Origin: Candidatus Altimarinota bacterium
Lineage (GTDB): Bacteria > Patescibacteriota > Gracilibacteria > BD1-5 > UBA6164
NCBI GenBank assembly: GCA_020631485.1
Contig: JAHDHC010000013.1
Location: 1 to 37,835 of the forward strand
Direction of reading: 5' to 3'
DNA length: 37,835 bases
The position numbers and the translations under genes are program-made. Positions 1-37,835 of the stretch are shown here, one piece after another (positions within the stretch are counted from its first letter, which is position 1; every line of letters begins with the position of its first letter). The notes beneath the pieces are model-generated. The model was given only the letters and a program-made list of their open reading frames with translations. It searched no databases and had not been told where the DNA came from.

Positions 1-3000
1 CTCATGCTTTCATAGGAACACTCAAGGCTGTCTTCTCTATCTCCCAGCTTGGAATCGGTGCTATAGGGAGTGTGACACTTGCATCTATATCTGGAAGATT
101 CCCAAGAAGTGTTTCTCCCATTGCTTCTACGGTATTATCTACACTTCCAGCATCTACCTCAGTTTGTGTTACTGGAATAGAAGTACATGTATAATTCCAT
201 ATTTCTCATGGGTGGAAATTTCCATCACTTCAAGTATCACTCGTTGTATCAAATACTGGTGGAGTAGCACACTTTACATCGCTTACTTCAAGTGATCTGA
301 TAGTTAGATTTCATGTATTTTCAACTTGGAAGAGATAATCTATAGTATCTCCTACTCTTTCTGGTTCAGAAACAGAACTTTTTTGTATTTCCCAATCAGG
401 ATTTTGTATGAGAGCTTGAGTTGTTGGATCATTCGTTGAGTCTCCATCAGTTGTTGAGCCATCTCATGAAGCTGTTTCTACTTCTTCATTCCCAGGATCA
501 GAGATATCAGATACTGGATCACCATTTGGATCAATTCCATTTGCAGTAGCATTGTTATCTACGTATCATCTGACTATATCTTCTTCTGTTATGACATATG
601 AATTTGGTGTACAAGTCGCAGATTCTGCTACCTCAAGTCATGCAGCTGCACTTATAGGAAATGTACAACTGTTGGTAATATCTCATCAAAGTAATGGATC
701 AGTGAGAGATATTGAATCAACTGGAAGTTGTCCACTGTTAAATATAGTAATAGTATACGAAAGGGTATCTCCAGATGCTGTTGGACTAGAAAGTGTATTT
801 GATGAAATGATTTTTGTAACCATGAGTTCCGGTTCTCAAATAATCTCAATAGTTGTTGGATCATTTGTTGGATCTCCATCTACAGTTACTTCATCTCACG
901 ATGGTGTTTCTACTTCTTCATCTCCTGGATCCGACATATCAGAGATAGGATCTCAGATTGCATCTGTACCACTTGCAATGGCATTATTATCTACATATCA
1001 TCTGATGATATCATTTTCTCCAATAACATAATCCGAAGGTATACAGGTAGCTGACTGACCTATATCAAGTCCAGTAGCAGCATCAACTGGGAAACTACAA
1101 GTATTTGTAATATCTCCTCAAAGAATTGCATCACTCAGAGTGATATCTGTTACATTAAGATTTCATACATTTTCAATAGTTATCTCGTAACTAATCGTAT
1201 CTCAAACAAGATTTGGAATATTAAACGAAGTTCCAGTAATCACTTTTGTCACACGAAGTTCTGGTTCTTGCACAAGATTTTGAACAGTAGGATCATTCGT
1301 AGTATCTCAATCTGTTCATCCTGTTCCTGATGAAGTTTCTACTTGCTCGTTTCCGATTCAAGAATCGGAAATATCATTTACCGGATTCATACTCTCATCC
1401 TCTGCATCTACTTCTGCTGAATTCTCTACATATCATCTTATAATATCACTTGATGTAAGAACATAATCTGCTGGGTAACATGTTGCTGTTTCATTTGCCT
1501 CAAGTACTCAAGGAGTCACAGGGAAGCTACATGAAGCAGTTATATCTCATCATAGCATAGGATCATTTACTACTGTATTGTATAGAGCAACATCTCAAGT
1601 ATTTTCTACAATAAGTTCGTATGTCACTGTATCTCATGGAATTGTTGGTGCGCTAAAATCTGTTGCAACAATACTCTTCGTGAGCTGAATATCTGGTGCG
1701 AGAATTGTCACATCTACTTCCGGATCTCATCATATAGCACCTTCTGGACTATCAGAAACGATTGCTTCAGTCGAAACTGTTGTTGGGCTAGGTACCGTAT
1801 CGAGCGCTGTTACTCTGTAGACGATCGTAACCGAATTTCACACAGCTATATTAATGTCATCGATATTGACCTGTCCAGCCCCATTTACTCATCCAGTTGG
1901 ATCAGAGTTATCCGTTGATCAGCTAGGAGTTGACATAATAGTAAATCATGTAAAACTTCCTGGAATATCAAGGTCTACAGAAATCCCTGTCAGATCAACA
2001 CTTCATGTGTTTGTAAGAGTTATAGTATATTCAAAAACATCATTTATAATCCCGAGTCATCCATTGAGATCTACTACAGATATATCTTCGTCAAGTATTG
2101 GAAGAAGTACCGTGATAGTATCAGGATCTGTATCGAGATAATCATTTTCTCAAGTATTTGTTCCAGTTCTTTCAGTATTATCTGAATTTGTAACTTCTGA
2201 ACTATATGTACCTTCTTGTCATGTATATGTCAGATCAGCATTGACTGTGAGATCTGTCATATCTGGAACAGATGCATCTATGATTCATGCGATCGTAAAC
2301 TGCAATGGATTTCATGTATTTATAGGAAGCTCAGATAAACTAAAGTCTTCTCATGACTGGTTGAGTCATACAACTCATCCAGAGTTTGTAACTGTGATAG
2401 CTCATGTGAGACTCAATCCAGTTGGAAGAAGCGTATCGATATCTATATCATATGCTGAACTTGTCCCAGAGTTTGTAATTGTATAAGTATATACAACATC
2501 ATTTCCATAACTGTATGTGGACACAAGATCAATAGAAAGTTCAGGTTCTACAATAACAACATCTTCAGGAGCATCTGTGAGAACTGAAGCTCCAGAATTA
2601 TAATTTGCACTTGCATTTTCTGCCTTTGTATCTCAGAGATTGTTATCAGATGTATTTAAAACAACTGCATCATATACGATTTCTATGTATTCTGTTTGTG
2701 TATTATCTGTATCGCTATTTACGATATTGTTAAAAACATAATCAACTGTTTGAGATGATCAAACATTTACTGATCCTATTGTTGGACTCACTGATCATGA
2801 ATATGTTATTCCTGCGCTTTCAGTGATATTTACAGATCATGGGATGATTTCCATACCTGCTGGAATGAGGTCTGAAAGTACAATAGTACTTGTTACTCAT
2901 TCTGATACTGGCACACGTATGATATAGCTCTCTACATCTCAAATCGTCGAACTTCCAGAGCTAGTCAGATCTTTTTCGAGTCATGTAATTCCTGTTATGG

Positions 3001-6000
3001 TAATGATATCATTATCATTTGAACTATATGATCTTTCTTCATCTGCTGTTCATGGCATAGAATCACCTGTCGCTGATACACTCCCAGAAAGCATTTCTCC
3101 ATATTCAACGCTACTATCTAAAATAGTATCGTAACTATATGTAATAGTTTCTCATGGAAGGAGTACTGCTCCACTTGATGTTGGAAGATAGCCTGTTCAT
3201 CCTGTTGATTTTGGTGGAAGTGTATCGGTCCATGTTATATCATAGAGAGGTGCAGTTCCTGTATTTTCGATTGTTATAGTTGTAGATATAGCATCTCATC
3301 CATCTCATGTATTTGGAGAAAATTCTTTTGTGATGACAAGGTTTGGCTCTACTATATCAAAGTTTGGACTATTATCAGACTTTGAGTTTCCATTGTCATA
3401 TTGTATTTCAGCAACTGAGTTTATGAGATCTCCTGCATTGTTATCTGGGACATCGTTTACGAGTACTTGAGTTTGGAGTAAAAATCATGCTCATGTAGAT
3501 GCTCAAGTATTATCTATATCTCAAAAGGTAAATGTAATAGTGTTATCTGGTCCTATGACAATACTTTCAATGGTATGAGATCATACTGCATCAGTGAGTA
3601 TTGATCATGTGAGGAAGCTAAATTCTGGTGGAAGAGTTTGTGTTACAATAGCCCCACTATATAACAGTGCTGGTGTATCAATCTGTATATTGTAAGTAAG
3701 TTCTTCTCATATCGTGATATCTGCATAAGTTCCGTTAAATGCACCACTTCAAGTGTCTGAATTGTTTGTTGCAGTTATGTAATGCGTGATTGCTATGTCT
3801 TTTATATCGAGATCTACAAAATCACTTGCTGTATAGTTTGCTTCTACTGCTACTCCATCATCATCAAGTGTAGAGTATGCTATATCAGCACTATTTCTTT
3901 CTTGTGATCCTGCAAGCGCTCCATTTCATATACTCGCATCAAAGGTAATTGTTTCTGTTTCTCATAGTTCGAGTTTTGGTAGAACTATACCAGAGCCTGA
4001 GAATAGATCAGCTTCAGATCATACAAAGTTAGCATTTCCTCAAAGAGTCCCAGTTATATTCGTAACATTTGGAGGTAATACATCTTTCAACAACACATCA
4101 TAAGCTGGAGCATTTGAAGTACTTGTGTGTTCTATTTCGAGAGTATATGTCACTGTATCTTCTGTGTCTGCAGATGATGGAGCGACAGTTTTTGTGATAT
4201 TAAGCGTTGGAATAATGAGATCAACTGGAGTATTTCTATTGATCGTTTGTCAAGAGTATCTAAAATCTCAACGAGCTCTATTGTTATTTCTCCTAGTGGT
4301 ATCATTTCTTCAAATAGCTGTCGTGCGGATAACAATTGTTTGATCAGTGGTCCCAGTATTTACTATATCACCAAAATCTACAATATTAGAAGTAAATCAT
4401 GTCCCAGTTGAAAAAGTAAGATTTGGACCAGTTGATACTACTTCACCGCTCAAATAGGTCAGTCTACTGGTTAGAAGATTTTCTGTAAAACGACTGTTGG
4501 TGTAAGTACCTCATGGAAGGGTAATAGTCGTTTCAAAAACTGTTTCTTCCCCAGCATGAATATCTGGTCTTCAACCTGGTTGGTTATCTGGTGAATCAGC
4601 TTCACTTGTAGAATAGTATGTACGAGTAATAGTTGGAGCTTCTACTGTAAATACAGCTTCATCATCAACTGTATCTATTTTGTTAAGATCATTTGAAGGA
4701 GCATCATCAGCAGAATAATAATCAAGTTCTACCGTATTGGTTCTTTGCTCCCCTCATACGATTACAAAATCAACCGTAGGAGAAACGGTATAAGTCAGAA
4801 TGATAACTGACTCATCTCTGTTTGCTGTTGCAGTATCATCCACGTCGAGAAAAGATCTATTGAGTGGCCCTTGTGGGTCAAAAGATATATCGAGACTATT
4901 TCCTGTTTGTACAACTGAAGCACCCGCAACTGGAGTTGCTGCTGATCCAGCATATACCATAGAAAAGCTATCGAGAAGCATATTATCAGGAAGTGTATCC
5001 GTAATATTTTCGAGATATCATGCAGCTTCACCTGTATTTTCTATTCTTACATTATAGGTCACACTATCTCAAAAAGATACATTTGTTGTAGGATCAGGAT
5101 TTACGTCTTTTGTGAGTTCAATCACTGGAAATCCTAGAGTAAATGGTTCTCTAAATATTTCTGTAGTACTGAGTGTTCCTTCGTCATTGTTAAACGTTCA
5201 AATCAATACATTTTTTATATCAACATTTGATTGTCATGGTCCAGGTGAGATAGCTAAAACATCAACACTAAAATTGATAGAAAATGTCTTAGCCATCGTT
5301 CCAGCACCAAGACTGAATTCTATGCTGTTTGCTGGGGTTGTTGCGATCCATGAAGTATCTGTTGGAGTAGATCATCAGAGACTTTGTCCGTTAAATACTG
5401 TATCAGCTGTACCATCTGCATTGTCATCATTGATAGGGACATTCACACCGTATAAGTCTTGGAGTGAATTATTTGTCTGAAAAGCGATATCATAGGCATC
5501 AGTATTTGGTCAGGTGACAAGAGGAAGTGCATCTATAAGCTTCGCTCATGTAGAGTAAACATTTGGAAAAGACATAGATGCATTAAAGTCGAGTTTTGAT
5601 CAAACAGGAATACTTCTTCCTGCAGGAAGTGGATTAGAAGAATCATATACTGTTCCATCTGGAAAAGTTATTGCGACAAGTTGCTTTGCATTTGTAGGAC
5701 TTGGTGCTGTAATAGTTGCTGTTGCAGCATCTGTATCTTGTTGTCAGATATGAGTTGGATCTGTGTATCCCCATTCTTCGTTGTTTCAGCTATCAATTAT
5801 ATTTCAGCGAAATTGTGCACTATTCGTAATTGATTGAGTATTTTCATATTGGATATCTCATGCTCATTCATACGCTCCATCAACCAGTACATCATATACG
5901 ATAATAAGTAAGTCTCCTGCTTGTATAGTATCTCATGCTCAGAGAGTCCATATAAGTGTTGTATCTCCGTCTACATTTGTAGAGTTGGTTGTCAGTGAAA

Positions 6001-7309
6001 GAGCATCTCCTCATCCACTATTTGTACTAGATATGAGTGAAACAAATGAAAGACCGTCTGGGAGGAGATCTTCTATCGCTGTTCATCCACCATTACTGTC
6101 GTATGACATATTTTGTGCTACATCGTACGTAATAGTATAACGAACCGTATCACCAATAACAGGTGATTCATTATTTACAGATTTTCCCAGTATTCAAAAT
6201 GATAGAATACCATCAGCTTCTTGAGGGGCAATTACGGAATCTGCATTAATCGAAATAGCTCCTGATCCATCATTCCAGCTCCCAGCAACCTGTTGAGTCG
6301 CTACATTTGTAGAAATAGTTTGATCATTTACAACTGCGTTGGTATCAAGTACTACCGATGTTCCGTCATATGATGCTGCTTCGTGTGATAGTGCCTGAGT
6401 TTCATATTGGATATCTACTACTCATCAAGTTGGAACATCGATATTTGAAATAGTGAGCGTTACCTGTCCTGCTGATGGTGTATCATATGCTACATTTGTT
6501 GTAGCTCCAGCTGTTGCAGTGAATCAGATGAATTTTCTATCATTTGGGATAACATCAACTATTTCAAAATCATTAAGTGGTCACAAAGCGTTTCCCGTGA
6601 TTCTGAGTGTTGAAGTTCAGATTTCTCAAATAAGGAGCTCCCCTACTCATATCTTTTCGATGTCGTATGGGATGAATTGTGTTGTTGTAGCTTCAAATGG
6701 AAGATTTGAAGTATTGGTATTTGCATCAATATTGTCAGGAAAGTTTGAATCTACTGGGTCATTGGCTGAATTTGCATAATCATATCATCCAGGAAGTGTT
6801 CCGGCTGGTGAACCACTTGGAATAGGTCCTGCTCCATAGATACTATCTTCTGCGTATGCGAGTACTTCAATATCTGTTGGAGTAAAAAGGTCTGCTGATG
6901 TATCTGAACTGAGATTTACAGAAAAACTATCTGAACTTCCTTTCATAATAAATCCATCCGTTTCAAAAAACAAGATCTTGGATCCATCAGGACGAACTTC
7001 TGTTCTCACTGGATTTCACAGATCTGGACTAGAAACAAAGTTTACATCTGCTGGGAGATTAAGAATAAATCATGGAGAAAATGCATCCGACTCAGAACTC
7101 GTTGCATTTGCAAGATTTATGTCCATAGTAAAGTTGTTTCCTATAATACTGCTCGGCTCTACACTTGAGCTCACAGTCATATTTAGATTTGCTGTCCCAT
7201 CACTATCTATAGCATACGCCAGTTGAGTAGTAGTTGGAAAAAAGACTCCAAATGACTGAAATAGCATTGCTACAAGCAAGATTTTTGCCAATAGTTTTTT
7301 CATATTCAT
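1..7309 (-). CDS. Giant secreted surface protein with DUF11/DUF7507-like repeats (C-terminus beyond window)
   Basis: At least 2435 residues are visible and the frame is still open at the left edge. The start is the ATG at 7309 (Met-Asn-Met-Lys-Lys), followed by a hydrophobic signal peptide that probably ends after TQLAYA near residue 34. I translated samples near positions 20, 400, 900, 1880, 4350 and 5480. All stay in frame with TGA = Gly and give beta-rich text typical of DUF11/DUF7507 modules, such as VDFGDIVNTGTTDQT and VGDTIDYLFQVENTGNL, with recurring PxWEIxK module starts. Acidic Asp/Thr/Ser linkers (TNDPTT, DPGDEEVET) separate modules near the visible C-terminal end. It is likely an exported adhesin or cell-surface stalk. 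The anchor is not visible, and I did not check every codon. Confidence 0.85.
420..1700 (-). repeat. Three tandem repeat units inside the surface-protein gene
   Basis: About 430-base units recur. Each encodes a segment near GYVDNNA (around 565, 1000 and 1430), then an acidic linker with SDxGxExVET and TNDPT (around 430-530, 840-960 and 1290-1390), then a new beta module. The units have diverged at base level but keep order and spacing, as expected for old tandem duplication within one exported protein. Confidence 0.6.
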
Positions 7310-7502
7310 ACCTCTTTTATTACAATATAATTTTTTAAACCTAGGTATAATTTTACTATAAATTTTTTGAAAAAACGAATGCCAGCAACAAAAATAACTT
7401 TACATATTTTTAAGATTATTATTAATATATTTCTGTATTTTTTTCTAGAAAATATTAAAATTTCATTACAAATAATTACTGAATCATAAAAGTTTGCTAA
7501 AT

Positions 7503-7540
7503 AAAAAAAGAAAGAGATATACTCGCCTCTTTCTTTTTTT
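7503..7540 (-). terminator. Rho-independent terminator, possibly bidirectional
   Basis: The stem GAAAGAG (7510-7516) pairs with CTCTTTC (7527-7533), flanked by an A-run on the left and a T-run on the right. On the minus strand it sits about 20 bases past the stop of the coiled-coil gene. The remaining 7310-7502 is AT-rich leader DNA of the surface-protein gene with no convincing ORF. Confidence 0.75.
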
Positions 7541-7558
7541 AGGGTATAATATATAGTA

Positions 7559-8545
7559 TTATGCCTCAGCAAGTACTTCTTGGATCATTTCAGCAATCGC
7601 ATCAAGTTTCGCTAGTACATCTTCTTTCCTCTCATCGCTCATCGTATCGTTGTTTTCAAATTTTTCTTTGTATTCCTCTATTTTTACAAGTACTTTTTCC
7701 AACTTTGTTTCAGAAATATTTTCAAGTCTGGTCTTGTATTTTTCTGTCATTTTTTTCTTGTACAATCCTCTTTTTTCCGCATATTTTGAGCTATTTTCTG
7801 CTCTTTTTTCTTTTAGTTTTTCTTTCATCTCATCTCCATTTTCTTTCATATTTTTAACTCTTTGTTTCATTTTTTCTCACGTTTCTTGCATTTTTGATTT
7901 CTTTTCCTCTAGTGTTTCTAGTAGATCTGGATAGTCTTGTAGAAGCTCCGCAAGCTCTTCTTGATGACTTGCTCTTAGCTCTTCCCACTTTGCTTTAAGC
8001 TCTTCTTTTTGTGTGTCAGTCATGTCTTCTGTCCTTTCTTCTTTGAGATCTTCTAGAGCTTCTTTATGTTCTTCTCTGAGTTCTTCAAGTGCTTCCCTTG
8101 TATCATCATCGAGCTGTGACAAAAGTGCTTCTCTTGCTTGGAGCTTTTCTTCTCTTTTCTCTTTCATTTCTTCTCTTTTTTCTTCCATTTTTTCTTTTCT
8201 TTCTTTGAGTGCAGCAATTGCATCTTCGTTATCTCCTAAGAGTTCGATCGCTCTATCATGATATGAATCTCTTATAGTTTCTAGAGCTTCCTCCATTTCT
8301 TCTCTTTGTTCATCAGTTGCTGTTTCTCTATCAAAATCTTCTCTTAAAGCTTCTAGTTCCTCTCTCATAGAATCATGGAGTTCTTTCAGTGACTCTTGAG
8401 TTTCTTCATCTAAATCGGCATATATCTCTTTATCTCTTTCTCAGAGGCCTTTTTCAGATCTTTCAGACCTTTCATAATCTGCAGAAGCTGATGTAGCAGT
8501 AAGTATAAAGATAATTAGTAGTAGTAATCTTGTAATATTTTTCAT
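7559..8545 (-). CDS. Secreted Glu/Lys-rich coiled-coil protein
   Basis: 328 residues. The ATG at 8545 starts a clear signal peptide (basic N-terminus, LLLLIIFIL core, probable cleavage after SASA near residue 23). The mature part is almost entirely charged heptad-like sequence rich in Glu, Lys, Arg and Leu, for example EERKEDVL and KEELKAKWEELRASH, with very few glycines. Two TGA codons, one after EKGL and one after KMQET, read as Gly; under the standard code they would split the gene into unrelated pieces. The stop is TAA at 7559-7561, followed by a terminator. It is probably a periplasmic or cell-surface rod-like protein. No enzyme motif is seen, and LTXXQ/CpxP-like stress proteins are a loose alternative. 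It is separated by 93 bases from the lipoprotein gene upstream. Confidence 0.85.
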
Positions 8546-8638
8546 CTTGTAAATGGTTAATAATAAATATTTACGTATCCAGTATATAGCAATTTGGGTA
8601 AGAACAAGGTAAGAATATTTTTTAAAATATTTAGTTTC

Positions 8639-8812
8639 TTATTCGACAAATAAGTCCTCTATAAATTTTTGTTCTTCATTTGAAATATAATCTTGCGGAG
8701 CTTCTGCTTTTGTATTTTCTTGTGGCAGATCTGAACTTATGGTTCAGCTATCTGTACTACATGCACTGAGACTCAGCAATCATATAATCATGATTCAAAT
8801 ATATGGTTTCAT
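8639..8812 (-). CDS. Small lipoprotein
   Basis: 57 residues. The start at 8812 gives Met-Lys-Pro-Tyr-Ile, a hydrophobic stretch containing two TGA-coded glycines, and a lipobox LSAC with Cys at about residue 19. The mature part is short and acidic, ending in FIEDLFVE. It begins 18 bases after the YHYH gene stop in the same direction, so the two are probably co-transcribed. It may tether or assist the YHYH protein at the membrane, which is inference from adjacency only. Confidence 0.65.
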
Positions 8813-8830
8813 TTTCTTGTTATTTATATG

Positions 8831-9949
8831 TTATCTTGTTGGAGCTCATGTTCTGTTAGTTCAAGGACCAGATCTTCATCCAGGTCATCACTGTGCTCAT
8901 CCACCTGGTCATGTCTTTGTTGATGTTTCACCATTCATACATCTCGGGCCAAATGGAAAATCTTCTGTAATAAAATATCCATATTGATCATCTACATATG
9001 CTCCATTACAAGAGTCAAGATTTCAAAGTCACGCAACAAACTCCCAATCACGATCATATGTACCATCAGGAGTGGTCCCCTCTACTGGTATCTCTGAGTC
9101 TCTATAAATACAGTTTGTCCCTGTTCTCGTATCACCCACTAATTGGTAACTTGGAGTATAGCTTCATTGTTTCGAATAAAAGAGTGGAAAACCATCTGTC
9201 GCATATCATACATGTACCACATCATCTCACTCTAGTGTCTCCATCAAAAGATCAGATACTCAATGATAGTGGTATTCTCAAGTTGGCTGTACATGTGCAT
9301 TATTAAAATCAAGTCCTATAACGTCAATAACAGTTTGTTGTGCTTCTATTCTATAGACTTCTCCACTTGCACATTCGAGTCTTTCAGCAGTCTCAAGTTG
9401 ATACTTCACTCCATTATATGCTACTCATGAATCATGTGCCCATGTAGCATTTCAAGTATATGTTGGAGTAAGATCAAGTTCCCATCTTTTATCTTGCTCA
9501 GAGATAGTATTTGGGTTTGCTTTATTTGGAAATGTTCCAACTTCATGATTTGCTAGAGCATTTGAAGTAATCGTTCTGGTATCTCAAGATATAGTTACGG
9601 CAACTTCTGTCCCATATGTGCTATCTGAGATAGTGTACTCTCATGAATATGCTCATGATATAGTTGAGTTGCTCACACCTGAAGCAGAAGTAGTATCAGC
9701 TTCTGAAAGATTATCATACAAATATCAGAGGATGTAGCTTATTCTTTCGTCTCATTCATATCTTTTTTGATATATTTCAATAGCATTGAGAACAGATCAT
9801 CTATATCCCTCTCACTTTGTATCAATGATAATTTCAAACTTTGCAACTACGAGATCCATTTTTTCTACAAGCTCAGCTGAAGGAGTATAAGCAAATACAT
9901 TCAAACATCAGAGTAAAAATACTCAGGCACTTACAATAATCTTTTTCAT
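8831..9949 (-). CDS. YHYH-domain secreted protein with Gly/Pro-rich tail
   Basis: 372 residues. The ATG at 9949 starts a signal peptide ending near NVFA. The YHYH-family signature GEYHYHG lies near residue 224, followed by VGYATDGFPLFYS near 245-258, as in that family of extracellular proteins of unknown function. The last 30 residues are Gly/Pro/Thr-rich (GPGGGAQGGPGGRSGPG), and most of their glycines are TGA-coded. The stop is TAA at 8831-8833. The family is often exported and its histidine pairs suggest metal binding, but no activity is established here. It is transcribed away from the HupE-like gene across a 234-base AT-rich spacer (9950-10183) that should hold both promoters; I could not fix their boxes. 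Confidence 0.85.
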
Positions 9950-10183
9950 ATAGAAAAGTTATTAAAATAATATAATTACAATTTAGATCATACATACCTA
10001 AACTTCTGATACAATACTCTTAATTGAGTAAGATCTAGGTAAGAGTGTAGTTCCAATTCATGAAGTAACAAAACTTTTTCTCTTGTTTTCCCGAAATTAA
10101 GAACTATATAAGAATACGGTCTTGATCCTTGCTATACAATATATTTTTATATAATTATCTGTATATATAGCTAAATCACTCAA

Positions 10184-11128
10184 ATGAAAAAAATATTGGT
10201 ACTCACTATAGTCTTACTTTGATCAATTAATCCATCAGCAGCTCATGATTTTGATGCAGATATTATGGAATATATTCTCTCCACTCCAGATGCTACATGG
10301 AGCGATTTCTCAGAATACATACAAGTACAAAAAAAAGTAGACTTAGAAGATAGCCTAAAAGATACAAGAGAAAAAATCGAGTTAGCACTTGAACTCCCAG
10401 GAAAAAAATATGTCGGACTCTATACCAATGAAAATCCAAGATTTACATACAAAGACTTAAAAGAAGTTATAGGAGATGACCCTATGCTTGTAGAACTTGG
10501 TATTGAAAACATATATAGTTATCTTGACCAAGTGTATGCACCTTTACGTGAAAGACAGTTTGATATCTCCTTTCTCTGGCAAACAGTTATGATCGGTTTT
10601 ATGCACATACTTGGCTGAGTAGACCACATTTTGTTTATCGCTACACTCCTTATCTGTCTCCCAAGGTTCAAGAGAATAGTTGGAGTTATCACAACCTTTA
10701 CCGTTGCTCATTGTATCACGATAGTTCTATGATGACTCGGGATTGTATCCGTTCCAAGTGTATTGGTAGAATCTATGATTTTGATATCTATCATTATCAT
10801 GGGAATATTTGCTCTATTTTCCCAGGTCTGAGAAGAAAAAAATATATATTTTGAAACAGCACTTATCTTTGTACTCTGACTTTTTCATGGACTTGGATTT
10901 GCATGATTTTTCTGAGGTATACTTGAAACCAGCAGAAATATAGTAGTTCCTGTCCTCTGATTTAACATGTGAGTTGAACTCTGACAAATACTCATAATCA
11001 CGATACTTTTAAGCTTCCTCCACTTCCTCTACACATACGCAGACGCACATAAAAATACCCTCAAAAATAGCTTTGCAGTGTTCTGCTGTATCTTTGCAAG
11101 TTATTATCTGGTCTTGAGTTTTTTATAG
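10184..11128 (+). CDS. HupE/UreJ-family membrane protein
   Basis: 314 residues. A signal peptide (MKKILVLTIVLLG, ending near PSAA) leads into an extracytoplasmic domain of about 110 residues, then six or so membrane segments. The family hallmarks are clear: GFMHILGGVDHILFI near residue 140, FHGLGFAGFFGGI near 235, and GFNMGVELGQ near 258, with His and Asp in membrane positions. HupE/UreJ proteins are linked to nickel or other metal uptake. No hydrogenase or urease gene is in the window, so the substrate is open. Most transmembrane glycines are TGA, so a standard-code reading keeps only the N-terminal part. The stop TAG at 11126 faces the convergent monooxygenase gene across six bases. Confidence 0.85.
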
Positions 11129-11134
11129 GAGATC

Positions 11135-12562
11135 TTAAATCCCTCGTCCTCTCGGACTATCTCAATCATGGAGCACTGCATCTGAGTGCAAGAGTTTTAC
11201 AGCTCTGGCAGAGTCTCGTACTTTGAGTACACTACGTGCAAGCATCTTCTTTTCAAAATCCTCAAGGAGTGTTTTTCTGAGTCATGTTTCTTTCCAGTTT
11301 GAGTCAAGAAGGCAATTTGCTGTAATGGCTCGAGCGAGATCGAGTGCATCTAAAATTGCCTGGTTTGCGCCCTGTCACTTAAATGGGCTCATTGGATGCA
11401 TAGCATCTCAGATAAGGGTGATGTTTCAGATATTTGCGAGTGATTCATGATCAAGTATCTCCCTATCATATACTGGGTAACCACTTATCTTTCAGATATC
11501 TGTAGCTTTGAGTATCTCAGGAATTGGACTATGCCAGTTTCAAAGTCTCTGGATTGCCTCTTGTTTTAAGGTATTAGCTCATTGTTTACTCAATTTTTTT
11601 GCTTCTTCTTCATCAAGTGGAAAGCTTAATTGCCACATAATATTTTCTGCATCATAGGGCATCATGTATATGCGCTCTGTGCCATTTACAGTCTGAAAAA
11701 CAGTCTTTGAATCAAGAAGATGACTCTGTACATCAGAAAGACTCTCAAGACGACAAATACCTAAAATCACGATACATCCTAGATACTGTAAAGGAGATTT
11801 TTCTTCTCCGATCAGATGTCTTCGTACTGTACTTCGTATCCCATCAGCTCCAACCACAAGATCAGCTGTTATTCTGTGAGATTTCTGTCCTGTTTCAAAC
11901 TCCAGATCTATTTTTCATACATCATTATGGGATATATTTTTCAAGCGATGTCCCCATGCGATATCTGTCCCCTCACCGAGTTGTGAAATAAGCTGAGCAC
12001 GCAGAGATTGTCGTGAGATATGTATATTTCTCGGTTTTGTGGTCTTAGTCAGCTCTTCTTTTGAGAGTTTTCACCTCCCCCATCGTCCAATAACTTTTCC
12101 CTCAGTATCATGTACAAGATGGATAGTCGAAATAATTCCCTCTTTTATATCATCAAGTCCAAGTCACGTAATTGCCTTACTTGCCTGTTGTAAGGTAAGT
12201 CAGTATCATTGTGCTCGTTCATCAAAACTTGTGTCGCGTTCATATAAGGTGTAAGGGATACCCCTGTGAAGACAGGCAATGGCCAGAGCAACTCCCCCTA
12301 TACCTCCACCGATTATCGCAATACTAGGATAGTTTTTTGTATCTTTTTCTGGGAATTTCCTAGACTGTACTAGGCCAGTTCCTCAACAGTGTTTGCATAT
12401 ATCTATTTGTGGGATAAGTTTTTTTGGCTTATGTGATCCTCATAATCCCTTTTCAAATTGCTCCACATACTTCGCATGACGACGACGAGCTCGCCTCCCA
12501 ATAGGAAGCTCTACTTTCGCCTCTCACAAACACTCAGGACATGATCTATAAAAGCATTTCAT
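11135..12562 (-). CDS. FAD-dependent monooxygenase with N-terminal zinc-binding segment
   Basis: 475 residues. The flavoprotein part has all three family signatures: the dinucleotide-binding loop GGGIGG near residue 84, VVGADGIRS near 235, and LIGDAMHPMSPFKGQGANQA near 384. This places it with aromatic-ring or quinone hydroxylases of the UbiH/salicylate-hydroxylase type. Unusually, about 65 residues precede the Rossmann fold. They carry Cys8-x2-Cys11 and Cys56-x2-Cys59 with a GGTGLV turn, like half of a DnaJ-type zinc finger, plus an Arg-rich patch (GRRARRRH). The start at 12562 keeps this segment in frame with no stop. No ubiquinone pathway is visible, so the substrate is unknown. A start near residue 80 would remove the zinc segment, but its motif regularity argues for the longer form. 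Confidence 0.85.
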
Positions 12563-12662
12563 ATATTGTTATTTTTGATAAATTCAGTCTTAGTGATTAT
12601 TTTATTCTATCTAAGATCCAAAAAATACAAAGTAGCTGTACCAAGATAATTTTTTAGAGAAT

Positions 12663-12704
12663 AAAAAACTATTCTCTCGAATAGTCGTTTTATTTTTTAT
12701 GGCA
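12663..12704 (-). terminator. Terminator hairpin, copy 1 of a repeated element
   Basis: ACTATT and AATAGT flank the loop CTCTCG, with T-rich arms on both sides. It lies downstream of the DUF4236 gene on the minus strand. A near-identical 42-base copy, including the following ATGGCA, occurs at 14774-14815. Confidence 0.7.
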
Positions 12705-12764
12705 CGACGAGAAGATGAGTAAGGAGGAACTAATTGATTTATTAGAAATGACATAAAACCTAAA

Positions 12765-14024
12765 TTACTGTAACGAAATATTAACCGGTATAGTATCCTT
12801 ACATACTTCACAATACACTTCTCATTCTTTAATAAGATAATTGTATGAAAAGCTCCCTATCAATCATCAGCACTCTGTGCAATTAATCAAAACTTCTTCA
12901 TCAAGACTAGATACTTTTTGAGGAGTTTTTATATCTTGACCATTCAAATATCTTAAATACGTATCTAAATCCGTTCAGAACTTATTTAGTTTAGTAAAAT
13001 CACTAAATACAAATTCTTCATATAATCATGTTTCGGAATCAAGACATAACTTTCCATATTCAACTATTGGTATTTTTTTATTATTACTATATCTTTTATC
13101 AGGTCATTCACTTTTATTTACGTATCTCCACGTATGATCAATTATTCTAGTATCACTTGGAACTTTCTCCTCTTCAATTATTCTGTCAGGAAAATATGAA
13201 ATTTGTAGTTTTCGTATATCAAAAATATCTATTTTTTTACCATAGTTTATAACAACATGTGAGGGATACAAAAATATATCTCCACCATTCTTATTTACGA
13301 ATTTTAGTGTCTCTCATTCTGTTTGAATCTCATCTAAAGAACTAAGATAAATACTTGTTTTTTTCCTCTTTAAAATCTTATTTGCTCAACTCCTATCTTT
13401 TACTCAATCATTATCTTGAGTAGATGTGATATCCCAAATTTTTTTACATGTAATTAATTCTTTGAATGACGCTATAAGCCTACAATATATTTCTTTACTT
13501 CGGTCATCAAATTTTACGTCTAATTTTACATAACTATCTTTTTCTACTCACTTAAGTTCAACTAACATTCACTTACTCTCTAAATAATATTGAGAGTATC
13601 ATTTATGTAAAAAACCTCACAGTAAGTATAGTAAGACTAGAAACAAAAATTTTATTTGTATGATTGATATTTCATTTTTTAGAATCTTCCTCTGTTTGAA
13701 ACTATCTTTTATATCCTGCTTTATCTGCTCTCATATATCATCACTCATCTTTCAAATTTCGAGAGATTTAATCTCATGAGCTAATTCTTTATTGAAATCA
13801 GTACTACTTACTTCATCAAAATCTACATTTCATATTTTCTTTCATCAAATTTTAATTCTATCGTAGATTCAAGTTCCTGGTAGTCATACATTAAGATATT
13901 GACCATGTTTATTGAAATTAACATTAAAACCTTTTATTCATATAGTACTACTTACTCAACTTTTACTTATATTTAAAGTAAATCATGGAAATATGGTAAC
14001 TCTTTTTCTAAATTTTAATCACAT
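12765..14024 (-). CDS. DUF4236 membrane protein with C-terminal zinc ribbon
   Basis: 419 residues. The N-terminus (MGLKFRKRVTIFPGFTLNIS, then KSGVS and later GLPGTGIY) matches DUF4236, where the second residue and the Pro-Gly glycine are conserved. Here both glycines are TGA, a direct support for code 25. A hydrophobic stretch near residues 115-136 is a probable membrane span. The middle is a Lys/Asp-rich soluble region without known motifs. The C-terminus has CTECGG near residue 380 and YCEVC near 405, a four-Cys ribbon. DUF4236 is usually an N-terminal add-on of membrane or signalling proteins with no assigned activity. Stop TAA at 12765; a terminator follows. Confidence 0.85.
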
Positions 14025-14126
14025 GTTTATAGTATTATTTAGGTGTTAAAAAATTTTTTTAGTACATATTTATGTTATAAGAATATGATTAAATGTAAAA
14101 AAATATTCAATCACTATAAAATAAAA

Positions 14127-14165
14127 GAGTCAACGATTTTTTACGATAGTTGACTCACTTTTTTT
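14127..14165. terminator. Bidirectional terminator-like hairpin
   Basis: GAGTCAAC (14127-14134) pairs perfectly with GTTGACTC (14149-14156), followed by a seven-T run on the plus strand and preceded by an A-rich stretch. It lies upstream of the DUF4236 start rather than behind a gene, so it may belong to a short untranslated transcript or insulate the two regions. Confidence 0.6.
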
Positions 14166-14171
14166 GACAAT

Positions 14172-14264
14172 AAGATTCCTGTGTGTTCTAATTAGGTTAC
14201 GACACGAAATTTGAAGACATAACACAAAATAACATTTATGTTATTCACACAAGAATCTTTTTAT
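14172..14264 (+). other. Closed inverted-repeat element upstream of a small membrane gene
   Basis: AAGATTCCTGTGTG (14172-14185) pairs at 13 of 14 positions with CACACAAGAATCTT (14246-14259), which runs into a T-run. Inside lies a second palindrome, AATAACAT-TT-ATGTTATT. The outer stem plus T-run resembles a leader transcript ending in a terminator 20 bases before the small membrane gene. It could be a cis-regulatory leader, a small RNA or a mobile palindrome. A TTGACA box at 14164-14169 overlaps its left edge. Confidence 0.4.
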
Positions 14265-14284
14265 CTAATAAATAGTTCTGAGTT

Positions 14285-14575
14285 ATGTGTTCAATATTCT
14301 GTAGTAGAGCTACAGAATTATTGACAGATCCTCGTTATCTATTTCCTACAATTGGAACATTATTTCCATTAATAAGAAGTGATGATAAAATTCAAATCGT
14401 TACAGCTATTTGAATAATTGTAATCATTCTCGCATGTAGTATAATAAAAAACTGGAGATATTTATTAAAACAATTAGGTCCTATCTTACTATTAATGCTT
14501 AGAGTTATAATAGCAAGTAAAGACATAATAGTTCGATTAATATATAAATCAAAAATTTTTGTAGTTCGTAAATAA
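14285..14575 (+). CDS. Small two-span membrane protein, unknown
   Basis: 96 residues, with one TGA read as Gly in the first membrane span (IVTAIGIIVIILACSII). A second hydrophobic segment (GPILLLMLRVIIA) follows, and the C-terminus is basic (YKSKIFVVRK). An upstream in-frame TAG at 14273 limits the start. No good ribosome-binding site precedes the ATG at 14285, which lowers confidence. The stop TAA is fused to a strong terminator. The size and topology resemble holins or small toxins, but nothing specific supports that. Confidence 0.5.
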
Positions 14576-14601
14576 AGATTATCGTTAATGATAATCTTTT
14601 T
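14575..14601 (+). terminator. Rho-independent terminator of the small membrane gene
   Basis: AAGATTATC (14575-14583) pairs with GATAATCTT (14590-14598), with a TTTT run at the end. It starts at the last base of the stop codon. Its presence supports a real plus-strand transcript here. Confidence 0.75.
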
Positions 14602-14612
14602 AATTTTAATCA

Positions 14613-14630
14613 CACCCCCCTAGGAGTCGG
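14613..14630 (+). other. Possible att site: degenerate copy of the tRNA-Trp 3' end
   Basis: This stretch and the tRNA-Trp 3' segment (23983-24001) run in the same direction and share CACCCCC, CTAGGA and TCG, about 16 of 19 positions with one gap. Direct repeats of a tRNA 3' end commonly flank elements integrated into tRNA genes. The match is short and diverged, so this is a candidate only. Confidence 0.35.
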
Positions 14631-14808
14631 TCTCCATTACAGTGCGATACTCGCACAGTAATTCTTGACCCCTCGGTCATTGCTCTTATTCATCGCAATG
14701 AGTTTCTCACTTACGCTCCGCGTAGATGAGAAACCAAAGCCTCGATTCAATTCCTTGCAACAAGGTAAAAACAAAAAAACTATTCTCTCGAATAGTCGTT
14801 TTGTTTTT
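14623..14808. repeat. Cluster of six consecutive hairpins
   Basis: In under 200 bases there are stems GGAG/CTCC (14623-14635), GTGCGA/TCGCAC (14642-14656), GACC/GGTC (14667-14678), CATTGC/GCAATG (14678-14700), GTTTCTCA/TGAGAAAC with an inner ACGC/GCGT (14702-14734), and ACTATT/AATAGT (14779-14796, the second copy of the 12663 element). The block is more GC-rich than its surroundings. No protein frame explains it. It may be a structured RNA, a recombination site, or stacked palindromic repeats. Confidence 0.5.
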
Positions 14809-14812
14809 AATG

Positions 14813-15539
14813 GCAGGCTACCAGCTTGCAAAATCGCACAAATCTCAAGGAATATCTTGATAAAGCCATCTGACAGAATATTACTGATTTTCAAAAACAA
14901 ATCAATACCTGGTATGAAATCTTCGATATAAGTCTACAGAAGTGATACTTCTGACTCTAGGCTCTACCTAATAGATAATCTAACAATAGAAAATGACTAC
15001 AAAAAAACAAATTATTGCAAACAGGAAGAATTCTCAAAAATGATGAGTAAAGACTCAAGAGTGAAAGCAGAAGATAAAACTCAATGCCGTAAAACATGGA
15101 ATAACTTCAAGTCTTTATAACAGAGACCTTGAACAACAAATCATAGAAGAGTATGAGATCACAGGAACTCTCGAAAAAATGATGGTACAACACACTTGTA
15201 TCTCCAGAGCTAGGTATGAAAGAGGCATCTGTCTCGAAAATAAACTCATTATGCATATAGTAAGTCCTCCAAAGTATGAGAAGGTCTATAACTCAAAAGA
15301 GCAATGAGAAAAATACAAAGCATATAACAAGAGACTAGCCGATGATCTTGTGAATTCTCCCCTACTCAATATAGAACCAGGATATAAAGAAGAATTAGTG
15401 GAATGAGAGGAATTCTGATTAGATATGGAAAAAATAGAATATCTAGTCAGTATTATAGGAAAGTACAACCACCAAAATGAAGTACAGCTCAATAAAAATC
15501 TTAGATGATTACTAGAATATATCTCACAAAAACAATAAT
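14813..15539 (+). pseudogene. Frameshifted hypothetical gene
   Basis: Three successive frames each read as plausible lysine-rich protein and join end to end. Frame b (14813-14961) gives LKEYLDKAIGQNITDFQKQ. Frame c (about 14934-15120) gives LYLIDNLTIENDYKK and KTWNNFKSL before TAA. Frame d (from about 15110 to TAA at 15537-15539) gives LYNRDLEQQIIEEYEITG through LLEYISQKQ. Removing one T near 15115 joins c to d as FKSLYNRDL. Removing one base near 14960 joins b to c. Several TGA codons read as Gly. No family is recognised and no intact start is visible. It looks like a recently decayed gene of this lineage. Sequencing error is possible but would need two independent errors. Confidence 0.6.
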
Positions 15540-15543
15540 TTTA

Positions 15544-15571
15544 TTGACTTATAGTAAAATATTATTATAAA
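15544..15571 (+). promoter_or_regulatory. Probable sigma-70-type promoter for dapD
   Basis: TTGACT at 15544-15549 and TATAAA at 15566-15571 are separated by 16 bases, in AT-rich DNA typical of the host rather than of dapD itself. A strong ribosome-binding site (GGAGGT, 15607-15612) lies just before the ATG at 15619. Confidence 0.55.
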
Positions 15572-15618
15572 ATATAAACTCAATTCCGAGTAAATATGCA
15601 AACAAATGGAGGTAGACT

Positions 15619-16689
15619 ATGTCTATTTTTGCAGCTGGTCTGGGCTTACAGACAACAGATGGTAACGGCAATGTTTTGGAAGTTTACTTCCATAAAGCAT
15701 TCGTCAGAACCGAGCAAAATGCAAGTGCAGTCGACGATTTCGTAAAAATCGCTGGTTGGTTCTATTCGGGTGGCAATAAAACCATCTGCTTGGCTCCATA
15801 CCAAATCGATAAACTGATCGAAGCGTTTTCCGAACACACTGGTACGGTGACTTTCCTTGAAGGTGCACGCGATGCACACGAACGGATGGTCGTGACAATT
15901 CTTGAAACCGATGAAGCTCCTCAAAGTGTCGCTGAAGCGTACTTGAAGCTGACCTTACTTTCAAGCCGTGCTATACAACCACACGGGCAATCACTTGATG
16001 GGATCTTCGCTGTTTTACCAAATGTTGCATGGACAAACGAAGGTGTTGTTTCGCTGGATGAACTTCCAGCTCGACAGCTTTCTGCTCGTGCTAATGGTGG
16101 AGTACTTCATGTATATGCCGTGGACAAATTCCCTCCAATGGCTGATCATGTTGTTCCAAGTGGTGTTCGTATCGGTGATGCTTCTCGTGTCCGCTTCGGT
16201 GCACATCTCGGTGAAGGTACAACCGTGATGCATGAAGGTTTTGTGAACTTCAATGCTGGCACCAAAGGTGCTGGTATGATTGAAGGACGCATCTCCGCTG
16301 GTGTAATGGTTGGTGCAAACTCTGACCTTGGTGGAGGATGTTCAACAATGGGAACGCTCTCAGGCGGAAACAATGTTGTCATCTCTGTAGGCGAAGAATG
16401 CCTCATCGGTGCAAACGCAGGTACTGGAATCCCACTGGGTGACCGTTGCACCATTGAAGCTGGTCTCTATCTGACGGCTGGAAGCAAAGTGAGCATCCTC
16501 GATGAAAATGGGGTTGAAACATCGAACGTGAAAGCTTCTGAACTTGCTGGAAAGTCGGATCTTCTGTTCCGTCGCAACTCGCAATCTGGTAAGATCGAGT
16601 GTGTAACAAATAAGACCGCTATCCAGTTGAATGAAGAACTGCACGCAAACAACTGACAAACTCAATCCACCTGTAAAAAGGTGCCGTAA
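15619..16689 (+). CDS. dapD: 2,3,4,5-tetrahydropyridine-2,6-dicarboxylate N-succinyltransferase, foreign-looking, ends at TGA
   Basis: DapD transfers succinyl from succinyl-CoA to tetrahydrodipicolinate in lysine/diaminopimelate synthesis. The frame to the TGA at 16654-16656 is 345 residues, the length of Pseudomonas-type DapD. It shows LPNVAWTNEG, GVRIGDASRVRFG, GEGTTVMHEGFVNFNAGT, SDLGGGCSTMGTLSGG and FRRNSQSGKIEC, then an ending close to LNEALHAHN of Pseudomonas. The C-terminal half is a left-handed beta-helix hexapeptide fold. About 40 glycines are present and none is TGA. Base composition is much richer in GC than the neighbours. Under code 25 the TGA is read through, adding 11 residues after its glycine to the TAA at 16687-16689, the end given here. 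No other dap gene is in the window. Recent transfer from a standard-code proteobacterium is the simplest reading. Confidence 0.9.
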
Positions 16690-16720
16690 GGCGTAAGTGA
16701 AAGAGATAGTCTAGTAATCA

Positions 16721-16750
16721 AGGCTCCCAGGGAAACCTGGGGGCTTTTAG
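16721..16750 (+). terminator. Terminator after dapD
   Basis: GGCTCCCAGG (16722-16731) pairs with CCTGGGGGCT (16736-16745) around a GAAA loop, followed by TTTT. It is GC-rich like dapD and may have arrived with it. Confidence 0.8.
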
Positions 16751-16786
16751 TATTTACTTTTTTCTATTATCGGATACACTCAGGAA

Positions 16787-16927
16787 GCCAGAATACCTTA
16801 CATTATCAGCTTGAAAATTAGAGAGGGCAACCAAGTTGCTCTAGCTCTTTCTTTTTGTTTTCAAACTGATTAGGGTGTTCTGGCGAACATAGAGTATGCT
16901 AGGTTGTCCTCTTTTTTGTTCGCCAGA
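16787..16927. repeat. Long nested palindrome, MITE-like or structured RNA
   Basis: GCCAGAATACC (16787-16797) pairs with GGTGTTCTGGC (16874-16884). Inside, TTATCAGCTTGAAAA pairs with TTTTCAAACTGATTA, and further in GGCAAC pairs with GTTGC around a short loop. The right arm (TCTGGCGAAC, 16879-16888) can instead pair with GTTCGCCAGA (16918-16927). Two mutually exclusive stems share one arm. No coding frame explains it. Confidence 0.6.
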
Positions 16928-16971
16928 TATCCCACATTTTGGTAATAAGCTTATTTTATTACTATAAAATT

Positions 16972-17469
16972 ATGGAGAAAAACATTCAATGTCCTTATTG
17001 CCATGAGGATATAAAAAAAGATGCTCAAATTTGTAAGCATTGCTGAAAAAAAGTTCAGTTCAAAATTCAAGAATTAGAAAAGCAGAGACTAAAGCAAGAA
17101 ATGTTTGATAAAAGATCCAAAACAACTGGATGAAAGATTATCAATCATCTATCAACTCATAAATGGAAATATATTATTGCTCTGTTTTGATTATTCTTTG
17201 TATATGTTTCGACTATAAGTGAGCAAAACTATACTCATCCTACATCTGGACAATGTACTGAAGCTGTAAAGAAAGCTATTGCAGAAGATTATTATAAAAG
17301 CCCAAGCACAGTGAGTTTTCAGAGCTGTCTATGGGATTTAGACGAAGCGAGAGGAGTTACAAAGATATTATGAGTGGTAGATAGTCAAAATGGATTCGGA
17401 GCCACTGTAAGAAGCGAGGTATATTGTGAAGTTTGAAATACAACTCAATGTAAAATAACTCAGAAATAA
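16972..17469 (+). CDS. Zinc-ribbon membrane protein, hypothetical
   Basis: 165 residues. The N-terminus is a zinc ribbon with Cys7-x2-Cys10 (CPYC) and Cys21-x2-Cys24 (CKHCGKK), the last glycine being TGA. A Lys/Gln-rich linker follows, then one membrane span (IIALFGLFFVYVSTI) near residues 66-84. An extracytoplasmic C-terminal domain of about 80 residues carries Cys residues (GQCTEAV, QSCLWDL, VYCEV, TQCKIT) that could form disulfides. This resembles the common zinc-ribbon plus transmembrane proteins of unknown function. It converges on the SMEK-like gene, 29 bases away. Confidence 0.8.
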
Positions 17470-17498
17470 TAGTATAAATGGGTTTGTTTTAGAAATTA

Positions 17499-20400
17499 CT
17501 ATTCCTTATAATATTTATCATATATATCTTTATATTCTTTTAGTCACATCTCCAGTCCTTTCTCAAATATCATATTACAAATAGGACAATTCTTTCCATC
17601 GTATTTTTCATACATGATAGCAAGTAAGTCCTCTATATGTGTAAATGAGTGAACCTGAAAAACTTTATCAGTTCATTCAACTTGAAGCTTGATAAGAAGT
17701 TTTATCTGATCTACGACCTTCTCTCAATCCTTATCAAGTACTCTCTTCAAATATTCATTTATTTGTCAGTATACTCCAACATTTCTAGATTTCTCAATTA
17801 GTTTCTGGAATATTTCATTCTTATAGAGAATATCAAAATCTTCTATAAAGATGTTCTCTTTATAGAAAATAAAGCTGAGCCTATAATAAATACTCATATC
17901 TTCTTCTTTTGAAGAGTCTTTATAATTATCAAGGATATAATTTACTACATCTAATTTATCTTGTAACACTTTTGGAGCTGAGACTATTCCCCTCTGAACT
18001 CAAAAACAAAATCATAACATTGCTTGATGAGATCCTATCTTTCAACCAATAATGTTATATAAAATATCTAAGTAATCTTTGATTCCTTCTTTCTTAGCAC
18101 TATTGATTCATGAGAGTATCACATTTGATAACATTGTTCAGGCTTTATTCTGTATATCTTTATCTTCTGATGCAAGTAATCATTTCAAAAGCTTTATAAA
18201 TAATTCCTTACTATCAACATATCATAATTTAGGTAGAAACCATTCGACTATTGCTTTATCAATAGTCTTATTCCTACTATGGATGTGTTTTTTCAGAATA
18301 GATGTAGTAATTCTTTTATTGTTTTTTTGAAATAAAGATGCTTTCGAAATCAAAGTAGCTTGGATACCAAATAACTTATCATTTGATAGTTCCATGATTC
18401 TCTTCTTGAGATCCTCATCATCTGGATAGTAATATAATAAAATGGAACAAGTAATAGTTCCTAAACCCCTTACTGTATTGAGTCATAAAACCAGTCAGTC
18501 ATTATCTGAATCTTCCGTTGGATCCATACTGCTTGCAAGATCTAACACTATTCATTTGACTCACTCATATACAGAAGAGTCCTCTTTTTGTATTTCTGGA
18601 GTGAATTCTCTTCATAGAAACTCAGCGTCATCCAAAATCCTTCAAATTTCAAGTTTTGTATTTGAATCATTATCTTTCAATACAGAATATATATCTACTA
18701 ATTCTCTATAGAATGTTATATCTATCGAATCTTTATATTTCTCTTTAGAGTATTCAATAAATCACTTTACAACAAGACTAGCAAATATATATGAATCTTC
18801 TCACTTAGACGAAATATAAAGATATACATCTTTTATTTGATCTAAGTTATTCTTGAAATATCAAGAAACAATACTGCCATAATCATATAAATCCCAACCT
18901 CGTTCTTTTCATAAAACTATATCACATTTTTTATAAATTTCTGCTAAAGTTTCTCTCTTACTCAAAGTAATAAGCATGGGTTCGGCACGTCCAGTCCATG
19001 AACTCACTTCTACACTTGGCTTAGATCTAAAAGAAATTTTATATCCATCATGAGATTCTAAAAACTCGGATATTACTTTTTCTCATTCTTCTGAAAGTCT
19101 ATCCTTAGGTATGGTAGAAAGTAAATAAGCTTGGTGATACTCATGGGATTTTATTTCTTTGTCATTCACTACAAAATCCTGAAATTCTTCGATATAATCA
19201 CCTTCCTTAGAAAACATATAACTGAATATTGTTACCCCCCACCTTTCTTGGAATATATTTATGAATGGGTAGATTTCTTTTTTTTGAACTAGAGCACGAA
19301 TCAAATCTAGGTTTTGTTCTTTATTATCAACTAATGCGAAACTAATGAGTTCATAGAAAACAGAATAATCCCCTCTTTCAATAATATAACTTACAACTTC
19401 TATGAAAAAATCCCTATTTTTTGTATTTTTTCAAGCCTTTATAAGTTCTTGTCACATTGTTACAAACACATTTTCTTGTAAATTATGCCTCTTACGCCCA
19501 GAAGATAAAGTTACTTCTGGAAATGAGTAATATCCGATATAATTTATTGAATTTATTTGTTGTAAAGTTCTCTTTGAGCTAGAATAGCTATCATTTTCAT
19601 ATACCAATTTTATAAGCTTTCAGAAGTAATGAAAAGTAAGCTTATAATCAATATACAGTATTTTTCAGAAAATATCTGGAAGGTATTTTTCTTCTCGAAT
19701 ACTAGCATTTATACTAATAAGTTCATTTGATTGACTTCCCTCAAAATCAAATAAATTCATAATGCTTTCGACTTGTCATTGATCAAAGTGATCAATATTT
19801 TTTGATAAAAATTCAACTATAAATTCATGTGCCATATTTTTGCCTCTTTGTACAATCTTAGATACTAGATCTAACATCAAAGATGTATCAAAAGATTTGA
19901 AAGACTTTTGAGCTAAAAGTATAGCTACTCTTCTAAATAAAAACTCATACTCTGTTTTATCTAAGGCTGTATTGAATATACTAAGTATGACATCAGTATT
20001 TTTTCATCAAACATACTTTTCAAAATAATTAACAATAGATAGTAAATTTTGATCATCAGCATTATTTTCAATAATAATATACACTAGATTATCAATAATT
20101 TCTTGAAGTATACTAGTATTTAGTTTTCATAACTTATCAAAAAAATGAAGAATGTAGCTTGAATTCTGAGAAATATTCTCGTAAAACTTCTTAGATTCTT
20201 TAGGAGTTAGATCTTGTTTCTTGATTCTCTCTATGTTTTTGATAATGTAAGCATATACATCTGAAAAGCTATCAAAATCGTAAAGAAATGCTGAAATATC
20301 AACCACCTTCTTCTGACCTCACGATATTTCTTCTAAAATACTACTAATTGCAGGATCTTTTGAAAGAAGATCTAAATATTCTTTTGATATTTCTACAGAC

Positions 20401-21137
20401 TTAGTTCATTTTTCTTTCAACACCTCTGTTGATATCTCTAGTTTATCAGTTGTACTTACTTCTGATTTTATTATATTTTGAAAATTTGAATCTTTTATAA
20501 ACTCATCTTTATGTTCTTTTATAACCTCTAACATGATCTTGTAATCATCTTTTATAGCTTCTTTTATCAGCTTATAGTTATCCTTTCTTAGTTGAAATCA
20601 TATAAAACTATCAAATATTGGAGAAAATTCATCTAAAACTTTTTTTATTTTCTTGATCTCATCAATTGGCTTAGATTCAATTTTTTTCAACAATTCATCA
20701 AATGTAATAATGTCCTCTTTTGTAAAGTTGAATCCATCTGTTCATATTGTATGAGAGTATTTTTTCTTTATTTTATGGGAAGAACTTATAAATAAAAATT
20801 TGAGATGGGGATATTTGTTAGGCAATAAATCAACTCATTCAAGTGAGTAACCTTTTTTATATGTCTTTATGGTTTCTCTTATGTGATTTGTTGAGTCATC
20901 GACTGTAACCTGTACTCAAATTCATTTTTCATTTCAAAGGTCTATACCTGGAAAATTAGTTGAAAATTTCTCATTTAGGTCTTCTAATTCCCAATCGTAT
21001 ATCACGTTCAAAATATGCAATCAAAAATCTTCCCATTTTTCAAATTTATCAGAATATTTCATCTTTTTTACTAATTCATGCTTCAATACCAAAGAAAGCA
21101 ATATATCAGTAACTTCTCTAATCAATGATTCTTTCAT
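17499..21137 (-). CDS. Large SMEK-like / helical-repeat protein, candidate defence protein
   Basis: 1212 residues in one frame when TGA is Gly; dozens of TGA codons interrupt it otherwise. The first 110 residues resemble the SMEK domain. An N-terminal helix is followed by WELEDLNEKFSTNFPGIDLG and then GVQVTVDDS, with Asp66 and Gln76-Val-Thr78 in a D-x9-QxT arrangement like divergent PD-(D/E)xK nuclease cores. The remaining 1000 residues are mostly amphipathic helices of HEAT/ARM character, rich in Lys, Glu, Ile and Leu, ending near a CPIC motif. Large proteins with a small nuclease-like head and a helical-repeat body are frequent in defence islands. The nearby MerR-like regulator and recombinase fit a mobile setting. 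Nuclease activity is inference. The start is the ATG at 21137. Confidence 0.75.
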
Positions 21138-21311
21138 TTTTTTGTTACTTAGAAATTTATTACATTATATAAAAAAAACCTTCTTTTTCAATAGCCAATC
21201 AGAAAGTAAGAGTGGCTAATATAAGGTACGTAGGTCCGAAGTAAGTGTTTCTTGACTCATGATAGCTATCGGATAAAGTGTATACAAGATATATACTTTT
21301 TTTATAAAGCA

Positions 21312-22115
21312 ATGAAGGTAGAAAGAAAATACTATATGATCCGAGGAGATGCTTTTCAAGAAAACTTATGAAAGGTGCTAAGGGTTTTAGAGGATAAGGA
21401 ACATCAAAAAAACTATAACAATATTTTTTTAGCCAAACACTATCAAGTCAACCACTCTGATACAAAAAATCAAAAACTATATAAATGGGAACAAGAGTGA
21501 TTTTTAGAGCAGTGAAATTCATATAAAGAATGTTGGAGGAAGTATAATTTTCTTGATCTAGTATGGATAAAAGTTATTACAGCACTCAAAGAAAGACACC
21601 TAACCAATCCTGAAATTAGAAGAATAAAAGAATGCTTATTCGAACATAAAAAGATTTTTGAATTCTATGTATTTAGAACATTTGTGATGCAAGAAGAGAT
21701 AAAACTTATTATTCATGATAACTATGAGGCTGATTTTTGTTCTATGGAAGAGCTCCATCTATCTGATACTTTTCACGCTCTTCATGATAGGATCACTATT
21801 AGCTTATCAGGGATTATTGAGAATATGACTTGAAAAGAACTAGAAAGAAAGATTCCACCAACTAGAATGTTATGTGATAAAGAATATGATTATTTTCTCA
21901 AAATTTTTAGTACTTGGAATGGTAATTCTCATATCGCCTTTAGAAATGGGATGATCAAGAAATTCACTCAATCACATGGGAAACAAAATATACAAAATAC
22001 TCCAGAGATGAATCTAAGAGCAACTGTTCAAAGTAATAAAAACTCTAGGGTTTGCTTTATAACAAACAATTTCTGATGAGTTGATAATATAACAACCGAA
22101 AAGATAGGCGTTTAG
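21312..22115 (+). CDS. MerR-like winged-helix regulator
   Basis: 267 residues. Around residues 58-110, YKWEQEGFLEQG is followed by KYNFLDLVWIKVITALKERH and NPEIRRIKECL. This order (short helix-turn-helix, Trp-Glu-x-x-Gly, then DLxxIxxIxxL and EIR) is that of MerR-type DNA-binding domains. The C-terminal part (residues 120-267) is not recognised. Five or so glycines are TGA. It is transcribed divergently from the SMEK-like gene and precedes the small ORF and recombinase on the same strand, so it probably controls the element. A recombination directionality role is possible. The hairpin GCGTTTAG/CTAAACGT (22108-22127) covers its stop and may attenuate downstream expression. Confidence 0.7.
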
Positions 22116-22181
22116 GGATCTAAACGTCATTTTACGTAGGCTAGAGTGTAGGATGGCTACAGTCAAGCAATTACATAACCA

Positions 22182-22325
22182 ATGAAAAGCTTATGAGAAT
22201 ATAGGAAACTATTCAAAGCAAAATGACTTGAAATCTCACAAGAAGAAATTCAAGCAATCATCGAAAGAATCGATGAAATCGGTAACCTTTTATTTGATAA
22301 ATATATAGAGAAAAATGGAAAGTAA
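22182..22325 (+). CDS. Small protein translationally coupled to recombinase
   Basis: 47 residues (MKSLGEYRKLFKAKGLEISQ, ending in KYIEKNGK), amphipathic helical, with two TGA glycines. Its last 11 bases overlap the recombinase start, a typical coupling arrangement. It could be an accessory factor for the recombinase. No family is recognised. Confidence 0.6.
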
Positions 22326-23994
22326 AAAAACTGCAGTTATTTATACCCGCGTTTCTTCAACGAAACAAAAAAAAGAGGGTGATAGCTTGAGAAATCAGGA
22401 AAAACTCTGCCGAGAATATTGTTCAAAAAATAATATGATCGTGAAAAAAGTATTTGAAGACGACTTCACATGAACAGGAACCTCTAGACCAGGATTAGAT
22501 ACAATGTATAAATATATACAACAAAATCCTGGAATTCATTTTTGTATAATAAAAAGTATTGATCGAGGATCACGTGGTGGTGTCGGTGTATATGAAGACA
22601 TAAAATCAACTCTTGAGGAAAACTGAGTACTTCTTCGTGATACTTATTGAGTCATTCAATGAAAAGAAAAAATTCTTGATAAAATAGGGAGTCTAGAACT
22701 TGATTATAAATTTTGCTATAGCGATCCATCAAGAATGAACCAGGTCATAACTGCTATCAGCTCAGAGGAAGAAAGAATGCAAATATTGCGTCGAACAATA
22801 CCACGTGAAATTGAGCTTGAGCAACAAGGATACCATGTAAGGGAATCAAATTTCTGATATAAACTTCTAAAAGTAGATGCTGAAAGATGAAAGGCAAAAA
22901 TTCAGATTCCTCACCCTATAGAATGAGCATGGATTATAAAGGCTTTTGAATTGAAAGCTCTGTGAGGATATTCAAGTGATGAGATAGCAGAAGAGCTCAA
23001 TATATTGGGAGCAGAAACGAGACGAAAGAACTCCATTAGTTGAAAATATCTTGATACATTATTCGTAAAACCAATATACGCAGGTTTCATAGTTTCTAAA
23101 TGGACAAATCAAGAAATAATTCGAGCTCAATATCAAGGGCTTGTAAGTATAGAGTTATGGAATAAAGTAAATAAAGGTAAGCGTAGAATAGTAGAGAAAA
23201 ATGATGGAAGTGTTGAATTGATAGAATACAAAAAACAAAAAAATGAAGAATGAAAGGTAGTTCAGAAGAGAAGAAAGAAATTCGATACAAAGCTTCCTTA
23301 TAGAAACTTGATAAAGTCATCTCAGAGACCAGAAAAACTTATTTCTTGAAGCATTAGTAATACTAAAAGAAATAAACCTACAGCATACTATCATGTGATT
23401 CGAAAGAAATGAGAGAAAGGAGAAAATATTAGAAAGCAAGAATTCCATGATATGATCGAATCATTCTTTTGAGAACTTCAGATACACCCAGTACTTAGAA
23501 TACTATTTGAAGATAAATTTGATGAGATCTTTGAAGGTAATAGAGCTAAAATCAACTCTAAGCTCAAACAACTCAAAGACAGAAAAATCAAGATTACAAA
23601 AGAAATAAAACAGATAGAAGATAAGATCTATAGTTTCGATACTATAATGATGAGAACTATAAAGATTTTTGAAAAGAAGTTATGCGAATTAGAAAAAGAA
23701 GTTAGTAAGATTGAACAAAGTATTTGAGAATGTGAAGGGTCAGATTTTATCAAACCAGAGAAATTCAAGGAGTTTTGTTTTAGTGTTCTCGAACATCTAG
23801 GAGAGTTCTTGAAGCAAAGCCAATCCTTGGAAGAATTATCATTGATATTCCAGTTTGTATTCAAGGAAACACCTGAGTACAACGACATAGTTAATCGAAC
23901 ATCACCCTTACAACCAATATTCGCTCTACAAAGCAAAAAAGAACCTCAAATAATTTGAAGTTCTTCTGTAAATCGTAAATGGCACCCCCACTAG
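22315..23994 (+). CDS. Large serine recombinase / integrase
   Basis: 559 residues. The catalytic domain opens with AVIYTRVSS, placing the nucleophile at Ser14 with Arg12 beside it. EDDFTGTGTSRPGLDTM and KSIDRGSRGG (near residue 82) follow, as in the resolvase/invertase fold. A recombinase domain follows (GYSSDEIAEELNILGAETRR, KPIYAGFIVSKW). The zinc-ribbon region is present in outline (LPYRNLIKSSQ to TAYYHVIRKKGEK) but its usual cysteines are absent. A long coiled coil (KINSKLKQLKDRKIKITKEI) precedes the C-terminus. About 18 TGA codons read as Gly, so it is long adapted to this code. The last five codons and the TAG stop lie inside the 3' half of tRNA-Trp, as expected when an element inserts into a tRNA gene. 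Confidence 0.9.
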
Positions 23995-24054
23995 GAATCG
24001 AACCTAGAGCGCAGGATTTGGAGTCCTGAATTTTAGCCGTTAAACTATGGAGGT
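23980..24054 (-). tRNA. tRNA-Trp (CCA anticodon)
   Basis: Read on the minus strand: acceptor ACCTCCA pairs with TGGGGGT (one G-U pair). The D arm includes GTTTAACGGCTAAAAT. The anticodon stem CAGGA/TCCTG holds the loop CTCCAAA, giving anticodon CCA. The T arm is CTAGG-TTCGAAT-CCTAG. The 3' CCA is encoded. This reads UGG only, so it fits a code in which UGA is not Trp. The 3' end abuts and overlaps the recombinase gene. Confidence 0.9.
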
Positions 24055-24067
24055 ATATTCCCATATT

Positions 24068-24165
24068 CCCTTCCTTTTGAAAGGAAGGGCTAGGGATGGA
24101 TTGGGTCCCGCAATACTGCGGGATGACAAATTTCCCCTCCCTGAGAAGGGAGGAGCTAGGGTGGA
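24068..24165. repeat. Three consecutive hairpins of dispersed-repeat type
   Basis: CCCTTCCTT/AAGGAAGGG, GTCCCGCA/TGCGGGAT and CCCTCC/GGGAGG stems follow each other. Two are followed by a (G)CTAGGG(A/T)GGAT motif. A related hairpin with GCTTAGGGTGAGG occurs at 26651-26697, and a stem CTCCCTTTT/AAAAGGGAG at 28026-28045. They lie in intergenic ends of the translation genes and may serve as terminators. Confidence 0.6.
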
Positions 24166-24951
24166 TTACACACTAAATCTGTAAAATGCTTCGATCGCAT
24201 CTTCTCCAATGAAAGCTTTGACTTTCATGTTTGGATCGATAACAAATGCTTGTTCGAGGAGAGAGATCTCTGACTTGAACTTTCACATCTTTCCTTCTAT
24301 GATCTTGAGAAGTACTTCATCTGACTTTGTTCCCATATTTGGATCGTTTTTCATGATCTCAAGTTGGATAGCTTTTTCTTTTTCTACAACTTCATCAGAA
24401 ATATCGTTTGGAGAGAGATATTCTGGGTTTGCAGCTGTTACGTGCATCGCTACTTGTTTTGCTTTTTCTTCATCAGTTCCAGATGCAGCAACAATAAGTG
24501 CTGCGAGTTTTCCATTTGAGTGAACATAAGATGCTGTCATACCTCCTGTATATGTTTGATAGTTCTTAAGTTGAAGGTTTTCTCCGAGCTCAAGTGCGTA
24601 TTCTTTATTGATTTTTTCTTGTGCTGCTTCTTTTGAGTCAGCTCCATTGTCTTTGAGATATACAGTTATATCCTGAAGCATCGCTTTAAACTTATCCGAG
24701 TTTGCAAGGAAATCAGTCTCACAAGATATAGAAACCACATGTGCTGTTGCTCCGTCTGTATGAATATTGATACCTCCCTCTAGAGTTTCTCTATCTGCTT
24801 TTTTCGCTGCTTTTGCGAGACCTTTTTTTCTGAGCTCTTCTACTGCTTTTTCCATGTCTCCTCCTGTTGCTTCGAGTGCTTTTTTACACTCCATCATCCC
24901 AATTCCTGTTATTTCTCTCAGCTCTTTTACTTGAGCTGCTGTAATTGCCAT
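24166..24951 (-). CDS. tsf: Elongation factor Ts
   Basis: 261 residues. The N-terminus is the UBA-like domain AQVKELREITGIGMMECKKA with LEATGGDMEKAVEELRKKG, unmistakable for EF-Ts, the guanine-nucleotide exchange factor of EF-Tu. The core has ISCETDFLANSDKF and MHVTAANPEYLS. One TGA (after EGKM) is read as Gly; without it the protein would lose its C-terminal 38 residues, including KVKAFIGEDAIEAFYRF. It lies 24 bases after the DUF4870-like gene in the rpsB direction. Low TGA use fits a highly expressed gene. Confidence 0.97.
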
Positions 24952-24975
24952 AGTTTCTTTTGATTAAGTTATATA

Positions 24976-25296
24976 TTATTTTTTATTTTTTCCTGTTATT
25001 GCTTCCCATGCTTGATCTAGAAAATCTACTTTTATATCTTCTCAGCTATAGGCTTTAAATGCAAGATATCATGATCATGCTATGTAGAGCAAAAATACTA
25101 AAAACGACACATCAAGTATTTTCCCGATAAGTCCTCCTATTACCCAGAATGCAAATAATAAAATCCCATAACGAATATGTATTTCTAAATCTTTATTGTC
25201 TTTTTCAATTACGAAAAACACAAGTGAGACAAAAGGCACATAGCATAATGCTTTTCTCACTGCGAGTTTATTTGGTCCTTCTGGAGATTCTGACAT
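24976..25296 (-). CDS. DUF4870-like small membrane protein
   Basis: 106 residues. Starting at Met-Ser-Glu-Ser (25296), it shows ALCYVPFVSLVFFVIEKDNK, then a helix with LEIHIRYGILLFAFWVIGGL and a third hydrophobic segment FLVFLLYIAGSGYLAF. The Tyr-x-Pro followed by an Arg/His-x-x-x-Gln-like second helix is typical of DUF4870/Tic20-like proteins. It sits between rpsB and tsf, 103 bases past rpsB, which is an unusual insertion in this operon. A longer start at 25338 is possible, but its extra residues look like untranslated leader. Confidence 0.75.
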
Positions 25297-25399
25297 AATG
25301 AGTATCTTAAGAATATAAATACAGTTTTTAGTATACAAAAAACTGTATTTATAGAAAATGTTTTTGTATGTTTATGTATTTTGAAACGATGAGAAAAAA

Positions 25400-26518
25400 C
25401 TATGAAGCTTTTCCTCCATCCATTTCGTCTTGCCAAGCTTTAAGTTCATCCCACTTTCCATCAGCTGCCATTTTTGCTTGTTTTGGCCATGTATCAGGTA
25501 CGTGTGATCCTCTCACTCCAGCGATGATTTCTGCTATCTCAGCTGGTTTCTTTGCTGCAAGATCAGCGTAGCTTGCAACTCATGCATTTGTGAGAGTTTC
25601 AGCTATTTTTGGACCAATTCCTTCAACCTTTGTGAGATCATCAGCTTTTGCTGTTGCCTTCTTCTCAGTAGGAGCTTTTGGAGCTGCTTTTTTTTCTTCT
25701 ACTGGTTGAGCTTCTGGTGCAGGAGTTACTTTTCTGTCTTTTAGGTTTCATGCGACAGTATCAGAATCTGACTTTTTTAAACCTGAAATTGGTCTTTTAG
25801 TTGGAGTTCTTTTAAATCCAGCTTTTCTCTCAGGAGCTTTTGGTGTTTTTACACAGTCTTTGAGTTCTTTTGCAATGTAATCAAGAGAATTTACCGCATT
25901 TGTATTTACTGGTATGTAGTGCGTACAAAGATCTGGATCACCATTGGTGTTGAGCATCGCAACTACCGGAATGTTAAGTTTCGTTGCTTCTTTTCCAACT
26001 TGATCTTCATATGCTCCATCTACGATAAATACCATATCAGGAAGACTTCTCATAGTTTTGAGACCTCTAAAGGCTCTATCAAGTTTTTCAAGTTCGAGAA
26101 GCTTAGCTGCCTTTTCTTTTTTTGTAAGCATATCAAATCATCCATTTGTAGAATCTTTTAAGAGATTCATATATGTTGCGATTCTTTTTTTGATAGTCTT
26201 AAAGTTTGTGAGGAGTCCAGGAACCCATTTTTCTGTAACAAAATGATGTCCAGTAGACTCTGCAAGCTTTGCAAATGAGTCTCTTCCTTGAAGCTTGGTA
26301 GCAACAAAGAGAATACTTTTTCATTCTGATGTATGCTCAAGAATTACTTTTTTCGCTTCTTCAAGTTTTTTTGAAGTTTCTATGAGGTTTATTACATGTA
26401 CCCCATTACTTGAACCATATATACTTGATCTCATTTTTGGATTCCAGTATGTCGTTTTGTTTCCGATGTGCAATAGGTTTTCAAACATTGCACCAAGTGT
26501 AGTTTTATTCATTTTCAT
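25400..26518 (-). CDS. rpsB: Ribosomal protein S2 with C-terminal helix-hairpin-helix extension
   Basis: 372 residues against about 230-260 for most S2. The S2 core is clear: LLHIGNKTTYWNPKMRSSIY, LFVATKLQGRDS, EKWVPGLLTNFKTI, PDMVFIVDGAYEDQVGKEA, IPVVAMLNTNGDPDLC. A basic and alanine-rich linker follows (about residues 245-295). The C-terminal domain (DDLTKVEGIGPKIAETLTNA, then WPKQAKMAADGKWDELKAWQ) is a helix-hairpin-helix module of the kind fused to several ribosomal proteins. It should bind rRNA or DNA nonspecifically. Three TGA codons read as Gly, one within the core at HTSEGKS. The gene follows rpsA in the same direction. Confidence 0.95.
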
Positions 26519-26650
26519 TTATTAGTTATAAGCAAGAATACTTCACCTGAGTCTTTTCCGTTTTTAAGGAGAAGAAGAAAGTGGGAGATATATCTTTAAG
26601 CACATACTGCTGCTCTCTAAATATGTTTCAGAGATTCACAACAATATATT

Positions 26651-26697
26651 TTTCCTCTTATTCCCTCTCGTTTAAGGAGAGGCTTAGGGTGAGGTCC
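26651..26697. repeat. Dispersed hairpin repeat between rpsA and rpsB
   Basis: CCTCTC and GAGAGG flank a short loop, followed by CTTAGGGTGAGG. It belongs with the repeats at 24068-24165. The rest of the 181-base spacer 26519-26699 is AT-rich, probably holding the rpsB leader. Confidence 0.5.
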
Positions 26698-26699
26698 TA

Positions 26700-27899
26700 T
26701 TATGCTTCGTCTACTGAAGCTTCTTCTTTCTTTGCTGGAGCTTTTTTTGCTGTTTCAGCTTTTTCTTCTGATCATTCTTCAGTTGCTACTTCCATACCTT
26801 CTGGTACTGGTTGGAGTGCTTTAAGTGAAAGACCGATTCTTTTCACTTTTGGATCAAAGTTTATGATCTTTGCCTGAACTTGTTCTCCCACTTTGAGGTG
26901 ATCTCTGATATCTTTTACAACACCGTGAGATATCTCAGAGAGGTGAATAAGCCCTTGAATCCCTCCATCGAGTTCGATGAATGCACCAAATCTTGAGATT
27001 CTTGATATAGGAGCATCAATTGTGTCGTTGAGTTTGTATTTTCTTGAGAGAATATCCCATGGATTTTCTTTGAGTCTCTTTATAGAAAGACTGATTTTGT
27101 CTTTTTCGAGTCCGATAACTTTTACTTTTACTTTCTGTCCTACTTTTGCAAATTTTGAAGGATCATTTACATGTCCCCAATCGATCTCAGAAACGTGTAC
27201 AAGACCTTCAAGTCCGTCAAATGTCACAAAAAGACCATATGTGAGTATACCACTGATCATTCCTTCTACAATATCACCTTCCTTGAGCTTCTCAAGAGAT
27301 GCATCTCTTTGTTCTTGGATACCAGCTTTTTCAGAAAATATAATCTTTTTCCCGTTGTCATCTACGTTGATAACTTTTACTTGGAATGGTTTTCCAACAA
27401 GTCCTTCAAGGTGTTCGAGGATTTTTGCTGGTTCCGCTCCTTCTACTCTTGGGTAGTGTACTGGAGTCAGTTGTGATACTGGGATAAATCATTTGAGTCC
27501 ATCTAGATCTACAAGGAGACCTCATTTGTTTGCTTCTGTTGGTTTTACCGTGATAACTTCACCAGAATCAAACTGTGCTCAGAGATTAGAAAGATTTTTG
27601 ATTTGATTTGCTCTCTTGAGAGAAAGAATCAAAAATCATTTTTCTACACTATCACCAAGAACCATTACATCGATTTTTTGTCCTCATTCAAGAGTTGCAA
27701 GATCGATAGTGTTCCCGATTTCTTTGTTTACTACGAGACCTGTAAATTGGTTATTTACATTTACGAGTATATTTTTCTTTTCGATTTTTATAATCTCACC
27801 AGTGATCACCTCATTCATTTTTGGGTATTCGATCTCAGGAGACTTCTCAAAAAGCTCTTGGAACAACGATACGTCTTTATCGTCTGTTTTTGTTGTCAT
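26700..27899 (-). CDS. rpsA: Ribosomal protein S1-like, four S1 domains
   Basis: 399 residues. Four S1/OB-fold repeats are visible: GEIIKIEKKNILVNVNNQFT (near residue 34), ITVKPTEANKGGLLVDLDGL (near 123), GDIVEGMISGILTYGLFVTF (near 205) and TIDAPISRISRFGAFIELDG (near 290). Each ends in GLV/GFIPVSQL/GLVHVSEI-type motifs. The tail is Ala/Lys/Glu-rich. S1 unwinds and recruits mRNA at the 30S subunit; many CPR and Firmicutes S1 proteins have four domains. Five or so TGA codons read as Gly. It lies upstream of rpsB, forming a translation cluster. Confidence 0.93.
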
Positions 27900-28252
27900 A
27901 AAAACAATAATATTAAAAAATAAAATAACAGGAGAACTGCTTAGAAAAAATTCTAACAGCTAACCTTAAGAAAAATGTAAAAGAATTCATGTTATCCCAA
28001 TAATCCCTCCCCCCCTTACGGGTACTCCCTTTTCAAAAGGGAGAAAAGCAATATTGGATTTGCGAATTTTAAGAGCAAATTCGCGAATTCTTAAAAATTA
28101 TGTAGTAAAAATTTGATTGTTGAAACTATGAAATTTTCACTATTTTATCTTCAAGAGCCCTCTGAGTATATTCAGAATCAGGAAAATGCAAGAAAAAAGT
28201 ACACAATTATAGTGCACTAAAATGAACTTCTGATTCAGTAAATAATTTCGCT
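27900..28252. other. Intergenic region with hairpins
   Basis: No convincing gene. It holds a run of C residues at 28007-28014, the stem CTCCCTTTT/AAAAGGGAG (28026-28045), and GCGAATTT/AAATTCGC (around 28060-28086). The right part (28207-28252) may be the out-of-frame tail of the next small gene. It also contains the upstream region of rpsA. Confidence 0.5.
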
Positions 28253-28444
28253 TTACGAGCACTGTACTTCTCAATCAAGAATGTCCTCTATGAAACTCTT
28301 TGAGTCTTCTTGTTGCTGAGGTACACTGTGCGCTTGTAAAATTGTAATTGCAGCATCGAATTTATACGCCATTGTTACTTCTTCCGGTGTTGCTGTTGAT
28401 GTCGGACTTACTCAACTATAATTACTTTTTAGCGCTTCTCACAT
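28253..28444 (-). CDS. Small hypothetical protein, possibly frameshifted
   Basis: 63 residues with three TGA glycines (second codon, residue 11 and near residue 58), for example GVSPTSTATPEEVTMAYKFD. It ends at TAA 28253. A one-base shift near 28275 would continue as LIEKYSARKAKLFTESEVHF to a TAA at 28207-28209, which reads like natural protein. The gene may therefore be an approximately 80-residue protein broken by an indel. No family is recognised. Confidence 0.5.
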
Positions 28445-28508
28445 AATTTTAATATTAGAATACGTTTTCTATTGTACTCAATAATAATATATATGCAAAT
28501 CTCCAAAC

Positions 28509-28967
28509 TTAAGTCTCGTTCATTTTACCTGTTTTCAGTACTGGTATAAATCTGTCCAATCTCTTCTGAATAGGGTGAGTTTTTATTTGGGGATAGTTTT
28601 CATGAATAATCTTCTCTGCACGTCGATTGTATCTATCATCTGAACTTGCTAGCAAGACAACAACTTCCATTGAAGTGAAATCTATAAGTTCTCTCCATGA
28701 TTTAATAAAAGATATTGAATGTTCTTGAGAAGGAACTTTTAGATTATTATCATCTGTATCTAATTTTTGTGGGATATCTCCATCAATTACCATTACAAGT
28801 TTCTGTGGATTTACCTCAAGTATAGCAAGAAGTTTCTTATTTGCTGAATCTAAGTCTTGTACAATTTCCGCGTCTACACCATGACCATCAAGAATTACTT
28901 CATAAGCAGTTACAAGAATATTTTGATCTTCTACAATTAGTACACTTGGTTTAGTATTTGTAGTCAT
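28509..28967 (-). CDS. Stand-alone response-regulator receiver domain
   Basis: 152 residues from the ATG at 28967 (Met-Thr-Thr-Asn). PSVLIVEDQN gives the acidic pair. VMVIDGDIP places the likely phospho-acceptor Asp near residue 67. VVVLLASSDDRY supplies the Ser/Thr switch residue, and IQKRLDRFIPVL supplies the conserved Lys. No output domain follows, so it is a CheY/Spo0F-like single-domain receiver. No histidine kinase lies next to it; the GHKL ATPase at 32.0-32.9 kb lacks a dimerisation His segment. A start at 29012 would add 15 residues that look like leader. Confidence 0.8.
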   Translation of the reverse strand: MTTNTKPSVLIVEDQNILVTAYEVILDGHGVDAEIVQDLDSANKKLLAILEVNPQKLVMVIDGDIPQKLDTDDNNLKVPSQEHSISFIKSWRELIDFTSMEVVVLLASSDDRYNRRAEKIIHENYPQIKTHPIQKRLDRFIPVLKTGKMNET

Positions 28968-29051
28968 TTCTAATTTATAATTTAGATATTCAATAAATAA
29001 TTTATATATCAAATATTTATAATGTCAATATTTTGATGTAAGAAATTTTTC

Positions 29052-29136
29052 TATCAAAAAGAGCTCAAATTTGAGCTCTTAGTTAGATTGTGTTTCCCGG
29101 CTCATACTGAGCCGGTACCTGCTTCCTCCTCTTTAA
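29052..29136 (-). repeat. Shared 3' tail and terminator, copy 1
   Basis: This carries GAGCTCAAATTTGAGCTC followed on the minus strand by TTTTT, and a second stem CCGGCTCA/TGAGCCGG. About 66 of 71 bases (29062 onward) match copy 2 at 29638-29711. It lies behind and partly inside the end of the 137-residue gene. Confidence 0.8.
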
Positions 29137-29546
29137 CCTTTTTTGCCAACCAAAGTGGTAAAAACTACAGCATTCTTACACATATCATATACATACGATT
29201 GCTCGGAATAAATATCATTAAAAAGAGTGGAAATAAATTTCTCCAAATCATTTGGATATGGTGGTTCAGAGTAGTCCCCATAAGTATCAGACGGAATATA
29301 ATCACCATCAGAACCAGCCCAAAGAACTTCAATTACTGTAGGCTTATCAGCATACAGTATCATTTCAAATCCTTTATATCCACCAGAAGTCGGCAGAAAA
29401 TATATTCTCCAAACGCCAGCTTCTAGTAATTCGTTGTTGCAAAACATGAGTTTGTAGAGAATGTTGCTTGGGACATCATTTCCTGAAAACTCTACGAGTG
29501 CGTCATACATATCTTGTACATGCTTTGGGACCACAAGCTTGGACAT
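29133..29546 (-). CDS. Hypothetical protein, first of a paired cassette
   Basis: 137 residues, ATG at 29546 preceded by AGGAGAATTC, a good ribosome-binding site. Soluble, aromatic-rich sequence (AGVWRIYFLPTSGGYKGFEM, ADKPTVIEVLWAG, YGDYSEPPYPNDLEKFI). None of its roughly ten glycines is TGA, unlike most neighbours. The TAA stop falls where the shared tail begins. In the tail's other frame it would read KEEEAGTGSV and then TGA, matching the next gene's ending, so this copy has slipped frame by one base. The mid part loosely aligns with the neighbour (GFEMILYADKPTVIEVLW against AFTFLYYSEDCSFKIIWE). The fold recalls small immunity or SMI1-like proteins, but I cannot assign it. Confidence 0.7.
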   Translation of the reverse strand: MSKLVVPKHVQDMYDALVEFSGNDVPSNILYKLMFCNNELLEAGVWRIYFLPTSGGYKGFEMILYADKPTVIEVLWAGSDGDYIPSDTYGDYSEPPYPNDLEKFISTLFNDIYSEQSYVYDMCKNAVVFTTLVGKKG

Positions 29547-29628
29547 TGAATTCTCCTACTATTGAGTCTCAAAAAAGGATCTACTTTATACTTAATTTTT
29601 ATTATATTGCAATCACTTTTAAAAATCA

Positions 29629-30102
29629 TTAAAAAAAGCTCAAGTTTGAGCCCTTAGTTAGATTGTGTTTTCCGGCTCATCCTGAGCCGGTATCTGCTTC
29701 CTCCTCTTTTAGTCTTTTTTGCTCAGCATCCGAAAAGAGCATATTTAAGTCATGGGTCATTAGATTCAATACTTCCCTGTAGTCTATGACATGCCTTCCT
29801 TCAAATTTGCAACTGTAGACTTCCGAAACCTTGTCAATTTGGAGATTATTATGACCGGAAAAACATTCCCAGATAATCTTAAATGAACAATCCTCAGAAT
29901 AATACAAAAAGGTAAAAGCAGGCAAAAAAGAGAATTTTTTCGACCTCAGAGCTACAAAATTCGCGGGTCCAGAAGTAGATGCTTCTGCTTGCATTCCGCT
30001 AAAACTAGAATAATCTAATTCGCCCGGAATCACACTAGCTAGTAATTCTTCTGCAATTTTCATAGACTGTAATATTACTTCATACTCGTTTGAGAGAGTC
30101 AT
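29629..30102 (-). CDS. Hypothetical protein, second of a paired cassette; original stop probably TGA
   Basis: 141 residues from the ATG at 30102 to a TGA at 29677-29679; code 25 reads on for 16 residues (Gly, then AGKHNLTKGSNLSFF) to the TAA at 29629-29631. That extension is translated from the terminator stem and its T-run, an unlikely coding sequence, so the ancestral stop was probably TGA. No internal glycine is TGA. Sequence: MTLSNEYEVILQSMKIAEEL, FSFLPAFTFLYYSEDCSFKI, EQKRLKEEEADTGSG. It shares upstream DNA (AAAAAAGGATNTACTTTATACT at 30121-30142) and the tail with the preceding gene. Both may have come from a standard-code donor. Confidence 0.65.
29631..29711 (-). repeat. Shared 3' tail and terminator, copy 2
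   Basis: AGCTCAAGTTTGAGC with a minus-strand T-run, then CCGGCTCA/TGAGCCGG. It overlaps the end of the second cassette gene, including its TGA. Confidence 0.8.
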
Positions 30103-30235
30103 ATTATACTCCAGGTTCCAAAAAAAGGATATACTTTATACTGAAGTTACAATATTTCGCAATAGATTTTTGATCAAGTGATCATAATTATAAAATCTTG
30201 TTGAAGATCACACTAAAAATTATTGAAATTTTTAA

Positions 30236-30667
30236 TTATAAACTTGTTCACTCCTGAGGTATGATTAATGTTGGAAACATTATTCATCAATCTAATATAT
30301 CATTTGTTTTACCATTTATACATCGTTCTAATTCATCGAGAAAAGCAGAATCATCACTATTCATACCATTCATATTTTTTTCAACTTCTTGAGTTAAAAT
30401 ATTCATACAATACCAAAATGATTCGTCGATAATTTCTGCGAGTTTCATATTGACAAAGAACTGACAAATTCAAGGTGCTTGTCTATAATATGGGTCTATC
30501 TCACATACTCAAAAGAGTTCTTTTATCTTGTTATTTACCTCTTTTCAAGTGGTGAATATTTTTGGATTGGATGATTCTGATTCTGGGATACTATTGTTTC
30601 ATTCTTCAGTAAAAACCTGAGAAGAAGATAATAACATAACTCAAGCAAGAGCCGCTTTCATTTTCAT
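30236..30667 (-). CDS. Secreted protein with conserved-looking cysteines
   Basis: 143 residues. The N-terminus (MKMKAALAGVMLLSSSQVFT) is a signal peptide with one TGA glycine. The mature part has four cysteines (GVCEID, GICQFF, FWYCMN, ERCING) that could form two disulfides. Ser/Asn-rich start, acidic overall. No family is recognised. Stop TAA at 30236. The 30103-30235 spacer carries the shared upstream motif of the cassette gene and nothing else clear. Confidence 0.7.
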
Positions 30668-30771
30668 TGTGAACAAATTTTAAAAAAACTTACACAGATA
30701 ATATAAGTTTTTTATATTTTGTCAATTTTGTTCTGCTGCCTTTATGAATACTAAAAAAACAGAGTTTAAAT

Positions 30772-31533
30772 TTACTGACTTTTTGATCTTTTTTTATTCT
30801 TCAATGCATATGCTCAAATGATATATAACGAGAGGAATAAATAATACATAAATGGATCTTTTTTTTGTCATCTGTACAGTGATTCATACTTATTCACTAC
30901 TCCATAGAGATTAATGTGATCTTGGTCTTTCAGTAATAATTCCGTATTATTTAGTAAATAATCTATATCTCAGACGCATTGCTCTTCTCAAAACTGCACA
31001 CATGAAGTCTTGGCACTCTCAAGTAATTCCTCAGGGATAGTATGTTCATATTGAGTTATTTGTTCACCATATTGCTTGAGTTCAGAGAGATTCATCTCAC
31101 TGATATCTTTTGTATCTTTGCTACTAGTGGCATCAATGTGAGCCAGGAAAGCATCTTTTTTCATCTGTTGTATGGATTTCATATTTTCTACGAAAGGAGA
31201 ATATGTCCTTTCATGTATATCTTTTTTGAAGTTTTGAAAATGAATTCATCCAATGATAATCAAGTGTATTACAATCAGTACAATTGAAGAATAGAACCGA
31301 TTTCATTTTACGATCCACCATATCAAGAATATTCAAGGAATCGGTAAAAAGATTAAATAATGTCAGATATTGTCTCCATCATATTGGAGCATAAGATATC
31401 AGAGCAAAGCAAAAAGAAATCATAAAAATATCTTAGGTCACACTTTTGGATAAAAATAACATATTCATCACAGTATGATTGCAGGTGTGAGTATAATTCA
31501 CCAAATAAGGAATAGATTCGGCTCGAAATTCAT
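30772..31533 (-). CDS. Multi-span membrane protein, hypothetical
   Basis: 253 residues from the ATG at 31533. Four hydrophobic segments lie in the first 115 residues (LIWGIILTPAIILGGICYFY, IFLGFLFALLGYLML, YLIFLPIPGIFLIWWIV, IVLIVIHLIIIGGI). A soluble Lys/Glu/Ser-rich region of about 100 residues follows (MNLSELKQYGEQITQYEHTI), then a last hydrophobic segment (FMYYLFLSLYIIGAYAL) and a basic end. About ten TGA codons read as Gly, mostly in the membrane segments, which standard-code reading would destroy. No family is firmly recognised. Confidence 0.75.
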
Positions 31534-31727
31534 ATGATTTTATTGATTAATTAGATAGAATTATAGCATACTATCTATTATTGTTCTTATTTTTCTTATT
31601 TTTCTTATATATTTCAAATTGGTTCAATCATCATTTTCAATATCTCGCATCATTTAAAAAAAATATGTAATAAAAATTAATTTATCACATATTTACATAA
31701 GAAGTGTTATATTAAGCTTAAAGCATC

Positions 31728-32009
31728 CTAACAAGTAGTAACCATATATTTCTCTCTAGTAATAAATGCCTGTCTTATTATTTCAACTAGTAACGGTTTA
31801 TTACTTAAATTAGTAATCTTAAAATTTTTTCAAAAATCTTCTATTCATTTTGCGAATAGTTCATCAGCAAATGAAGAAGATATAAAATTAATATTTTTAC
31901 AATCAAAAATCACATTAAAATCTTCCATTTGTGCTTCTAAAAAAATTTTTTTTGCCAATGGTCTTGATACCAAATTAGTTCAAAACTTTTCTAATTTTAT
32001 TGTTTTCAT
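31728..32009 (-). CDS. STAS-like DUF4325 protein
   Basis: 93 residues. NLVSRPLAKKIFLEA followed by FNVIFDCKNINFISSSFADE matches the DUF4325 pattern: Ser-Arg-x-x-Ala, a hydrophobic strand ending in Asp, then Ser-Phe-Ala-Asp-Glu. These proteins are often paired with GHKL ATPases. The gene starts ten bases after the stop of such an ATPase, so the two form an operon. By analogy with anti-sigma/anti-anti-sigma pairs it may bind the ATPase and switch it. Three TGA glycines. Confidence 0.8.
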
Positions 32010-32019
32010 AATATTTTGT

Positions 32020-32928
32020 TTATCAAAATATATCCCTATATTCATCGTATTCCATATCATCAAGCTCTAAATCTACAAAACTTGATCATTTTCATTCTTT
32101 TCTTAACCATTCAATTGTATCACTCTCTTGAAGAATATTCAAATTTAGATGTATGTCAATAACCACACCATTCCACCATATATGTTCCCTCTTGAAATAT
32201 TCTTCTCATTTATCTACTTTAAACAGTGTATTTCATGAAACATATGACATACTAGAGTTTGTTTTTTCTACAATTGCTTTTGTAAAAGCCAATCAATTTC
32301 AAGCTCAGATATCACTATCACATGTTATTCATCTTTGGAAGGCTAAATCAATATAGTATTCGTCTGTTTCTCATTCTATCCAATATGGACTTCATTTGAA
32401 AGATTCCTTTATTCAGATTCAATTATCCACTATGCTAATTTGAATCTGATCTATTGATTTATATGATTGTACCATAAAATAACAACCTCCTCACACCAAA
32501 TCTCATTTACTATGCTTGATTGAATTATCAATTAGTTCCCAAAAAATCCACTGAAATGCTCAAAAAACATTATTATTTTTTGTTTTGTATTCTATTCAGG
32601 CATTAATCATGATTTTTCTGGCAATTGCATCTGTTTCAGACCCCGTTGTTTCGTCTGTTATTTGCGTTATTTCAACTAAAGTGGAACAATTTTTCCTATT
32701 AATACTCGACTCATTTATTCCTAAATGTTTATGTAAATTAATTCTTACAAGATAATCTTCATTCTCACATCAAGCTGGATCTAGTTTAATAATTCATGTT
32801 TTATGTAAAGATAACATACCTAGTATAAAGACAGGTTGAAAAAAAAGTCCATAATCCTTCATCTTTATGTTAGTAACTGTATCTTCAGGAAAATTAGTGA
32901 ATTCTGCTAACTCCAGTAATCAAGCCAT
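32020..32928 (-). CDS. GHKL-type ATPase
   Basis: 302 residues. The Bergerat fold is clear: N-box FQWIFWELIDNSIKHSKG near residue 133, G1-box SIVDNGIGIKESF near 160, and G2 segment DIGAGNGLAFTKAIVE near 212. The last and other glycines are often TGA. The N-terminal 120 residues are not a histidine-phosphotransfer domain and look like a sensor or adaptor (VRINLHKHLGINESSINRKN). It is therefore closer to RsbW/HATPase_c regulators than to sensor kinases. The DUF4325 gene follows ten bases downstream. Small two-gene ATPase/STAS modules act in signalling, and some resemble defence or stress switches. Confidence 0.85.
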
Positions 32929-33058
32929 AATCTATTAAATTATATAATTTTTATATACAAAAAATATACTCACAATATCTTTCTGGGCAATAGATTTTAA
33001 TATAAATATTGTTTTCAATTAGCATACCCCTAATACGCCAGATCGAAGTTTATACACT

Positions 33059-33100
33059 AAAAAAACAGCTCTGAGTAAGTGTTACTCGGAGCTGTTTGTG
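33059..33100 (-). terminator. Terminator behind tRNA-His
   Basis: AACAGCTCTGAGTAA (33064-33078) pairs with TTACTCGGAGCTGTT (33082-33096) at nearly every position, with an A-run on the left that is a T-run on the minus strand. Confidence 0.85.
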
Positions 33101-33113
33101 TTTTATTTCATAA

Positions 33114-33191
33114 TGGGGTGCCCGAAGGGTCTCGAACCCTCGACCTCCAGAGTCACAACCTGGCGTTCTAACCAACTGAACTACGGGCACC
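33114..33191 (-). tRNA. tRNA-His (GTG anticodon)
   Basis: Minus strand: an extra 5' G precedes acceptor GTGCCCG, which pairs with CGGGCAC; discriminator C and encoded CCA follow. The anticodon loop TTGTGAC gives GTG. The T arm is GAGGG-TTCGAGA-CCCTT. The G-1:C73 pair is the identity element of tRNA-His. Confidence 0.93.
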
Positions 33192-33346
33192 ATATGTATG
33201 CTTTTAAAAGCGTGACTGAGTATATAAAAAATGATGCATGTGTCAATAAAATTTTCCCATCAGACATGAAAGCGTGCGAGATTTTCTTGAGTTTTTTAGA
33301 GAATCACTTATTATTTTTTCAATATACTCGAAAACTACTTTAATAT

Positions 33347-34378
33347 ATGAAAAAAACAATAGCACTTACCTGAGGTGGAACATGAGGTCACACATTTCCA
33401 CTCCTCGCTATAAAAAAACACCTAGAAGCAGATACAAACTTAGACTTTCATTGGTTTTGACAGCAAGACTCTATCGAACATGAAATAGCTGAAAAAAATC
33501 ATATTCCTTTTCATAGGATTGCTTCAGGAAAGATACGCAGGTATTTTGATATAAAAAATTTTTACGAACCTCTTAAAAATATCACCTGAGTATTTGAATG
33601 AATATTTTACATCCTCAGATACAAAATAGATATCGTTATATCAAAATGATGATCTGTGAGCATCCCTCTGTGTATCGCTGCAAAGTTACTGTGAAAAAAA
33701 ATATACATCCACGAGTCTGACCAGGTTATGTGAATGGCAAATACCCTTATCTCAAAATTTGCCACTAAGGTTTTCTATACTTTCCCTCTTGAGAAAGGTA
33801 ATCCAGAAAAAGATATAGTGAGCGGCCCACTAATGAATAAAGATCTTCTCAAAAATATCACCAATACCGTAGTAGAAGAAAATGAAAAACTCAAAGTAGT
33901 CGTTATAGCTGGGAGCCAATGATCCAGAAAGATATTTAAGAGTCTTTTATGAATCATGAATAACCTCTTAGATATAAACTTCACGATCATACTCGGAGAA
34001 AAAAATATGGAGTTCCGTCAGGAATTTGAAAAGTTTAAAAACATCAAAATCGTAGATTTTGCCAGCCAAGAAGCTCTTGGGCTTATTTACAAAAAAAGCG
34101 ATATCGCAATCAGTCGTGGATCATCAACTCTTTGGGAACTCTACTTTTTTTGAATTCATACCATCATCATTCCTCTCAAAGCTACCTGAGGAGATCACCA
34201 AACAAAAAATGGAGAATTTTTCAAAGAACAGTTTTCAAGTGATCTATTGGATGAAGATACAAATCTTGGGCTTGAGCTCTTTCGCTTGCTCCAAAAATAC
34301 AAAGAACTGAGAAAAAACTCACTCAACCTGCAGTGATTTGATGATGGAATCAATAAGATTAAATCAGAAATCAAATAA
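33347..34378 (+). CDS. murG: UDP-GlcNAc--lipid II GlcNAc transferase (MurG)
   Basis: 343 residues. MurG adds GlcNAc to lipid I on the inner face of the membrane. The N-terminal loop is [20 protein letters not shown], where two glycines (residues 9 and 13) are TGA. Further marks are [40 protein letters not shown], a GPLMN motif, [13 protein letters not shown] near residue 184, [15 protein letters not shown] and [15 protein letters not shown] near 285. This covers both Rossmann domains of the GT-B fold. It stands alone, not in a cell-division cluster. A terminator follows directly. Confidence 0.95.
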
Positions 34379-34385
34379 CATAGCT

Positions 34386-34431
34386 AAAAAAATACCCTCG
34401 GGAGAAACTATTTTCCTGATGGTATTTTTTT
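34386..34431. terminator. Bidirectional terminator between murG and the PEGA-like gene
   Basis: AAAAAAATACC and GGTATTTTTTT form the outer stem, with GGGA/TTCC inside. It serves converging genes on both strands. Confidence 0.85.
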
Positions 34432-35449
34432 AGTAGTTTGTAAGTCTTTTAGTATTTCCTTCTATATCTATGATAAGATCATCTTTGCTATCAAGATAGA
34501 ATTGATCTATATCTTGTGGACTTGCATATACTTCCCTTAACCCTTGCGTTTCCATGTCATAACGATAGAGCGTATTTCAAACAGCTGAGTCGAGAGAAAG
34601 ATTTTCTTTTCTTTTTGTATCTGTTGGAACTATGAGTCACAAAAGTGTATTATTGTCTATATATACAAAATCATGAAATAGCACAAAATACTCTGATCGA
34701 TACTTTTGGAGATTATATATATATGATCATACTTCTGTTACGAGAATAATCTCGTCAGAATCTATTCATTTTTTTCCATAGAGTATCTGTTGTTTCAGGT
34801 CTATTCCACGGTACTGACGAGTTTGTATATCAAATAATGAATTTTGTCATCAAATTGAAAGCGCAAATTTTGTAGTTCCATGTATCGGAGATATACGGAT
34901 ATTATCCTTTCATACTTTTTCAAAATCTGCTACCAGTCTTTCTTCATCTACAAGGTCGTGGTATAAAAATAGCTTTCACTGATAATCGCGCATGTAAAAA
35001 ACTCATTGGTCTTTAAAGTCATAATAGAGATAAAAATTTCTATACTTTAAACGAAGTTTTTTGTCTTCTAGTAATTCTTGGGTTGATTTTGGTTCATCTG
35101 AAAGCGTAGTAACTGTTTGGAGTTCTACACTCTCTTGAAGTGAAAATACTATCTTTGTTTCTCAATTTTTTGGAACCTCTATTTGTGAAATATAATCTTC
35201 AAATCAGTCTTTTGATATAGTAAGAGTATATAAGAATGGAGGAACCTTTTGATACGAACATATATTTTCTCTACAATTATACTGAAAATCAGTTTTCAGC
35301 TTCTCAGTACTGAGACGGATATCGAAGTCCTCGACGTTTCCCTGAAATACAAGCGTAGATCCATACAATACAAAAAAATAAACATATCATCCTATGAGGA
35401 TGAAGAAGATAAAAACAAGTATAAGAGCTGCGAGTAGTTTATTGGACAT
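34430..35449 (-). CDS. Membrane-anchored PEGA-like protein
   Basis: 339 residues. One N-terminal membrane span (LLAALILVFIFFILIGGYVY) anchors a large extracytoplasmic part. Residues near 65-105 (KVPPFLYTLTISKDGFEDYI, then IEVPKNGETKIVFSLQE) follow the PEGA pattern, a short beta sandwich common in surface proteins. The rest reads like beta-propeller text (KFALSIGGQNSLFDIQTRQY, LYRYDMETQGLREVYAS). Its start is two bases after the methyltransferase stop, so it is the last gene of a five-gene operon. Confidence 0.8.
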
Positions 35450-35451
35450 AA

Positions 35452-35910
35452 TTATTTTACAAAAGCATACATTACAATTCCTGCGGCAACAGAGACGTTG
35501 AGTGATTCTTTTTTTCCTACCATCTTTATGGAAATGATTTTGTCAGATATATCAAGAATCTTTGGATCTACTCCATGTATCTCGTTCCCCATAACAAGGC
35601 AAATTTTTTCATCTCAGACACTAGGCACCTCTTTATAGTCAATACTTCTCTCATCACACTCAACTGCATAAATCAGATATCAGTCTGCACGAAGTTCATG
35701 GAGAAGTTCAAATATATCTTCATAGTATTCCCAGTCGATTGTCTTTTCAGAGCCGAGTGCCGTTTTTTTGATATCATTTCTCGGGATACAGGGAGTATGT
35801 CCACACATAATTATCTTTTCAAATCACGATCCATCGCAGTTTCGCATAATAGCACCAACATTTTGCATCGATCGTATCGAATCAAGAACAATGATTTTAG
35901 AATATGTCAT
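35452..35910 (-). CDS. SpoU-family RNA 2'-O-methyltransferase
   Basis: 152 residues from the ATG at 35910, which follows the upstream stop by one base (TAATATG). The three SPOUT motifs are present: SIRSMQNVGAIMRNCDG (residues 12-28), CLVMGNEIHGVDPKIL near 105, and KKESLNVSVAAGIVMY near 133. They form the trefoil knot that binds S-adenosylmethionine. It methylates a ribose in tRNA or rRNA; the target cannot be told. A start at 35928 (MLPMHN) is also possible. Confidence 0.9.
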
Positions 35911-35911
35911 A

Positions 35912-36625
35912 TTATGCATCGGAAGCATTTTTAGTTTTTGAAGTCCATTTTTTCCAGATTCTCTGCATGTAGGTTATATTGATCCTCATTGATTCTACCA
36001 GATTATTATATGAAGATCTTTGAGATTGCATAAATCTTTTACGATTGTCTTTTCGTATATATGCCTTGTTTGCCTTAAGTACATCATATGCAACTGTTTC
36101 AAATACGAGAAGTTTTCTCTCAGCGAGTCATATACAGGTACTTGCTGAGAGAAATTCTTTAGCATTTTCAGTTTGTACTCTGGTCTGGATCGTTTCTTCT
36201 GTCTGCATGCATTCAAGTACTTGTAGACTTATAGAATCTGGTCTTGAAGCATCACAAATAGCATTGTACTTTTCCCAAAATTCTCAGTATTTTTTAAACT
36301 TGACTCAAATAAGATCCACTCACTGAAAATACGAAGCACGTGCAGCTGTTCAGAAGAAATAGTTTTTTGATTCTGAAAGAAAGTTTAAAAATTCCATGAC
36401 TTCTTCATCGACTTTTTTAAACTCCTGATCAAGTATGATATTGTAGAGTATTTCTTCATTGTTTACTGATTGGACACATAGATAGTCAGTCACTGCGAGT
36501 GGTTGACCAAAGTTATTCTTCTGCCTACAGTCATTCCACTGTTCTTGATATGTACAATCAGCTACTACTGTTTCTACCATGATCAAAAGAGAAACAAAAA
36601 CAAGAAATATATATTTTTTAAACAT
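35912..36625 (-). CDS. Exported helical protein with cysteines, hypothetical
   Basis: 237 residues. The signal peptide (MFKKYIFLVFVSLLIMVETV) ends near VVA, followed by CTYQEQWNDCRQKNNF. Cysteines recur (ADC, NDC, YLC, AIC, LEC, STC), suggesting disulfides. The rest is mostly helical and charged. One TGA (after KNYFF) and one or two more read as Gly. No family is recognised. The stop overlaps or abuts the SpoU start, showing coupling. Confidence 0.75.
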
Positions 36626-36630
36626 AATAG

Positions 36631-36840
36631 TTATTTCTTCTTCTTTTTAGAAAATAAACGAAGTGTCGCCACAAGAACTTTTCCTACAAATACTACGGAT
36701 TTTCTTGATTTTTTTGTCGTAGTTTTCCTAATCTCGCGACCTTTCTTTGTTTTTGAAAGACCAAAAATAGAGGCAACAGCTGATCATATAATCACTCATG
36801 TTACTATCTTGTCTACAGCTTTTGCTCTTTTTTTAAACAT
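36631..36840 (-). CDS. Small YtxH-like membrane protein
   Basis: 69 residues: a basic start (MFKKRAKAVDK), one hydrophobic segment (IVTGVIIGSAVASIFGL, two TGA glycines), then a Lys/Arg-rich tail (KTKKGREIRKTTTKKSRK). This resembles YtxH-type proteins. Both neighbours on the same strand are within six bases. Confidence 0.7.
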
Positions 36841-36842
36841 AA

Positions 36843-37277
36843 TTAGTTATAGGTTTCTACTTTATCTATTTTTATACTCTGAGAAGCAAAGTTCGCCCTA
36901 GGAATAACGACAGTCAATATACCATTTTCTATATAAGCTTTGATCTTGTCGAGACTTAAACTTTCTGGAAGTATAATATTTCTAAGAAATTTCCCCCAAA
37001 AACATTCCGTGTTTCTTGTCTGAGTTCATTCTATGTAAAACTCTTTTGTTTTTGCTCTTTTTCAGCTGATTGTAAGCACATTTTTATGTAGTGAGAGGTC
37101 TATATCTGACAGTTCTACTCAAGCTATAGGAGCAATGATGATAAACTCTCTTGGATTTTCAAGTACATCCAGTGCAACTTGTCATAATTCCGTCTTTTCT
37201 TCATAATCAGTATCTTCTCATTCTTCGTTTATATCTATCTCTACTTTTTCTTCACCAAGTCAAAAAATCTTTAGCAT
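36843..37277 (-). CDS. Hsp20-family small heat-shock protein
   Basis: 144 residues. The alpha-crystallin domain spans about residues 38-134: REFIIIAPIAGVELSDIDLS, VLTISGKRAKTKEFYIEGT, GKFLRNIILPESLSLDKIKA, then IENGILTVVIPRA, the hallmark. The N-terminal region is short and acidic. Seven TGA codons read as Gly, including the G of ISGK. It leads a tight five-gene operon; stress induction is likely but no operator is visible. The 37278-37407 spacer holds its promoter region and a terminator. Confidence 0.9.
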
Positions 37278-37368
37278 ATGTGTTTTTTATAAATTATAGC
37301 AATAGTCCTACATATACTAATAGTTTTTAAAAAAATACAAATCCTAATCGCTCAAGATTATACTAAAT

Positions 37369-37397
37369 AAAAACCATAGAATTTTCTATGGTTTTTC
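37369..37397. terminator. Terminator hairpin
   Basis: AAAAACCATAGAA and TTCTATGGTTTTT flank a short loop. It sits just past the stop of the last gene in the window on the minus strand. Confidence 0.85.
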
Positions 37398-37407
37398 AGG
37401 CGAGATT

Positions 37408-37835
37408 TTATTGGTGAAATATAGTATTATAGGGCATATCATAGATACTTCTATACTCAGTATTGTATACTCCTATTTCTAGAAAGCTATCTCAATTCAT
37501 CCGGTTATTATAATCATGATAACTCGAAACATAGTTTGGATAATTATGAGTATGACTACTTTGATATGCTCTCGTTTGTCCACATATTCCGTCATAGAGG
37601 TATATTCCATCTTGTTGATTCATATGACTACGAGACCTATATGTCACTTCGTTGTTATATCTATTTAGACCACAGATTTTTCATGTATCAGAATAGTTAT
37701 AGTGATATCTCTGTGATGAAATAGTATGATTATTATAGTTATAGCTTTTATCAAGTCTCGTAGAAACGTGGTAGCTTGGAGTGTATTTACATGTTCATTC
37801 GTATAAATAATCAGCTCATGCTTTGTCAGATAAAC
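37408..37835 (-). CDS. Tyr/His/Asn-rich protein, N-terminus beyond window
   Basis: About 141 residues are visible, open to the right edge, stop TAA at 37408-37410. The sequence is strikingly rich in Tyr, Asn, Ser and His (RLDKSYNYNNHTISSQRYHY, SSHTHNYPNYVSSYHDYNN), with GKICGLN and DGICGQT cysteine motifs. Four or so TGA glycines. It is probably an exported protein; His clusters suggest metal binding. No family is recognised. Confidence 0.7.

Follow-up and report, generated by a model that had tools for sequence, protein, structure and literature searches.

A probably captured standard-code dapD gene with predicted read-through of its old UGA stop in a UGA-glycine genome

We analysed a 37,835-nucleotide stretch of DNA (hereafter, the window) from a Candidatus Altimarinota bacterium (assembly GCA_020631485.1, contig JAHDHC010000013.1), in which translation with code 25 gives an open reading frame of 356 amino acids at positions 15619–16689 that contains one in-frame TGA. 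The part of the frame preceding this TGA, a 345-residue coding sequence on the forward strand (15619–16653), was assigned to the dapD family by its matches to the DapD_gpp model (TIGR03536) and to Pseudomonas aeruginosa DapD. DapD_gpp is the best match and spans almost the full length of the protein (493.7 bits, E = 2.1e-148, residues 4–345), although the score lies below the curated equivalog cut-off of 518.45 bits, so the protein is not filed as an equivalog. The gathering scores of the Pfam models THDPS_M (55.5, cut-off 25) and Hexapep_2 (53.2, cut-off 27) are passed, and THDPS_N (24.5) falls slightly below its cut-off of 25. P. aeruginosa DapD (3r5a) aligns with residues 2–345 in phmmer (E = 5e-117), and the structures 3r5a–3r5d are the top Foldseek matches for a query model of moderate confidence. 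These matches place the protein, as judged by its sequence, in the broad tetrahydrodipicolinate N-succinyltransferase family.

A Shine–Dalgarno-like GGAGGT (15608–15613, forward strand), read from the sequence, stands 5 nt before the ATG. Further upstream, in AT-rich, host-like DNA, lies a weak promoter-like site, TTGACT-18-TAAAAT (15544–15573, forward strand; 10 of 12 matches); promoter-like sites upstream of dapD showed no excess over shuffled sequences. Elsewhere in the window, the end of a gene for a large serine recombinase (22315–24054) overlaps the 3′ end of tRNA-Trp (23980–24054), and a SMEK-domain protein is encoded beside it (17499–21137). This region has the look of a variable island that extends in the direction of dapD; a search for its att repeat beside tRNA-Trp found none. 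Positions 14610–14800 are non-coding and GC-rich and contain short inverted repeats; they match no Rfam family.

The dapD body contains 42 glycine codons (24 GGT, 9 GGA, 6 GGC and 3 GGG), none of which is TGA. By contrast, TGA makes up 47.9% of the 17,213 glycine codons in 811 open reading frames of at least 100 amino acids from the window's genome, as counted in 947,557 bases that represent 78% of that genome, the remaining 22% being unscanned. At this rate, the probability of finding no TGA among 42 codons is 1.3e-12, and only 4 of 299 sampled frames with at least 20 glycine codons have at most one TGA. The GC content of dapD is 47.6%, compared with 34.1% for the sampled genome and 31% for the flanks of the gene. 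Synonymous codon usage, with glycine left out, is less host-like than that of 177 of 184 host genes. An earlier, sequence-only reading of this DNA had remarked on the lack of TGA among about 40 glycines and on a GC content far above that of the neighbours, and had asked for a codon-usage test; both remarks are borne out by the counts, and the test finds the codons foreign. Two further causes of zero UGA were considered and rejected: a fold constraint is ruled out because TGA occurs inside the repeat in other hexapeptide proteins of these genomes, and, as regards high expression, the EF-Tu-like, EF-G and S1 genes keep 13–17% TGA.

The TGA itself (codon 346; 16654–16656, forward strand) stands at what appears to be the stop of the donor gene. 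When aligned with the encoded protein, 15 relatives all end at or just before its residue 345, and none extends past it. When the RF2 model was run against the window's genome, which is 93% complete, its sole match was RF1 and RF2 was not found; therefore, UGA should not terminate translation, and loss of RF2 is likely rather than certain. Read-through is predicted to add Gly346 and QTQSTCKKVP (16657–16689, forward strand, by code-25 translation), 11 residues in all, before the TAA at 16687–16689. The tail has a pLDDT below 50 in a structure model of moderate confidence. A scan of roughly 340 kb for tRNAs did not reveal the glycine tRNA that reads UGA. An intrinsic terminator-like hairpin of 12 pairs, 7 of them G–C, follows at 16720–16747 (forward strand). 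A TGA-free body, a TGA at the end of the family and an in-frame TAA thereafter together mark dapD as a putative stop-codon mismatch. The sequence-only reading had proposed such a mismatch after transfer, with TGA at the family's usual end; the 15 relatives, the UGA-free body and the finding of RF1 without an RF2 match all support this proposal, and its tail of 11 residues after the glycine is corrected to 11 including the glycine (Gly346 plus 10).

Among the matches listed, the closest DapD is encoded by a lone dapD gene of Candidatus Gracilibacteria 28_42_T64 (CP042461.1; 64% identity), followed by those of Neptunomonas and Marinobacterium (Oceanospirillaceae; 60%) and of many Pseudomonas (55–58%); no standard-code relative above 60% identity was among the matches listed for species genomes. 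In a tree of 35 proteins, which was limited to one DapD type, an all-type tree having saturated long branches, the window and 28_42_T64 proteins form a clade (support 100/99.9). This pair is sister to Neptunomonas and Marinobacterium (95/83), within gammaproteobacterial DapD, and the branches that separate its two members are long (0.65 and 0.57). The dapD gene of 28_42_T64 has TGA at 0 of 42 glycine codons, compared with 58.7% in its own genome. Its GC3 of 0.18 is close to the genome mean of 0.19, the gammaproteobacterial copies sampled have a GC3 of at least 0.37, and its arginine codons are still foreign. The publication on 28_42_T64 says nothing of dap genes in its main text (PMC6851277). 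The proposed origin in a standard-code bacterium is thus supported by the absence of UGA, the foreign codons and the gammaproteobacterial placement, whereas the Pseudomonas-like donor of the earlier reading gives way to a gracilibacterium and then Oceanospirillaceae as the closest among the matches listed. An origin of dapD from a phage or plasmid was also considered and rejected, no close relative having been found among viral contigs, phages and plasmids.

DapD matches were obtained in 10 of 353 genomes of the class, the window's included; in a phylum-wide sample of 379 genomes, the window's genome gave the only match. Eight of the ten are full-length dapD-family genes outside a dap cluster, and all eight have TGA-free bodies. 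At the rate of the neighbouring genes, the probability of this absence is at most 5e-11 for five of the eight; AT-rich third positions (GC3 0.15–0.29) are likewise found in five. The copy in genome G038, which is GC-rich and sparing in its use of TGA, is a weak case; its locus (G038:C24:5000-24999, L263) belongs to a code-25 relative with a GC content of about 50–55% and few TGA, which is unusual in the class. The sequence-only reading had named gracilibacterial homologues with TGA glycines as evidence that would count against it; homologues were looked for and found, and all are TGA-free. Several DapD types are represented: a P. aeruginosa-like type in the window and 28_42_T64, a Campylobacter-like type in G015 (E = 4e-140 to 2rij) and in G019, which groups with G015, and other types among the remaining lone copies. 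Three of the eight genes end in TGA (those of the window, G001 and G038), with a 17-codon extension beyond the TGA in G001 and a frame that continues past the TGA through a terminator hairpin in G038. The other two of the ten matches differ in kind: that in G129 lies inside a dapA–dapD cluster with hardly any TGA, perhaps in a standard-code relative, and that in G121 is similar to DapD in the N-terminal domain alone. The G121 protein (L091:1480-1908) has 143 residues encoded without TGA; its tail is basic, and it lacks the catalytic domain.

No match to dapA or dapF was found in the window's genome or in the single-contig genome of 28_42_T64, and neither gene was found in G001, G019, G015, G125 or G038; in G022, dapF is present with 19 TGA and dapA was not found. 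Because dapA and dapF are missing from most of these genomes, DapD stands alone there, in agreement with the isolated dap gene described earlier for the window, and the gene content of the window's genome does not appear to make up a working succinylase branch of the DAP pathway. Given the lack of both genes, our guess is that the substrate, tetrahydrodipicolinate or a related amino acid, would probably be drawn from a host or prey cell. That DapD recurs on its own suggests an as yet unexplained need in these bacteria.

Further genes with the same signature were identified by open reading frame and family searches. On contig C18 of the window's genome, a pyrD-like gene (L311:7191-8231, reverse strand) has 33 GGN codons and no TGA within its body, and ends in TGA with a predicted six-residue tail, GNGRFC; pyrC (L311:6152-7276, reverse strand) has 21 GGN codons, is likewise TGA-free and ends in TGA with a predicted eight-residue tail, GCKKRGNR. 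The two frames overlap as in an operon and, independently of dapD, represent the putative second and third stop-codon mismatches of this genome. The adjoining pyrE and pyrF on contig C6 (L229:5656-7042) are TGA-free and end in TAA and TAG. In the 28_42_T64 genome, an antiporter-like gene (L242:13389-14636; G017:C1 273389-274636) has TGA at 0 of 40 glycine codons and ends in TGA followed by two more codons, ACA TAA. The natural case of stop-codon mismatch proposed for dapD therefore stands as a mismatch but not as a single one, since other dapD-like genes and pyr genes show it as well. Among PyrC genes in 31 class genomes, resident copies of the window's family mostly contain 4–13 TGA and others 0–1; retained foreign genes thus gain UGA, and the TGA-free ones are therefore probably young. 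Two other genes of the window's genome were noted: a subtilase-like secreted protein of 618 amino acids (L311:9467-11323, C18) with TGA at 0 of 55 glycine codons and a GC3 of 0.20, host-like or lower, and a membrane protein of 393 amino acids and no known family (L309:64-1245, C16) with 38 glycine codons and no TGA.

We consider it highly probable that a standard-code dapD was recently captured into a UGA-glycine genome and is read through at its old stop, and this is the best explanation of the locus. A DapD-type tetrahydrodipicolinate N-succinyltransferase gene would have come from a standard-code donor, probably related to Oceanospirillaceae-type gammaproteobacteria. Because such a donor used UGA as a stop only, the body of the gene would be UGA-free and translate correctly; captured standard-code genes would be translatable at once, with only their end wrong. 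The ribosome would place glycine at the old stop and terminate 11 residues later. As the next TAA precedes the terminator, the messenger would keep a stop and the protein would gain a short loose tail, the product probably being a functional enzyme. An equal process would have brought pyrC and the pyrD-like gene, and probably pyrE and pyrF, into the window's genome, and repeated recent capture of standard-code genes is the best explanation across these genomes. A single very recent transfer does not explain the deep split inferred between the window and 28_42_T64 proteins; it would be accounted for by more than one transfer out of a single donor clade that is absent from the sample. The host-like GC3 of the 28_42_T64 gene, with its lack of TGA, is compatible both with an AT-rich donor outside the sample and with selection against UGA.

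Selection of this kind, the main alternative, could also mean that the DapD genes are long-term residents kept UGA-free, for example, either to remain readable in both codes, when carried by elements or exchanged between an epibiont and a standard-code host, or to allow their synthesis during a shortage of the UGA-reading tRNA. The eight TGA-free lone genes, five of them AT-rich at third positions, the seemingly composition-adapted but UGA-free dapD of 28_42_T64 and the proposal that UGA-avoiding phages work in both codes (PMC10746230) are consistent with this explanation. However, the variety of DapD types, some of them typical of other phyla (the Campylobacter type of 2rij), argues for captures on separate occasions, a terminal TGA kept by three DapD genes should be costly in a UGA-glycine cell, and genes of unrelated function bear an equal signature. 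We therefore regard long-term residence as unlikely.

The TGA of the window gene is enclosed by the stem GAC(AAA)CTC ... GAG(ATA)GTC of a structured 3′ element (16651–16713, forward strand) that is common to the DapD-like gene of G001. In both genes, AACTGACAAACTC stands at the stop; a variable hairpin, AGAGATAGTC and a similar terminator follow in that order. Their 3′ ends form equal nested stems, interrupted by an AAA/AUA internal loop, that hold the TGA in or beside the outer stem (fold z, computed with the terminator included, of −2.75 in the window and −7.2 in G001). An exact pattern and a two-sequence covariance model gave confident matches only in the window and G001 among the 353 class genomes, and none was found in 57 dapD-bearing or related loci, gammaproteobacterial dapD loci included. 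A viral pattern scan returned 120 stretches; a pattern this short is unspecific in so large a collection. The idea that the element forms a wide family was rejected, because four further class matches (E = 0.035–0.07) look like chance; an integron attC, a CRISPR and a known riboswitch were likewise rejected, with no Rfam family at threshold and no attC-like core discernible by eye. With two examples, the element may be functional, or it may represent the 3′ end of a type of donor common to both genes. If functional, it could make UGA a partial stop or regulated switch that yields two protein forms, a reading suggested by the conservation of the two motifs between proteins of 33% identity and by the restriction of the element to these genes in the class. 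Nevertheless, the UGA-reading factor, RF2, was not found, the examples number two and the element may simply be the donor 3′ end followed by the donor terminator, so that we consider such a switch quite unlikely. A combined scheme, in which a small dual-code gene set of Gracilibacteria, with DapD as a recurrent member, is selected to be UGA-free and hence readable in both the epibiont and its standard-code host, and the UGA-bearing 3′ structure gives a short or tailed form according to the code, would be very doubtful. An assembly chimera or contamination is extremely improbable: the draft genome consists of 27 contigs and no more than about 1.2 kb is foreign, but on either side of it, within the same contig, the DNA is in the host code and uses TGA for glycine, a lone TGA-free dapD occurs in the single-contig 28_42_T64 genome, and the 3′ element is found again in a second, independent genome.

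Recent capture with read-through thus yields named, intact genes in which read-through is expected: dapD, pyrC and the pyrD-like gene in the window's genome, and, in others, the antiporter-like gene of 28_42_T64 and the DapD-like genes of G001 and G038. Each would give one defined tail peptide that can be searched for by proteomics. The UGA content of foreign genes in code-25 genomes might further serve as a rough clock, zero on arrival and many later, as PyrC suggests. In the literature searched, which covered few subscription papers, we found no description of chromosomal genes that have kept a UGA stop.

Several known systems can be compared with the window gene. It resembles P. aeruginosa-type DapD (TIGR03536; 3r5a–3r5d) in length, domains, C-terminus and invariant motifs, such as TTVMHEGFVNFNAGT and MIEGRISAGV, and differs in its predicted extra tail, its sub-cut-off score and a genome without dapA and dapF. 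The 28_42_T64 gene is likewise a lone dapD with 42 TGA-free glycine codons in a code-25 genome; unlike the window gene, it ends in TAA, has the low GC3 of its genome and lacks the 3′ element. In the parts of the Vampirococcus study considered here (PMC8080830), 126 transferred genes are described for this member of the Absconditabacteria, and UGA recoding is argued to be a barrier to gene exchange or a shield that spoils foreign genes through read-through. Those foreign genes also lie in a UGA-glycine genome and read-through of UGA stops is argued there too; in contrast to the present case, those parts contain no example of a gene that has kept its UGA stop. Gracilibacteria phages without UGA, proposed to function in both codes (PMC10746230), resemble the genes described here in lacking in-frame TGA and in being fit for both codes. 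These code-11-compatible phages use mostly other stops, whereas here TGA is the last codon of metabolic genes that lie in the chromosome.

Follow-up and report, generated by a model that had tools for sequence, protein, structure and literature searches.

A SMEK nuclease-like head on a HEAT-like helical body: a candidate single-polypeptide defence protein on an integrative element of a patescibacterial genome

What might be the role of a 1212-residue protein that carries a small nuclease-like head on a long helical body and is encoded on a mobile element of Candidatus Altimarinota bacterium? The question is raised by a gene in contig JAHDHC010000013.1, of which the whole analyzed stretch of 37,835 nucleotides is called the window below; a first-pass annotation had read its product, here P0001, as a possible single-gene defence system. 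The annotated frame exists at full length, provided that the minus strand is read with code 25, in which TGA encodes glycine: it contains 39 in-frame TGA codons and is open solely under that code, and the reading of the same coordinates under table 11, which gives many stops on both strands, was discarded. TGA accounts for 39 of the 64 glycine codons of the gene (61%), while its share is 33–74% in the majority of the window's other non-ribosomal genes and 6–17% in the ribosomal and translation-factor genes, and the GC content of 0.28 is similar to that of neighbouring resident genes. When the window was simulated in 100 first-order Markov replicas, stretches lacking TAA and TAG reached at most 322 codons, compared with 1212 in P0001. 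The codon usage and the behaviour of the replicas show that the gene is genuine, well suited to code 25, and no recent import from a standard-code organism. The features of the locus are collected in Table 1.

Table 1. Features of the P0001 gene and of the surrounding element (window positions)
Feature	Position	Strand	Basis
SMEK-HEAT protein (P0001), 1212 aa, code 25	17499..21137	-	Frame, codon use, Markov replicas
SMEK_N nuclease-like head, residues 10-154	20676..21110	-	Pfam, NCBIfam, PADLOC, model pLDDT 90
Asp66 codon	20940..20942	-	Invariant, 83/83 aligned heads
Gln76-Val77-Thr78 codons	20904..20912	-	Q and T each in 82/83 heads
His85 codon CAC	20883..20885	-	Lys in 81/83 heads
Helical-repeat (HEAT-like) body, about residues 291-1212	17502..20267	-	Low-confidence helical model, Foldseek, homology to P0003 and P0005
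Body signature G-[IL]-N-[ST]-V-R-G, residues 885-891	18465..18485	-	Common to P0001, P0003 and P0005
Large serine recombinase	22315..23994	+	Pfam Resolvase and Recombinase; end overlaps tRNA-Trp
tRNA-Trp, integration site	23980..24054	-	tRNA call
Displaced tRNA-Trp 3' end (TGCCAT) and terminator, left element end	14774..14815	-	17/17 identity to relative G487
Second displaced copy, 95% identical	12663..12704	-	42-nt repeat
MerR-type regulator-like gene, divergent from SMEK-HEAT gene	21252..22115	+	PF13411, 23.5 bits vs cut-off 21.6
Zinc-ribbon small protein, element cargo	16939..17469	+	Family scan
dapD-like gene, element cargo	15619..16656	+	Recent standard-code origin suggested
181-aa protein, element cargo	14993..15538	+	No family match

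The SMEK-like nature of the head, which the annotation had proposed, was upheld by profile scores well above the curated cut-offs, namely 75.5 bits (E=4.8e-21) against a cut-off of 27 for SMEK_N of Pfam (PF21941) and 50.7 bits against 30 for NF033859 of NCBIfam, and the head also matches the Argonaute-associated REase model Aga_REase-PNTD1-PNTD2 of PADLOC (E=3.7e-17). These sequence profiles identify the head as a genuine SMEK_N domain. Among solved structures, 26bh_D (E=5.1e-8), the nuclease domain of the short-Argonaute system from Kordia jejudonensis, is closest to it in sequence. AlphaFold2 modelling from an input of 48 heads, which followed the annotation's suggestion to look for a PD-(D/E)XK core, gave a confident model of nuclease type (mean pLDDT, 90; pTM, 0.85) and not a fold of another kind. 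When the PDB matches to the model were re-ranked (VIA), the restriction-endonuclease-like proteins LlaBIII (Z 7.6), EcoT38I (7.3), AF1548 (6.8), and FokI (6.0) took the lead, with every Z below 8, so that the structure by itself supports a PD-(D/E)XK fold rather than proves it; Foldseek with the same model returned no significant row, the best being Shedu (E=1.1). The match with 26bh_D and the supportive model together point to a restriction-endonuclease-like PD-(D/E)XK core.

Asp66, Gln76, and Thr78, the residues singled out by the annotation, lie at the expected positions and are intact in P0001, as are Glu36, Asn55, and Asn61, and the first three are the strongly conserved positions of the 83 aligned SMEK heads (Table 1). 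In the SPARDA effector DREN, the catalytic set consists of D41, Q60, and K62 (PMC12205087). We infer that in SMEK heads the lysine has shifted to the following helix, at position 85, which makes the near-invariant Lys85 a candidate catalytic lysine. P0001 has His85 instead, a replacement overlooked by the annotation and encoded by a codon at least two base changes away from any lysine codon, and has no lysine at position 84 or 86. The activity of its head is uncertain because of this replacement, and the nuclease-like assignment, in agreement with the match to 26bh_D and with the PD-(D/E)XK enzymes heading the structural list, is weakened at this one point. The histidine bears on activity and not on descent, which by sequence rests on the profile score. 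The only other exception to Lys85 is a 323-aa SMEK-domain protein (L044:4124-5095), in which Gln76 is replaced by Ser and Lys85 by Tyr, and which is possibly catalytically dead judging from these substitutions.

One alternative, then, is that the head of P0001 is dead or altered, and that with His85 it binds DNA or RNA uncut and acts as a decoy or a regulator, or is a degenerated relic. The rarity of the exchange speaks for such a role, as does the additional loss of Gln76 in L044, but the rest of the conserved set is kept in P0001, 1212 open codons at 28% GC indicate selection, and PD-(D/E)XK enzymes can move or replace their catalytic lysine. We consider this alternative quite unlikely.

The remainder of the protein is predicted to be all-helical from residue 158 to the end, with low confidence (pLDDT about 57). 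The best Foldseek rows for this part, SF3b1, transportin, the condensin HEAT subunit, CAND1, and importins, probably represent HEAT/ARM solenoids in general, and the solenoid assignment, drawn from helix content and these generic matches, is of low confidence. The body profile also hit designed repeat proteins in the PDB, though weakly, and these hits were dismissed as generic repeat similarity. The HEAT-like scaffold of the annotation gains from a relative, P0005, which scores above the Pfam cut-off for HEAT_2. P0005 (1155 aa; profile search, E=1.9e-29) and P0003 (1038 aa; 24% identity to P0001 over 531 aa, E=2e-26 in the phylum search) are both patescibacterial, and with P0001 they make up the body family as found. 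The bodies of P0003 and P0005 align over 772 columns (hhalign, E=1.7e-40) and those of P0001 and P0003 at E=1.3e-13, while the direct comparison of P0001 with P0005 is weak (BLAST, E=4e-6); all three possess the G-[IL]-N-[ST]-V-R-G signature. The Walker A motif [GA]xxxxGK[ST] is absent from all three proteins, and P0001 gave no match to an NTPase family.

Since many chromatin and transport proteins contain HEAT-like solenoids, as the Foldseek rows themselves illustrate, P0001 might be thought of as a housekeeping protein for DNA repair or associated with the chromosome. Such a protein should be widely conserved, but the body type occurs in 3 of 379 genomes of the phylum and is missing from the other 376, and P0001 is found in one of 353 genomes of its class, none of the 352 class-mates having the body. 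The head family, moreover, is found in conflict systems and the gene resides on a mobile element, both described below, which makes a housekeeping role highly improbable.

The assignment of P0001 to defence comes mainly from the exchange of heads on the common body, which is a pattern of immune receptors. Avs, CBASS, and short Argonautes are all marked by such swapping of heads over one sensor. The heads of P0001, P0003, and P0005, whose diversity the annotation had likewise overlooked, have no mutual similarity detectable by hhalign. That of P0005 matches HamA (E=2.8e-8), with the motif DDIE...ECK, and HamA is the effector nuclease of Hachiman according to PMC12278908. The head of P0003 matches no family and contains a D...QxK motif, from which we infer a PD-(D/E)XK domain. 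P0003 adjoins a type IIG restriction-modification (RM) enzyme and a PLD-SNF2 helicase, in a defence island (L006:1-19001, G165:C22) that also includes an HSDR_N-type nuclease and two NucS-like/PDC-S11 proteins. A large serine recombinase is encoded near all three body genes, at a distance of about 5 kb in the case of P0005 and of about 19 kb in that of P0003, the latter being recognized by eye from the sequence; in the window, it adjoins the divergent neighbour of the P0001 gene. In the neighbourhoods examined, the homologues lie outside housekeeping loci, to which the annotation had considered that they might be confined.

The settings of SMEK heads elsewhere agree with this assignment. The motif NFP[GSA][IV]DL, sought in 84,980 species genomes, yielded 80 loci. 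Among these and the plasmid matches, proteins of about 325 aa are in part encoded in ABC-three-component (ABC-3C) operons, those of about 500 aa include the SMEK-APAZ protein of K. jejudonensis (L052), those of about 885 aa are encoded near radical-SAM genes, and those of 1000–1560 aa have NACHT/STAND NTPase domains. SMEK heads thus occur on APAZ proteins beside Argonaute, on STAND NTPases, and on ABC-3C proteins, all of which are conflict systems, and KjAgo with SMEK-APAZ is cited for collateral nuclease activity in PMC12205087. The body of P0001 was absent from all other SMEK proteins tested (phmmer and profile on all, hhalign on nine), from 42 SMEK-bearing genomes, and from 200 genomes of one proteobacterial sample. 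Plasmids yielded SMEK heads and not the body, and phages and viral contigs yielded neither, an absence that is weak for the viral contigs, which were scanned by short patterns.

The mobile element surmised by the annotation is supported by a serine recombinase abutting tRNA-Trp and, at a distance of 9.2 kb, by a displaced copy of the tRNA 3' end that is accompanied by a terminator. A 42-nt repeat, which on the minus strand reads TGCCAT followed by a terminator hairpin, is present in two copies, and the one closer to the P0001 gene is identical over 17/17 positions (TGCCATTAAAAACAAAA) to the tRNA-Trp 3' end and the sequence directly after it in a relative, G487 (L132). From these sequences, both copies are displaced tRNA-Trp 3' ends. 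No long repeat of the tRNA-Trp 3' end came up when one was sought directly, and the element end was located through the terminator repeat alone; the element accordingly spans about 14810-23985, or 9.2 kb, with six genes. The 2.1-kb segment between the copies (12663-14815) carries a DUF4236 gene and is a probable older insertion, in tandem, at the same tRNA-Trp. In the relatives G479 and G497, tRNA-Trp 3' ends are duplicated in the same way; tRNA-Trp is followed in G479 by a type IIG RM gene (PADLOC, E=1.3e-112), with a PDC-M04A-type protein also there, and in G499 by a serine recombinase related to that of the window. In the host's family, the tRNA-Trp located behind tsf serves as a hotspot of integration (L127:2204-7387, L129:15800-16143, L133:15180-16923).

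Within its own element, the P0001 gene has no known defence gene beside it. The dapD-like cargo gene has a GC content of 0.47, no TGA among its 42 glycine codons, and 58–60% identity to actinobacterial homologues in plasmid records, and by its sequence seems to have been imported recently from a standard-code donor; it ends in TGA, which in this host would be read as glycine and add 11 residues. A PADLOC match to DrmA at 32020-32928 was dismissed as a match of HATPase_c. By eye, the minus strand of the window also encodes a giant secreted repeat protein of more than 2436 aa with DUF11-like repeats, running off the contig end (2-7309), and a secreted-type protein of 372 aa with YHYHG (8831-9949) beside a HupE/UreJ-like membrane protein.

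The position of the gene on a small element with a recombinase of its own, in a tRNA hotspot that other elements use as well, together with the recombinases near its body relatives, suggests another possibility, that P0001 guards the integrative element against competing elements or plasmids and not the cell against phage. P0003, however, has restriction and helicase genes of a general kind as neighbours, an antitoxin-like partner gene is not evident, and the mechanism would be the same in either case, with the target alone differing. Such a role seems unlikely.

P0001 can be compared with several known systems, in each of which it lacks a defining feature. The SPARDA-type short Argonaute with SMEK-APAZ from K. 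jejudonensis has an N-terminal SMEK nuclease head in common with P0001, which has a helical body of about 1000 residues in place of the APAZ domain; no relation was found between this body and the APAZ region, no Piwi match in the host genome (93% complete), and no Argonaute neighbour. SMEK-STAND NTPases (Avs-like; for example L027, L025, and P0004 of S. equorum) likewise combine a SMEK head and a large C-terminal region in one polypeptide, but they contain a NACHT/AAA NTPase, in contrast to the three body-family proteins, and their bodies have no detectable relation to that of P0001. The SMEK-type protein of ABC-3C, at about 325 aa, is far shorter and works with an ABC ATPase partner, none of which was seen among the element genes scanned. 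Hachiman, whose HamA (DUF1837) is matched by the P0005 head, is a two-gene nuclease-helicase complex, whereas P0005 joins this head to a HEAT-like body with no helicase domain. DSR2 resembles P0001 in being a single-gene protein of about 1000–1200 residues with an N-terminal effector, and its NTPase-free helical/HEAT body (PMC11263360) would have a counterpart in the predicted helical body of P0001, but its head is a SIR2 NADase and not of the SMEK nuclease type, and no sequence similarity to P0001 was found. P0001 is not a member of SPARDA, STAND, ABC-3C, or DSR2, and in the literature searched, largely open-access, no paper dealt with SMEK or HamA heads on HEAT bodies and none contained "SIR2-HEAT".

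On the basis of this anatomy, we propose, with a probability of roughly 0.6, that P0001 is a single-polypeptide protein against phages or other invaders, composed of a HEAT-like sensor body and a nuclease head and carried by a serine-recombinase element. It likely works as an effector-plus-sensor immune protein in the manner of DSR2 or SPARDA, and the sensing, activation, and cutting set out below are proposed by analogy with these two. In DSR2, the phage tail tube protein is held in a cavity formed by the HEAT and C-terminal parts, upon which the N-terminal effector is released (PMC11263360), and in SPARDA, the nuclease heads cut after oligomerization (PMC12205087). Similarly, the body of P0001 might be both sensor and scaffold, keeping the N-terminal SMEK domain inactive until it engages a component of the invader, the likeliest being a phage protein, by comparison with DSR2. 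Binding would rearrange or oligomerize the body so that the PD-(D/E)XK heads meet, and the assembled heads would then cut nucleic acid, by which the infection would be stopped or the cell killed.

With P0001, P0003, and P0005, a modular family may have come into view for the first time. There is about an even chance, in our estimation, that Patescibacteria possess an undescribed family of immune proteins, free of both NTPase and guide, in which one HEAT-like body with the G-[IL]-N-[ST]-V-R-G signature accepts interchangeable nuclease heads borrowed from other defence systems (SMEK from short Argonautes, HamA from Hachiman, and a third with QxK) and is spread by serine-recombinase elements. The view of the first-pass annotation that little immunity is described in this phylum goes too far, since CRISPR-Cas is present in 16 of 44 Gracilibacteria genomes (PMC10746230). 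If the proposal is true, a candidate immune family would be added to a phylum in which CRISPR-Cas is the main thing described, and two known defence nucleases, SMEK and HamA, would be tied to a new sensor. The P0001 gene and its relatives are short enough for direct synthesis and testing, and head swapping on an NTPase-free helical body would represent a compact receptor design in very small genomes.
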